From NCBI GenBank assembly GCA_002747105.1, contig PDSY01000017.1, positions 1 through 64,000 on the forward strand: 64,000 bases of DNA, read 5' to 3'. The notes under the pieces were generated by a model, which was not told the origin of the DNA, made no database searches, and worked only from the letters and a program-made list of their open reading frames with translations. Position 1 is the first letter of the stretch, and the number at the start of each line of letters is the position of its first letter. Of the stretch, positions 1-64,000 are shown piece after piece. The stretch is from Flavobacteriales bacterium (GTDB lineage: Bacteria > Bacteroidota > Bacteroidia > Flavobacteriales > Weeksellaceae). Both the position numbers and the translations under genes were made by a program.

Positions 1-298
1 AGAGCCAAAAATTCAAGACTGCGGAAATTCGGCTAAAAATAAAGTCAAAAATCTAAAATTTCTAAAACTTGCTCCACCGCTTTTCCCCTCGCTTGCATCA
101 AACACAAGAAATTTCTTAACGATTTTAAACTTTATTTTCTTAACGCCTACATTTCCGAGGTCTTTTTATCAGCGTTAAAATCCAACACACCCATCAAAAC
201 ACTCATTAACAACGATTTAAACCTAAAATAAATACTACAAAAGTATAATTCCGCCCTGATTCTTACCAATTTATAAAGGTTCTTAATGATTTTTTAGG

Positions 299-306
299 TA
301 AATTTG
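299..306 (+). promoter_or_regulatory. Bacteroidetes-type -7 promoter element TAAATTTG
   Basis: Matches the TAnnTTTG consensus, just upstream of the ferritin ATG. Confidence 0.5.
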
Positions 307-323
307 TGGTAAAAATAAACATT

Positions 324-833
324 ATGGTAAGCGAAAAAATAGCAAAACTAATCAACGAACAAATTACCAAAGAACAATTTGCCGCAAATTATTATTTGGC
401 GATGTCAGCTTGGTTTTCGGCGAATGATTTGGACGGAATTGCAAACTATTTCAGAGTGCAGAGTAAAGAGGAATTGACGCATGCTGACAAAATGTATGAT
501 TTCTTAGTAGATATTGGTTATCAAGCTGTTATTGGAACAGTAGAGCAACCGCCTCATGACTTTAAAAACGCTATTGATATTTTTGAAAGAGCTTTGGCTC
601 ACGAGAAATTAGTAACGAAAAGTATTTTTAATATTGTGAAACAAGCAAATGAAGAGTCTGATTTTGCTACTGTTAGTTTTCTTCAATGGTTTATCAATGA
701 ACAAGTAGAGGAAGAAGCAAGTGCCTCTCAGTTTTTAGCAAAAATAAAAATGGTTCATGATAATACTTCTGCTCTTTATCTTTTTGACCAAGAATTGGCA
801 ACGAGAAAATTAGCCCCTGAAACAGAAGATTAA
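324..833 (+). CDS. ftnA: Ferritin-like protein (bacterial non-heme ferritin)
   Basis: Translation MVSEKIAKLINEQITKEQFAANYYLAMSAWF...; ATG at 324 is preferred over the listed GTG at 306 because a TAAATTTG promoter motif covers 299-306. Confidence 0.9.
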   Translation: MVSEKIAKLINEQITKEQFAANYYLAMSAWFSANDLDGIANYFRVQSKEELTHADKMYDFLVDIGYQAVIGTVEQPPHDFKNAIDIFERALAHEKLVTKSIFNIVKQANEESDFATVSFLQWFINEQVEEEASASQFLAKIKMVHDNTSALYLFDQELATRKLAPETED

Positions 834-851
834 TCAAAAAAGAATACAATA

Positions 852-893
852 AACCACAAAAATGCATGTTTTAAGATATGCATTTTTGTGGTT
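852..893. terminator. Bidirectional hairpin terminator between convergent genes
   Basis: 16-bp perfect stem AACCACAAAAATGCAT / ATGCATTTTTGTGGTT. Confidence 0.8.
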
Positions 894-918
894 TTAAAAT
901 TTGGTAGGCGAAGTGCTA

Positions 919-2286
919 TCATTCTTCATCAATTGTTTCATAATACAACGCCTTAGATAAAAAGGAAGCTTTTTGAGATGCCTTCGCTCGATAATCCACT
1001 GTGTTTTCATATTGATGAGGAAAATGCTCCTTTAGAAGTTGATGATTATAATCTAACGACCTTAAAAAAGTATAATTTCCCTTTTTGTGTTCTATATTAT
1101 ATTGCGTGGAAATTCCGCCCCAATTTACAACTCCAATCAACATGATTAAAACATAAAAACTCCACACCATTTGAGTAAACAAATAAGCATTGGTTTTTTG
1201 GTTATGAATTTTAAGCATCGTGAAAATCAGCCCGAATAAAGCCAAACTTAGAAAAGCATACACGCCCCAACGCTTGTAAGTCATTCCGAAATGATAGATA
1301 TACTCTGTGTTTTTCAGCATTGTAGATAGTATTAAAATCATATTAATCACCAACCAAGAATACGCTAATCGTTTTAATATTTTCGCTTTTTTATCAAAAT
1401 TAAAATAAGATTTAAAATAGAATAAAATTAACAAAATCACCATCACAATAGATAAAATAACGGCATTAACCCTTTCGTGGGTTTCCAAAGATAATTCTGT
1501 AGCCGATTTGGTAGTTTCGTAGAATAATTCGTAATTAAAAGTAATGACAAAAAAGGCGGTTAAAATATTCAACATTACTAATGAAACCACACCACTCATT
1601 CGTTCGGCATCTAAATCCATAAAAGACCAAGTAGAAAGCGGAGTTGGCTTTTTTCTAAAATCCGAGATCAAATAATAATTGGTCTGATAAAAAACTTTCT
1701 GAACACTGAAATTCCAATAATTAAAGGCAATAAAGAACCCTAAAAGAAATAACCACAAAAAACTCTTAAAATCAAAATCCCATTTAAAATTGATAAACAA
1801 ATCCGCAAAATGCGTACTTCCCATACTATAAACACCCACAAAAACAGCGATAAATAAAAGTGGAATCACAACCAATGCAATGATTTTTTGACCCATTCCT
1901 TTTTTTCTTTTGCGAGGTAACCAATCGGCGAAGGTAAAGAACCGACAAAGAAAAGTGAATTGATTGGTCATAAAAACAGGAATCGCCAATAATACATTCA
2001 GTCGAGGACTTTTCGTTTGATAATCCAATAAAACAAGGGAACAGAATAAGGCTAAAAACGAAACAAAATCACCATACCAAGCAAAGGCAAAACTCGCTAT
2101 CAGCGTTCCCAAAAAACTCACCCAAAAAGATTGGGTTTTGTATTTTTTCGGGGTTTTATAAATGGTCATTATCGCTAAAAACAAAGCGAATAAACTTAGA
2201 TTAACCCCTATTGTTTCGTGATAAAACAATCCCACAAAAAGTATCGTACTCAATACGATATAATGTAACTTTTTCATAATATACAA
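919..2286 (-). CDS. Multi-pass membrane protein, DUF4173/DUF4153-like
   Basis: 455-aa ORF with many hydrophobic segments. Confidence 0.6.
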   Translation of the reverse strand: MYIMKKLHYIVLSTILFVGLFYHETIGVNLSLFALFLAIMTIYKTPKKYKTQSFWVSFLGTLIASFAFAWYGDFVSFLALFCSLVLLDYQTKSPRLNVLLAIPVFMTNQFTFLCRFFTFADWLPRKRKKGMGQKIIALVVIPLLFIAVFVGVYSMGSTHFADLFINFKWDFDFKSFLWLFLLGFFIAFNYWNFSVQKVFYQTNYYLISDFRKKPTPLSTWSFMDLDAERMSGVVSLVMLNILTAFFVITFNYELFYETTKSATELSLETHERVNAVILSIVMVILLILFYFKSYFNFDKKAKILKRLAYSWLVINMILILSTMLKNTEYIYHFGMTYKRWGVYAFLSLALFGLIFTMLKIHNQKTNAYLFTQMVWSFYVLIMLIGVVNWGGISTQYNIEHKKGNYTFLRSLDYNHQLLKEHFPHQYENTVDYRAKASQKASFLSKALYYETIDEE

Positions 2287-2297
2287 TTTTTAAATGT

Positions 2298-2591
2298 TTA
2301 TAAAATTATTAATCCTACATAAGCATAGACTAATGCTATTGGAATATTCAGTAATAAAATAAGCGCCGATTGTCGCCAAATTTTGGCATTTTCTTGATCG
2401 CTATAACTCAATATGATAAATATTAAAGCGACCATAGAATTGATAAGCGTTCCAAAGATCAATAAAAAATAGCCCATCAAGGCAAACTCTGGATTATCTG
2501 TTAGCCAATAACCGAACAAAGCGACATTTCCTAACAAAAAGAAAATCCCAAATATCACCCAGCCTAATTGTAAAATTTCTACTTTTTTCAT
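2298..2591 (-). CDS. Small membrane protein
   Basis: 97-aa hydrophobic ORF in a tight minus-strand cluster. Confidence 0.5.
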   Translation of the reverse strand: MKKVEILQLGWVIFGIFFLLGNVALFGYWLTDNPEFALMGYFLLIFGTLINSMVALIFIILSYSDQENAKIWRQSALILLLNIPIALVYAYVGLIIL

Positions 2592-2664
2592 ATTTCTATT
2601 TTTTAATTAATTTCGTATTACAAATTACTTTGAATCTCAAAGTTAATTTTCAAAAAAAAGAGCA

Positions 2665-2955
2665 TTATCTCCCTAATAATTTTTCCAAATTACTCAAATG
2701 CAATTCAAAAGCCTCTCTACCTTTTTGCGTTACACGATAAGAGGTCTTTGGTCTTTTGCCCACAAATTCCTTTTTCACTTCGATGTATTCTGCCTTTTCC
2801 AAAGCATTGCTATGACTTGCCAAGTTTCCGTCGGTTACCTTTAATAATGATTTCATCTCCGAAAAATCCACCCAATCGTTCACCATTAAAACCGACATAA
2901 TGCCAAGCCTTACTCTACTTTCAAAGTATTTATTTAAATTATTAATATCAATCAT
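2665..2955 (-). CDS. Winged-helix DNA-binding transcriptional regulator
   Basis: VRLGIMSVLMVNDWVDFSEMKSLLKVTDGNLASHSNALEKAEYIEVKKEFVGKRPKTSYRVTQKGREAF: wHTH pattern. Confidence 0.8.
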   Translation of the reverse strand: MIDINNLNKYFESRVRLGIMSVLMVNDWVDFSEMKSLLKVTDGNLASHSNALEKAEYIEVKKEFVGKRPKTSYRVTQKGREAFELHLSNLEKLLGR

Positions 2956-2965
2956 TGCTAAAAAT

Positions 2966-3604
2966 TTATTGATATTTCTTATACATTATCAAGCCATACA
3001 CGATATGCAAAACGCCAAAACCAATTGCCCAAGTTACCAGTCCCCAACCTAAGAAAAACAAAGAAACCAAACCTAATACAATTTCCAAAATTCCCAAATA
3101 CTGAATATCATTCAATGTGAATTTACTCGCATTCACCAAGGCTAAACCATAGAAAATCAAAGTGCAAGGTGCGACAAACACAAATGCCTTATGGTACTGT
3201 AACGCCAAACAAAACACGCCTCCTGTTAATAACGGAATTGCCAAATTTATCAATAATCTTTTCGTGGTAGCATCCCATACTTTCACACCTTTTTTCTTAC
3301 TTTTCTGAGCCGTGAAAAAATATCCTGTACCAATAGCACAAATTAGAATCACAGTGGCTATTATAAATAGTTCGTTGACCAATTCAGGAGAATATATATT
3401 CGACTTTCCATCAAAATAATCAATTCCCTCTCGCTGAAAAACATAATACACATACACCGCTCCAATCAATGCAATGACACCTGCCGAAACACCTGACAAT
3501 CCACTCAAAGAGATAAACCTTGAGGATTTTTCCATCATCGAACGAATATGCTCTAAATCTTGTTGATAATTTTTCACTTCCATAAAAAGAACTTTGAATT
3601 GCAA
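2966..3604 (-). CDS. Membrane protein of unknown function
   Basis: 212-aa ORF with several TM segments, clustered with the wHTH regulator; the actual start may be the internal ATG (MEVKNYQQDLEHIRSMMEKSS). Confidence 0.55.
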   Translation of the reverse strand: MQFKVLFMEVKNYQQDLEHIRSMMEKSSRFISLSGLSGVSAGVIALIGAVYVYYVFQREGIDYFDGKSNIYSPELVNELFIIATVILICAIGTGYFFTAQKSKKKGVKVWDATTKRLLINLAIPLLTGGVFCLALQYHKAFVFVAPCTLIFYGLALVNASKFTLNDIQYLGILEIVLGLVSLFFLGWGLVTWAIGFGVLHIVYGLIMYKKYQ

Positions 3605-3746
3605 AGTAAAGTTTTATTTTTGAATTGTGCAAATGGAAGTGAAAAAAAATTATGAAAATAGGAGTAAAATATTAGGCATTACTAGTGAAGCAATCGACTT
3701 CGGATTTTTATTTTCACTCATTTAAGGTTTATCGTAAAAAATTCCG

Positions 3747-3754
3747 TAATTTTG
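3747..3754 (+). promoter_or_regulatory. Promoter -7 element TAATTTTG
   Basis: TAnnTTTG match about 14 nt upstream of the hpt ATG. Confidence 0.5.
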
Positions 3755-3767
3755 TCCGTTAAAAAGT

Positions 3768-4307
3768 ATGGAAAAGATTAAAGTACACGATAAAGCATTT
3801 GTTCCTTATTTATCAAATGAGGAAATTCAGGGATATGTAAAAGCATTAGCGGAAAAAATTCACCAAGATTATAAAGGAGAAAAACCTGTTTTTGTAGGTG
3901 TCCTTAACGGTGTTTTTATGTTTTTTGCAGATTTACTAAAACACTATGCAGGAGAATGTGAAGTGGCATTTTTACAGGTGAGTTCTTACTCAGGAACGCA
4001 ATCTACAGGAATTGTCTATAAAAAAATGGAACTAACCAAAGAGGTCGAAGGAAGACACATTATTTTGGTAGAAGATATCATTGATACAGGAAATACCATC
4101 GAAAGTTTATTCGAATATTTCCAAAATACCAAAAATCCAAAATCAGTGAAAGTAGCCTCTCTCCTACTGAAACCTGAAGTGTATAAAAAAGATTTTAAAA
4201 TTGATTATGTAGGGAAAGAAATCCCTAATAAATTTGTCCTAGGCTATGGTTTAGATTATGACGAATTGGGAAGAAATCTTCCTGATTTATATCAATTAGC
4301 AGATTAA
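3768..4307 (+). CDS. hpt: Hypoxanthine phosphoribosyltransferase
   Basis: PRPP motif IILVEDIIDTGNT. Confidence 0.93.
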   Translation: MEKIKVHDKAFVPYLSNEEIQGYVKALAEKIHQDYKGEKPVFVGVLNGVFMFFADLLKHYAGECEVAFLQVSSYSGTQSTGIVYKKMELTKEVEGRHIILVEDIIDTGNTIESLFEYFQNTKNPKSVKVASLLLKPEVYKKDFKIDYVGKEIPNKFVLGYGLDYDELGRNLPDLYQLAD

Positions 4308-4369
4308 ATAGAGGCAAGACAAATTGGAAAATTTGAAGACCAAAAATAACTGAAAAAATAATAAAAATA

Positions 4370-4948
4370 ATGATTAATATTGTATTATTCGGTCCTCCAG
4401 GGAGCGGAAAAGGAACGCAAGCAGAAAATTTAATTCAGAAATTTAACCTCAAACAAATTTCAACAGGAGATTTATTTAGGTTTAATATGAAAAATGATAC
4501 CGATTTAGGAAAATTAGCCAAATCTTATATCGAAAAAGGACAACTCGTTCCTGACCAAGTGACCATTGACATGCTTACCGAGGAAGTGAAAAAGCCAACC
4601 GATGCCAAAGGATTTATCTTTGACGGTTTCCCAAGAACAGCACAACAGACCGAAGCGTTAGAAAACATCGTGAAAGAAGTATTGAATGACGATATTAGCA
4701 TTTGCCTTTCTTTGGTTGTAGAGGACGAAATTTTAGTAAAAAGGCTTTTAGAAAGAGGGAAAACGAGCGGTAGAGCCGATGATGCGAATGAAGAAATCAT
4801 TAGAAATAGAATTAAAGAATATTACGCTAAAACTGCCGAAGTAGCCGAGTTATACAAAAAGCAAGGTAAATATGTAGAGGTAAACGGCGTAGGAGAAATC
4901 CAAGAAATCGCAGAAAATCTCTTTAAAGAGGTAGAGAAGATAGTTTAA
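4370..4948 (+). CDS. adk: Adenylate kinase
   Basis: FGPPGSGKGTQA P-loop, FDGFPRT motif. Confidence 0.97.
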   Translation: MINIVLFGPPGSGKGTQAENLIQKFNLKQISTGDLFRFNMKNDTDLGKLAKSYIEKGQLVPDQVTIDMLTEEVKKPTDAKGFIFDGFPRTAQQTEALENIVKEVLNDDISICLSLVVEDEILVKRLLERGKTSGRADDANEEIIRNRIKEYYAKTAEVAELYKKQGKYVEVNGVGEIQEIAENLFKEVEKIV

Positions 4949-4954
4949 TACTTT

Positions 4955-5145
4955 ACTTGTTGTATAATGTACTATGACTGATTGTATAATGATTTTTTGA
5001 TGTATGATTTGAGAATCTTATGAGGTAAAAAATAAAGCATAAAATAAAAATCATTTACAATGGTATTGTAATACAAAATACAAACTAAAGCATAAACAGG
5101 TATCATTATACAATAGTACATTTTACATTGTACAAAATTAACAAA
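4955..5145 (+). repeat. Intercistronic inverted word-repeat element, locus A
   Basis: Left words TTGTATAATG..TGATTGTATAATGA; right words CATTATACAATAGTACA..CATTGTACA, between adk and obg. Confidence 0.6.
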
Positions 5146-5148
5146 TAA

Positions 5149-6129
5149 ATGAGCAATTTCGTAGATCATATTAAAATACATTGCAAGAGCGGACACGGAG
5201 GAGCGGGTTCAGCTCATCTTCGTCGTGAAAAGTACATCGATAAAGGAGGTCCCGACGGTGGCGATGGAGGTCGTGGAGGTCATATCATTATGAAAGGAAA
5301 TGCTCACCTTTGGACACTTTTACCACTTCGTTATAAGCGACATGTAAAAGCCGAAAGAGGACAAAATGGTGGAAAAAGTGAACTCACAGGTGCCGATGGA
5401 AAAGATGTCTATATCGAAGTTCCTATTGGTACTGTTGCCAAAGATGAAGAAGGAGAAATCATTGGAGAGATTTTAGAAGAAAACCAAGAAATCATCCTCA
5501 AAGCAGGAGGAAAAGGAGGACGAGGAAATGTTCACTTTAAATCTTCCACTCATCAGACACCGAGATACGCTCAACCAGGATTAGAAGGACAGGAAGGTTA
5601 TGTAACTTTCGAGCTAAAAGTCTTAGCCGACGTTGGTTTGGTAGGCTTCCCCAATGCAGGAAAATCAACTTTATTATCCTCCGTTTCGGCAGCAAAACCG
5701 AAAATTGCCAATTATGCATTTACTACCTTAACGCCCAATTTGGGAATTGTAGATTACCGAAACTTCCAATCTTTCGTGATGGCAGACATCCCTGGAATTA
5801 TCGAAGGAGCCGCTGAGGGAAAAGGTTTAGGGCATCGTTTTTTACGACATATCGAAAGAAATGCTATTTTGTTATTTTTAATCCCAGCAGATTCTGATAG
5901 CCATTACAAAGAATTTCAGATTTTAGAAAACGAACTGAGGAAATATAACCCAGAATTATTAGACAAAGACTTTATTTATAGCGTTTCCAAATCAGATTTA
6001 TTAGATGACGAACTGAAAGCTGAAATCGCAGAAGAATTTCCAGAAAATAAAAAACCAATTTTCTTTTCGAGCGTCACTCAAGAAGGTTTAATGGAGTTGA
6101 AAGATGCCATTTGGAAAAAATTACATTAA
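5149..6129 (+). CDS. obgE: Obg family GTPase
   Basis: Gly-rich Obg fold plus [37 protein letters not shown]. Confidence 0.97.
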
Positions 6130-6132
6130 AAT

Positions 6133-6166
6133 AAAAAATCCGAGTTTTTATTAACTCGGATTTTTT
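6133..6166. terminator. Hairpin terminator
   Basis: AAAAAATCCGAGTT / AACTCGGATTTTTT between convergent genes. Confidence 0.8.
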
Positions 6167-6171
6167 TTTAA

Positions 6172-6921
6172 TTATTGCTGATGATAAACTTCCCAATTAT
6201 CCGTTGATGGATATTTCGTTTTATACAAGCTTTCCAAATCTTCCGACCAATGCATATTAATTTCCAATACCTCATCTTCAAAAGACTTGAAGAAAATTTG
6301 TAAATATTCGTTTTCATATTGTCCAACCCATCTCCTTTCCCCTTTGTGAAAACTTAATTTTTTGACCGACCTATCTCCTATTTCAATAGTTTTATCATGA
6401 ATAGAAATCGTTTCTTTACCATTAGAAAACATTCCTGAAACTGGCAAAACAGATTCATTATCAAAACCTTTTAGACTATAAACATTCCATCCATGGTCAG
6501 TTGTAGCATCAGGCTTTGGATAGGAAAAATCAAGTGCTTCCCTCAATCCTTTTTTCTTACACTTATGTTTATAAATGGTAATACTCGTGTCCGTTTTATC
6601 TTTGAAATAAAGTACATAAACAATACCTTTATTGTCTTTCCCTATCCACTTTTGTTCCTTGGCTTCGTAAGATAATTTATACATTGGATATTCAGTACTA
6701 TAAATGCTGCCTTCCATTTTGTATAAAATACTATCCTCAAAAAACTGATGCGTAGAAGTCTGCTCTTTTCCTACCAACTGAAACTTCCAAGAATACAAAC
6801 CTCGCTCTTGAAAATCATCTTTTGAAAATTCATTTTCATACTTTTCAACATCCTTTAGGTCGCTCTTATAAGCACAAGCCACCAAAAGAAATAACAACGA
6901 ACCCAACTGAAGCCATTTCAT
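6172..6921 (-). CDS. Putative lipoprotein, apparent internal domain duplication
   Basis: Lipobox-like LLFLLVACAYKS; shares the DSxTIYK...DHGWN pattern with the adjacent ORF. Confidence 0.6.
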   Translation of the reverse strand: MKWLQLGSLLFLLVACAYKSDLKDVEKYENEFSKDDFQERGLYSWKFQLVGKEQTSTHQFFEDSILYKMEGSIYSTEYPMYKLSYEAKEQKWIGKDNKGIVYVLYFKDKTDTSITIYKHKCKKKGLREALDFSYPKPDATTDHGWNVYSLKGFDNESVLPVSGMFSNGKETISIHDKTIEIGDRSVKKLSFHKGERRWVGQYENEYLQIFFKSFEDEVLEINMHWSEDLESLYKTKYPSTDNWEVYHQQ

Positions 6922-6937
6922 AAGTCATCTCTATTAA

Positions 6938-7396
6938 TTATTGCTTATAAAAAGTATTCCAACCATGATTTTCCGTATCATCAGGAGCAGGAATTTCCAT
7001 TTCCATCGCTTCTTCTAAATTTTGAAAATCTATCTTCTTATAAATCGTCAAAGAATCGTCCGTAATATTTTTAAAGAAAAGAGAAAAATATTTTGTTCCA
7101 TCATAAGAATGCCCCACAAATTGTTTTTTCTCCATTAAAAAGGTATCCTTTTCAATAACATAATTAAGGTCTATCACAGCACCAAATAAATTATATTTAA
7201 TACTATCTTGATAAATATAATATTCCGCCGTTTGCTGTTGACCACCAGCATCAAAATCCCTTGCCCATTTCCCTGCAAAGAATATTTCTCCAGTTCCAAA
7301 ATCTGTATCATCAGCCTTCTTTACAACAGGCGATTCTTCTCTACAAGATGATACCATAAACAATATACCCACAAGTGGTAACAATAACTTTTTCAT
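6938..7396 (-). CDS. Putative lipoprotein, paralog of upstream neighbour
   Basis: Lipobox-like GILFMVSSCREES; DSLTIYKK..LEEAMEMEIPAPDDTENHGWN. Confidence 0.6.
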   Translation of the reverse strand: MKKLLLPLVGILFMVSSCREESPVVKKADDTDFGTGEIFFAGKWARDFDAGGQQQTAEYYIYQDSIKYNLFGAVIDLNYVIEKDTFLMEKKQFVGHSYDGTKYFSLFFKNITDDSLTIYKKIDFQNLEEAMEMEIPAPDDTENHGWNTFYKQ

Positions 7397-7538
7397 TAGA
7401 ATGTAATTTTTAATTATTATGGTTCAAAATTACATTTTTCCCAAGTCTAAAAAAAATGACTTTTATCAATACATAAAACAAAAACAATAAATAAACACTG
7501 CTTTTATTTCTAAACTGACGATATTGAAAGCATTGAAA

Positions 7539-8684
7539 CTACTTCTTCTTATGAATATACCTTGATAATTTTATGCCCAAATCTGTCCAAACAATTTTAG
7601 CATTGGCATTTCGGGTTAAATGATAATCTGCTCGATTGATTTCCTCCAAAATAAGCTCAATATTAGCTCCGTGAATATATTTTGAAAAGGCTTCCCACTT
7701 AAAACCTCCGCTTTTCAGCTTTTTATAAACCATCTGCTCTACACCATAAGATTGCAACATTGCCAATCGGAACATCTCGGTGCAATAGTCTAAAAATCCC
7801 TTTTGCTTTTCTCGGTTCCAACTCGCAATATCTTTTGCCCATGCAATAATACTTTTCAAATGAATCGGCTTTTTCATGACCATAAAAGCATCTCTCACCC
7901 ATTGAATAAAAAATGCCTCGTATTCGGAAACTTGCCCATCTTGTGCAATGATTTTCATTGCCTGATTGATATTCCCCTGAGCCTGAAAAACAATTTCTTT
8001 CACTTTTTCTTGCTCTAAATCGGTGTAATTTTCGGTAATAAATCGCTGTACATCTTCATCTTGAAGCCTTGGCACTTCTACCACTTGTGTTCGAGAGAAA
8101 ATAGTTGGCAAAAAATCTTCGGAGCTTTTGGCAGTAAGGAAAATTAAGGTTTTCTCTGGTGGTTCTTCCAAGAATTTCAAGAATTTATTAGAGGCAGAGA
8201 CATTCATTTTGTCAGCTCTCCAAATGATAAGAATTTTGGTTCCTCCCTCAAAACTTTTTAATGAAAATTGATGATTCTGAGCTTCTATTTCGTCCGCAGA
8301 AATAAATAATTGTTTGTTTTTAGAATCTAAAAAATCTCCCCAATCTTTTAAATTAATATAAGGATTTTGTAAAACCACTTCTCGAAACTGAGTGTAAAAT
8401 CTTTCCGTTAATGCCTTTCCTTTTTCAGAATAAACAGGGAAACAAAGTTGTAAATCAATATGGTTTAAATGGTCTATTTTATGGGCAGATTGCGGATTTT
8501 CTCTCTTGAAAATCTCACGAGCATATGCCAAAACCAAAGCCAATACTCCATAACCTTCCTGACCAACAAACAATTGTGCGTGACTTACTCTATTTTCGTC
8601 TATGCTATCTAATAATTGTTTTTTTAAACCCTGATGTCCTATTACTTTGTCCCAATTCATAGTTTCAAAGGTAATTTTTTCCAA
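7539..8684 (-). CDS. holB: DNA polymerase III subunit delta' (clamp loader)
   Basis: WDKVIGHQGLKKQLLDSIDENRVSHAQLFVG...NKFLKFLEEPPEKTLIFLTAKSSEDFLPTIFSRTQ. Confidence 0.88.
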   Translation of the reverse strand: MEKITFETMNWDKVIGHQGLKKQLLDSIDENRVSHAQLFVGQEGYGVLALVLAYAREIFKRENPQSAHKIDHLNHIDLQLCFPVYSEKGKALTERFYTQFREVVLQNPYINLKDWGDFLDSKNKQLFISADEIEAQNHQFSLKSFEGGTKILIIWRADKMNVSASNKFLKFLEEPPEKTLIFLTAKSSEDFLPTIFSRTQVVEVPRLQDEDVQRFITENYTDLEQEKVKEIVFQAQGNINQAMKIIAQDGQVSEYEAFFIQWVRDAFMVMKKPIHLKSIIAWAKDIASWNREKQKGFLDYCTEMFRLAMLQSYGVEQMVYKKLKSGGFKWEAFSKYIHGANIELILEEINRADYHLTRNANAKIVWTDLGIKLSRYIHKKK

Positions 8685-8806
8685 TTAATTATCAAAATAA
8701 TAATCAACTTTCTACTTTTTTTAAGATGGATTAACAAACTTTAACCTCTTATTTCTTTTAAAAGTCATTATATTTCATCATATTTGTGCCTTGAATTAAA
8801 AATAGA

Positions 8807-10081
8807 ATGAAAAAACTTTTTATATCATCATTGGTATTGGTAGGTTTGTTTTCGAATGCTCAAGAGATCGGAAATTCGCCTTATGCCTCCTTTGGAATTG
8901 GAGATGTGAAGTATGATAACACGATAGAAAATGCCTCGATGGGAGGTATTTCTACGGCTTATATGACGGATTTCAATAATAGTTTTAATTTTGCTAATCC
9001 CGCAGCCAATAAAAATTTAGAACTCACCAGTATCAAACTCGAAGGAACAAGTGAAAGTAACTTTTTCAAATCTAATTATAACAATATTAGTGCTAAAAAA
9101 CATTCTTCCTACCTATCGAACATAAGTATCGCTTTCCCACTTTCTAAAAAATTAAAATTTGGAGTCGGCTATCAGCCTTATAGCTCTAAAAACTATAGCG
9201 TTTTTCAGAAAACAAAAATGGATAATGGTATAGAAAGAACACAAAGCTTTACAGGAAAAGGAAGTGTAAACACTTTACAAACAGGACTTTCATACAATAT
9301 CACACCAGAAATAGGAGTAGGATTAAGAACCAATTATTACTTTGGAAATGTAAAAGATATTGATGAAATCACCTATTCTGACGCTGAACTTATCAACGGA
9401 CACGAAACCAATTATAAAGTAAGGCATTTTAATTTCACTCTTGGGGCTATCTATCAAAAAAGTTTCTTGGATGAAAAACAATTTACCATTGGGGCTACTA
9501 CTACACTTGGTAGTAACAACAACATCCAAAAAACGTATACCAATAGTACTTACCTCTATATCGCAAAAGATAAAAAAGTGGAAGAAACCATTATCGAAAA
9601 AAGAAACGAAAGCACTCCAAATATTTTCCCTATGGAAGCTTCTTTGGGTGTTGGATACGGAGAAAATTCAAGGTGGTTTTTGAGTACACAGGTGGATTAT
9701 AAAAAAGGTAAAACGGCTTCGTTTAATAATCCCAACCTGTCTTATAAAGATGCTTTCAAATACACCGTTGGAGGTTGGATAATTCCTGATATTAACAATT
9801 TTAGAAGTTATTTCTCAAGGGTAATCTACCGTTATGGTGCTTTCTATGAACAAGGCAATATACTCCTTAACAACCAAAGACTTAATAAATGGGGACTTGC
9901 ATTGGGAGCTACATTTCCATTCAAGAAGAGTTCTATCAATAGAATGAGTGGAATTGATATCGGTATCGAATTAGGGAAACGAGGGACAGTCGAAAATAAT
10001 TTGATAAGACAAAATTTCATCAACCTTAAAATTGGTCTTAACTTTACTGATAAGTGGTTTAGAAAAACAAAATATGATTAA
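8807..10081 (+). CDS. Outer membrane beta-barrel protein (unknown function)
   Basis: Signal peptide, aromatic beta-strand repeats, GIGDVKYDNTIENASMGG..N.ANPAA N-terminus. Confidence 0.6.
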   Translation: MKKLFISSLVLVGLFSNAQEIGNSPYASFGIGDVKYDNTIENASMGGISTAYMTDFNNSFNFANPAANKNLELTSIKLEGTSESNFFKSNYNNISAKKHSSYLSNISIAFPLSKKLKFGVGYQPYSSKNYSVFQKTKMDNGIERTQSFTGKGSVNTLQTGLSYNITPEIGVGLRTNYYFGNVKDIDEITYSDAELINGHETNYKVRHFNFTLGAIYQKSFLDEKQFTIGATTTLGSNNNIQKTYTNSTYLYIAKDKKVEETIIEKRNESTPNIFPMEASLGVGYGENSRWFLSTQVDYKKGKTASFNNPNLSYKDAFKYTVGGWIIPDINNFRSYFSRVIYRYGAFYEQGNILLNNQRLNKWGLALGATFPFKKSSINRMSGIDIGIELGKRGTVENNLIRQNFINLKIGLNFTDKWFRKTKYD

Positions 10082-10661
10082 TAAAAATCATACATATGAT
10101 ATCATTAAAAATATAGCTTTCCTTTTGGGTTGTGCTATATTTTTTGCTTCGTGCGAAAATGCGTCTTCCGAAAAAAGAAACACGGAAAAGTGGACGAATA
10201 TCCCTACCGAAGTCATTAAAAATGCCCAAATTATCAAAAGAGATTCAGGACGAATTTCACTAAAGGCATCTGCTCCACTTATCGAAAAATTCGGAATGAT
10301 AGATTCTCCCTACACCGTGGCGAGAAAAGGAATACATATTGAATTTTATGACAAAAAAAATCCGAAAAAACCGGGAATTATAGACGCTGACTCTGCTCGA
10401 TTTAGTGAAACTAAAAAATTCTATGAAGCACACGGAAATGTCAAAATCAAAACCAATGAAGGCAAAACCTTTGATATGAAATCCATCTATTGGAATCAAA
10501 AACAAAGAGAACTCTATACCCAAGACACTGTTTATATCACCTACGAAAATGGCTCTAAAACCATGAGTACAGGAGGAATGGTTGCCAAAGATGACTTCTC
10601 GGAATTTACCTTTAAAAACAACTCTGGAGGAAAACTCAGCAAAAAAGATTTACCCCAATAA
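10074..10661 (+). CDS. lptC: LPS export ABC transporter periplasmic protein LptC
   Basis: MINKNHTYDIIKNIAFLLGCAIFFASCEN lipoprotein signal; ..EFYDKKNPKKPGIIDADSARFSETKKFYEAHGNVKIKTNEGKTFDMKSIYWNQKQRELYT; in-frame ATG at 10074 preferred over 10032. Confidence 0.82.
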   Translation: MINKNHTYDIIKNIAFLLGCAIFFASCENASSEKRNTEKWTNIPTEVIKNAQIIKRDSGRISLKASAPLIEKFGMIDSPYTVARKGIHIEFYDKKNPKKPGIIDADSARFSETKKFYEAHGNVKIKTNEGKTFDMKSIYWNQKQRELYTQDTVYITYENGSKTMSTGGMVAKDDFSEFTFKNNSGGKLSKKDLPQ

Positions 10662-10664
10662 TCC

Positions 10665-11711
10665 ATGAAAAAATATTACGCTATTGGTCTCATGTCGGGC
10701 ACAAGTTTAGATGGCTTGGACATTTGCCATGTCGAATTTTGGAAAGAGGAATCTTGGCATTTTCATATTATCAATAGCGAGACCATCACTTATCCTTCGG
10801 ATTGGTTAACCAAACTCAAAGATGCCATCCATCTTAAAAGTGAAGATTTATTAGCGCTTGATGTAGCATACGGGTTTTACCTGAGTAATGCCGTTTTAGA
10901 ATTCAGAAGACGATATCAAATCCAAAAAATTGATATTATCGCTTCTCATGGACATACCGTTTTTCATCAACCTGAAAGAAAATTTACGCTTCAAATTGGA
11001 GATGGAAGAGCCATTAAAACACAAAATCCTTTTCCTGTGGTTTATGATTTTAGAAGTCAAGATGTGATTTTTGGTGGTAATGGTGCCCCACTTGTTCCAA
11101 TAGGCGACGAATTATTATTCGGTGAGTATGATGCTTGCCTTAACCTTGGTGGTTTTTCCAATATTTCTTTCCGTCGAGAAAATAAAAGAATGGCATTCGA
11201 CATCTGCCCTGTTAATATCGTACTGAATGCACTCGCTCAGCAACTGCATTGTCCTTTCGATAAAAACGGAGAATTAGCCAAAAAAGGGGAAATCAACAAT
11301 AATATTTTAACTCAGCTCAACCAACTGAAATTTTATCATCAGCAACCTCCAAAATCTTTGGGAATAGAGTGGGTTTTAGAGCATATTAATCCTATTATCA
11401 ATAGACTAACGCCCGAAAATGCGTTGGCAACTTTTACACAACATTGCGTTGAGCAAATCGAAATAATTTTCAAAAAATACCATATCAAAAATTGTCTCAT
11501 CACAGGAGGCGGAGCTTACAATCAACACCTTATCCATTCATTACAAAGTAAAACCGATACCCAAATCATTATCCCCGATGCCCAAATTATCGAATACAAA
11601 GAAGCCTTAATTTTTGCTTTTATGGGTGTTTTAAAACTCAGAAATGAATCCAATATACTCGCTTCTGCCACGGGAAGCCCTGAAAATCATTGTTCAGGAA
11701 TTTTGGTTTGA
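10665..11711 (+). CDS. anmK: Anhydro-N-acetylmuramic acid kinase
   Basis: GLMSGTSLDGLD, FRSQDVIFGGNGAPLVPIGD, NLGGFSNIS. Confidence 0.95.
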   Translation: MKKYYAIGLMSGTSLDGLDICHVEFWKEESWHFHIINSETITYPSDWLTKLKDAIHLKSEDLLALDVAYGFYLSNAVLEFRRRYQIQKIDIIASHGHTVFHQPERKFTLQIGDGRAIKTQNPFPVVYDFRSQDVIFGGNGAPLVPIGDELLFGEYDACLNLGGFSNISFRRENKRMAFDICPVNIVLNALAQQLHCPFDKNGELAKKGEINNNILTQLNQLKFYHQQPPKSLGIEWVLEHINPIINRLTPENALATFTQHCVEQIEIIFKKYHIKNCLITGGGAYNQHLIHSLQSKTDTQIIIPDAQIIEYKEALIFAFMGVLKLRNESNILASATGSPENHCSGILV

Positions 11712-11786
11712 TATCTCAAATATGGTAAAGTGTCGTCTTTAAAATTCTAAAAAAAACATTATCTTTACCGAAAAAATTATAGAAAA

Positions 11787-12680
11787 ATGAACAATATCGT
11801 AGTAATTGGAGCAGGAACAATGGGAAATGGAATTGCCCACACTTTCGCTCAAAATGGTTTTAAAGTAAATTTAGTAGATATCTCTCAAGCCTCTTTGGAT
11901 AAAGGAATGGCAACAATTTCCAAAAATTTAGATAGGTTAATCGCTAAAGAAAGGCTTACAGAAGACCAAAAAAATGCAACTTTAGGAAATATCTCTACTT
12001 TCACTGCCATTAAAGATGCTGTAGGAAATGCCGACCTTATTGTGGAAGCAGCTACTGAAAATTTAGACCTTAAATTAAAAATTTTCAAAGAAATTGATGA
12101 ATTGGCTCCAGAAAACTGCATACTTTCTACGAATACCTCTTCTATTTCTATTACTAAAATCGCTTCGGCAACCCAAAGACCAGATAAAGTTATTGGTATG
12201 CACTTTATGAACCCAGTGCCTATTATGAAATTGGTAGAAATCATCAAAGGTTATTCTACCTCTCAAGCGACTTTCGATGCGGTTTATCAAATGAGTAAAA
12301 CATTGAAAAAAGTACCTGTAGAGGTGAATGATTATCCAGGTTTTGTAGCGAATAGAATCCTTATGCCAATGATTAACGAAGCTATTGAAACCCTTTATAA
12401 TGGAGTGGCAGGCGTAGAGGAAATCGACACCGTGATGAAGCTCGGAATGGCACACCCAATGGGACCTTTACAATTAGCAGATTTCATTGGTCTTGATGTT
12501 TGTTTAGCGATTTTAAATGTAATGTACGACGGATTCAAAAACCCAAAATACGCTCCTAACCCACTATTAGTAAATATGGTAATGGCAGGGAAATTAGGTG
12601 TGAAATCAGGGGAAGGATTTTATGATTATTCAGAATCTAGAAAAGCCGAAAAAGTGGCAAAGATGTTTTTAAAATCCTAA
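11787..12680 (+). CDS. 3-hydroxybutyryl-CoA dehydrogenase
   Basis: VIGAGTMGNGIAHTFAQNG, GMHFMNPVPIMKLVEII, HPMGPLQLADFIGLD. Confidence 0.95.
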   Translation: MNNIVVIGAGTMGNGIAHTFAQNGFKVNLVDISQASLDKGMATISKNLDRLIAKERLTEDQKNATLGNISTFTAIKDAVGNADLIVEAATENLDLKLKIFKEIDELAPENCILSTNTSSISITKIASATQRPDKVIGMHFMNPVPIMKLVEIIKGYSTSQATFDAVYQMSKTLKKVPVEVNDYPGFVANRILMPMINEAIETLYNGVAGVEEIDTVMKLGMAHPMGPLQLADFIGLDVCLAILNVMYDGFKNPKYAPNPLLVNMVMAGKLGVKSGEGFYDYSESRKAEKVAKMFLKS

Positions 12681-12700
12681 ATATCAATATAAAACAATTT

Positions 12701-12730
12701 AAAAGAGTCTGTTTTTTGATAGGCTCTTTT
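12701..12730 (+). terminator. Hairpin terminator
   Basis: AAAAGAGTCT / AGGCTCTTTT followed by T-rich tract. Confidence 0.65.
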
Positions 12731-12834
12731 ATTTTTTAACAACGAAGGTGATTTTTAAGTATTTGTACCTTATTATTTTTTCATTATTTTACAACTAATC
12801 AATCATCATTGTATTACAAATTCCTAAATTTTGT

Positions 12835-12842
12835 TATATTTG
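12835..12842 (+). promoter_or_regulatory. Promoter -7 element TATATTTG
   Basis: TAnnTTTG match 6 nt before the ATG at 12848. Confidence 0.5.
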
Positions 12843-12847
12843 CAAAT

Positions 12848-13885
12848 ATGGAATTTACAGCATCACAAATTGCACAGTTTATACAAGGAAAGATTATTGG
12901 TAATGAAGAGGAAGTTATCAATGGGGTTTCTCCTATCGAAAATGGTCAAAAAGGTCATCTTTCTTTTGTTTCTCAAGAGAAATTCGCAAAGTATATAGAA
13001 AGTTCGGATTGTTCTGTACTTATCGTTTCTGAAAGTTTTTTAAATGAAAATAAAACTTATTCATCTACTATTATTGCCGTAAAAGATGCTTATTTGGCAT
13101 TTCAAACTTTGATGAATTTATATCAAGAGATGAAAACTGCACCTCAATCTGGAATTGAAAACGGAGCTTTTGTTGATGAAAATGCAAGTGTAGAAGAGGG
13201 CGTTTTTATTGGTGCTTTTTCTTATATCTCGGCAAAATCAAAAATTGGAAAAGGAACACAGATTGCTCCACAAGTATTCATTGGAAAAAATGTGAAAATC
13301 GGTAAAAATTGCCGTTTAGAAAGTGGTGTGAAGGTTTATGACTTCTGCGTCATTGGTGATAATTGTATTATTCATTCTAATACGGTTATCGGTTCCGACG
13401 GCTTTGGGTTCCAACCTTCCGAAAATGGTTACTCTAAGATTCCTCAATTGGGAAATGTGGTTTTGGAAAATAATGTGGAAGTGGGCTCCAACTGTAGTTT
13501 GGATAGAGGAACTATAGGTTCTACGGTTATCGGTGAGGGAACAAAAATAGATAATTTAATCCAAATTGCTCACAATGTGAAGATTGGAAAACATAATGTT
13601 ATTGCTGCTCAGGCAGGAATTGCAGGTTCTACCACCATTGGAGATTGGAATATGATTGGAGGACAAACAGGAATTGTAGGACATTTAAAAATCGGCAATC
13701 AAGTGAAAATTCAGGGACAAAGTGGCGTAAATTCTGATGTCAAAGACGGCAGCATTCTCTATGGCTCTCCAGCGATATCGGTAGGAGACTTTAGAAGAAA
13801 TTATGTGCACTTTAGAAATTTAACAAAAATTGTAGATAGAATCAATCAATTAGAAAATAACTCAAAGGACAAAACTAATGAGTGA
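12848..13885 (+). CDS. lpxD: UDP-3-O-(3-hydroxymyristoyl)glucosamine N-acyltransferase
   Basis: Left-handed beta-helix hexapeptides, [23 protein letters not shown]; start moved from 12809 to 12848 because of the promoter motif. Confidence 0.93.
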
Positions 13886-15269
13886 TAAACAAAAAACTTT
13901 AAAAGGCGAAATTTCATTATCAGGTATCGGTTTACATACTGGTAAAGAGGTTACTTTGACAATGAAACCCGCCAAGGAGAATACAGGTTTTGTATTTGTA
14001 AGAACCGATTTAGAGGGGAATCCACAGGTGGAAGCCAATGTTAATTATGTAACTACCACCGAAAGAGGAACGACTTTGGAAAAATTAGGCGTTAAAATTC
14101 ATACTTGCGAACATTTGTTGGCTGCATTAGTAGGAATGGATGTGGATAATGCTATTTTGGAAATGGATAGTGCTGAGCCTCCAATCATGGATGGTTCTTC
14201 TAAATATTTCGTAGAAGCGATTGAAAAAGTAGGCATCGAGGAACAAGCTCAGCCAAGAGAATATTTGGTCATCAAGGAAGTAATGAGCTATACCGATCCA
14301 GAAACTGGTTCAGAAATCACCATTATACCGTCTGAGGAATACGAAATCACTACTATGGTAGATTTTGGAACCAAAGTCTTGGGAACGCAGAATGCCACCC
14401 TAAAAAGTCTAAACGAATTTAAAGATAACTTTTCTTCTGCGAGAACTTTCAGTTTCCTTCATGAGTTAGAAATGCTTTTAGATGCAGGACTGATAAAAGG
14501 TGGAGATATTTCTAATGCCATTGTTTATGTGGATAAAGAATTGACTCCTGCAACAGAAGAAAAACTAAAAAAAGCCTTTAATAAAGATACACTTTCCATT
14601 AGACCGAATGGCATTTTGGATAATTTAACATTACATTACCCGAACGAGGCAGCAAGACATAAATTATTAGATGTCATTGGAGATTTGGCATTAGTAGGTG
14701 TAAGATTAAAAGGTAAAGTAATTGCCAATAAACCAGGGCATTTTGTGAATACTCAGTTTGCTAAAAAACTGAATAGACAATGGAAAATGCAAAAGAAAAA
14801 ACGAGTTCCTAATGTGGATATTTACAAAGAACCTGTTTTTGATATTAATGGTATTATGAAATTAATGCCACACCGCTACCCTTTCCTATTGATTGACAAA
14901 GTATTAGAGTTATCTGATACGCATGTAGTAGGATTGAAGAATGTAACGATGAACGAGCCATTTTTTGTAGGTCATTTCCCGAAAGAACCTGTAATGCCCG
15001 GTGTTTTACAAGTAGAAGCTTTAGCTCAAACGGGAGGCATTTTGGTATTAGCAAGCGTTCCTGATCCAGAGAATTATTCTACTTATTTCATTAAAATAGA
15101 TAAGGTGAAATTCAAGAAAAAGGTAGTACCAGGAGATACTTTAATTTTTAAGATAGAATTGATAAGCCCTATTAGAAGAGGGATTGTTCATATGCAAGGT
15201 TATGGTTATGTGGGAGATAATGTAGTGGTAGAAGCAGAACTAATGGCACAAGTCGCTAAAAACAAATAA
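13878..15269 (+). CDS. lpxC/fabZ: Bifunctional UDP-3-O-acyl-GlcNAc deacetylase / 3-hydroxyacyl-ACP dehydratase (LpxC-FabZ fusion)
   Basis: Lpx[32 protein letters not shown]; Fab[38 protein letters not shown]. Confidence 0.96.
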
Positions 15270-15278
15270 AAAAGAAAA

Positions 15279-16070
15279 ATGATTCATCAATTAGCCGCTG
15301 TTGATAAAAGAGCAAAAATAGACAAGAATGTTACGATAGAGCCATTTACGACCATCGCTTCTGATGTGGAAATTGGCGAAGGAACTTGGATTGGTTCTAA
15401 TGTAACGATAATGAATGGTGCAAGAATCGGAAAAAACTGTAAGATTTTTCCAGGTACAGTGATTGCTGCCGAACCTCAGGATTTGAAATTCGAGGGAGAA
15501 GACACCCAAGTGATTATTGGAGACAATACAACGATTAGAGAATGTGTAACCATTAACAGAGGAACTAAGGCTTTGGGGTATACTAAATTGGGTGATAATT
15601 GTTTAATTATGGCAACCTCACATATCGCCCACGATTGCGAAATTGGCAATAATGTCATCATCGTGAATGCTTGTGGAATTGCAGGGCATGTCGAAATCGG
15701 AGACTTTGCTATTATCGGAGGATTGAGTGCTGTACATCAGTTTTCAAAAATCGGAAAACATGTGATGATTTCAGGTGGTACTTTGGTAAGAAAAGATGTG
15801 CCTCCTTTTGTGAAAGTAGCCAGAGAGCCAATTACTTACGCAGGGATTAACTCTATCGGATTAAGAAGAAGAGGGTTTAGCAATGATAAAATATTTGAAA
15901 TTCAAAAAATTTACCGAGCGATTTTCCAAATGAAAATGAATACCACACAGGCCATTCAGCATGTAGAAAAGGAGATGCTTCCAACAGCAGAAAGAGATGA
16001 AATTTTAGAATTTATTAAAAATTCGCCTAGGGGAATTGTAAAAGGCTACGGAACAGATAGAAGAAGTTAG
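15279..16070 (+). CDS. lpxA: Acyl-ACP--UDP-N-acetylglucosamine O-acyltransferase
   Basis: Hexapeptide repeats, GTVIAAEPQDLKFEGEDT, INRGT, HIAHDCEIGN. Confidence 0.95.
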   Translation: MIHQLAAVDKRAKIDKNVTIEPFTTIASDVEIGEGTWIGSNVTIMNGARIGKNCKIFPGTVIAAEPQDLKFEGEDTQVIIGDNTTIRECVTINRGTKALGYTKLGDNCLIMATSHIAHDCEIGNNVIIVNACGIAGHVEIGDFAIIGGLSAVHQFSKIGKHVMISGGTLVRKDVPPFVKVAREPITYAGINSIGLRRRGFSNDKIFEIQKIYRAIFQMKMNTTQAIQHVEKEMLPTAERDEILEFIKNSPRGIVKGYGTDRRS

Positions 16071-16144
16071 ATTATTAAGAAATAAAAAATTAGAGGTAAG
16101 TCTTAACCTCATAACTTAAAACGAAATAAAAATAGAATAAAAAG

Positions 16145-16708
16145 ATGGCAACAACATCAGATATTAGAAAAGGATTGTGTATTAATTATAGTAATGATAT
16201 TTACAAAATCATTGAATTTTTACATGTAAAGCCTGGGAAAGGTCCAGCATTTGTAAGAACAAAATTAAAATCAGTTACCAATGGAAAAGTCATTGACAAT
16301 ACTTTTTCGGCAGGTCATAAAATAGACGAAGTAAGAGTAGTTACCAGAAAGTATCAGTATTTATACGACGACGAAAATGGTTTCCACTTTATGAACAATG
16401 AGGATTTTACGCAAATCTACATCAATAAAGAGATGATAGAGAACGCTCAATTAATGAAAGAGGGAGAGGAAGTTACCATTATCTTAAAAGAAGATGACGA
16501 AACACCACTTTCTGCCGAATTACCTGCATCTGTTTACCTTGAAGTAACAGAAGCAGACCCAGGAGTAAAAGGAAATACAGCTACTAATGCCCTAAAAAAA
16601 TCTATCGTAGAAACGGGAGCAAGAGTAATGGTGCCTTTATTCATAGAACCAGGAGATAAAATTAAAGTAAGTACAGAAGATGGCTCTTATATTGAAAGAG
16701 TGAAGTAA
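16145..16708 (+). CDS. efp: Elongation factor P
   Basis: FLHVKPGKGPAFVRTKLKSVTNGKVID; C-terminal EPGDKIKVSTEDGSYIERVK. Confidence 0.97.
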   Translation: MATTSDIRKGLCINYSNDIYKIIEFLHVKPGKGPAFVRTKLKSVTNGKVIDNTFSAGHKIDEVRVVTRKYQYLYDDENGFHFMNNEDFTQIYINKEMIENAQLMKEGEEVTIILKEDDETPLSAELPASVYLEVTEADPGVKGNTATNALKKSIVETGARVMVPLFIEPGDKIKVSTEDGSYIERVK

Positions 16709-16905
16709 TTGTTTGATGTACTAATGTAGTTTGTACAATGATGAGTGATTTAATGTACAATGAATTTAATTTGTATAATGACTTTAGTTTGTACAATGAT
16801 AAAAAATCAATAAATCAAAAGGTTAATAGGACAATAAATCATCAATACAACAAGTCATCAATACAATTAATCAACAGTACAATAAATCAAAGTACAATTT
16901 AACAA
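16709..16905 (+). repeat. Intercistronic inverted word-repeat element, locus B
   Basis: Left words TTTGTACAATGATGA/ATGTACAATGAATTT/TTGTATAATGACTT/TTGTACAATGA; right words CAATAAATCATCAATACAACAAGTCATCAATACAATTAATCAACAGTACAATAAATC. Confidence 0.7.
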
Positions 16906-16981
16906 TTATTATTTTTTCTATTTCAAATAATATTGGTACATTTGTACGGATAAAATTTAATAAAGATAAACAAAAAATAAA

Positions 16982-17854
16982 ATGTCAGTATTAGTAAACA
17001 AAGATTCTAAGGTAATCGTACAAGGATTTACAGGAAGCGAAGGAACTTTCCACGCAAGTCAAATGATTGAATACGGAACAAATGTAGTAGGAGGAGTAAC
17101 TCCAGGAAAAGGGGGTCAAGAGCATCTTGGTAAACCTGTGTTTAATACCGTTGCAGATGCAGTAGAAAAAGTAGGAGCTAATGTAAGTATTATTTTCGTA
17201 CCACCTGCGTTTGCTGGTGATGCGATAATGGAAGCTGCAGATGCAGGAATTAAGGTGATCGTATGTATCACAGAAGGAATTCCTGTAGCTGATATGGTAA
17301 AAGTAAAATCTTATATCGCAAATAGAGATTGTCGTTTAGTAGGTCCTAACTGCCCAGGAGTAATCACTTCTGATGAAGCGAAAATTGGAATTATGCCAGG
17401 TTTCGTTTTCAAAAAAGGAAAAGTAGGTATCGTTTCTAAATCAGGAACTTTAACGTATGAGGCAGCCGACCAAGTGGTAAGAGCAGGTTATGGAATCTCT
17501 ACAGCAATCGGTATTGGTGGAGATCCAATTATCGGTACGACTACTCAGGAAGCTTTGGAAATGTTCATCAATGACGACGAAACAGAAGCAGTGGTAATGA
17601 TTGGAGAAATCGGTGGAGATTTAGAAGCAAAAGCAGCAAGATGGTACAAAGAAAGCGGTTCTAAAAAACCTGTTGTAGGTTTCATCGCTGGACAAACTGC
17701 ACCAAAAGGTAGAACCATGGGACACGCAGGAGCTATCGTAGGCGGAGCAGAAGATACTGCACAAGCTAAAATGGCAATTATGGCAGAAAACGGTATCAAC
17801 GTAGTCGATTCTCCAGCAGATATCGGTAAAGTGATAGCTAAAGTTTTAGGATAA
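16982..17854 (+). CDS. sucD: Succinate--CoA ligase subunit alpha
   Basis: [52 protein letters not shown]. Confidence 0.97.
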
Positions 17855-17963
17855 AACTAACTTTCAAATATAATATTTAAATTAGATTGCTTCTACATTC
17901 ACAAAGACGAATAAATTTTGTATGGAGGAGCAATCTATTTTTTTAACCCAAAAACATAAACAG

Positions 17964-18617
17964 ATGAAAAAAATAATTGTAGGAGCCATGATACTGCTTT
18001 CAGTGTCTATGAGTGCTCAGTTTTTATCCAATGTAAGATTTGGAGGAGTGGCAGGACTCAATTATTCAAGAGTGAAAAACGCTCACAATCCTTCGGGACC
18101 TCGTTATACTTTCCAAGCGGGAGTCTTAGCAGAGATTCCTATCACAAGTGATGATCAATTTTACCTTCAGCCAGAATTGGTCTATTATGGTGCAGGAGAA
18201 ACAGGAAAGGATCCAGATGCTAAAAATTTTCCAGGTTATGATGCATTGTATGCCAATAACTATATCAGTGTGCCTATTTACCTCAAGGCATTCTTTTCGG
18301 AAAGAAAATCGGAGTTTTTTGGACTGATAGGACCTCGTTTTAATATACTGATTAATCAAAATGTTAAAAACCCAGCAAAAGATGGTTACACAATAGATGG
18401 TGCAGGAAATATTGATGGAAAAGCAAGTGGTTTTAATATGGCAATTGGTGCAGGAGTTGGATACAGCTACAAGCGTAAATTGGAACTGACAATAAGAGGA
18501 GACTTTGGACTATTAAACGCTTATAAAGGTTTACTGAATGAAGGTGATACTCCCGAATTAAACAAATCTGCAAAAGAACATGTTATCAGTGTAGGGGTTA
18601 ATTATATTTTTGATTAA
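17964..18617 (+). CDS. PorT/outer-membrane beta-barrel family protein
   Basis: MKKIIVGAMILLSVSMSAQ signal peptide, GGVAGLNYSRV...FYLQPELVYYGAG; internal ATG preferred over 17922. Confidence 0.7.
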   Translation: MKKIIVGAMILLSVSMSAQFLSNVRFGGVAGLNYSRVKNAHNPSGPRYTFQAGVLAEIPITSDDQFYLQPELVYYGAGETGKDPDAKNFPGYDALYANNYISVPIYLKAFFSERKSEFFGLIGPRFNILINQNVKNPAKDGYTIDGAGNIDGKASGFNMAIGAGVGYSYKRKLELTIRGDFGLLNAYKGLLNEGDTPELNKSAKEHVISVGVNYIFD

Positions 18618-18643
18618 ACTTCCCCACATTTATTTCGAAAATA

Positions 18644-18677
18644 AAAAAGGTTGTCTAAGATTTTAGGCAACCTTTTT
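18644..18677 (+). terminator. Hairpin terminator
   Basis: AAAAAGGTTG ... CAACCTTTTT. Confidence 0.7.
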
Positions 18678-18813
18678 CTGTTTCATAAGCCATGATTGTA
18701 GACTAAAAATGGAGTTTTAATTTAATTCAATTATTTAGATTAATTACAATTAATTGATTGATAACGATTTCCTTTTATTTTCTTATTATTTTTGCAATCT
18801 TAAACAATAAATA

Positions 18814-20118
18814 ATGCGTACAAAATCAATAGGAAAAAAGAAAATTAATATCGTTACCTTGGGGTGTTCCAAAAATATTTATGACTCGGAGGTTTTGATG
18901 GGACAATTGAAATCCAATGGAAAAGAAGTAGTGCATGAAGAACGAGGAGATGTAGTCGTGATTAATACTTGCGGATTTATTGATAACGCTAAAGAAGAAT
19001 CTATCAATACGATTTTAGATTTTGTACAAGCCAAAAATCGAGGTGAAGTAGAAAAGGTTTTTGTAACAGGGTGCCTATCGGAAAGGTATATGCCCGACTT
19101 AAAAAAAGAAATTCCAGATGTGGATCAATATTTTGGAACAAGAGATTTACCCATTTTATTGAAACATCTCGGAGCCGATTACAAACATGAGTTGGTGGGC
19201 GAAAGATTAACCACAACACCAAAACATTATGCCTATTTGAAAATAGCCGAAGGTTGCGACCGACCTTGCTCTTTTTGTGCCATTCCTCTTATGAGAGGTA
19301 AACATATTTCTACACCAATTGAAAACTTGGTGAAAGAAGCCGAAAAATTAGCCCAAAAAGGAACAAAGGAATTAATTTTAATCGCTCAGGATCTGACTTA
19401 TTACGGTTTAGATATCTACAAAAAAAGAGCCTTGGGAGATTTACTCAAAGCATTAGTCCAAGTAGAAGGAATCGAATGGATAAGATTGCATTATGCTTTT
19501 CCATCAGGATTTCCAAAAGATGTTTTAGAAATTATTAAAAACGAACCGAAAGTTTGTAATTATATTGATATTCCTCTGCAACATATCAATACCGAACTAT
19601 TAAAATCCATGAAGAGAGGAACTACTTACGAAAAAACAAATGCTCTATTAGCAGATTTTAGAAAAAGTGTTCCTGATATGGCGATTAGAACTACTTTGAT
19701 TGTAGGTTATCCAGGTGAAACGGAAGCAATTTTCCAAGAATTAAAAAATTGGGTTGCCCAGCAACGATTTGATAGATTGGGTTGTTTCACTTATTCTCAC
19801 GAAGAAAATACATCTGCTTATGAGTTAGAAGATAATATTCCACAAGAGGTAAAAGAACAACGAGTAGAAGAGATTATGGAACTTCAAGCACAGATTTCTT
19901 GGGAGAAAAACCAAGAAAAGGTAGGTAAGGTTTACCGATGTGTTTTTGATAGAAAGGAAGGAGATTATTTTGTAGGAAGAACAGAATTCGATTCTCCAGA
20001 TGTAGATAATACCGTTTTAGTAAGTGCCAAAAATGTCTATTTACCTGTGGGAGAATTTGCAAATATTAAAATTACCAAAGCCGAAGAATTTGATTTATAT
20101 GGTGAAATTGCAGAGTGA
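18814..20118 (+). CDS. rimO: Ribosomal protein S12 methylthiotransferase
   Basis: TLGCSKNIYDSEVLMGQL, radical-SAM CDRPCSFCAIPLMRGKH. Confidence 0.96.
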   Translation: MRTKSIGKKKINIVTLGCSKNIYDSEVLMGQLKSNGKEVVHEERGDVVVINTCGFIDNAKEESINTILDFVQAKNRGEVEKVFVTGCLSERYMPDLKKEIPDVDQYFGTRDLPILLKHLGADYKHELVGERLTTTPKHYAYLKIAEGCDRPCSFCAIPLMRGKHISTPIENLVKEAEKLAQKGTKELILIAQDLTYYGLDIYKKRALGDLLKALVQVEGIEWIRLHYAFPSGFPKDVLEIIKNEPKVCNYIDIPLQHINTELLKSMKRGTTYEKTNALLADFRKSVPDMAIRTTLIVGYPGETEAIFQELKNWVAQQRFDRLGCFTYSHEENTSAYELEDNIPQEVKEQRVEEIMELQAQISWEKNQEKVGKVYRCVFDRKEGDYFVGRTEFDSPDVDNTVLVSAKNVYLPVGEFANIKITKAEEFDLYGEIAE

Positions 20119-20265
20119 ATTTAAGGAATCTTAAGAAATTTAACACTTTTTAACAATAGGTGCGAAGTTTAATTTTGATAGTGGATGAGAGTGCTTTTTA
20201 ACATTTTATTTGGTTTTTATTAACAGTTATTAACTAAAATAATCGTCGTCAATACTATTTCGCTA

Positions 20266-20273
20266 TAACTTTG
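20266..20273 (+). promoter_or_regulatory. Promoter -7 element TAACTTTG
   Basis: TAnnTTTG match upstream of the RlpA-like CDS. Confidence 0.5.
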
Positions 20274-20301
20274 CACGCACAAATCAGAAACTGAAAATAG
20301 A

Positions 20302-20700
20302 ATGAAAAGATTTACTTTTGTAATCATTATATTGTTGTCAACATTCTTGTTGTCTTCTTTTACAAAAAAGAAAATTACAGATGTTAAAGGTACAGGGAAA
20401 GTGTCTTGGTACGGTCCAGGTTTTCATGGAAAACGAATGGCGAACGGAAAAATATACAACCAAAACGCACTTACTTGTGCTACCACTTGGAATGCTAAAA
20501 CAAGAAGAAAAGGATTTCCTTTTGGAACGAAGATTAAAATCACCAATATAAGAAATGGTAAAAGTGTGGTTGTTACCGTAACCGATACAGGAGGCTTTGC
20601 AAAACATGGTAGAAAATTTGATTTAAGCAAAGGAGCTTTTAAAAAAATTGCAAGTTTAAACCAAGGGATTTTAAAAATTAAATACGAGGTGGTCAAGTAA
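20302..20700 (+). CDS. RlpA-like double-psi beta-barrel (septal ring lytic transglycosylase family)
   Basis: GKVSWYGPGFHGKRMANGKIYNQNALTCA...PFGTKIKITNIRNGKSVVVTVTDTG. Confidence 0.9.
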   Translation: MKRFTFVIIILLSTFLLSSFTKKKITDVKGTGKVSWYGPGFHGKRMANGKIYNQNALTCATTWNAKTRRKGFPFGTKIKITNIRNGKSVVVTVTDTGGFAKHGRKFDLSKGAFKKIASLNQGILKIKYEVVK

Positions 20701-20723
20701 CATCATACCGCTCATAAAAGAAA

Positions 20724-20753
20724 AAAACACTACTCCAAAAGGAGTAGTGTTTT
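20724..20753. terminator. Bidirectional hairpin terminator
   Basis: AAAACACTACTCC aaaa GGAGTAGTGTTTT. Confidence 0.85.
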
Positions 20754-20757
20754 CGTT

Positions 20758-21165
20758 TTAGAGACTTTTTCTATCATCAGGACGATGATGCCAAATGGCT
20801 AAAAATTGTCCTGTTGCCATTTTTCTAGCTGCATTTTTTGCCCTTTCTGCAAGTTGCCCCTCATAAAGTTCATTAATGGTTTCAAACCAAAGCTCCAACC
20901 ATTTTCCAAAATGTAGCTGACTAACACTATAATCTAAATTCTTATCTACATTAATATGTTTGAGTGTAGGATTCCCTTTGAATTTTCTAATTCCGAATAG
21001 ATTGGTTTCCCAAAAGTCAGCCAACTTTACTAAATGTGCAGGCCATTGGTCATCAGCGATATGAGTATTGAAAATATCACCTAAAAGCTCGTCTTTTCGG
21101 ATTTTAGCATAAAAAGCATTCACCAAAAGTTCTATGTCCTTTCTGTCTTCTATCTCTCTCATCAT
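20758..21165 (-). CDS. Group III truncated hemoglobin
   Basis: LVNAFYAKIRKDELLGDIFNTHI...WPAHLVKLADFWETNLFGIRKFKGNPTLKH..HFGKWLELWFETI. Confidence 0.85.
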   Translation of the reverse strand: MMREIEDRKDIELLVNAFYAKIRKDELLGDIFNTHIADDQWPAHLVKLADFWETNLFGIRKFKGNPTLKHINVDKNLDYSVSQLHFGKWLELWFETINELYEGQLAERAKNAARKMATGQFLAIWHHRPDDRKSL

Positions 21166-21497
21166 GAATTGATTACTTCATTTACTCGCTCTACTCTATC
21201 TTGCTTAGACAGGGTCAACCTCACTATTGTATTTTCGTGCGCCTTTAAATGATGAACAATTCCACCGTCCAAAGCTATAATATCTCCACTTTCCATAAGT
21301 TCGGATTTCCCATTGACACCTAAATCTATCTTTCCATCTAAAATATGGATTAAAATAGGAAAAGGCGTTTGATGATCTTTCATGAGTTCTCCTTTGGGAA
21401 GTAAAATCTGAATTTCCTTCGAAAAAGAAGTTTCAATAATTACTCTTGTTTTGATTTTACTTTCCGTACAATTTTTATCGAATTTTACAATATTCAT
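21162..21497 (-). CDS. Cupin-domain protein
   Basis: PFPILIHILDGKIDLGVNGKSELMESGDIIALDGGIVHHLKAHENTIVRL; MNIVKF start preferred. Confidence 0.8.
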   Translation of the reverse strand: MNIVKFDKNCTESKIKTRVIIETSFSKEIQILLPKGELMKDHQTPFPILIHILDGKIDLGVNGKSELMESGDIIALDGGIVHHLKAHENTIVRLTLSKQDRVERVNEVINS

Positions 21498-21561
21498 CTT
21501 TTTATTTTTTTTTATTAAAGTCAATCACTTCATCCATTGAGCTTGACAACTTAGCCTTCTT

Positions 21562-22041
21562 TTACTTGATGAAAAACCAACCGTGACTTCCTGCAACAGC
21601 ACCTATAATAGTCAATAGACTCAATAAGAGTAAAAACCAATGAACCCTATGCATGATTGCAAAAGTTTTTGCAGGGTTTTCTTTCATATATCTTTTAAAC
21701 AATCGGTGTAAAACAAAAGGCTCCAACACATACAATACCAATGTGAATATCAACCAAACCAAAGTCATCGTATGTATCCACCAATAACGATAATTCAAAT
21801 ACCTCTCCCACCCATCAAGTACATATAACATATAGAAGCCACTCAGCCCTGTCAATAAAGTCGTCACTTTAGCTTGTTTAGCAAACCGCCCTTCGATTTG
21901 TTCAAAGGTTTTCATTTGGTCTTCTTTGGATTTTAATTTTTTAATCGCAGGAATAATGACCGTTGTCACCATTGCCACTCCACCAATCCATAGCACCACC
22001 GCAACGATATGAATGACTCTTGCCAAAGCAAAACTTTCCAT
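21562..22041 (-). CDS. CopD-like integral membrane protein
   Basis: RVIHIVAVVLWIGGVAMVTTVIIPA.., four predicted TM segments. Confidence 0.65.
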   Translation of the reverse strand: MESFALARVIHIVAVVLWIGGVAMVTTVIIPAIKKLKSKEDQMKTFEQIEGRFAKQAKVTTLLTGLSGFYMLYVLDGWERYLNYRYWWIHTMTLVWLIFTLVLYVLEPFVLHRLFKRYMKENPAKTFAIMHRVHWFLLLLSLLTIIGAVAGSHGWFFIK

Positions 22042-22258
22042 TGTAAATTGACTTAGGGGTTATCCCACAAAGGTAAACATAATAAAAAGCAAAAAAGCAA
22101 TAATAAGGTGTTTTTTTATCATTTCTCAGTTTCATTCTACGATTCAAGACTAAAAATCAACAGTTCAGTAAGTTTAAATTGTATTCAATCTACTTATCGT
22201 GCATCTTTGTGGTGTTAATTAACAATCAATTATTTATTAATCTTAAAATAGTAAAATC

Positions 22259-22675
22259 ATGAAAAGAGTAAGTATTTTTTTAGTAGTAGTTTTTTTAAGC
22301 GTTTTTTCTCAGAAAATAAACGCACAACAGACCGTAACGGTAACCATTGAAAATATTGCATCGGAAAAAGGAAAAATAGCGGTTGCTTTATTTAACAAAC
22401 AAAATTTCTTAAAAATGCCTGTACAAGGTACATTTTCAGCAATTAAAGACGGAAAAAGCACAGCCGTTTTCAAAAATGTTCCTAAAGGAGAATATGCCAT
22501 CGGTTGTTTCCACGATGAAAATAACAATTATCAATTAGAACGCTCAGAAAACGGAATGCCTTTAGAAAGGTACGGATTTTCAAATACCAAAAAACTCAAA
22601 AGAGCACCTGTATTTGATGATATGAAATTTAGCGTCGAAGACGAAGATGTATCTTTAAGCATTGAACTTCAATAA
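22259..22675 (+). CDS. DUF2141-family secreted protein
   Basis: TVTIENIASEKGKIAVALFN...FKNVPKGEYAIGCFHDENNNYQLERSENGMPLERYGFSN. Confidence 0.85.
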   Translation: MKRVSIFLVVVFLSVFSQKINAQQTVTVTIENIASEKGKIAVALFNKQNFLKMPVQGTFSAIKDGKSTAVFKNVPKGEYAIGCFHDENNNYQLERSENGMPLERYGFSNTKKLKRAPVFDDMKFSVEDEDVSLSIELQ

Positions 22676-22696
22676 TAATTCATTTTTCATATCAAA

Positions 22697-22734
22697 ATCA
22701 ACCCCACAAGTTTTCGGAGCTTTGTGGGGTTGAT
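22697..22734 (+). terminator. Hairpin terminator
   Basis: 13-bp stem ATCAACCCCACAA / TTGTGGGGTTGAT. Confidence 0.7.
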
Positions 22735-22841
22735 AATTAAAGACCAAATTGTATCAAAAATACTGGTGCATTTGTGCATATGATAAATCAATCCTATCAT
22801 AATTCTGTAAATTTCTTATCTTTGTGCTCGAATTTACAATA

Positions 22842-23300
22842 ATGAAACATTTAATATTAAAACAAAAACAAGTTTTATTTTTCATCCTCGCAGGAGGACT
22901 AAGTGCCATTATGGAAATTGGAAGTTTCACATTTTTTAGTTCTGTTATCCCTATTGTTTTTCCGAAAGAATTAGATTTAATGGGCGTTCATTATCCTTTT
23001 AGTAATATTTTCTCTACGGGTTTAGGCATTATTTCTAATTATTTTTTTAGTATATGGTTTGTTTTTGAAAGAGGAAAACATTCCAAAAAAAGAGAGTTTT
23101 TTTACTTTATGGTCGTTTCTGTGATGTCTACAATTTTAAGTTTAATTTTCTTTCAAATCTTTTTCAATTGGATTTTTACAGAGCATTTGGATTTAAAAAT
23201 CATTACAATGAGTCCCCAAATATTAAGTAAAGTTTTCGCTATTGGTTTGGTGGCAATACTCAATTATTCTATCAAAAAAAGAGTTATTTTTAATGGTTAA
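22842..23300 (+). CDS. GtrA-like membrane protein
   Basis: FFILAGGLSAIMEIGSFTFF...ISNYFFSIWFVFE; ATG at 22842 follows a TATCTTTG motif. Confidence 0.8.
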   Translation: MKHLILKQKQVLFFILAGGLSAIMEIGSFTFFSSVIPIVFPKELDLMGVHYPFSNIFSTGLGIISNYFFSIWFVFERGKHSKKREFFYFMVVSVMSTILSLIFFQIFFNWIFTEHLDLKIITMSPQILSKVFAIGLVAILNYSIKKRVIFNG

Positions 23301-24012
23301 GGTTTTAAATTATATTTGGCGAGGTTGGTTCATGTTCTTAGCAACCGTTTTAACACTCATTTTCGCATTACCTGTTTATATTTTTTCCCTCCAAAAAAAT
23401 GGTTACAAAAAAGCGTATTTTTTTATTCGACTTTGGAGTTATGGCTTATTTTATGGAATGGGATTTCGGTACGAACTCATTAATTTAACTGAGCAGAGGC
23501 TCAATAAAAACGAGCAATATATCGTTATTGCTAACCATACTTCGATAATGGACATTATGCTTTCGTGCATTCTGTTACCTCATCATTCCGTTTGTTTTGT
23601 AGGTAAAAAAGAATTGGACAGAATCCCTATTTTTGGCGTTGCTTATCGAAAAGCTTGTATATTAGTGGATAGAAAATGCCCCAAAAGTAGAAGTCAGGTA
23701 TATGCTAAATGTGCCGAAAGAATGGACGAAGGTAATAGCATTATTCTTTACCCCGAAGGTGGCGTTCCCAACGATACGAGTATTGTATTAGACGAGTTTA
23801 AAAATGGAGCTTTTGCAATGTCTTGTAAGCATCAGAAAAAAATTGCCGTTTTCACTTTTGTGGGGCTAAAAGAGTTTTTTCCTTTTGATCATGGAAAAGG
23901 GAAAATGGGAAAAGTAAAAGTGTTCTTTAATGGAATTTTAGAGCCTGAAGCAGATTTTAACCATCAAAAAAATAAAGCACGAGAAATGATTTTAAATCAG
24001 TTGTCCAATTAG
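23296..24012 (+). CDS. plsC: 1-acyl-sn-glycerol-3-phosphate acyltransferase
   Basis: ANHTSIMDIML (HX4D), ILYPEGGVPND; overlaps the end of the GtrA CDS. Confidence 0.9.
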   Translation, partial: VKVLNYIWRGWFMFLATVLTLIFALPVYIFSLQKNGYKKAYFFIRLWSYGLFYGMGFRYELINLTEQRLNKNEQYIVIANHTSIMDIMLSCILLPHHSVCFVGKKELDRIPIFGVAYRKACILVDRKCPKSRSQVYAKCAERMDEGNSIILYPEGGVPNDTSIVLDEFKNGAFAMSCKHQKKIAVFTFVGLKEFFPFDHGKGKMGKVKVFFNGILEPEADFNHQKNKAREMILNQLSN

Positions 24013-24183
24013 TATTCTAGTAATCAGTCATCTAGTAATCAGTTATCTAGTAGTCAGTTTACCAAGATTCAATTACCTAGATAACTAAAATACTATAATA
24101 CTGATTTACTGACCTACTAACTACTAGACTACTGACTACTAAATTACTAGACTACTGGACTACTAAGTTACTGACCACTAAAA
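24013..24183 (+). repeat. Intercistronic inverted word-repeat element, locus C
   Basis: 15-nt units TTCTAGTAATCAGTC/ATCTAGTAATCAGTT/ATCTAGTAGTCAGTT (24015-24059), then reverse-complement words ACTACTAGACTACTGACTACTAAATTACTAGACTACTGG. Confidence 0.8.
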
Positions 24184-24220
24184 TATTTTTATGTAAATTT
24201 GTTCGAATTAAATTTTTTTT

Positions 24221-25468
24221 ATGAAAAAGAACAATTATATTTTTCCTATATTCATTATAGGAGTTTTATTTTTTATCTTCGGCTTTATTACTTGGGCAAA
24301 TAGCCAATTGATCCCTTACTTGAAGTTAGCTTGTCAGCTCACAGAAACCGAATCTAATTTGGTAGGTGTAGCCTTCTTTTTGGCTTATTTTTTCATGGCA
24401 ATACCGAGTGCTTTTGTTTTGAAAAAAACAGGTTTTAAAATGGGAATGTCTATTGGATTATTCGTAATGGCAATAGGTGCATTTTTATTTATTCCAGCAG
24501 CTGAAACGAGAAATTACAATTTGTTTTTAACAGGTTTATTTATCATTGGAACAGGATTGGCTTTACTCCAAACAGCGTCTAATCCGTATGTAGCCGTACT
24601 GGGACCTGTAGAAAGTGCAGCGAGGAGAATCAGTATAATGGGAATATGCAACAAAATTGCAGGTATCGTGGCAATTTATGTATTGGGACATATCACACTT
24701 GAAGGAACTGATGAGCTACAAAAAAGCTTATTAACAATGTCTGAACTGCAAAAAAATGAAACACTACAAGCTTTAGCCAATCGGGTAATCCTTCCGTATC
24801 AAATTATTTCAGCAAGTTTTGCTTTGGTAGGTATTATTTTGATGTTCATTAAACTTCCTAAGATTGAAGAATCAGAAGATACCAACGATGTACATGATGG
24901 TGCTGATAGAAGTATCTTTAGTTATAAACATTTATGGTTTGGTGTTTTAGCCTTATTTCTTTATGTGGGTGTGGAAGTGATTAGTTATGATGGATTTAGT
25001 GCATTTGGAGAGTCTTTAGGCTTTGGTATTCAGAAAGCGAGTGGTTTCGCTAAATATACAGGTTATGCACTATTAGCAGGTTATATTTTTTGTATCGTTG
25101 CCATACCCAAATACATAGAACAGACAAAAGCATTGAAATATTTTTCAATAGCGAGTGCCCTATTGGTATTGATATCGGTATTCAGTACAGGAATATTTGC
25201 AGTCATTTGTTTCGCCGCTTTAGGTTTTACGCAATCTGTGATGTGGCCAGCCATTTTCCCTCTAGCCATTAACAAATTAGGCGTGCATACCAAAATGGGT
25301 TCTGCCTATCTTATTATGGCGATTATTGGAGGAGCGATACTTTTACCATTGGTAAGTTATCTCAAAACCTTTATTCCAGAAAGTCCTCGATTGGCTTACC
25401 TTATTATGGTACCTTGTTATGTGTATATTTTTTGGTATGCTAAAAAGGGAAGTAAGATTAGTAATTAA
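24221..25468 (+). CDS. MFS sugar transporter (FucP/GluP-like)
   Basis: FFIFGFITWANSQLIPYLKLACQLTETESNLVGVAFFLAYFFMAIPS..LLQTASNPYVAVLGP. Confidence 0.88.
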   Translation: MKKNNYIFPIFIIGVLFFIFGFITWANSQLIPYLKLACQLTETESNLVGVAFFLAYFFMAIPSAFVLKKTGFKMGMSIGLFVMAIGAFLFIPAAETRNYNLFLTGLFIIGTGLALLQTASNPYVAVLGPVESAARRISIMGICNKIAGIVAIYVLGHITLEGTDELQKSLLTMSELQKNETLQALANRVILPYQIISASFALVGIILMFIKLPKIEESEDTNDVHDGADRSIFSYKHLWFGVLALFLYVGVEVISYDGFSAFGESLGFGIQKASGFAKYTGYALLAGYIFCIVAIPKYIEQTKALKYFSIASALLVLISVFSTGIFAVICFAALGFTQSVMWPAIFPLAINKLGVHTKMGSAYLIMAIIGGAILLPLVSYLKTFIPESPRLAYLIMVPCYVYIFWYAKKGSKISN

Positions 25469-25474
25469 AAAAAC

Positions 25475-25546
25475 TATTAGGGATTGGGAATTAGGAGTTA
25501 GTTAAGCTTCATTGCTAATCCCTAAAACCTAACTCCTAATCCCTTA
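25475..25546 (+). repeat. Intercistronic inverted word-repeat element, locus D
   Basis: ATTAGGGATTGGGAATTAGGAGTTAG ... GCTAATCCCTAAAACCTAACTCCTAATCCC. Confidence 0.75.
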
Positions 25547-25549
25547 ACA

Positions 25550-26629
25550 ATGAATAATTTCAACAAAAAAAGAACTTGGAGTATTCTATTGGTACTTCAA
25601 TTTTTTATTTTTTACGGCGTTTCTCAATCCAAAGTTTTAATTCATCAATATATTTGCTTTTTTGAGAGGCAAAAAGATATGCATACACTTTTGTTTTCGA
25701 AAATTCCGTTTTCGGTAGGTGATGTTTTATATTTGATATTGGGAGGAGTTTTATTGTATTTTGTTATTCAAATTTTTAATAAAAAGAAAAGAAAAAAAGC
25801 CTTACTAAAACTCCTGATGATCACTACTATTTTTTATTTCGTTTATCAAGTTTTTTGGGGATTATTGTATTTTCAAAAGCCTTTGATTTATGAACTTCCA
25901 AAAGGCAGAGTTTCATTAAAGTTTAAAAAGGCATTGGCAAAAAAATATTTTTTCATTTGTCTAAATGAAAGAAAATGGGTCGAAGAGGATGAAAATGGCG
26001 TTATGAAAATTTCGGATATTCCGTTGCTTAAAAAAGAAATTATCAATCGTCAGTCTAGCATTCCATTTCCTTTTAACACAATGAAAACGGAACAAATAAC
26101 CAATATCAAAGAGAGTTTATACGCCGATTTTTTAAGTCATATTGGTATTTTGGGTTACTTCAATCCTTTTACAGGAGAAGCCCAGTATAATGATAATATC
26201 CCACATATTGAAATCCCATTTACTTTAGCCCACGAAAGTGCTCATCAGATAGGTTATGCTCGAGAGGAAGAGGCGAGTTTCATCGGTTTTTTAATGGGAG
26301 AAAAAAGTGAAAATCACGCTATAAAATATAGTGTTTATTGGTATGGACTGAAAAGCCTTTTACGAAATATCGCAATGGAAGATTTAGCTTTTGCCCAAAA
26401 GGTATTGGAAAATTTCTCTCCTGCAATGAAAAGAGATTACGAAGCAAAACTAAAATATTCTGAGCAGTATCAAGGTATTTTGAACGATTGGTTTGGAACG
26501 GCTAATGATTTATTCCTAAAAAGCAATCAGCAAGATGGTATTATCTCTTATTCCTACTTCACAACGCTACTTTTAAGGTATGAATATGAAAAAAGAGCCG
26601 TACTGGGTACGGCTCAAAAACACAAATGA
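25550..26629 (+). CDS. DUF3810-family membrane protein with HExxH-like zinc metalloprotease motif
   Basis: N-terminal TM segments plus FTLAHESAHQIGYAREEEASFIGFL. Confidence 0.85.
   Translation: MNNFNKKRTWSILLVLQFFIFYGVSQSKVLIHQYICFFERQKDMHTLLFSKIPFSVGDVLYLILGGVLLYFVIQIFNKKKRKKALLKLLMITTIFYFVYQVFWGLLYFQKPLIYELPKGRVSLKFKKALAKKYFFICLNERKWVEEDENGVMKISDIPLLKKEIINRQSSIPFPFNTMKTEQITNIKESLYADFLSHIGILGYFNPFTGEAQYNDNIPHIEIPFTLAHESAHQIGYAREEEASFIGFLMGEKSENHAIKYSVYWYGLKSLLRNIAMEDLAFAQKVLENFSPAMKRDYEAKLKYSEQYQGILNDWFGTANDLFLKSNQQDGIISYSYFTTLLLRYEYEKRAVLGTAQKHK
26596..26614 (+). terminator. Perfect hairpin inside the 3' end of the DUF3810 CDS
   Basis: AGCCGTAC TGG GTACGGCT then CAAAAAC. Confidence 0.55.
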
Positions 26630-26641
26630 TGAAAAAAAAAT

Positions 26642-26679
26642 ATTGTCTGTAAGGAGGCATCACCTCCCCTAAGACAATT
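26642..26679 (+). other. Long imperfect hairpin downstream of the DUF3810 CDS
   Basis: ATTGTCTGTAAGGAGG catca CCTCCCCTAAGACAAT. Confidence 0.6.
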
Positions 26680-27026
26680 GCAAAGGTATAAAAATATTTG
26701 TGAGAAATCCAACTTTTTTACAATTAAATTCACTCTAAATAACCAAGGTGCTATCAATCAACAATTTCAAGTCTTAAATATTTTGTATTCCCACCTTTTT
26801 CATCCTAAAAAAATAATCTATTTCGTCCTAAATTAATGGTAGAATTAGTACGTATTCAATTAGGAAAAGTAAATAACAATTACACTATAGAAGGTTATCT
26901 AGAAGATAAAAAAGTGATTGACATTAGGATTTTGTAAACCCAATCATAAAAATAAAAATTTAAATCATTTACATCTTATTCATATAAATATTTTTTTTGT
27001 AACTTTAGACAATAAAAACACATCTT

Positions 27027-27464
27027 ATGAAAACAATTGTTTTACCCGTCGATTTTTCAGACACCACTGCACATTTAATAGAAGCCACTGTTCAATTTGC
27101 CAAAGAAGTGGACGCCAAAATATGCCTAATCCATATTACACCTACTAATTCAGGATTCGTCGTTGGAGATACAGGATTTCAATATTTCCCAGAGATTGAA
27201 CAAACAGAAATTAAAAGAGAACTTTCTGAATTGAATGATTTAGAAAACCTCATCAAAAAACAAAATATAGAATGTGAACATCTACTGAAACAAGGGATAG
27301 CCTCTGAGCTCATTCTGGATTATGCTAAAGATAAAAATGCAGACTATATTGTGATGGGTTCTCATGGAAGAAGTGGAATTTATGACGTTTTTATAGGGAG
27401 TTTAACGAAAGAAATCACTAGAACATCGCCAATTCCTGTATTAATTATTCCTTGCCATCAATAA
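27027..27464 (+). CDS. Universal stress protein (UspA family)
   Basis: MKTIVLPVDFSDTTAHLIEATVQFAKEVDAKICLIHI...ADYIVMGSHGRSGIYDVFIGSLTKEITRTSPIPVLIIP. Confidence 0.93.
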   Translation: MKTIVLPVDFSDTTAHLIEATVQFAKEVDAKICLIHITPTNSGFVVGDTGFQYFPEIEQTEIKRELSELNDLENLIKKQNIECEHLLKQGIASELILDYAKDKNADYIVMGSHGRSGIYDVFIGSLTKEITRTSPIPVLIIPCHQ

Positions 27465-27840
27465 AGGAACCTTTATCAATAAAGCTCATTCCTAAAAGTT
27501 GTGGTCAAATAGAATAAAAAAGAGTTCAATTTGCGTTAAAAAATGATTTTGGAATTATCATCAGAAGTATTAAAATTCATACTACGAGCCTTATGAACAG
27601 AACCTCTTGGTTTAACAGAGGTTTTAAAGCATTTAAGTAGTCCATTCTATTGGTTTAAATTAATTACTTCTATAATAAAGGTATAGTGCCTCCTCTGAAT
27701 TTTTTAACCCGTTTTTCCTGCATAAAAGTATCGGAAATTTCAAAGACAAAATGCTATAATCCACCAGTTCTCGATCACCATATCATAGAGCAAATCAAAT
27801 AATGGTTGTAGATATTCCTAATGGAGACTATTTATCTTCT

Positions 27841-29061
27841 TTAATTTTTCCTTGTCTTTTTTAATTCTTCCTTGTCTTTTTCAGTAGGGTTCCAAACTTT
27901 AATTTCAGAATTTTTATTGATACCAGAAAGTATCTGGACATTGATACCGTCACTACCGCCTAATTTCACATAAACTTTTTTAAATGAACCATTGGCCTGC
28001 TTTACTTCTACAAAAGGCTTGTCTTTTCCGTCTGCATCTTTTTCATACTGTATGAGACTTTCGTTTACCACCAAAGCATTTTTCTGTGATTTTAAAACAA
28101 TTTCAGCATTTGCTGAAAACCCCGCACGGATATACTCGTCAGTTGGGTTAAAAACATTGCCTTCAATCGGAAATTTGATGGTTCCTGCATCATCCTTACC
28201 TTTCGGAGCAATCATTGTAACACGCCCTGGGAAACTTTTATTCTGAAGAGCACCAATAATAATGTTCATGTCCATTCCTGTAGTGAGTTTTCCAACTTGT
28301 GCCTCATCAATCGTACCCTGAAATATCAATGCATTAAGGTCTGCTACGGTACAAATCGTGGTTCCAGAGTTAAATGAGTTAGCCTCAATAACCTGGTCCC
28401 CTGGCTTTACTGGCAATTCCAAAACGGTTCCATTGGCTTTGGACCTAATTTGTGTGGTAGCCAATCTTCTCAATCCTGGCGTAATCCCCGTGCGTGCGAT
28501 CTGTAGATTTCTTTGTGCTGTAATACGCTGCTGGTTCGCATTTTTAAGTTGTTGCTGAACAGAAGCCAACTGTTGCTGAGCGTTAATAAATTCCTGTTTA
28601 GAAATCACGCCTTGATTGTAGAGACGCTGCTGCATCGCAAATTGTTTTTGTTGGTTGCTCACATTCACTTTCGCATTGGCTATTTGCAGATTGGCGTTTT
28701 CCACTTCTTGCTGTGCCGCATTAACCTGAGCAATATTGGGTACAATGTGGATAGTCGCAATAAGCTCTCCCTGAGACACATAGTCGCCTTCATCTACTAA
28801 AACTTTCTCAATAATACCAGAAAGGTTAGGCTTGATTTCAATTTCTTCTCTGGGAACAATTTTTCCTGTAGCCATCACTTTATCATTCAAATCCTGAGTG
28901 ATTGGCTTTTTAGTTAGAAATTCTTGATTTTCAGAGGAATTAGATTTTACAAGATAGTTAATCCCCGCAACTAGACCTATCAAAAGGACGAGGCCTAAGA
29001 AAATATAAAGTGCTTTTTTGAATGTAAATTTCTTTTTCATAGCTATTTGTTTTTGAATCAA
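27841..29061 (-). CDS. Efflux periplasmic adaptor (HlyD/MacA-like)
   Basis: EIEIKPNLSGIIEKVLVDEGDYVSQGELIATI; QQL coiled-coil; operonic with ABC genes; likely start at the internal MKKKFTFKK. Confidence 0.9.
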   Translation of the reverse strand: MIQKQIAMKKKFTFKKALYIFLGLVLLIGLVAGINYLVKSNSSENQEFLTKKPITQDLNDKVMATGKIVPREEIEIKPNLSGIIEKVLVDEGDYVSQGELIATIHIVPNIAQVNAAQQEVENANLQIANAKVNVSNQQKQFAMQQRLYNQGVISKQEFINAQQQLASVQQQLKNANQQRITAQRNLQIARTGITPGLRRLATTQIRSKANGTVLELPVKPGDQVIEANSFNSGTTICTVADLNALIFQGTIDEAQVGKLTTGMDMNIIIGALQNKSFPGRVTMIAPKGKDDAGTIKFPIEGNVFNPTDEYIRAGFSANAEIVLKSQKNALVVNESLIQYEKDADGKDKPFVEVKQANGSFKKVYVKLGGSDGINVQILSGINKNSEIKVWNPTEKDKEELKKTRKN

Positions 29062-29067
29062 TATTAA

Positions 29068-30336
29068 TTATTCGCTTCGGAGAGCATCAATGGGTTTTAT
29101 ACTTACGGCACGCTGAGCTGGAATCATTCCAATGATTAAGCCAAGTATGACCATAATCACCAAAGCCCCAAAAACATTGGAATAATCAACACTCGGATTA
29201 TAAAATGGAAAATCATCTTGGTTGCGCGTCAACATATCTAAAATCATCAACAAAAGAACCCCCATAATAAAACCCAATAAGCCTGATGTTAAGGTGATTA
29301 CTACGCTCTCTAAGAGGATCTGGTTGCGTACTTCTGAAGGTTTAGCACCAATGGCTCTGCGTATGCCGATTTCTTTGGTTCTTTCGGTTACAGTAATCAG
29401 CAAAATATTAGAAATAGCAATTACACCAGCTAAAATGGTGAGGATGCCTACGGCAATGGTTAAAAATTGAATCCCCATAAGAAATCCTGTTAGTTTTTTA
29501 AATTCTTTCCCTAAATTAAAACAGCCAAAAGCATTGGTATCATCTGGAGAGACGCGGTATTCATCTTTAAGAAAATCCTTTGCTTTGTTTTCTACATTTT
29601 CAAGATTCGCATTGGGCTTGCTGACTATGGCAAAAAAATCGACCACATCACTAGTGTGATATATTTTGGTAAAAGTGGTAAACGGAATGTAAGCCGTTTC
29701 ATTATTGCTCATACCTCCTTGTTTTCTGACTGAGAAAACGCCGATAACGTTAAAGAAAACTCCTTTCAGGTTAATAGATTTCCCGATAGGGTTTTCATTA
29801 TTCTTTTCGTCGAAAAGGTTTTTATAAATATCTTCTCCAATGACGATAACGTTTTTGCCTTCAGCAATGTCGGCATCGTTAATATATCTGCCTAAACTAA
29901 GCTTTTTCTCAGAAATTTTATTGCCGATAGGGAAATCTCCAGTGAGAGAATAAGTGCCTTTTTTGCCATTTCTAACCATGGTTTCTCCTGGCGTACCAAA
30001 ATTACCCCGAGCACTTTGTGGCGAAATAAATTCGATTTCTGGAATTCTACTTTTTAGTTTTTCAATATCATCCAAATGAAGTTCCATCTTCCGACCTTTC
30101 GGGAAACCATCAAACGGAATGGTACTTTGTTGTGCCCAAAGAAAAATAGAATTGGTCGCAAAGCCTTTAAACACTTTGTTAAAACCATTTTCCAGTCCTT
30201 TTGCGGCACCCAGCAAGGAGACATAGAGAAACATTCCCCAGCCAACACCAATCATGGTGAGGAAGGTTCGGAGTTTGTTGTTCCGAAGCGAATGGTAAAT
30301 TTCCTGCCAAGTATCTCTTTTAAAAATTAAATTCAT
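29068..30336 (-). CDS. ABC transporter permease (MacB/FtsX-like)
   Basis: NNKLRTFLTMIGVGWGMFLYVSLLGAAKGLENGF...TERTKEIGIRRAIGAKPSEV. Confidence 0.92.
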   Translation of the reverse strand: MNLIFKRDTWQEIYHSLRNNKLRTFLTMIGVGWGMFLYVSLLGAAKGLENGFNKVFKGFATNSIFLWAQQSTIPFDGFPKGRKMELHLDDIEKLKSRIPEIEFISPQSARGNFGTPGETMVRNGKKGTYSLTGDFPIGNKISEKKLSLGRYINDADIAEGKNVIVIGEDIYKNLFDEKNNENPIGKSINLKGVFFNVIGVFSVRKQGGMSNNETAYIPFTTFTKIYHTSDVVDFFAIVSKPNANLENVENKAKDFLKDEYRVSPDDTNAFGCFNLGKEFKKLTGFLMGIQFLTIAVGILTILAGVIAISNILLITVTERTKEIGIRRAIGAKPSEVRNQILLESVVITLTSGLLGFIMGVLLLMILDMLTRNQDDFPFYNPSVDYSNVFGALVIMVILGLIIGMIPAQRAVSIKPIDALRSE

Positions 30337-30343
30337 GCCTTTA

Positions 30344-31573
30344 TTATTCTGTTGTTAAAGCTTCAACTGGTTTTATTTTACTAGCCTTGTAAGCTGGTAC
30401 GAAGCCTGCCAATGTACCAGAAAACACTAGGCAAAAAAATGCTACGATGATAAGTTCCCAACCAACAGAAGGATTAATGATAAAATATTTTTCTAAATTA
30501 TCGTCAATTAATTTTAATGTTAAAACACCCAATCCAATGCCCACAAAGCCAGAAACTACGGTAATGACAATACTCTCCTGTAGGATTAACCCTACAATGG
30601 ATTTTGGTTTCGCACCAATAGCTTTGCGTACGCCGATTTCTTTAGTGCGTTCTTTTACGATGTACACCATAATATTACTGATACCTATAATACCTGCCAT
30701 TAAGGTCCCAAGACCTACAACGCCCACGATAAGTGTAAGCACAAACACAAACTGAAATTGTTCTTTTTTGTTGGAAGCATCATTCCATACACGAATACCA
30801 TTTTCATCATCGGGCGAAACAGATTTTTCTTTTTTAAGCTGGTCTTTGATTTCGTCACCGAGTTCAATGGCTTGTACTGGCGAAAGTTGATTATCGTAGA
30901 CAATGGTAATGCTATTAAGTGTATCAGAATTTTTTTTAAGCTGCTGAAGCACATTAAGGGGCACCGAAATCATGCGCTCATCACGATCGCCACCAGCATC
31001 AGAGAAAACGCCAATAATTCGGAACATTATACCATTCATCTCGATATATTTTCCGACGGCTGTTCCATTTTTAATTAAATCTCGCTGAACCATTCTACCA
31101 ATGACTGCCACTTTTTGATGATTTTGAAAATCCAAAGGCGAGAGATATCTACCGTCAATCAATTTTCGATCTTCAATAAACTGTTCATCTGGATTAGCAC
31201 CCATCACTTGATAGTTTCCGCTCTCACGACCATATTTTATCATAACGTCCATCCCTGTTCTTCCTGTGGAATACTCTATTTTATCCTTATAATTTTTATT
31301 AATATTTGTAAAATCTTTGTTTTGAAGAATAATCTTTCTGTCACTTTGCATTCCGTTATACATTTCGGTAGTTCTTCCAGTGAAGATTCTAATCAAATTA
31401 GAGGCATCGCCGTTAAAAGATTGAGAGAAAGCATTTTGAAGTCCTTTACCAATACCAAAAAGAACAATGAAAATGTACAACCCAAGCGCCACAGTAAAGC
31501 CTGACAAAACCGTCCGAAGAACATTGCTTCGGATAGAGCTGTATATCTCCTGCCAACGGTCTAAATCAAACAT
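30344..31573 (-). CDS. ABC transporter permease (MacB/FtsX-like), second copy
   Basis: SNVLRTVLSGFTVALGLYIFIVLFGIGKGLQNAF...KERTKEIGVRKAIGAKPKSI. Confidence 0.92.
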   Translation of the reverse strand: MFDLDRWQEIYSSIRSNVLRTVLSGFTVALGLYIFIVLFGIGKGLQNAFSQSFNGDASNLIRIFTGRTTEMYNGMQSDRKIILQNKDFTNINKNYKDKIEYSTGRTGMDVMIKYGRESGNYQVMGANPDEQFIEDRKLIDGRYLSPLDFQNHQKVAVIGRMVQRDLIKNGTAVGKYIEMNGIMFRIIGVFSDAGGDRDERMISVPLNVLQQLKKNSDTLNSITIVYDNQLSPVQAIELGDEIKDQLKKEKSVSPDDENGIRVWNDASNKKEQFQFVFVLTLIVGVVGLGTLMAGIIGISNIMVYIVKERTKEIGVRKAIGAKPKSIVGLILQESIVITVVSGFVGIGLGVLTLKLIDDNLEKYFIINPSVGWELIIVAFFCLVFSGTLAGFVPAYKASKIKPVEALTTE

Positions 31574-32266
31574 TTAATCTAATATTTTTTGAGTTATAAC
31601 TTCGTCACTTTCAATTAAACCATCCTTTAGGTGAATGTTGCGTTTAGTTTGTGCCGCAACATCAGGTTCGTGTGTTACGACGATTATCGTTTTTCCACTA
31701 TTGTTAATCTCCTGAAGGAGCTTCATTATCTCATAAGTCGTTGTACTGTCTAGTGCACCAGTTGGTTCATCCGCCAAAACAATTTTCGGATCTGTGATTA
31801 ATGCTCTTGCAATGGCTACACGTTGTTTTTCGCCCCCCGAAAGCTCATTTGGTAAATGGTTGGCACGATCTGCGAGTCCTACTTTTCCTAAATATTCTAA
31901 AGCTTTTGAATTCCTTTCTTTTCTAGAAACATTTTGATAATAGAGCGGCAATGCGACATTTTCCAATGCAGATTTGTAATTGATAAGGTTAAAAGACTGA
32001 AACACAAAACCCAAAAAACGGCTACGATATTCTGCGGCTTTAACTTCGCTAAGGTGTTCAATGGGTATTCCGTCTAATTTATAGGTACCGCTGTCTTTCT
32101 CATCCAAAATTCCAATAATATTAAGCAAGGTAGATTTCCCTGAACCAGAACTCCCCATAATAGAGACAAATTCTCCTTCAGAAATTTCTAGATTGATTCC
32201 CTTGAGCACATGCAGTTTACTTTTGCCTGTATCGTAAGATTTATGAATATTTTTAATCTCGAGCAT
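31574..32266 (-). CDS. ABC transporter ATP-binding protein (MacB/LolD-like)
   Basis: GSSGSGKSTLLNIIG, LSGGEKQRVAIARALITDPKIVLADEPTGALDS. Confidence 0.95.
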   Translation of the reverse strand: MLEIKNIHKSYDTGKSKLHVLKGINLEISEGEFVSIMGSSGSGKSTLLNIIGILDEKDSGTYKLDGIPIEHLSEVKAAEYRSRFLGFVFQSFNLINYKSALENVALPLYYQNVSRKERNSKALEYLGKVGLADRANHLPNELSGGEKQRVAIARALITDPKIVLADEPTGALDSTTTYEIMKLLQEINNSGKTIIVVTHEPDVAAQTKRNIHLKDGLIESDEVITQKILD

Positions 32267-32409
32267 GTGTTTATAGTTTTAGTAATCAATAGAAGTTTTT
32301 GCTGGAACGTTACAAATAACTATGACAAATTTAGAAAATTCTCGTCTAATTGTCAAGTTTCATGAGGATATTGATGAATGTTGATCATATTTTGATTGTA
32401 AATTCAGCT

Positions 32410-32790
32410 AACAAAAACAGATCTATAGGCTTTATTTTTTTTAGCTACATCTTCCTTTTCCTTAGGAACTTTATTGATATTTTCAGCTTTAAACGAATCT
32501 TCTATATATTTTAGATTAAATTCTATCAAACTCTCCCCAATCTGATTTATAGGCACCTAAGTGGATTGACATAAACTCATTATCAGTGCTTTTCTAACCA
32601 AAGTTAAGGCATATTTATATTCTTGAGTGTAGAGAACACCTCTGGTATAAAATCTCTATTTTCCCATTTAGAAATTCTTTGAACAGAGGTATTGAAAAGT
32701 TTTGCGAGTTGTTGCGCATTTGTCAAAGTACTTTTTTGTATTTCAGTACAAATGTTTATATTTGTCTTGGTGTTCGAGTGATCAACTTGT
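32410..32790 (-). pseudogene. Decayed gene fragment with helix-turn-helix-like segment
   Basis: Minus-strand readthrough TNINICTEIQKSTLTNAQQLAKLFNTSVQRISKWENRDFIPEVFSTLKNINMP*, then PINQIGESLIEFNLKYIEDSFKAENINKVPKEKEDVAKKNKAYRSV. Confidence 0.45.
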
Positions 32791-32914
32791 TACATAAAGT
32801 TGTTTTGATTTGTCTTTGAACAAAATAATCAACTTTTTTATCTTTCTCTTTCGGAGTATTCAAAGCCACCAACAAAGTTGTGAAACTGTGCATCTAAGTT
32901 AGTAAAAACCTACT

Positions 32915-34194
32915 ATGAAAAAACAGGCTGTTTTATTTTTCGGAATCCTTTTTTTGAACCTTCAGGCTCAAAAGAAATGGACGTTGCAAGAAGCTATAAA
33001 TTATGCTACACAACACAATTTGCAGGTCATACAGAATACTTACCGTAATCAGATTCAGGATAAAAATCTGGAAGTTGCTAAAAGGGAAAAATTGCCTTCT
33101 GTCTCTGGATTAGTAGGAAATACCTTAAATTTTGGTCAGGGTCAAGATGTTTTTGGAAATATTAAGAGGAACGACAATTTTAACAACAATGCCAATATAA
33201 ACCTAAACATTATGGTTTACAATAATGGCAGAATAATATTTCGTTACAAATAGCCCAACAGTATTTGTCTACATTGCTTAGTAAAGAGATTTTAAAAATC
33301 AACCAGAGCGCTTATGAAAATGCTAAAAAGATGTATGATAGAGCAAAAATCACCACCGAAGTTGGAACTACTCCGAGAACAGTTTTAGCAGAAGCAAAAG
33401 CCACACTGGCGCGCAAAAACCAAAATGTTAAAAATGCTCAAGTTAATATCAATAGAAACCTTTTCCAGCTGGCACAATTACTTCAACTTTCAGATTATAA
33501 AGAATTTGACATTCAAGATGTTTCTGTTGAGAATATTTTAGTTTCTAAATATTTATCTTCTGACAATACCTTGGAAAAAGCTTATGAATCTCAACCGCAG
33601 TTAAAAGCCGCAGAAGCGAGAATTAAATCTGCGGAAGCGCAGACTGAAGTGGTTAAAACGGCTTTTTATCCAACAATAACAGTTTCTTTGGGTGTGGGAA
33701 CCTTTTATTTCAATTCTTTGGTTACCGATATGGTAGGAGTTGATATCAATGGATTACCGATAAAAGAGAGTAGCTTTTTGAAACAATACAAAAATAATTT
33801 TGGACAGCAAATTGGAATTAATGCTAACATTCCAATATTTAACAAAGGGATTACAAAAATTCAAGTTGAGCAAGCGAAAATCAATGAAGAAATTGCCAAG
33901 GTGAACTTAGAGCAAGCAAAAATGGAGATTAAGCAAAGCGTTCAGAAAGCCCAATTTGATGCAGAGGCCAATTATCAAAACTATTTGGTGGCAAAGCAAG
34001 CCGAAATAAGCACAAAACTTGCTTTAAATTATGCGCAAAAAAGTTTTGAGGCTGGCCGAACTACCATTTATGACCTTACCATTGCTCGTAATAATTATGC
34101 GAATGCACAAGGTAGTTTAGCCCAAGCTAAATATAATTATCTTTTTAGTTTAAAGATCATTGATTTCTATTTGGGAAATCCGTTGGCATTATAG
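32915..34194 (+). pseudogene. tolC: TolC-family outer membrane efflux protein, frame-disrupted
   Basis: ORF 32915-33253 (MKKQAVLFFG..KWTLQEAINYATQHNLQVIQ..VYNNGR) and ORF 33265-34194; frame 2 reads NNISLQIAQQYLSTLLSKEIL upstream of the second ATG, so the frames join near 33230. Confidence 0.8.
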
Positions 34195-34403
34195 CCTCTT
34201 GACACCTCCGTGACACTCTTTTTTCTGCATAGAGGAGTATTTATCCCTTCCTTTTAAACTCCATTTTTTCGATGTAAACTCATAACACAAATTGAATGTT
34301 ATCACCTCTTTTTCTGGTCTACTGATTAAGGCACTAGACTAGAATATTTTTAATTTGATACAAAAATCGTGAAAATTGACAATTGCTGGAATGTGGATGA
34401 ATT

Positions 34404-34640
34404 TTGGAAAAAGTTATCCCTATTTCAATAATAACTTCCATAATTCTTTCTCCACTTCTACTGTTGTTTTTCTCCATATCCACTCAGATTCTTTTAGGTA
34501 GGTTTCACGCCATTAAACTTCGTTTTGTAAAGCCCCAAAAACTTTCTATCCTATTAATATATGAAAATTCAAAAGAAAGAGAGAAAGCACTTCGATGGGT
34601 TCAATATCAAATTCAAGAGCAAAATAAGAGGTCGCTGTAA
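34404..34640 (+). CDS. Hypothetical protein
   Basis: 78-aa ORF only; stop codon lies inside a terminator-like hairpin. Confidence 0.25.
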   Translation: MEKVIPISIITSIILSPLLLLFFSISTQILLGRFHAIKLRFVKPQKLSILLIYENSKEREKALRWVQYQIQEQNKRSL

Positions 34641-34652
34641 TGGCGACCTCTT
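34626..34652 (+). terminator. Perfect hairpin terminator
   Basis: AAGAGGTCGC tgtaatg GCGACCTCTT then GGTTTTC. Confidence 0.75.
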
Positions 34653-34701
34653 GGTTTTCATGGTTATCTTTATCTCACATTGTGTTGTTTTGAAATAGAA
34701 T

Positions 34702-34769
34702 TTTAGAAGTGAATATCAAATTATAAAAATATTGCAATTCTCCTTTTTTTACTTCCTGTACCATCTTTA
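34702..34769 (-). pseudogene. Truncated copy of the 3' end of the phosphate-porin gene
   Basis: TTTAGAAGTGAATATCAAATTATAAAAATATTGCAATTCTCCTTTTTTTACTTCCTGTACCATCTTTA closely matches 39199-39267. Confidence 0.85.
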
Positions 34770-34874
34770 TTATTAGAGAAGGCGTACCACTAAGTGTGCG
34801 GGAGATTGAAGTGTAATCACCTTATGAAACTCACCTCGTCCTTTATTTTAAAATGGTCATAAAAGTAAAAAATA

Positions 34875-35537
34875 TTATTTTTTCACTTGATGTCTTACCA
34901 CTTCTGCATCTACGTAGAAGATAATATCTTCTGCGATATTTTTTATTAAATCGCCTACTCTTTCTAATTTTTTAATAATAGAAAACATCGTTAAACAATC
35001 TTTGATAGACTTCGCATCCTTCTTGATTAACTCTTCTATTTGAAGAAAAACTTTATCATTAATTTTATTGACTTTTTTATCTTTTTTAAAAACTTTTCTG
35101 GCAATTTTTAAATTTTTATCCTCATAAGAGTCAATAACATTATCAAACATATCTTCAATAATGCCATACATTTCATGATAAGAAAGTTTTTTCAAAATAT
35201 CCTTTGATATCCCTTTTTCATTTTGAGCAACATATTGAGCGATTGCATAAGCATGATCACCTATACGCTCTAATTCTGAATTGATATTTCTTACTGCGGT
35301 AATAAACCTCAAATCTACTGCAACAGGGTTATAAAGTGCCAAAAATTGCTCACAATCTTTATCAATTTTTAAATTCAAACTATTGACATAGTTTTCTGTA
35401 TGCATTACCTCTTCTGCTAAATCTAAATCGTGTGTAGTGAGTGCAGTGTGCGCTTTTGATAATTGTTTCTGACATCTTGACAACATGGTTTTGCAGACAT
35501 CATTGATTTCTTTTCTGTATCTTTCTTTATTTGTCAT
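34875..35537 (-). CDS. phoU: Phosphate transport regulator PhoU-like
   Basis: Adjacent to pstB; AVDLRFITAVRNINSELERIGDHAYAIAQY, KKLERVGDLIKNIAEDIIFY. Confidence 0.92.
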   Translation of the reverse strand: MTNKERYRKEINDVCKTMLSRCQKQLSKAHTALTTHDLDLAEEVMHTENYVNSLNLKIDKDCEQFLALYNPVAVDLRFITAVRNINSELERIGDHAYAIAQYVAQNEKGISKDILKKLSYHEMYGIIEDMFDNVIDSYEDKNLKIARKVFKKDKKVNKINDKVFLQIEELIKKDAKSIKDCLTMFSIIKKLERVGDLIKNIAEDIIFYVDAEVVRHQVKK

Positions 35538-35546
35538 AGCTTTATC

Positions 35547-36356
35547 TTAACCAAAACGACCTGTAATGTAGTTTTCGGTTCTCTTTTTTTGTGGGTTGGT
35601 AAATATTTCTCTCGTTTTATCACATTCTATTAATTCTCCCATATAGAAAAAAGCGGTATAATCACTTATTCTACTGGCTTGTTGCATATTATGGGTAACG
35701 ATAATAATGGTATATTTATCTTTTAATGAATGGATAAGTTCCTCTATTTTCGCTGTTGAAATAGGGTCTAATGCAGAAGTAGGCTCATCCATTAAAATAA
35801 TAGAAGGCTCTACTGCCAAAGTTCTCGCAATACAAAGTCGCTGCTGCTGACCTCCAGAAAGTGCCAAAGCAGATTTTTTTAAATCATCTTTCACTTCTTC
35901 CCATAAATCGGCTTGTTTTAAGGATTTTTCTACACGCTCGGCGATGAATTTTTTATCTTTAACGCCTTGGATTTTTAACCCATAGGCTACATTTTCAAAG
36001 ATAGATTTTGGAAAAGGATTGGGCTTTTGAAAAACCATTCCTATTTCTTTTCTTAAGTCTTCTACCTGAACGGATTTAGCATAGATATTGTTCCCATTTA
36101 CTTTTATTTTCCCTTCCATTCTAAACGAATCTACGTAATCATTCATACGATTAAACAACCGTAGAAAAGTAGATTTCCCACATCCCGAAGGACCTATAAA
36201 TGCGGTTACCGAATTGGGTTTTATCTTCATATCAATTCCTTTAATTGCCATGAAATCCCCATACCAAACCTTTACGCCTTTTACCTGTATTTTTGCTCCT
36301 TTTTCAGAAGTTTCTTCGGTAGATTTTTTATCTTTTATTTCCATTTGTTTTGCCAT
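35547..36356 (-). CDS. pstB: Phosphate ABC transporter ATP-binding protein
   Basis: [55 protein letters not shown]. Confidence 0.97.
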
Positions 36357-37189
36357 TTGTTTCTAAAATAAACGGCGATACCGTTCATTATAAATGTAAT
36401 TCCTAATAATATAATAATCGCTGCTGCTGCATTTTCTATAAACCCGTGTTGAGGTCTTGATATCCAATTAAATATCTGAATCGGTAAGATAGAAAATTCA
36501 GCCAAAATTCCATCTGGTGCAAAAGGCACATATGCCAATGCTCCTACCACAATTAATGGTGCCGTCTCTCCCACTGCTCGAGAAAGTGCTAAAATCACTC
36601 CCGTTAAAATACCACCACTTGCAGAAGGTAATACTTGATTCCAAATCGTCTGCCACTTAGAGGCTCCTAATCCATAAGACGCTTCTCTTATGCTATGCGG
36701 AACGGATTTTATCGCTTCTCTTGTAGCTACAATTACAATGGGTAATATCAATAATGCTAAAGTACAACTTCCTGCCAATACACTATGCCCCATATTACTA
36801 ACCCTTACAAATACTTCTAATCCTAAAAGTCCATAAATTACAGAAGGTACTCCTGCTAAATTCGAAATATTGACCTCTAATAATCCTGCTAATTTATTTT
36901 TACTGGCATATTCTTCCAAATAAACTGCTGCGGCTACTCCAACAGGAACAGCGATTAAGGTCGTTAATCCCAAAATCCAAACACTCCCCATCAAAGCAGT
37001 ATAGATTCCTGATTTTTCTGGTTTACGAGAGGGCAAATTAATAATAAAATCCCAATCGATTCTCATTACTCCATCAATCAATATATTACCAATAAATAGG
37101 ACTAATAATACTAAACCGATTAAGGTACAGGCAATTCCCCAAACCTTAAACATCTTGTCGTACAATCTATTTTTTTGTAAATTATTCAT
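36335..37189 (-). CDS. pstA: Phosphate ABC transporter permease
   Basis: Position between pstB and pst[44 protein letters not shown]. Confidence 0.95.
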
Positions 37190-38069
37190 ATCTTGATTGG
37201 AATTTTTTTCTAATTCTATAACTGATTGTATTCAATAAAAAGGTAAATAAAAACAGTGTAATACCCGCTGCATAAATGGTTCTATATTCCACAGAACCAT
37301 GCTGAACATCTCCCAAACTTACCTGAACAATATAAGCCGTAATGGTTTCAATAGGAACCGTTGGGTCTAAAGTTAATCTCGGTTGTTGACCTGCCGCTAC
37401 GGCCACAATCATGGTTTCTCCAATGGCTCTTGAAATTGCTAATATCACCGATACGATAATCCCCGATGATGCAGCTGGAACAGCTACTTTAAAAGCGGTT
37501 TGCAATTTTGTTGCTCCCATCCCAAAAGAAGCTTCTCTTAGTTTGTTAGGCACAGCGTGTAAAGCATCTTCACTAATAGAAGATACATACGGAATAATCA
37601 TAATTCCCATTACAATACCTGCGGATAAAGAGTTAAAACTGGATAAATCTGGAATATATTGTTGTAAAAATGGAGTTACCACGACCAATGCAAAAAAACC
37701 ATACACCACAGTAGGCACCGCTGCCAATAACTCTAATAATGGTTTGATGGTTTTTCTAAATTTACTCGGTGCATATTCACTCAAATAAATACTAATGGAG
37801 AGCCCAATAGGCAATGCTACAGCAATCGCAATGATTGATGTAAGAAATGTACCTGCCAATAAAGGCAATATTCCAAAATGCTGATACGCTTTATCTTTTG
37901 CCAAAGGCATCCATTCGGTATCGGTAATAAAGTCTATAATAGAAACTTCTTTAAAGAAATTAAAAGCCTCAATAGACAAAACAGCGATAATACCAATGGT
38001 TACTGCAATGGTAATCAATGCACTCAGCAATAAAGATTTTTCTATAAATAATTCTTTAATCTTTCGCAT
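37182..38069 (-). CDS. pstC: Phosphate ABC transporter permease
   Basis: SFGMGATKLQTAFKVAVPAASSGIIVSVILAISRAIGETMIVAVAAG. Confidence 0.95.
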   Translation of the reverse strand: MRKIKELFIEKSLLLSALITIAVTIGIIAVLSIEAFNFFKEVSIIDFITDTEWMPLAKDKAYQHFGILPLLAGTFLTSIIAIAVALPIGLSISIYLSEYAPSKFRKTIKPLLELLAAVPTVVYGFFALVVVTPFLQQYIPDLSSFNSLSAGIVMGIMIIPYVSSISEDALHAVPNKLREASFGMGATKLQTAFKVAVPAASSGIIVSVILAISRAIGETMIVAVAAGQQPRLTLDPTVPIETITAYIVQVSLGDVQHGSVEYRTIYAAGITLFLFTFLLNTISYRIRKKFQSRYE

Positions 38070-38090
38070 TTTGTATTCTTATATAAAAAC

Positions 38091-38125
38091 AACTAAATCA
38101 GATGTATTTATATCTGATTTAGTTG
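38091..38125 (-). terminator. Intra-operon hairpin between pstS and pstC
   Basis: AACTAAATCAGAT ... ATCTGATTTAGTT, 13-bp stem. Confidence 0.7.
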
Positions 38126-38137
38126 ATAATAAAATGA

Positions 38138-39073
38138 TTATTTATTTGCTTCAACAAAGGCTTTAAACTTGTCGGCTTGTTTTTTGTATTCTGCTTCCGG
38201 TAAAGGAACATAACCTACATCTTTTGCGATACTTCCTGCATTATCCACATAGAAATTCACAAATTCTACCACTTCTGGAGACTTTAATGAAGTACTATTC
38301 ACATAGATAAATAAAGGTCTAGACAATGGTTTATAAGTTCCATTACTTACCGTTTCTTGTGTTGGCTTCACTACTTCTGTTCCGTTGTGTACCCCTACTA
38401 ATTTTAATTTATCTTTGTTCTCAGCATAGTAAGCCAATCCAAAAAATCCTAAAGCAAACTTATCTCCAGAGATTCCTTTTACTAATACATGATCATCTTC
38501 ACTTGCGTTATAATCCATACGAGTACCTACTTTTTTACCACAAATCGCTTCTGCGAAATAATCGTAAGTTCCTGATGCTGTTCCTGGACCATATAATTTA
38601 ATTTCTTCATTTGGCCACTCTGGACGAATCTGATTCCATTTTTTAACTTTTCCTTGTGCAGCTGGTTCCCAAATTTTCTTCAATTCTTCAGGAGTAAAGC
38701 TATCCACCCAATCATTTTCTGGGTTAATCAATACAGCTAAACCATCATACGCTACTTCAAGCTCTACATAGTTGATATTATTCTCTTTACAAGCATCCAT
38801 CTCTTTTTGCTTAATAGGACGAGAAGCATTAGAGATATTGGTTTCCCCTCTTGAGAATTTTTTAAATCCTCCACCTGTTCCAGAAACTCCAATGGTAACA
38901 TTTACTTTTGGTTGCTCTGTTCTAAATTCCTCTGCGATAGCCTCTGTTACAGGAAATACTGTACTCGAACCATCTACTTGAATATTACCTTGCAGACCAT
39001 CTGCTTTTTTTTCTCCACCACCACAAGACATCATTAATAATCCTGTTGCTATTGTCAATGCTAATTTTTTCAT
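38138..39073 (-). CDS. pstS: Phosphate ABC transporter substrate-binding lipoprotein
   Basis: [45 protein letters not shown]. Confidence 0.96.
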
Positions 39074-39199
39074 TGTTTTATTTTTTTAAAATTTTTAATT
39101 GTTCAATATTATAATAATCTATCTTGCTATACAAAATTTTTATTCAAAATAATATTAATATAATATTCAGTTAACATTTAGTTAACATACTTTGTTTGT

Positions 39200-40384
39200 T
39201 TAGAAGTGAATATCAAATTGTAAACGATACTGTAATTCTCCTTTTTTACTTCCTGTAACATCTTTATAACCAATATCCGATTGTACTTTTAATTTGTGTC
39301 CTACGATATATTTTGAAACACCAAGCGTATAATAATTGGTATTAAAATCATCTTTATCAAACTTCACATTGGTATATCTTCCTGCTACTTCCCAATTGTT
39401 CTTAAACAAATATCCTGCTTGTAAATTGGTAGAGTTACCTGTTTTTACTTTCGCCGAAGAATTATCTGTAATATTTCTTTTAGCATATTCTCCCATTGCA
39501 GAGAAACCTTGATATTTGAACATTCCATCTACGAAAATAGTTTCTACATCGGCTCTATCAAAACCTCCTTCTACGTTCGGGTTCTCCATATAGCTTCCTT
39601 GGCTTCCCTTATTCTTCACGGCATTGTCGTTAAAGTTATACGTTGCCCCTAAAGATAATTTTGGTTTTTCTTCTCTCTTTAAATCACTCGCTGAATAATC
39701 TCCTTTACTTTTAAAATTCCCGAATGGCAATAATTCTACTCTTGCGGTATATTGGTGTCCTCCAATGTTTCCTGCAGTAATATTTCTACCTTCTCCTTGC
39801 GAAAGTGCAAACGCCTCACGCACCACAAAGTTTTCGGTTAAATTAAAATGGTGTCTCAACTGAAACCCTAAATCACGGTCGATATTAAAGTTTTTATTCA
39901 ACATCGAACGGTCAACAAATTGTAAATTTCCTGAAGAAATTACACGCTCTCTGTTCCCTGGCAATTTAGTTTGCCCCGCCCAAAGAGTAAAGTTTTTATA
40001 AAAATTCCACTTCAATACAGCGTCTAAAATATACCTTGGTGCGTTATTGGTGTATTGATTAGCTCCACCGATGTCCTTATTAGAAAGTCCTAACTCGATT
40101 TTATATTTCAATTTAGGTGTTAGAGCATGACCATCAAACTTCAATCTTGCTCTTCTTATCAACATAGAAGTCTCTCCTCTTTGATAATCTCCATTACCAT
40201 CAATTGCCCAGTCTGCAATAGATAAAAATTGCATTCTTGTTCCTACTTTCATCGACCAAGATTTGTTTTTTCCCTCTAAATTTAAAAGTCCTTTTCCAAA
40301 TTTAGGTGCTGGTGTTTTTTGTGCTTTCAATCCTACTCCTGCGCAGAAAGCTGTTGCTAATAAAACTTTTGTTACTTTTTTCAT
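39200..40384 (-). CDS. Phosphate-selective porin (OprO/OprP family)
   Basis: SWSMKVGTRMQFLSIADW..RRARLKFDGHALTPKLKYKIELGLS; adjacent to pst operon. Confidence 0.88.
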   Translation of the reverse strand: MKKVTKVLLATAFCAGVGLKAQKTPAPKFGKGLLNLEGKNKSWSMKVGTRMQFLSIADWAIDGNGDYQRGETSMLIRRARLKFDGHALTPKLKYKIELGLSNKDIGGANQYTNNAPRYILDAVLKWNFYKNFTLWAGQTKLPGNRERVISSGNLQFVDRSMLNKNFNIDRDLGFQLRHHFNLTENFVVREAFALSQGEGRNITAGNIGGHQYTARVELLPFGNFKSKGDYSASDLKREEKPKLSLGATYNFNDNAVKNKGSQGSYMENPNVEGGFDRADVETIFVDGMFKYQGFSAMGEYAKRNITDNSSAKVKTGNSTNLQAGYLFKNNWEVAGRYTNVKFDKDDFNTNYYTLGVSKYIVGHKLKVQSDIGYKDVTGSKKGELQYRLQFDIHF

Positions 40385-40584
40385 AAGTTCTAATAAAATA
40401 ATTTTAATTTTCTGATTTCGTTTAAGTATAAATCTAATGTTTAATACGGTCGCAAAATTAACAATTCTCGGTTACCATAAAAATAAAATCTGGAAAGTTA
40501 ACAATATGTTAATATAGCATTCATGTTAAGGTAATACAACGAATAAATAAAGCCTTCTAACATCCAATTAGGTTAAACAAAAAT

Positions 40585-40614
40585 AAAAGGTAATGCCATT
40601 TTGCACTACCTTTT
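40585..40614. terminator. Hairpin terminator
   Basis: AAAAGGTAATGC cattt TGCACTACCTTTT (imperfect). Confidence 0.6.
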
Positions 40615-40633
40615 ATACTCATTTATTATTTTT

Positions 40634-41944
40634 TTATTTCTGTCTAAAATACACCTGAATTGGGACTCCTTTGAAACCAAAGTTTTTCCTCAACTGATTC
40701 TCTGTAAATCTTTTATAAGGGTCTTTGATATACTTGGGCAAATTACAGAAAAACACAAACTGTGGAGATGGTGTCGCCAACTGAACACAATATTTAATCT
40801 TAATATATTTACCTTTTATCGCTGGTGGTGGCGTATTTTCAAAAATTGGCAACATTACCTCATTCAGTTTTGAAGTTTTAATTTTTTTCTTTCGTTCTTC
40901 ATAAACCTCCATCGCCAAATCTACCGCTTTTAGAATTCTTTGCTTGGTAAGTGCAGAAGTAAATAAAATCGGCACATCGTTGAACTGACCAATTCTATCC
41001 TTAATTTTTCGCTCAAAATCTCGCATTGTATTCGTCTGCTTATCCTCTACTAAATCCCATTTATTGACCAAAATAACAATACCCTTTCTATTTCGTTGCG
41101 CAATACCAAAAATACTCATATCCTGAGATTCCCAACCTTGTGTAGCATCACACATAATGATGACAACATCAGAATTTTCTATCGCCCTTACAGAACGCAT
41201 CACAGAATAAAATTCCAAATTTTCGTTAACCTTAGACTTCTTACGCATTCCCGCCGTATCTACCAATACAAACTCGTGACCAAATTTATTATACAAAGAC
41301 TGAATACTATCCCTTGTTGTTCCTGCTACATTGGTTACAATATTTCGTTTATTATCCAATAAAGCATTCGTTAGCGTAGATTTCCCTACATTGGGACGAC
41401 CTGCAATAGTCACTTTTGGTAAACCTTCGAAAGGGTCGGTATAATCTGTATTCGGAAAACTCGCTACAATATCGTCCAATAAATCTCCTGTTCCTGAACC
41501 CGTCGCCGAAGAAATGGTATAATATTTCTCTATTCCTAACTGATAAAATTCGGTAGCTGGTAATTCGTCTTTGGCAGAATCTACTTTATTAACGACATAG
41601 AATACCTGCTTGTTCGATTGTCTTAGTTTATGATAAATTTCTTGGTCTATTTCGGTTAGTCCTTCCTCTACATTGAGCATAAAAAGCACTACTGTAGCCT
41701 CCTCAATTGCCAATTTCACTTGGGTTCTAATTTCCTCTTCAAAAGCATCATCACTTCCTACATCATATCCACCCGTATCAATCACGGTAAAATCCACTCC
41801 ATTCCATTCGGATTTCCCATAATGTCTATCTCTGGTTACTCCCGAAACGGAATCTACAATGGCTTCTCTTCTTTCTAAAAGCCTATTAAAAAGTGTAGAT
41901 TTCCCTACATTGGGACGACCTACAATCGCTACTAAATTTGACAT
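40634..41944 (-). CDS. der: Ribosome biogenesis GTPase Der
   Basis: Two G domains: GRPNVGKSTLFNRL and GRPNVGKSTLTNAL. Confidence 0.97.
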   Translation of the reverse strand: MSNLVAIVGRPNVGKSTLFNRLLERREAIVDSVSGVTRDRHYGKSEWNGVDFTVIDTGGYDVGSDDAFEEEIRTQVKLAIEEATVVLFMLNVEEGLTEIDQEIYHKLRQSNKQVFYVVNKVDSAKDELPATEFYQLGIEKYYTISSATGSGTGDLLDDIVASFPNTDYTDPFEGLPKVTIAGRPNVGKSTLTNALLDNKRNIVTNVAGTTRDSIQSLYNKFGHEFVLVDTAGMRKKSKVNENLEFYSVMRSVRAIENSDVVIIMCDATQGWESQDMSIFGIAQRNRKGIVILVNKWDLVEDKQTNTMRDFERKIKDRIGQFNDVPILFTSALTKQRILKAVDLAMEVYEERKKKIKTSKLNEVMLPIFENTPPPAIKGKYIKIKYCVQLATPSPQFVFFCNLPKYIKDPYKRFTENQLRKNFGFKGVPIQVYFRQK

Positions 41945-42124
41945 TTTTCTACATTTTGAATTTCGAGTATTTCATTTTGAATTAACATTATAATTCAAAA
42001 GTTCTTCCTCTTTTCAATGGGTATCTGAATCTTTTTCAGCCCTAAAATTTCGGCAAAGATACGAATTTAAGTGGTTTTAAATTATTTAAAAAATATTTAA
42101 TCTTGAAATTATCCCTCTTGAATA

Positions 42125-43606
42125 TTAATCTCTGCTCTTCTCTATTTGAGATTTTGATGGCAAGAATTTAAAAATTAATAATAAAATAATGCTAATCAAC
42201 GCTCCTGTAAAAATCGTTAAAAAGCCAATATCAAAATCGAAATTCTTTTTTAAATACGCATTTAATAAATAAGCGATGACTGGCGTTGCTAAAGACGCCA
42301 CTGGAACCGTCCAATCGTTCAGCTTCACTTTCGTAAAAATGCCTAACAAAAATAATCCCAATAATGGCGAATAAGTATAACCCGCCAAACCAAAAATCAA
42401 TCCAAAGACATTACTTCCTGAATTGGAAAACCCTAAAATAATCAGCAACATAATCACACTAAATCCAATATGAGTTAAGGTTTTTAATCGCTTTGGATTT
42501 TTTCTTTTTTCGATACCAAGGAAATCATAACAGAAAGAGGTCGTGAGTGCTGTAAGTGCGGAGTCCACACTCGAAAAAGCGGCTGCCGCTGTTCCCAAGA
42601 CAAACATCACCGAGGCGAAAAGCCCAAAGTGATTTAGTGTTAAAAAAGGTAAAACTTTATCGGTAGCAATCACACTTTGCCCTTCGACCATTTTGGTCGG
42701 TAAATCAATTCCATTAATATCGGCAAAGATAAAAAGCATCATTCCCAAGAACAAAAATAAAGTTTGTGCAATGGCTACTGAGAAACTGAAAACAAAGGTG
42801 TTTTTTTGAGCTTCCTTTACATTTTTACAAGTCAGACTTTTTTGCATCATATTTTGGTCAAGTCCCATCATTGCCATGGCAATTAAAATTCCAGCAACAA
42901 ACTGTTTCCCAAAATAAGTCCCCGATTTTATATCCCCATCAAACCATTTCCAATAGCCTTTTTCTTCTCCTATTGCCACAATTTCGCCCATACCTAAATT
43001 CAATTTGGAGAAAATGACCCAAATGATAGCCACTGCTGCCAGAAGTAAGAAAGTCGTTTGCAACATATCGGTCCAAACAATGGTTTTAATTCCTGCCTTA
43101 AAGGTATAAAGGAATATCAGTATTAAAAAAACAATGGCCAACCACCACATATGCGTATTATCCAAATCAAATAAAACTTGTAGGATTTTTATCGCCAATA
43201 ACATTCTGAGTCCTGCCCCAAAGCTTTGGGAAACCAAAAAGAAAAAAGAACCCGTTTTATAAGAAAACCAGCCAAATCTATTTTCCAAATAAGTATAAAT
43301 AGAAACGAGTTTCAATCGGTAATAAATGGGGATTAAAACAAAGGTGATGAACAAATAACCCACCATATTTCCCAAGAAAAACTGAGCGGCATAAAAACCC
43401 TTTTCACCAACATCACCAGGGATAGAAACGAAAGTTACTGCCGATAAAGCAGCTCCAATCATCCCATAAGAAACCATCAGCCAATTACTCTTTCGGTTAC
43501 CTGTAAAGAAACTATTTTCATCACTATTTTTAGCCGTGAAATGAGCGATAATTAACAAAACACCGAAGTATAATCCGATGATAACTAATGAAAGTAATGG
43601 GGTCAT
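42125..43606 (-). CDS. Sodium:solute symporter family protein
   Basis: NSFFTGNRKSNWLMVSYGMIGAALSAVTFVSIPGDV..GTAAAAFSSVDSALTALTTSF. Confidence 0.9.
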   Translation of the reverse strand: MTPLLSLVIIGLYFGVLLIIAHFTAKNSDENSFFTGNRKSNWLMVSYGMIGAALSAVTFVSIPGDVGEKGFYAAQFFLGNMVGYLFITFVLIPIYYRLKLVSIYTYLENRFGWFSYKTGSFFFLVSQSFGAGLRMLLAIKILQVLFDLDNTHMWWLAIVFLILIFLYTFKAGIKTIVWTDMLQTTFLLLAAVAIIWVIFSKLNLGMGEIVAIGEEKGYWKWFDGDIKSGTYFGKQFVAGILIAMAMMGLDQNMMQKSLTCKNVKEAQKNTFVFSFSVAIAQTLFLFLGMMLFIFADINGIDLPTKMVEGQSVIATDKVLPFLTLNHFGLFASVMFVLGTAAAAFSSVDSALTALTTSFCYDFLGIEKRKNPKRLKTLTHIGFSVIMLLIILGFSNSGSNVFGLIFGLAGYTYSPLLGLFLLGIFTKVKLNDWTVPVASLATPVIAYLLNAYLKKNFDFDIGFLTIFTGALISIILLLIFKFLPSKSQIEKSRD

Positions 43607-43646
43607 TTTTTATTTTTTTTAATCAATATAAGTTTTTGAAAACAAC

Positions 43647-43672
43647 AAACGCTTGAACTGCTTCAAGCGTTT
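43647..43672. terminator. Hairpin
   Basis: AAACGCTTGAA ctgc TTCAAGCGTTT. Confidence 0.65.
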
Positions 43673-43677
43673 ATGAT

Positions 43678-44517
43678 TTATTTTTTAGACTGATGTCTTT
43701 TTCTCCTTTCAGGATTATCAATCCATGGAGCTCCATTTTTCTTAATTTTAGCCAATTCGTATTTTTTAAAATCTTTGGTTCGATACATAATATTACTATC
43801 CCCTACTTCAAAAGGTGTGATATAAATATAGTCTCTATCTCTTTTGTCTCTTTTATTTCCTTTTTTAAGGGTAGGCACAAAATCAGGGAACTTAAAATTT
43901 GGTAAAATTTCATACAACTCCTTATAGAACTTTTTATTTTTCTTTTCGTCTGGAATAAGGTTAATAAACTCTGTTTCTGTCTTTTTTCTACCTCTATCCA
44001 ACTTTAAATAATAAGTCTTCTGCTCCTGAGTAGCTGTATTATAAGTTGTAACGGTATAGATTTTTTTCTTTATCAATTCCTCCACTTTATCAGGGCTGAT
44101 ATGCTCTACATATTGCTCTCCCGATGGATCAACATAAGATAATAAATTCAGCTTTACAATTTCGTGTTTATATTCCTTTCTCTTGAAGAACTCATCTAAT
44201 GCCAAACTCGCTTTTTCACGAAGTTGCTTTTCTTCTTCATTGAGTTTTTTCGTAGGATTAGGAGGATAAATTTTCACAATAAACGCATACAAAGCATTAA
44301 TATTCATTTTCTTTAAATGCGGATATGCTCTTAATTTTTCCATTTCTGACACCCAATAAAACTGTTGAAAATAATCGTCCCTAGTAAAATTATTGATACC
44401 ACGATGTTTATAACCTAATTTCCTTGTCTTTAAATCCTTAGAAAATTTATTTTTCTTCTGTCCCATGAATAGACCAATAGACAGAATACTAAAAGTCAAA
44501 AGTAAAACTCTCTTCAT
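43678..44517 (-). CDS. Hypothetical secreted protein (some GldN-like features, not assignable)
   Basis: MKRVLLLTFSILSIGLFMGQ signal peptide; ATG at 44517 preferred over 44556. Confidence 0.5.
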   Translation of the reverse strand: MKRVLLLTFSILSIGLFMGQKKNKFSKDLKTRKLGYKHRGINNFTRDDYFQQFYWVSEMEKLRAYPHLKKMNINALYAFIVKIYPPNPTKKLNEEEKQLREKASLALDEFFKRKEYKHEIVKLNLLSYVDPSGEQYVEHISPDKVEELIKKKIYTVTTYNTATQEQKTYYLKLDRGRKKTETEFINLIPDEKKNKKFYKELYEILPNFKFPDFVPTLKKGNKRDKRDRDYIYITPFEVGDSNIMYRTKDFKKYELAKIKKNGAPWIDNPERRKRHQSKK

Positions 44518-44586
44518 TATTCTTAAATTTATTTTTTTAAACAGCCAAATATACAAAAATCTTTTTAAAACTTTAAAGGCTACAAA

Positions 44587-45792
44587 TTATTTAGTCTTTT
44601 CAATGACTGCCAAATAGAACCCATCATAACCTTCACTTGGCATAATTTTATCATCTTTAACTAACTGAAAATCAGTGTTATTTTTTAAAAATTTTTGAAC
44701 TTGAACCTGATTTTCGCTTGGTAAAATAGAACAAGTAGCATAAATCATCTTCCCTCCTACTTTCAGGATTTTAGCATAATTCTGAAGAATTTCGGCTTGT
44801 TCTTTTTTAATTCGATCAATAAAATCTTGGTCTATTTTCCATTTACTATCAGGGTTTCTTTTCAAAACTCCTAACCCAGAACACGGAGCATCAATCAATA
44901 ATCTATCCGCTTTTCCATACAACCTTTTAATAACTTTCGTATCGGTAATCGGGCGAGTTTCTATATTGTGAGCTCCTGCTCTTTTGGCTCTTCGTTTCAA
45001 TTCTTTCAGCTTCCAATCATGAATATCCAAAGCGATAATCTGACCTTTATTTTCCATCAAAGAAGCAATATGTAAAGTCTTCCCTCCTGCTCCCGCACAG
45101 ATATCCACCACACGCATTTTAGGCTCCACATCCAAAGCATAGGCTATCCTTTGAGAACTCGCATCTTGAACCTCAAACCAACCTTTTTTAAATACCGAAG
45201 ACAAAAACACATTCTTTTTCTCCTCCAACTGTACTGCATCAGGATATTTCCTGAGTCCAAAACATTCTACGCCTTCTTCTCTTAAAACTTCAATTAAATC
45301 TCGTGGATTGGTTTTCAACCTATTGGCTCTTAACACCGTTGGTGCTTGTTCGTTGAGTGCCCTCATTTCTTTTCCCCAAGACGAACCCAATTCTTTCTCC
45401 AAAGTCTCTGCCAACCATTCAGGAATAGAATGTTCAATGGCTTTGGTAGGAAATTTTTTGTATTTGGTTCTATTGATATATTTCCCCACAGGTAAACCTC
45501 GAAACTCCTCAAAATCTTTATATTTTGTCTTGGTCCAAATTAAATAAGTAAGGATTAAAGCATAAATGTTTTTAGGTTTCACAGGTTCATCAAGATAAAA
45601 TTCTAAACGCTTTTTCCAACGAACAATATCGTAAAAAATTCCAGAAACAACTGCTCGGTCTTGGCTACCCCATTTTTTATTTTTTTTCAAAAGTCTTTCT
45701 ATCACCTTATCAGCGAATTTTCTTTCCTCAAAGAAAGTTTCTTGCAGTGCATCGTGAATGCCAATCAGTAAATTTCTGTGTATAAGTTGCAT
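44587..45792 (-). CDS. RsmB/NOP2-type RNA m5C methyltransferase
   Basis: VVDICAGAGGKTLHIASLMENKGQI, LIDAPCSGLGVLKRNPDSKW. Confidence 0.92.
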   Translation of the reverse strand: MQLIHRNLLIGIHDALQETFFEERKFADKVIERLLKKNKKWGSQDRAVVSGIFYDIVRWKKRLEFYLDEPVKPKNIYALILTYLIWTKTKYKDFEEFRGLPVGKYINRTKYKKFPTKAIEHSIPEWLAETLEKELGSSWGKEMRALNEQAPTVLRANRLKTNPRDLIEVLREEGVECFGLRKYPDAVQLEEKKNVFLSSVFKKGWFEVQDASSQRIAYALDVEPKMRVVDICAGAGGKTLHIASLMENKGQIIALDIHDWKLKELKRRAKRAGAHNIETRPITDTKVIKRLYGKADRLLIDAPCSGLGVLKRNPDSKWKIDQDFIDRIKKEQAEILQNYAKILKVGGKMIYATCSILPSENQVQVQKFLKNNTDFQLVKDDKIMPSEGYDGFYLAVIEKTK

Positions 45793-45928
45793 CTTCGTTT
45801 AATTTTATCCTCTGCAAAAGTACGGAATTTAATCAAAACAAAGTCGATTCTATTATAAAAGAACTTCACCTCAGCCTTAGCCTTAACCTAAATTTCATTA
45901 TCTTTGCCAAAATTAAAAATCAATAAAA

Positions 45929-46273
45929 ATGAGCGAAATTGTAAATTGCCCAAAATGTGAATCGGAATTCACCTATCCACAAGATGATTTAATGGTTTGT
46001 TCTCAATGTTTTTACGAGTGGAACCCAGCAGAATTACAGGCAGAATTAGACAAGGAAGGAAAAATTTTTGATGTCAATGGTGCAGAACTTCAAAATGGAG
46101 ATTCGGTAATTGTCGTAAAAGATTTACCTGTAAAAGGTGCTCCAAAGCCTGTAAAAGCAGGAACAAAAGTAAAAAACATCAGACTTAATTTCGACAGCGA
46201 CCACAATATTTCTTGTAAAATAGATGGTTTCGGTGCTATGGGATTGAAATCTGAATTTGTGAAGAAAGCCTAA
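45929..46273 (+). CDS. yjdM: YjdM/PhnA-family zinc-ribbon protein
   Basis: CPKCESEFTYPQDDLMVCSQCFYEW...VKDLPVKGAPKPVKAGTKVKNIRL. Confidence 0.92.
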   Translation: MSEIVNCPKCESEFTYPQDDLMVCSQCFYEWNPAELQAELDKEGKIFDVNGAELQNGDSVIVVKDLPVKGAPKPVKAGTKVKNIRLNFDSDHNISCKIDGFGAMGLKSEFVKKA

Positions 46274-46297
46274 AACTATTCTTCTACTATCATTAAC

Positions 46298-46330
46298 TCC
46301 GTATTTTCTGTCCAAATACAGAAATACGGA
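46298..46330. terminator. Hairpin terminator
   Basis: TCCGTATTTTCTGT ccaaat ACAGAAATACGGA then TTTTTTG. Confidence 0.75.
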
Positions 46331-46345
46331 TTTTTTGATGTTGTT

Positions 46346-46816
46346 TTATTTGAACTGAGGCTCCTCTAAAATTGGACTTATATATAACCCACACATATTT
46401 CCACAACTTGCGTAAAAAAAAGTATTTTTCATATCAGAAGTCCAAACCAATTTACCATCAACCGTTTCACTTATTACAAATTCTTCTGTGGTATCACCAT
46501 TCATTATTTCCTTGTTTAACTTAAAAAAATATTTCTTACCAATTTCAATTTTACTTTTAAACCGTGAATTGCGACATTCTTTTAATTCACAAACAATGAA
46601 ATTAAATTCATCTTTTTGTAAATATAAAATATAAGTATTTTTTGTTGAATCTATCTTTTTGACAATAGCTTCTACAATATCATAAGATTTATCTGGATTA
46701 GTATTCAAATACCTTTGTTGAGGACTTAATAAACCATCACTATTCAATACTGGTTGTTTTTTCGCCATACAACTTATTAATAAAGTAGTAATCAAAACTT
46801 GCATTAAATATTTCAT
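46346..46816 (-). CDS. Hypothetical lipoprotein
   Basis: Lipobox-like ITTLLISCMAKK. Confidence 0.5.
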   Translation of the reverse strand: MKYLMQVLITTLLISCMAKKQPVLNSDGLLSPQQRYLNTNPDKSYDIVEAIVKKIDSTKNTYILYLQKDEFNFIVCELKECRNSRFKSKIEIGKKYFFKLNKEIMNGDTTEEFVISETVDGKLVWTSDMKNTFFYASCGNMCGLYISPILEEPQFK

Positions 46817-46855
46817 ATTTTTTATAAATAGTGTTGTTTTATTACCCGCTAAAAA

Positions 46856-47869
46856 TCATAAAATGTTCACTTCCCTTTCTAATGCAATACCGAATTTTTC
46901 TTTTACAGAAGTAATGATTTGAGTAGAAAAATCAAAAATTTCTTTTCCTGTCGCCTTTCCCGTTTTATTAATAATCACTAAGGCTTGCTTTTCGTGTGTA
47001 GCCACATTTCCGATTTGTTTTCCTTTCCAACCACATTGCTCTATCAGCCAACCAGCAGGTACTTTCACACCATTAGGATTTGCGTAATGAGGAATTTTTG
47101 GGTATTGTTTTTCTAATTCAACAAATTGATTTTCAGTAATAACAGGGTTTTTAAAGAAACTTCCTGCATTGCCAATCACTTTTGGATTAGGTAATTTGCT
47201 TTCACGAATGCTAATCACCGCCTCTGCTACCTCTTTTATCGTTGGAGAACTGATGTTTTTCTGCTCCAATTCCGAACGAATGGCTCCATATTCCGTTTTC
47301 AGTTCGTGATTTTTTAGCGTCAAATGAAAACTCACCTCCAAAATAATATATTTTCCTTTACCCTGTCGCTTGAAAATGGAATCTCGATACCCAAAATTAC
47401 ATTTTGCTTTGTCAAAAATTTCCACCTCTAGCGTTTCTAAATTTAGAACCTTAGACTGATAAAAATGGTCTTTAATTTCCTTTCCGTAAGCACCAATATT
47501 TTGAATTGGACAAGTACCTACATTCCCCGGTATTAAAGATAAATTTTCTAAACCTCCATAATTCTTATCCACACAATAGGTAACGAACTCGTGCCAATTT
47601 TCTCCTGCCTGAGCCGTAATTTCAATGGTATTTTCATCAATTAATTTTTCGGTAATTCCTTTTAAGTTTAATTGAACAACCAAACCTTTAACATCCTGAG
47701 TCAATAAAATATTACTTCCACCTCCCAAAACTAAAAACGGAATATCCTGCTCCGATACAAAAGTTAAAGCCTCTCTGAGTTCATTTTCATTTTTCACTTC
47801 CGAAAAATAGTCTGCATAAACTTCTACACCAAAAGTGTTGTGATTTTTTAAAGAATAATTTTGTTTCAT
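46856..47869 (-). CDS. murB: UDP-N-acetylmuramate dehydrogenase
   Basis: NHNTFGVEVYAD, VLGGGSNILL, GNVGTCPIQNIGAYGKEI, GNAGSFFKNP. Confidence 0.96.
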   Translation of the reverse strand: MKQNYSLKNHNTFGVEVYADYFSEVKNENELREALTFVSEQDIPFLVLGGGSNILLTQDVKGLVVQLNLKGITEKLIDENTIEITAQAGENWHEFVTYCVDKNYGGLENLSLIPGNVGTCPIQNIGAYGKEIKDHFYQSKVLNLETLEVEIFDKAKCNFGYRDSIFKRQGKGKYIILEVSFHLTLKNHELKTEYGAIRSELEQKNISSPTIKEVAEAVISIRESKLPNPKVIGNAGSFFKNPVITENQFVELEKQYPKIPHYANPNGVKVPAGWLIEQCGWKGKQIGNVATHEKQALVIINKTGKATGKEIFDFSTQIITSVKEKFGIALEREVNIL

Positions 47870-47889
47870 TTTGTGAATAGGTGTTGAAT

Positions 47890-48033
47890 TTTGTTAATAT
47901 GTTAAGGTGTTGAGGTGTTAAGTTTAGCAATGTAAATAAATTTTACACTGCTAAACTAAATATATAGAGAACCTAAATAAAGACGCTACGCATTGCGTCC
48001 CTACTCTTGACTCTTGGTTCTTGACTCTTGATT
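47890..48033 (-). repeat. Partial intercistronic word-repeat element, locus E
   Basis: GTTAAGGTGTTGAGGTGTTAAG, TTTAGCAATGTAAA..TTTACACTGCTAAA hairpin, GACGCTACGCATTGCGTC palindrome, CTCTTGACTCTTGGTTCTTGACTCTTGATTC. Confidence 0.6.
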
Positions 48034-49230
48034 CTATTTATTATTATATTTCGTCAAAGCGTCTTTTAAGATTTCGGCACTTCGTTTTAAATCTTTTTCT
48101 TTTAAAACATAAGCGATTCTCACTTGCTTTTTACCCAATTCTGGATTGCTGTAAAATCCACCACCTGGGGCAACCATTAAGGTTTCGTTATCTAAATGAT
48201 ATTCCTCCAATAACCACCGTGCAAATTTATCCGTATCATCAACTGGCAATTCTACCATACAATAAAATGCACCCTTTGGATTTGGGCATTTTACGCCTTC
48301 AATATCGTTTAATAAACCAACTAACAAATCTCTTCTTTTGGTATATTCTTCTCTCACTTCATTAATGTATTCCGTATCGTTTTGATGTGCTGCCGTTGCT
48401 GCAATTTGCCCTAAAAGAACAGGACTTAATCTCGCTTGTGCAAACAACATTGCCGAATTTCTAATCTGCTCGGAACGAGTAATCATACAACCAATTCTCA
48501 CCCCACACATCGAATATCTTTTCGACTCGGAATCAATGACGATACAATGGTCTTTTAGTTCTGGGAAAGCCAACATTGAAGTTTGCTTTTCACCGCCATA
48601 AACATACTCACGATAAACCTCATCGGAGATAATGACAATATCGTGTTTCAAGGCAATTTCTGCTAATTTTTGTAGTTCTTCTTTACTATAAAGATAACCC
48701 GTAGGATTTCCTGGGTTACAGATGACAATCGCCCTGGTTTTTGGCGTTATTTTTTTCTCAAACTCTTCAATGCTTGGCAGTGCAAAACCTGTTTCAATAG
48801 AAGAAGTTATAGCCACTACATTGACATTGAATGTTTTTGAAAACCCATTATAATTGGCATAATAAGGCTCTGGAATAATGATTTCATCATCGCTATCACA
48901 AAGCGTAGAAATGGCGAAATTTAATGCTTCTGACCCTCCATTGGTTACAATAAAATTATCCGTTGTTAAATCTGTAAAACCTAAAGAATGATAATAAGTA
49001 TTCAAGGCTTTTCTATACTCCAAATTCCCTTCGGAAAGAGCGTATTCTAAAACCTCTAAATCAATATTTTTAATAGCATCAAGTGCAGTTTGTGGCGTTG
49101 CAATATCAGGCTGACCGATATTCAAATGATAAACTTTCACTCCTTTTTCTTTAGCTTTAATAGCGTAAGGAACAAGCTTCCTCACTGGTGATGCAGGCAT
49201 ATTTAATGCTCGCTGAGAAATTTTTGGCAT
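48034..49230 (-). CDS. Pyridoxal phosphate-dependent class I/II aminotransferase
   Basis: YHLNIGQPDIATP, NPGNPTGYLYSKEEL, SESKRYSMCGVRIG. Confidence 0.92.
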   Translation of the reverse strand: MPKISQRALNMPASPVRKLVPYAIKAKEKGVKVYHLNIGQPDIATPQTALDAIKNIDLEVLEYALSEGNLEYRKALNTYYHSLGFTDLTTDNFIVTNGGSEALNFAISTLCDSDDEIIIPEPYYANYNGFSKTFNVNVVAITSSIETGFALPSIEEFEKKITPKTRAIVICNPGNPTGYLYSKEELQKLAEIALKHDIVIISDEVYREYVYGGEKQTSMLAFPELKDHCIVIDSESKRYSMCGVRIGCMITRSEQIRNSAMLFAQARLSPVLLGQIAATAAHQNDTEYINEVREEYTKRRDLLVGLLNDIEGVKCPNPKGAFYCMVELPVDDTDKFARWLLEEYHLDNETLMVAPGGGFYSNPELGKKQVRIAYVLKEKDLKRSAEILKDALTKYNNK

Positions 49231-49384
49231 ATCAAATTAAATTTTGACTGCAAATGTACAGCTTTTTTATGGAACTCTTTGCTAAAGAAAGTGATTTTCA
49301 AATTAAGCGTAGAGCCTGTTTACATTTTAGCCCAATTTATTATTTTTCCCTACATTTGTCAGCCAACTTGAGAAATACAAATCT

Positions 49385-50458
49385 ATGGGTGGAAAAAAGA
49401 AATTCCTCTTGGTATTATTATGCTTTTGTTATCAATTCAGTATTAGTCAGGAAAAACATCGTGGCTACAATATTGATGTTAATTATTCCCAAGGGCGTGT
49501 TTTACCTTATTATGATTACTTTCAAAATGATGATGCCCCAATTCAAAATTTCAATATCAGCTTTAACAAACATACCTTTGGAAAAAAAGAATGGGAACAG
49601 GTTTATAACTATCCCACTTATGGACTTGTATTATCCTACCAAAAAAATCAAGCTCCTTTTTTAGGTGATGTCTATTCCATATTATTTCATTACACCCATT
49701 ATTTATATAAGCGAAAACTATCGTTAAAAATTGCTAATGGATTATCTTTTGCTACCAAAATTTATGATAAAAAAAACAATACTCGAAACTTCTTTTTAAC
49801 GACCTCTGTGCTGAATGGTTTTCTATTATCTGCTCAGTACAAAGAAGAAAACATTTATAAAGATATTGGTTTTCAAATCAATGCTTCCTTTTCTCATTAT
49901 TCTAATGGTTCGATAAAATACCTTAACAAAGGGCTCAACTCTTGGTTCATTCAGGCAGGACTGAATTATTCCTTTGGTCAAAAAGAAAACGAATTTGTCA
50001 ATGAACATTCATCACCAGATTTAGACAAAAAAATTCATTATAATATCGTCTATAGAAATGGTATTAATGAAAATGTGTGGCAAACGAATTATGATTATAT
50101 CTACACCATTGCTTTCTTTGCTGATAAAAGATTAGATAGAAAAAGAAGCGTTCAGCTAGGATGCGAATATTTTAATTCTGAATTTATGAAAGGCTACCTT
50201 GAAAAAAAACATCCTAATGAAAAATTCAGTAAACACCGAGTAGGAGTATTCGTAGGACACGAACTGATTTTAAACAAATTTTCATTTCCGATACAATTAG
50301 GGTATTATATCCATAAACCGAGCAAACATAAAAGTAAATTTTATCAAAGATTAGGTGTTAAATATCCTTTACATAAAAATGTATTTATCAATCTGACCCT
50401 GAAAACACATGGCACAAGAGCCGAAGTGATCGAAACAGGATTAGGTCTAAAATTATAA
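49385..50458 (+). CDS. Acyloxyacyl hydrolase / PagL-like lipid A deacylase family protein
   Basis: Beta-barrel protein with the INASFSHYSNGSIKYLNKGLNSWFIQAGLNYSF motif region. Confidence 0.7.
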   Translation: MGGKKKFLLVLLCFCYQFSISQEKHRGYNIDVNYSQGRVLPYYDYFQNDDAPIQNFNISFNKHTFGKKEWEQVYNYPTYGLVLSYQKNQAPFLGDVYSILFHYTHYLYKRKLSLKIANGLSFATKIYDKKNNTRNFFLTTSVLNGFLLSAQYKEENIYKDIGFQINASFSHYSNGSIKYLNKGLNSWFIQAGLNYSFGQKENEFVNEHSSPDLDKKIHYNIVYRNGINENVWQTNYDYIYTIAFFADKRLDRKRSVQLGCEYFNSEFMKGYLEKKHPNEKFSKHRVGVFVGHELILNKFSFPIQLGYYIHKPSKHKSKFYQRLGVKYPLHKNVFINLTLKTHGTRAEVIETGLGLKL

Positions 50459-50911
50459 ATCTAAATTTTGAATCAACTCATATTCAAAACCTCTAGAAAT
50501 TAAATACCGAATGCTTTTGGACTTTTTCTGATATTCCTGTAAACCCTTTTGTTTGTCGTAATATTTTTGATAAATCTCCATCATTACCTTTTGATAATCG
50601 TCTTCCTCTATTTCATCAAAACAACGAAGTATCAATTTTTCGGTAATTCCTTTTTGTTTGAGATGAAGTTTTATCTTATTCCTTCCCCACTTTTTAATAT
50701 TAAATTTCCCTCGGATATAGCTCCTTACAAACCTTTCTTCATTCAAGAAATTCTCTCGCATCAGATATAATAAAATCTCGTCTTTCGCTTCGGGAATCAA
50801 AACAAAGTCTCGCATCTTCCGTTCCACTTCCTGATGACAACGATCCTGATAAGCACAGTAATTCATCATCTTCAACTTGATTTCGTCGAATGTAAAGAGT
50901 TTCTTTTGCAT
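50453..50911 (-). CDS. recX: Regulatory protein RecX
   Basis: MMNYCAYQDRCHQEVERKMRDF..ENFLNEERFVRSYIRGKFNIKKWGRNKIKLHLKQKGI. Confidence 0.9.
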   Translation of the reverse strand: MQKKLFTFDEIKLKMMNYCAYQDRCHQEVERKMRDFVLIPEAKDEILLYLMRENFLNEERFVRSYIRGKFNIKKWGRNKIKLHLKQKGITEKLILRCFDEIEEDDYQKVMMEIYQKYYDKQKGLQEYQKKSKSIRYLISRGFEYELIQNLDL

Positions 50912-50924
50912 AGATTGGGTATTA

Positions 50925-51150
50925 TAGTTTGCCAGTAGTCTAGTAATCTAGTAGTCAGTGATAAAATTCATAGTTCACCAGTAGCCTAGCAACCTTGTAA
51001 TCAGTGATAAAATTCATAGTTCACCAGTAGCCTAGTAACCTTGTAATCAGTAATAAAATCCATAGTCTACCAGCAACCCAGTAGTCTAGTAATCAGTAAC
51101 AAACAATTACTAAATCACTAGACTACTAGATTACTAAATAACTATATTAC
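50925..51150 (-). repeat. Intercistronic inverted word-repeat element, locus F, with 46-bp tandem units
   Basis: Three contiguous 46-nt units at 50957-51002, 51003-51048, 51049-51094 (AGTGATAAAATTCATAGTTCACCAGTAGCCTAGYAACCTTGTAATC, third diverged), then reverse-complement words CACTAGACTACTAGATTACTAAA. Confidence 0.88.
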
Positions 51151-51154
51151 TCAT

Positions 51155-52426
51155 TTAATACTGAAACAATGGCAAACCTTCCATCATTGCATTTACTTTC
51201 TTCTTCACATCATTGAGAACATTATCGTTATCAATATTTTCCACTACATTGAGAATCAGTTCAGAGATAGCATCCATATCTTTTTCTTTCATTCCTCTGG
51301 TGGTAATGGCTGCTGTTCCCAATCGGATTCCAGAAGTAATAAACGCCGATTTATCATCAAAAGGAACCATATTTTTATTACAAGTAATATCGGCTTTTAC
51401 CAATGCTTTTTCGGTTTCTTTACCATTCACATTTTTGTTTCGTAAATCAACCAAAATCAAATGATTATCGGTTCCACCACTCACAATATCAAAACCTCTA
51501 TCCATCATTGATTTTGCCAAAGCTTGTGAATTTGCCAAAACTTGTTTCATATAGACTTCAAACTTAGGATCTAATGCCTCACCAAAAGCCACTGCTTTTG
51601 CACCAATCACATGCTCCAAAGGACCTCCTTGAGAACCTGGGAAAACAGCAGAATTAAAGACCTGACCAACAGTTTTCAAGGCTCCTTTTGGGGTTTTATG
51701 TCCCCATTTGTTCTCGACCTCTTTTCCTACCATAATCATTCCACCTCTTGGTCCTCTCAAGGTTTTGTGTGTCGTAGTCGTTACCACATCACAATAGTCA
51801 AAAGGAGAGTTTAATAAACCTTTGGCTACCAATCCCGCTGGATGAGCGATATCCGCCCAAAGCGTTGCTCCCACCTCATCGGCTACCTCTCTGAATTTTT
51901 TATAATCCAAATCTCTTGAATAGGCAGAATATCCTGCAATAATCAGTTTTGGTTTTACTTCCAACGCTTTTTGACGCATTGCTTCGTAGTCGATTAATCC
52001 TGTTTCTCGGCTCAATCCATAAAATTCAGCTTTATACTGAATCCCCGAAAAATTGACAAAAGAACCGTGTGTCAAGTGTCCTCCCATCGATAAATCTAAC
52101 CCCAAAACCGTATCTCCTGGTTTTAAACAAGCTAAATAAACCGCTGCATTTGCCTGAGAACCAGAGTGAGGCTGAACATTGGCATATTCCACACCAAATA
52201 ATGCTTTGGCTCTTTCGATTGCCAAAGTTTCTATTTCATCTACTACTTCGCAACCTCCATAGTATCTTCTTCCTGGGTAACCTTCAGCGTATTTATTGGT
52301 TAATACACTTCCCATTGCTTTCATCACATTTTCGGAAACGAAGTTCTCCGAAGCGATTAACTCAATACCGTGGGTTTGTCTTTGTCTTTCTTTTTCTATT
52401 AAATCGAATATAATTTCGTGACTCAT
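51155..52426 (-). CDS. glyA: Serine hydroxymethyltransferase
   Basis: [55 protein letters not shown]. Confidence 0.98.
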
Positions 52427-52495
52427 TTTATTTTGTTTTTTTCAAGTTTCAAATCTACGCTTTTTTTACTAAAAACGAATAAATAATGTTTTTAT

Positions 52496-53377
52496 TTAAC
52501 TTGATTTTTTAGCCTTTATCATCATTTCGAACATATCCCACATTTCTTTTGGAATTTTCTCCAACATATTAAACTCTCCTGCTCCTTGCAACCACTCTCC
52601 TCCGTCAATGGTAACCACCTCTCCATTCATATACGCCGAATAATCAGATACTAAATAAGCCGCCAAATTCGCCAACTCCTGATGTTCTCCTACTCTCCTC
52701 AATGGTATTTTTTTTCTCATATCAAATTTCTCTGCCAAATCTCCTGGCAATAATCGCTCCCAAGCACCCTTCGTTGGAAAAGGTCCTGGCGCAATGGCAT
52801 TAAATCTAATCTTATACTTTGCCCACTCTACGGCTAAACTTCGTGTCATTGCCAAAACACCCGCTTTTGCACAAGCCGATGGCACTACGAAACCAGAACC
52901 CGTCCAAGAATAAGTCGTTACAATATTGAGAACCGTTCCTGCGTGTTGCTCCTTAATCCAATGTTTTCCAATGGATAGTGTACAGTTTTTAGTTCCCTTT
53001 AAAACAATATCCAAAATGGCATCAAATGCCGAATGCGATAACCTTTCGGTTGGAGAAATGAAATTCCCTGCGGCATTATTTACCAAAATATCAATCTTAC
53101 CAAATTGCTTAATGGCAGCCTCTTTCATGGCCTCTACCTCATCCCAATTTCTAACATCACAGGCCACACAAAAGACCTCTCCTCCTGTTTGTGTCCTCAA
53201 TTCTTCGGCAGTTTTCTCTAATTTCTCCAATTTTCTAGAAGTAATCACCACCTTTGCTCCTAATTCTAAGAAGTATTTGGTCATTGCCTTTCCTAAACCA
53301 CTTCCGCCACCTGTTACTACGGCTACTTTATCTTTTAATGCTCCTTCTTTGAGCATTGGCTCTGTATATTTTGACAT
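52496..53377 (-). CDS. SDR-family oxidoreductase (2,4-dienoyl-CoA reductase-like)
   Basis: VAVVTGGGSGLGKAMTKYFLELGAKVVITSRK...NNAAGNFISPTERLS..INGEVVTIDGGEWL-like. Confidence 0.88.
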   Translation of the reverse strand: MSKYTEPMLKEGALKDKVAVVTGGGSGLGKAMTKYFLELGAKVVITSRKLEKLEKTAEELRTQTGGEVFCVACDVRNWDEVEAMKEAAIKQFGKIDILVNNAAGNFISPTERLSHSAFDAILDIVLKGTKNCTLSIGKHWIKEQHAGTVLNIVTTYSWTGSGFVVPSACAKAGVLAMTRSLAVEWAKYKIRFNAIAPGPFPTKGAWERLLPGDLAEKFDMRKKIPLRRVGEHQELANLAAYLVSDYSAYMNGEVVTIDGGEWLQGAGEFNMLEKIPKEMWDMFEMMIKAKKSS

Positions 53378-53435
53378 CTTATCTAGTTATTTAAATTATT
53401 ATTTTACTTTTGTAGAAACCAAATATAAGTTTTTT

Positions 53436-54734
53436 ATGTTAAAAAAAGTGAGTTTTATGGGACTAATTCTATTTTTGGGTTGTCTTTTTTTTATCGCTAT
53501 TTTCAATCGCTTTCAAACAGATGACTATATTTTGGCTTGGATGGTGGAAAAATTTGGACTAATCGGAAGTGTCGCAGAAACTCACACAGAATGGAGCGGA
53601 AGATACTTTTCTTTTACCTTGGCTAAACTCACTTCACTTACTCATCATCAATATAATGTCTATCCTGTACTTTTACCAATGATAAGCATATTACTCTTAT
53701 ACTTAGGTGCTTTTTTATTATTCAGAAATTATTTCCAAAACAGCTTAGCCAAAAGCTCCTCAAAAGCCCTTGTATTCTGTGCATTATACTTTCTTTTAAG
53801 TTTGAATATAGGAGAACATTTGTATTGGAGTGCAGGAGCAAAAATCTATCTCTTTCCTTTTATTTATTTGGTGTTCTTTTTACATTTCTTAACCCTTAAT
53901 AATCGACAAAACCAATGGTATTATCAACTGATGATGTACATCCTTACCTTTATGATTATGGGTTCTAATGAAATTATCGCTATTATTTTTTGTACGGCTC
54001 TATTTTTCATTCAGTATAGCCAAAAAGCTTATCGAAAACTCTTGTTTTTTGGCATCATAATGCTTTGCATCAGTTTTTTAGCACCTGGAAACCTCATCAG
54101 AATGAGCGGAGATAAAAGTATGGCTTTAGGAGAAGACCATAAAAACCCTATCTTAATTTTTGGAGCATTGAATGCTATTTCGTTGGTAAAGGCACTAATA
54201 CTCGTTCCTTTTGCCCATTTGTTTTTTAGCCAAGAACTAAAGAAACTCAACCCAATAAAAGCCCTTTTTCCACTCATCACATTATCAATGGTGGGAATAT
54301 TAAGCGTTTCAGTTTTTGGTATTACAGCACCCAGAACGAGTGACACCTTTCTGATTTTCTATTTCATTAGCCTTGCCTTACTACTATTTAATAGAAAAAA
54401 TATAAGCCATTATGCTAAATTTTCAATCTTTCTTATTCTTTTACCACCGATAAAAATTCCACCTCATCGTAATTTCCTTCAGATTAATTATCATTTTTAT
54501 ACCGCATTATCGGACATCTACCAATATAAAACTCACCTTCAAGGTTTTAAAGATGAAATGAAAGCACGGGAAAATCAGCTCGAAAACTCAAAATCGGAGG
54601 ATATTCTCCTCGAAAAAATCAACAATACTCCTCAAACACTTTATTTCGAGGAAATCCCTGGCGAAAATAATCGCTCGTATATCAATCAGCAATTAGAGAG
54701 GTTTTATCATAAAAAATCGGTTTATACAAAATAA
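53436..54734 (+). CDS. Polytopic membrane protein, DUF6056-like
   Basis: MLKKVSFMGLILFLGCLFFIAIFNRFQTDDYILAWMVEKFG..THTEWSGRYFS; listed ORF extends upstream antisense to the SDR gene, start corrected. Confidence 0.7.
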   Translation: MLKKVSFMGLILFLGCLFFIAIFNRFQTDDYILAWMVEKFGLIGSVAETHTEWSGRYFSFTLAKLTSLTHHQYNVYPVLLPMISILLLYLGAFLLFRNYFQNSLAKSSSKALVFCALYFLLSLNIGEHLYWSAGAKIYLFPFIYLVFFLHFLTLNNRQNQWYYQLMMYILTFMIMGSNEIIAIIFCTALFFIQYSQKAYRKLLFFGIIMLCISFLAPGNLIRMSGDKSMALGEDHKNPILIFGALNAISLVKALILVPFAHLFFSQELKKLNPIKALFPLITLSMVGILSVSVFGITAPRTSDTFLIFYFISLALLLFNRKNISHYAKFSIFLILLPPIKIPPHRNFLQINYHFYTALSDIYQYKTHLQGFKDEMKARENQLENSKSEDILLEKINNTPQTLYFEEIPGENNRSYINQQLERFYHKKSVYTK

Positions 54735-54753
54735 GGCATTACAATGTAATGCC
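54735..54753. terminator. Hairpin between convergent genes
   Basis: GGCATTACAATGTAATGCC palindrome. Confidence 0.55.
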
Positions 54754-54762
54754 CTATGAATT

Positions 54763-56127
54763 TCATCTATTAAATAATAATCTTTCGCCTTTTCTTTCTT
54801 CGGAAAACTGACCATTTTCATACGCCAAATGACCATTCACAAAAGTATGGGTAACCTGACTATGGAATGTCATTCCCTCCAAAGGACTCCAACCACAATG
54901 GTAAAGAACATTACTCTTTTCTACCGTCCATTCCGAATTTAAATCTACCAAAACCAAATCCGCCTTATAACCCTCCTTCACAAATCCTCGTTTTTCGATT
55001 TCAAATAAAATGGCTGGATTATGACACATTTTCTCTACAATTTTTTCCAACGAAATTTTACCTTTTCGGTAATTTTCCAACATCACCACCAAAGAATGCT
55101 GAACCAATGGTGCTCCAGATGGACATTTTGTATATGGATTATCTTTTTCCTCCAAAGTATGTGGAGCGTGGTCGGTTGCGATAACATCTATCCTATCGTC
55201 CAAGAGTGCTTTCCAAAGTCCATCTTTGTCGTTTTGTGTTTTCACGGCAGGATTCCACTTGATAAATTTCCCTCTCGTTTCGTAATCTTCGTTGGTAAAA
55301 GTCAAATGATGCACACAAACTTCTGCCGTTATTTTTTTATCTTTTAACGGAATATCATTTCGGAACAATTCGGTTTCCTTCGCCGTCGAAAGGTGATAAA
55401 TATGTAGCCTTGCCCCTGTTTTTTTCGCCAATGCTATCGCCTTGGAAGAAGATAAATAACAAGCTTCTTCACTTCTAATCAAATGATGATACTTCACAGG
55501 AATATCGTCGCCGTATTTCGCTTTATATTCTTCGGTGTTGTTTCTAATCGTCGTTTCATCTTCGCAATGCACACAAATAGGCATCTTTACCTTTGAAAAA
55601 ATATTTTCTAAGACCTCTGGATTATCCACCAACATATTCCCCGTCGAAGAACCTAAAAACAACTTCACGGCGGCTACATTTTGAGGATTGGTTTTTAAAA
55701 CCTCCTCCAAATTATCATTCGTTCCTCCCATTGAGAAAGAATAATTAGCATAAGCAACGCCTTTTGCCAACTGATATTTATCCTCTAATAATTCTTGAGT
55801 AACCGCATTAGGAACGGTATTGGGTTGTTCTATAAAACTGGTTGTTCCTCCTGCAATGGCAGACTTGGACTCAGTTTCGATATTTCCTTTGTGCGTTAGC
55901 CCCGGTTCACGAAAATGCACTTGATCATCAATTACCCCTGGCAAAAGATATTTCCCTTCGGCATCAATGGTTTTATCAGTTTCTTCGTTGATATTTTCTG
56001 CGATTTTTACAATGCTATCATTTTCGATTAAAACATCGCCTTTGAAGATTTTATTTTCATTGACGATTTGTGCATTTTTAATAAGTATTCTTGTTGGTTT
56101 CATTGGACTCATTTTTATTATTTTCAT
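54763..56127 (-). CDS. pyrC: Dihydroorotase
   Basis: GKYLLPGVIDDQVHFREPGLTHKGNIETESKSAIAGGTTSFIEQPNT, DVIATDHAPHT. Confidence 0.92.
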   Translation of the reverse strand: MKIIKMSPMKPTRILIKNAQIVNENKIFKGDVLIENDSIVKIAENINEETDKTIDAEGKYLLPGVIDDQVHFREPGLTHKGNIETESKSAIAGGTTSFIEQPNTVPNAVTQELLEDKYQLAKGVAYANYSFSMGGTNDNLEEVLKTNPQNVAAVKLFLGSSTGNMLVDNPEVLENIFSKVKMPICVHCEDETTIRNNTEEYKAKYGDDIPVKYHHLIRSEEACYLSSSKAIALAKKTGARLHIYHLSTAKETELFRNDIPLKDKKITAEVCVHHLTFTNEDYETRGKFIKWNPAVKTQNDKDGLWKALLDDRIDVIATDHAPHTLEEKDNPYTKCPSGAPLVQHSLVVMLENYRKGKISLEKIVEKMCHNPAILFEIEKRGFVKEGYKADLVLVDLNSEWTVEKSNVLYHCGWSPLEGMTFHSQVTHTFVNGHLAYENGQFSEERKGERLLFNR

Positions 56128-56351
56128 CAGTCAAATGAGACCTTTAACACTAAAAATAATGATTTCAAATGTATTTATAATTATTTTTAATATCTCGGTT
56201 TCATTGGACTAATTTTCCATTCTGTAAAGTTAAGGAATTTTGTTAAATATTAACGGACTAAAAGGTGGAATTTTCTCATGTGCATTAATAAAAAATTTTT
56301 GAACTTTTCGAGTTTAATGTTTATTTTTGTGATTATTAAATTGTTAAAACC

Positions 56352-57380
56352 ATGCTTTATACGCCGATTCAATTCAGAAATATAGAACTCGCTAACCGTT
56401 GGGTAATGTCGCCAATGTGCCTATTCTCCGCCGAAAAAGGAGTTCCTAACGATTTTCATTTTGTTCATTATACGAGTAGAGCAATGGGTGGAATAGGCTT
56501 AATCATGATAGAATCCACAGGCATTGAACCGATTGGAAGGATTACCAATCAGTGTACGGGCATTTGGAACGATGAGCAAATTCGAGGTTTCAAAAAAATC
56601 AATGATTTTATTCACCAAAATACAGCATCCAAAACGGGAATACAGTTGGGACACGCAGGGAGAAAATCGCTTACCGATGGTAAGATTATCGCTCCCTCTC
56701 CTATTCCTTACCAAAAAGATGATAAAGTTCCTCATGAACTGAGCATTAAAGAAATAAAAGAGCGAATTAACCTTTTCGTTCAAGCGACTAAGAAAGCCAT
56801 TGAAGCAGGTTTTGACATTATTGAAATTCATTCGGCTCATGGTTATTTAGTTCATCAATTTTTATCCCCAATCTCCAACACTCGAACCGATGAATATGGT
56901 GGAAGTTTTGAAAACAGGATTCGTTTTTTAGTAGAAATTGTAGAAAAAGTGAATGAAGTTTTAGATGAAAACCATCCTTTATTTGTGAGAATTTCAGGCA
57001 CAGAATATGCTGACGAGCTAAATGGCTGGAATTTGGAAGACAGTATTCGTTTAGCCAAAGCTTTAAAAGAGAAAAAAGTTGATTTAATAGATGTTTCCAC
57101 AGGAGGAAATTACGACAAAGCGAAAATCAGTTTATTTGATCATTATCAAGTGCCTTTTGCATCGGCGATTAAAAAGGAAGCGAAAATAAAAACAGGCGCC
57201 GTTGGTTTAATTAAAACACCCCAACAGGCCAATGAAATCCTACAAAACAAAGATGCAGATTTAATTTTCATCGGTAGAGCATTACTCAGAAATCCCTATC
57301 TCGCACTACAAGGAGCCATCGAAATGAATGAAAAATGCACCTATCCAAAACAATATAAAAAGGCATTTTCTTCAATATAA
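56352..57380 (+). CDS. Old Yellow Enzyme family NADPH dehydrogenase (NamA/YqjM-like)
   Basis: QLGHAGRKS, DIIEIHSAHGYLVHQFLSPISNTRTDEYGGSFENR. Confidence 0.93.
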   Translation: MLYTPIQFRNIELANRWVMSPMCLFSAEKGVPNDFHFVHYTSRAMGGIGLIMIESTGIEPIGRITNQCTGIWNDEQIRGFKKINDFIHQNTASKTGIQLGHAGRKSLTDGKIIAPSPIPYQKDDKVPHELSIKEIKERINLFVQATKKAIEAGFDIIEIHSAHGYLVHQFLSPISNTRTDEYGGSFENRIRFLVEIVEKVNEVLDENHPLFVRISGTEYADELNGWNLEDSIRLAKALKEKKVDLIDVSTGGNYDKAKISLFDHYQVPFASAIKKEAKIKTGAVGLIKTPQQANEILQNKDADLIFIGRALLRNPYLALQGAIEMNEKCTYPKQYKKAFSSI

Positions 57381-57459
57381 AATAGATACCAATCTAACAA
57401 GTTTAAACCAAAAATAAGTTATCTTTGCCAAAGATGTTATCCAAAAAAACACGACAATA

Positions 57460-58008
57460 ATGAAAATCATCGAAACTCCACTGAAAGATTGTTATATTAT
57501 AGAACCCCATATTTTTGAAGACGAGAGAGGTTATTTTTACGAAAAATTCAATGAAAAACAATTTGAAGAAGCCACAGGAATGAACGGACATTTTGTTCAA
57601 GATAATATTTCTAAATCTTCTTATGGTGTTCTGCGTGGCATCCATCTACAAAAGGGTGAACACGCTCAGGCAAAGCTCGTTTCTTGTTTGGAAGGTAAAG
57701 TTTGGGATATTGCGGTGGATTTAAGAGCAGACTCTCCTACTTTTGGGCAATGGTTCGGTGTGGAATTAACACCAGAAAACAAATACCAACTCTATGTTCC
57801 AAGAGGTTTTGGACATGGCTTTGCTGTACTTTCGGAAACGGCCATTTTCGCTTATAAATGCGATAATTTTTATCATAAAGCCTCCGAAAGTGGTGTTATT
57901 TGGAATGATAAAGACCTTAATATCGATTGGAAACTTCCTGAAAATAAAATTATTTTATCGGAAAAGGATAAAATTCAGCCGAGTTTTTCTTCAAAGGCAT
58001 TTCTATAA
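57460..58008 (+). CDS. rfbC: dTDP-4-dehydrorhamnose 3,5-epimerase
   Basis: HIFEDERGYFYEKFNEKQFEE, GVLRGIHLQKGEHAQAKLV, VPRGFGHGFAVLSE. Confidence 0.95.
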   Translation: MKIIETPLKDCYIIEPHIFEDERGYFYEKFNEKQFEEATGMNGHFVQDNISKSSYGVLRGIHLQKGEHAQAKLVSCLEGKVWDIAVDLRADSPTFGQWFGVELTPENKYQLYVPRGFGHGFAVLSETAIFAYKCDNFYHKASESGVIWNDKDLNIDWKLPENKIILSEKDKIQPSFSSKAFL

Positions 58009-58032
58009 AATAAAAACGCTTATATTTGCGGT

Positions 58033-59143
58033 ATGGTTGCAACAGTTATCATTAGTATTTGTGTATTACTTTTAGTGTCGTATTTTTTTGATATTACGAC
58101 GAGTTTTACAAAAATCCCATCAGTAATTTTATTATTGGTTGTGGGTTGGTTAGTAAATCAAATCAGTGGGTTACTTGAATTTGACATTCCTAATTTGTCA
58201 GGTATTTTGCCGTTTTTAGGAACCATAGGATTGATTTTAATCGTCCTCGAAGGAGCGTTGGATTTGGAACTGAATAAAAGTAAAATGGGAGTGATTAGTA
58301 AAACTTCTATTTTGGCCTTATTGCCTTTGGTACTGATGGCGGTTGGTTTTGCTATTTTCCTTCATTATGAGTGGGATGTAGATATTAAAACGGGACTCAT
58401 CAATATGGTGCCTTTTGCGGTGATTAGTAGTGCCATTGCTATTCCAAGTACGATTAATTTATCCTCTAAACAAAGAGAGTTTATCACTTATGAAAGTAGC
58501 TTTTCCGATATTTTTGGGGTAATGTTTTTTAATTTTGTTTCTTTTGGAACAGTGATTACTTGGGGGACTGCACTTACTTTCAATCTATGAAATCGCTAAG
58601 GTGTATCATTTACCTTCACTGATTTTCATTCTATTTTTTGGACTGATTTTAGGGAATATAGACGAATTAAAACACATTAAGTTATTCCGTAATTTGACTT
58701 TTGATAAACTCAATAAAGAAGTTCATCTCTTTAAAGATGTAGTGATAGAGGCGACTTTTATTGTAAGATCTTTATTCTTCTTGGTATTTGGTTTTGTAAT
58801 GGACACGGAACAGATTTTCAATTTAGATTATTTGGTTTGGTCAGTTTCTTTTGTAATAGCAATTTACGCACTTCGATTTTTAATGTTGAAAATCATGAAA
58901 GTAAAAACCAAATCTTTCTTTTATATCGCTCCGAGAGGATTGGTAACCGTGCTTTTATTTTTATCTATCGCTGATGAACAAAAGTTTTCAGAGTTTAATG
59001 AAACGATTGTCTTACAGGTTATTTTAATCACCACTTTGATTATGATGTTTGGATTAATGTTCTCCAAAAAAGAGCAGGAAAAGGAGAAAGAAGAAAATCC
59101 TATTTTAGAACCTGAAATTGAGGAAATAAATATTAGCGAGTAA
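58033..59143 (+). pseudogene. Cation:proton antiporter (CPA family), frame-disrupted
   Basis: ORF 58033-58590 ends ..WGTALTFNL*; ORF 58601-59143 is readable upstream as IYEIAKVYHLPSLIF in the shifted frame. Confidence 0.7.
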
Positions 59144-59145
59144 AA

Positions 59146-59958
59146 ATGAGACGATTATTAGCATTGATTTTCGCCTTATGTTCAGTTTTGATTTTTTCTC
59201 AAACGAAAGAGGAAAAATTGAATGAAATTTTCAGTCTTGATGCACAAGTTAATGGCTACCAATCTTTTTTTGATATGAAGACTAAATCTTTTATATCAAA
59301 ATTAGACAAGAAGGACAGTTTGGAAATGATTAAGATAAAACAAAAGTATTATTCCAAAAAAGCCCTAACTAAAAAACTCATCTCTATTTATTCTCAAAAA
59401 TTTACTAATCAAGAAATCGATGAAATTTATTCTTTTTACACCTCTCCACTAGGGAAGAAAATGTTGAATACTTTGCCATTGATAATGCAAGAAATGCAAA
59501 ATGAGTATGCAGGAATAGATTTGAAAATTAAAAAAATAGTAAAGAAATATCAAGATAATCAAGAAGATAAAAGAGAGAAACCTATTCCTATCGATAGAGA
59601 GGACGGCTTTTATAATACTTTAAATTCTCATAGCACCGATAATACATTAAAAGATTTAAGGTTATCTAAAAAACTAGCTGTTAGCATCAATGAAATTAAA
59701 CACATTAAAAGAATGGAAAATGGTTTAGGAAGTCCTGTTATTGACATTCTATTAACAGAATCTGGTGCCAAAAAATTTAAAAAACTCACCGAAAACAATA
59801 TGGGTAAATCGATTGCTATTGTTATGAATGGTTATATTATTTCCGCACCAAAAGTCAATGAAGTGATCCCTAATGGTCGGATTCAAATAAGTGGTAACTT
59901 TTCCGAAGAAGAAGTTCAGCAAATCATCAATAAAGTGAATAAGCAGAGATTAAAATAA
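59146..59958 (+). CDS. Secreted protein: DUF2059-like N-terminus plus SecD-P1-head-like C-terminus
   Basis: IYSFYTSPLGKKMLNTLPLIMQE; VIDILLTESGAKKFKKLTENNMGKSIAIVMNGYIISAPKVNEVIPNGRIQISGNFSEEEVQQI. Confidence 0.75.
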   Translation: MRRLLALIFALCSVLIFSQTKEEKLNEIFSLDAQVNGYQSFFDMKTKSFISKLDKKDSLEMIKIKQKYYSKKALTKKLISIYSQKFTNQEIDEIYSFYTSPLGKKMLNTLPLIMQEMQNEYAGIDLKIKKIVKKYQDNQEDKREKPIPIDREDGFYNTLNSHSTDNTLKDLRLSKKLAVSINEIKHIKRMENGLGSPVIDILLTESGAKKFKKLTENNMGKSIAIVMNGYIISAPKVNEVIPNGRIQISGNFSEEEVQQIINKVNKQRLK

Positions 59959-60468
59959 ATGCAACAACTTCATCACGCTAATACGCAAAATAACGAAAGA
60001 AAATTTCCGATAACACTCGTTTGTGATGCCATTCGTACGCCACAAAATATCGGAATGATTTTCAGGATTGCAGAGAGTTTTGGGGTTTCCAAGATTTACT
60101 TCCACGAATCTTCGCCATCCGTTGATAATAAAACGGTCAAAAAGGTAGCAAGAAGCACCATTCGTGAAGTGAAATCAGAAACTTACTCGGATTTTAAAGC
60201 CTTAATTGGTCAACTCAAAAAAGAAAATACTATTATCGGCATCGAACTCACTGATGAAAGCATCAATCTCCCTGATTTTAATTTTACACAATATCAAAAT
60301 ATCGTTTTAGTATTAGGTAGCGAACGCCACGGCATAGCAGAAACCTCCATTTTAGACCACTGCGTACAAATCGAAATGTATGGCAAAAACTCCAGCATGA
60401 ATGTCGCCAATAGTTTGGCTATTACACTCTATGAAGTCACCCAACAGATTCTCAACTTAAGAAGTTAA
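59959..60468 (+). CDS. TrmH/SpoU-family RNA methyltransferase
   Basis: DAIRTPQNIGMIFRIAESFGVSKIYF, LVLGSERHGI, GKNSSMNVANSLAITLYE. Confidence 0.93.
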   Translation: MQQLHHANTQNNERKFPITLVCDAIRTPQNIGMIFRIAESFGVSKIYFHESSPSVDNKTVKKVARSTIREVKSETYSDFKALIGQLKKENTIIGIELTDESINLPDFNFTQYQNIVLVLGSERHGIAETSILDHCVQIEMYGKNSSMNVANSLAITLYEVTQQILNLRS

Positions 60469-60545
60469 ACCTTCAAAAGTTACGCATCATCTTTGGAGTT
60501 ATTTTTTAGTGAAGCTCAATTGACCTCGAAAACAAAAAAAACTGT

Positions 60546-62048
60546 TTAATTTTTATTTACCAAAATATTAGGGAAATAGATATCGGATAGATTCTCGAAC
60601 TCATCTCCACGCATAAACATAGAAGCATCTATATCATCGTAAGATGCTCTACCTGCGGCAGCAATAAGTTCGTTACAATTATGTAAAGTATTTTTATGGA
60701 AATGATAAACCCTTTCCGTTTTATCATCTACATCTAAACCTTTGATGAGTTTTTTATCCTGTGTTGCTACTCCCGTAGGACAAGCGTTATTATTACATCT
60801 CAATGCTTGAATACAACCCAAAGAGAACATAAATCCTCTCGCATTATTACATAAATCTGCACCCATGGCAATGGCTCTCAAAATATCCAAAGCCGTAAGC
60901 ACTTTTCCACTGGCAATAATTCTTATTTTATCTCTTACGCCATATTCTTTCAAAGTGGTATTCACGAAAATCAAAGCGGGTTCAAGAGGCATTCCTACCC
61001 CATCAGAAAACTCTGGCGGAGCCGCTCCTGTTCCTCCTTCGGCTCCATCTACTGTAATAAAATCAGGATAAATATTCATTTCATTCATCTTCTGACAAAC
61101 CTCTTTGAACTCCTCAGTATCCCCAATACATAGCTTAAATCCAACAGGCTTTCCATTAGATAACTCCCTTAGTTGCTGAATAAACTTCAACAAGCCCTCA
61201 GCGTCAGAAAATGCAGAATGAGAAGGTGGCGACAATACAGTAATACCTGGTTTTACATGTCTAATTTTTGCAATTTCTTCGGTATTTTTAATTCCAGGAA
61301 GCACACCTCCATGTCCAGGTTTTGCCCCTTGAGAAAGTTTTAATTCTATCATTTTAACCACAGGAAGATTGGCATATTTTTCAAATAATTCAGGGTTGAA
61401 ATTTCCTTCATCATCTCGACAACCGAAATAACCTGTTCCCACTTGCCAACACAAATCTCCTCCCTGCTGGTGATAAGGAGAAACTCCTCCCTCTCCTGTA
61501 TTATGATAAAAATTTCCTTTTTTAGCTCCTCTGTTTAGAGCAATCTGAGCCCTATCACTTAACGAACCGAAACTCATTGCTGAGATATTAAACCTTGATG
61601 CACTATAAGGCTGAGAACATTGTTCGTTTCCGACCATTACTCTTGGTAATTCGTGGCTTGGTTTTTTAGCATAAATAGAGTGCTTTATCCCTTCGTATTT
61701 TCGATGGTTAATTTCTAATTGTGTACCAAAAGCTACGGTATCACTTACATTTTTAGCTCTTCTATACGCCGCTGATCTTTGGTTCCTTGGAAAAGGTTTC
61801 CCATCGGTTTCTCTTTCGATAAAATACTGTTGCATCTCAGGAGAAATACTCTCGAAAAAATACCTAAAATAACCTAATACAGGGAAGTTTCTTAAAATCG
61901 CATGTTTGGTTTGGATTGCATTGTAAATACCAATGATATAGATAATTGTAAGCACAATTGAAATCGTATAGTGCATATTGAAAAATAGTGTCAAACTCCA
62001 TGCACCCAATAAGACAATGGCTCCAAATACTAAAAATTGTTTTCTCAT
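60546..62048 (-). CDS. FMN-binding glutamate synthase family protein
   Basis: NISAMSFGSLSDRAQIALNRGAKKGNFYHNTGEGGVSPYH, VDGAEGGTGAAPPEFSD, CNNNACPTGVATQ. Confidence 0.95.
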   Translation of the reverse strand: MRKQFLVFGAIVLLGAWSLTLFFNMHYTISIVLTIIYIIGIYNAIQTKHAILRNFPVLGYFRYFFESISPEMQQYFIERETDGKPFPRNQRSAAYRRAKNVSDTVAFGTQLEINHRKYEGIKHSIYAKKPSHELPRVMVGNEQCSQPYSASRFNISAMSFGSLSDRAQIALNRGAKKGNFYHNTGEGGVSPYHQQGGDLCWQVGTGYFGCRDDEGNFNPELFEKYANLPVVKMIELKLSQGAKPGHGGVLPGIKNTEEIAKIRHVKPGITVLSPPSHSAFSDAEGLLKFIQQLRELSNGKPVGFKLCIGDTEEFKEVCQKMNEMNIYPDFITVDGAEGGTGAAPPEFSDGVGMPLEPALIFVNTTLKEYGVRDKIRIIASGKVLTALDILRAIAMGADLCNNARGFMFSLGCIQALRCNNNACPTGVATQDKKLIKGLDVDDKTERVYHFHKNTLHNCNELIAAAGRASYDDIDASMFMRGDEFENLSDIYFPNILVNKN

Positions 62049-62069
62049 AATTATAATTTTGTGTTTTAT

Positions 62070-63407
62070 TTAAACTTTGGCTAAAAAATCTTCAAATGAA
62101 TATTCTACATTCACGATACCATCTGCATCGATATTTTTTAGTTTTAAAAATTCTATTTTATTAACGGAACTAATGTCATAAGGTTTTTTCACTCGGATAT
62201 AATTTTCCGTAAAACCGTACATCATTCCTTTTCTGTTATCGTGTTCCCAAAGTACAGGAAAACTTTTCCCTATCTGCTCTTGATAAAATGCCATTTTTTT
62301 CTTTTCGGACAAAATTCTGAGCATTTTATTTCTTCTTTTTCGTTCAGGAATAGGTACTACTCCTTCCATTTTTTCAGCCTCGGTATTTTGCCTTTCCGAA
62401 TATGTAAAAACATGAAGATAAGAAATCGGTAAGTTTTGAAGATAATGATAGGTTTCCATAAACTTCTCCTCTGTTTCCCCTGGGAATCCAACAATCACAT
62501 CTACGCCAATTGCAGCATGAGGTAATACCTCTTTTATTTTGTTAATTCTATTGGTGTATAATTGCGTTAAATAACGGCGTTTCATTTTCTTTAATAAATC
62601 ATCGCTACCCGATTGCAACGGAATATGAAAATGAGGAACAAAACTTTCACTTTCGGAAACCAAAGCTATACTTTCATCTTTTAATAAATTAGGCTCGATA
62701 GAAGAAATCCTAATGCGTTCTATTCCATCTACCTTATTAAGCTCGGTAATTAAATCCAAGAAAGTATGGTCGTGTCTTTTATTTCCAAACTCCCCTTTTC
62801 CGTAATCACCAATATTCACTCCTGTTAAAACAATTTCCTTAATACCTTGACTTGCAATCGCCTTGGCATTGGCAAGTACATTTTCAATCGTGTCGGAACG
62901 AGAAATCCCTCTCGCCAAAGGAATGGTACAATAGGTACATTTGTAATCGCAACCGTCTTGCACTTTTAAGAATGCTCGTGTTCTATCACCAATAGAATAA
63001 CTGCCAATAAACGAGTTAGCATCTTCTATTTCGCACGAATGCACCTCTCCCAAATCATCTGATTTTTCTAAATCGTCAAGGTAACTTAAAATATTAAATT
63101 TCTCTGTCGCCCCCAATACCAAATCTACTCCATTTATTTCGGAAATCTCTTTGGGTTTCAGTTGAGCGTAGCAACCAACAACTACTACCAAACCATCTGG
63201 ATTGGCTTTCATGGCTCTTTTAACATGATATTTACATTCTCTATCGGCATTTTCTGTAACCGAACAAGTGTTGATAATATAGACTTTAGCTTGTTCATCA
63301 AAAGATACTTTTTGATAACCTGCATCCGTCAACTGTCGAGCAATGGTAGAAGTTTCCGCAAAATTTAATTTACATCCTAATGTGTGAAAAGCAGCCGTTC
63401 TGTTCAT
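62070..63407 (-). CDS. mtaB: tRNA (t6A37-C2)-methylthiotransferase MtaB
   Basis: AAFHTLGCKLNFAETSTI, radical-SAM CDYKCTYCTIPLARG. Confidence 0.94.
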   Translation of the reverse strand: MNRTAAFHTLGCKLNFAETSTIARQLTDAGYQKVSFDEQAKVYIINTCSVTENADRECKYHVKRAMKANPDGLVVVVGCYAQLKPKEISEINGVDLVLGATEKFNILSYLDDLEKSDDLGEVHSCEIEDANSFIGSYSIGDRTRAFLKVQDGCDYKCTYCTIPLARGISRSDTIENVLANAKAIASQGIKEIVLTGVNIGDYGKGEFGNKRHDHTFLDLITELNKVDGIERIRISSIEPNLLKDESIALVSESESFVPHFHIPLQSGSDDLLKKMKRRYLTQLYTNRINKIKEVLPHAAIGVDVIVGFPGETEEKFMETYHYLQNLPISYLHVFTYSERQNTEAEKMEGVVPIPERKRRNKMLRILSEKKKMAFYQEQIGKSFPVLWEHDNRKGMMYGFTENYIRVKKPYDISSVNKIEFLKLKNIDADGIVNVEYSFEDFLAKV

Positions 63408-63522
63408 TTAGCATCTATAAATAAGCTGCAAATTTACGGAAAAATAGATTAGATTGTTTATAAACAAAAATCAAAGACATGAAAGCCTTTTTTTCTTATC
63501 TTTGAGGTCAAACTAAATTTCA

Positions 63523-64000
63523 ATGAAGAAAATACTATTTACATTAATGGCAGTAGGACAGATGAGCTGGTCTTTTGCCCAAGAAATCACACTGGACAAA
63601 ATTTATAGTGGCTATTATAGAGGTCAAGGAATTGCGGGAGTTTCTTCCCTTAACGATGGAGAACATTATGCCGTAATAGAAAGAGGTGGTGTAGCAAAAT
63701 ACGATTACAAAACCAACCAAAAAATAGGCATGCTGATACAAGGTGCCGTGTATGATTACACCTTATCCAAAGACGAATCCAAAGCCCTTTTATTAAAAGA
63801 CGCTCGTCAGGTTTATCGTCATTCTTATTTAGGGAAATTTGAGGTTAAAAATTTGAAAACGGGAGATTCCTTTTTATTAAACAACGGAAATTTCGTTCAG
63901 GAGCCTTCCTTTTCGCCCGACGCTACCAAAGTAGCCTTTATCGCTGATAACAATCTTTTTTATCAAGATGTAAAAACCCAAAAAATCACGCAAATCACAA
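63523..64000 (+). CDS. S9 family peptidase / dipeptidyl peptidase IV, N-terminal part (truncated by window edge)
   Basis: MKKILFTLMAVGQMSWSFAQEITLDKIYSGYYRGQGIAGVSSLNDGEHYAV...EPSFSPDATKVAFIADNNLFYQD; open to end of window. Confidence 0.8.
   Translation, partial: MKKILFTLMAVGQMSWSFAQEITLDKIYSGYYRGQGIAGVSSLNDGEHYAVIERGGVAKYDYKTNQKIGMLIQGAVYDYTLSKDESKALLLKDARQVYRHSYLGKFEVKNLKTGDSFLLNNGNFVQEPSFSPDATKVAFIADNNLFYQDVKTQKITQIT

Follow-up and report, generated by a model that had tools for sequence, protein, structure and literature searches.

How the end of a porin gene has come to stand a second time, on the far side of the neighbouring pst operon, is the question raised by this locus in a Flavobacteriales bacterium of the Weeksellaceae. 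The window, that is, the whole stretch of DNA analyzed, comprises 64,000 nt (GCA_002747105.1, contig PDSY01000017.1, positions 1–64,000 of the forward strand) and belongs to a partial genome of 1.2 Mb in 27 contigs, 57% complete. Its open reading frames place porin, pstS, pstC, pstA, pstB, and phoU in that order and in one direction, with the second porin tail beyond phoU (Table 1). The most probable explanation, to which we give a probability of about 0.8, is a partial duplication, local and with the resident porin as its source, that was non-functional and then decayed.

Table 1. Features of the porin–pst region, in window coordinates.
Feature	Position	Strand	Description or evidence
Decayed copy of porin 3′ end	34702..34770	-	About 22 last codons, stop codon, and 1 base; two frameshifts, no ORF
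Source copy, the 3′ end of the intact porin gene	39199..39267	-	Alignment, window self-BLAST, own-assembly search
Intact Porin_O_P-type porin, 394 aa	39200..40384	-	Pfam PF07396, E = 1.5e-12; relatives 45–68% identical
pstS-pstC-pstA-pstB-phoU operon, between both copies	34875..39073	-	ORFs; PstS, PstB, and PhoU named; gene order shared with relatives
Decayed 3′ end of IS1595-family transposase gene	34429..34558	-	Broken frames; DNA- and protein-level match via G003:C77
Terminator-like hairpin	34625..34653	.	Downstream of phoU and the porin-tail copy; consensus scan of both strands

Local alignment of 34702–34770 with 39199–39267, on the same strand, gives 63 identical columns of 70 (90%). The copy departs from its source by five substitutions and two compensating one-base indels, namely an additional T (a run of 7T versus 6T) and the loss of a base. 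The initial annotation had described this near match, its orientation, and the difference in the T run for 34702–34769, and it is borne out here with the copy extended to 34770. Identity to the source gene is well above chance, the pair scoring 101, compared with at most 37 for 200 shuffled queries run against the 64 kb and 32 for the runner-up elsewhere in the window. The pair is also the top match when the window is compared with itself by BLAST (E = 1.5e-17), and a search of the 1.2 Mb, 57% complete assembly returned only these two places, the second at E = 1.6e-18. The longest exact run common to both copies is 21 nt. Similarity ends one base past the stop codon at one side and at 34770 at the other; outside the 69 bases, the flanks of the copy show no clear similarity to those of the source (downstream P = 0.55, upstream P = 0.08).

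The duplicated stretch consists of the last ~22 codons of the porin (KDVTGSKKGELQYRLQFDIHF), the stop codon, and one further base. The source gene matches the Porin_O_P profile (PF07396) with 48 bits, against a curated cut-off of 20.9, and is the one porin of this type in its own 57% complete assembly. The codons of the copy read KDGTGSKK-frameshift-GELQY-frameshift-FDIHF, and no reading frame is left. Porin searches found 18 from named genomes (45–68% identical) and 38 from the same family (27–44%), and none of those compared is as close to the copy as the resident porin. The two share the KD[V/G]TGSKKGELQY codons, unlike every other porin found. The KDVTGSKKGELQ stretch is likewise common to both and differs in all porins whose C-terminal end was comparable; the copy therefore derives from the resident gene or from an allele very near to it. 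The copy disrupts the YRLQFDIHF or RLQFDIHF end that porins conserve, from which we infer that the copy is the derived one and that the direction was from porin to spacer. With its boundaries at one base beyond the stop codon and at 34770, the copy is a truncated and dead pseudogene fragment of the porin 3′ end.

Twenty pst regions were retrieved; G247 and G298 among them show the porin-pstSCAB-phoU order, as does a third genome (L019) that came from the porin search. These three relatives are distant and lie outside the genus, and none has a porin tail within 2.5 kb past phoU (scores 19–23 versus shuffle maxima of 27–35). Nor do they carry a full-length porin at the junction corresponding to 34.7 kb, an arrangement that the initial annotation had named as evidence against a local duplication. 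The single porin, the occurrence in only two places, the lineage-private tail, and the three relatives without the fragment together make a local partial duplication most likely. A close PstS was found in one other genome of about 120 sampled from the family (60% identical), and several other families of the order carry a PstS of this kind. The porin-pstSCAB-phoU unit (34875–40384) is patchy in the family, a distribution that transfer or repeated loss could underlie.

A short piece of DNA that included the end of the porin gene was probably carried over to the other side of pstSCAB-phoU, whether as part of a larger tandem duplication that deletion later trimmed or as a templated patch of short length in break repair, and has since decayed through point mutation and two frameshifts. 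The locus had been proposed as a relic of tandem duplication or recombination. A truncated duplicate of the resident porin 3′ end is supported, and tandem duplication is only one among several conceivable routes, given that the repeat terminates at the stop codon and no duplicated porin-pstS spacer accompanies it. Comparison of the flanks stayed at chance level: neither porin-pstS spacer nor pst sequence recurs beside the copy, and a classical tandem duplication of pst would run on into them. A large tandem duplication has thus left no trace outside the 69 bases, and the tidy end at the stop codon likewise counts against the local-duplication reading. Since neither flank clearly resembles the source flanks, a large tandem duplication would have to be followed by a deletion beginning practically at the stop codon; for a templated insertion of short length, a single event suffices. 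The decayed IS1595 transposase tail in the same spacer fits a region of repeated insertion and deletion.

The alternative that survives best, and that we still consider unlikely, is a former complete second porin gene (a tandem paralogue) downstream of phoU, all but the tail of which was deleted. Such a remnant would agree with the sense orientation of the fragment, its purely coding content, and its end at the stop codon; more than one porin of this kind occurs in some genomes (L027), and in G219 a porin lies 3.9 kb past phoU, though on the opposite strand. The 90% identity to the resident porin, where porins vary among themselves, argues against a second gene. So does the 104-base interval from the fragment to phoU, which holds no convincing porin-like sequence (its best piece is an AT-rich match of 17 columns, P about 0.01). 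In addition, no second porin is present in this partial genome, and in relatives sharing the operon no porin occupies this place in sense orientation.

Integrative elements typically leave gene 3′ ends duplicated in direct orientation, and the copy could on this general ground be the scar of an element that targeted the porin 3′ end and left its duplicate behind. The two copies, as the initial annotation held, bracket phoU-pstBACS, and only that: the DNA between the direct repeats is a conserved pst operon in conserved order rather than an element, with no mobile element or integrase. The two frameshifts and 7% divergence also speak against an attachment-site scar, as does the result that neither the spacer searched against plasmids nor the 21-nt core searched against viral contigs gave a match, and we regard this origin as very improbable. 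An artefact of assembly, conceivable in a draft genome that is 57% complete and in 27 contigs, is scarcely credible for copies that differ by 5 bases and 2 indels, lie in unrelated flanks, and share no exact run beyond 21 nt, which is less than a typical assembler misjoin would need.

The spacer that holds the porin-tail copy is 680 nt long (34195–34874). The transposase relic within it was detected through a 67% DNA match to G003:C77, the ORFs of which match DDE_Tnp_IS1595 (Pfam) and NF033547 (NCBIfam); its IS1595 homology is established through this homologue, the relic alone falling below Pfam significance. To the left of the copy, the relic is followed by a broken efflux gene with an ABC exporter and then by ordinary housekeeping genes. 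The proposal that the copy marks one edge of an accessory region accordingly has only loose support. The outer-membrane efflux (OEP) gene beyond the spacer is present as two ORFs (32915–33253 and 33265–34194), with a frameshift and an apparent small internal loss near 33243–33265, and is probably a pseudogene or the product of a sequencing error; the adjoining ABC exporter (27841–32266) looks intact. The spacer region is one of decay. Elsewhere in the window, 50924–51103 holds another direct repeat of 88 nt, nearly head to tail and with 78% identity, short parts of which, or of the sequence beside it, also match 24131–24172.

The porin-tail copy shows no sign of function. If transcribed, it would form only part of the 3′ untranslated RNA of the operon, ahead of the terminator-like hairpin. 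The fold of 34600–34875 has z = −3.5, and an Rfam search of the spacer returned nothing significant. An AT-rich stretch just after phoU (34846–34874) is partly complementary to the copy, and the 3′ untranslated RNA could pair there; the fold showed part of the copy matching about 34850–34873 in inverted orientation, probably by chance (P about 0.02, low complexity). It is hardly to be entertained that the copy is kept as an RNA or recombination element coupling the expression or copy number of porin and pst. Recombination at ~21 bases of identity is of low efficiency. Because the longest identical run has that length, removal or amplification of pst between the copies would be only rare, and the repeat appears too short and too diverged for a recombination hot spot, which is unlikely here. 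The earlier suggestion of a live substrate for deleting or amplifying pst is not upheld, given so short an exact run, the divergence of the copies, and no sign of rearrangement. The junction past phoU is a decayed insertion/deletion site, and the value of the observation lies mainly in annotation: it documents that DNA was rearranged locally where this pst operon, of patchy occurrence in the family, has its downstream edge.

Literature searches returned nothing specific. A Porin_O_P gene (PF07396) next to pstSCAB-phoU is known in Flavobacteriales, and the source gene and operon order are as in G247, G298, and L019; unlike in those genomes, an extra porin tail past phoU is found only here. The pseudogene fragments left in bacterial intergenic regions by truncated gene duplication are likewise short, partial, frameshifted, near their source, and in the same orientation. 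Nothing notable sets the present copy apart from them, save that it happens to sit across the pst operon, and the finding is an ordinary trace of earlier DNA rearrangement.
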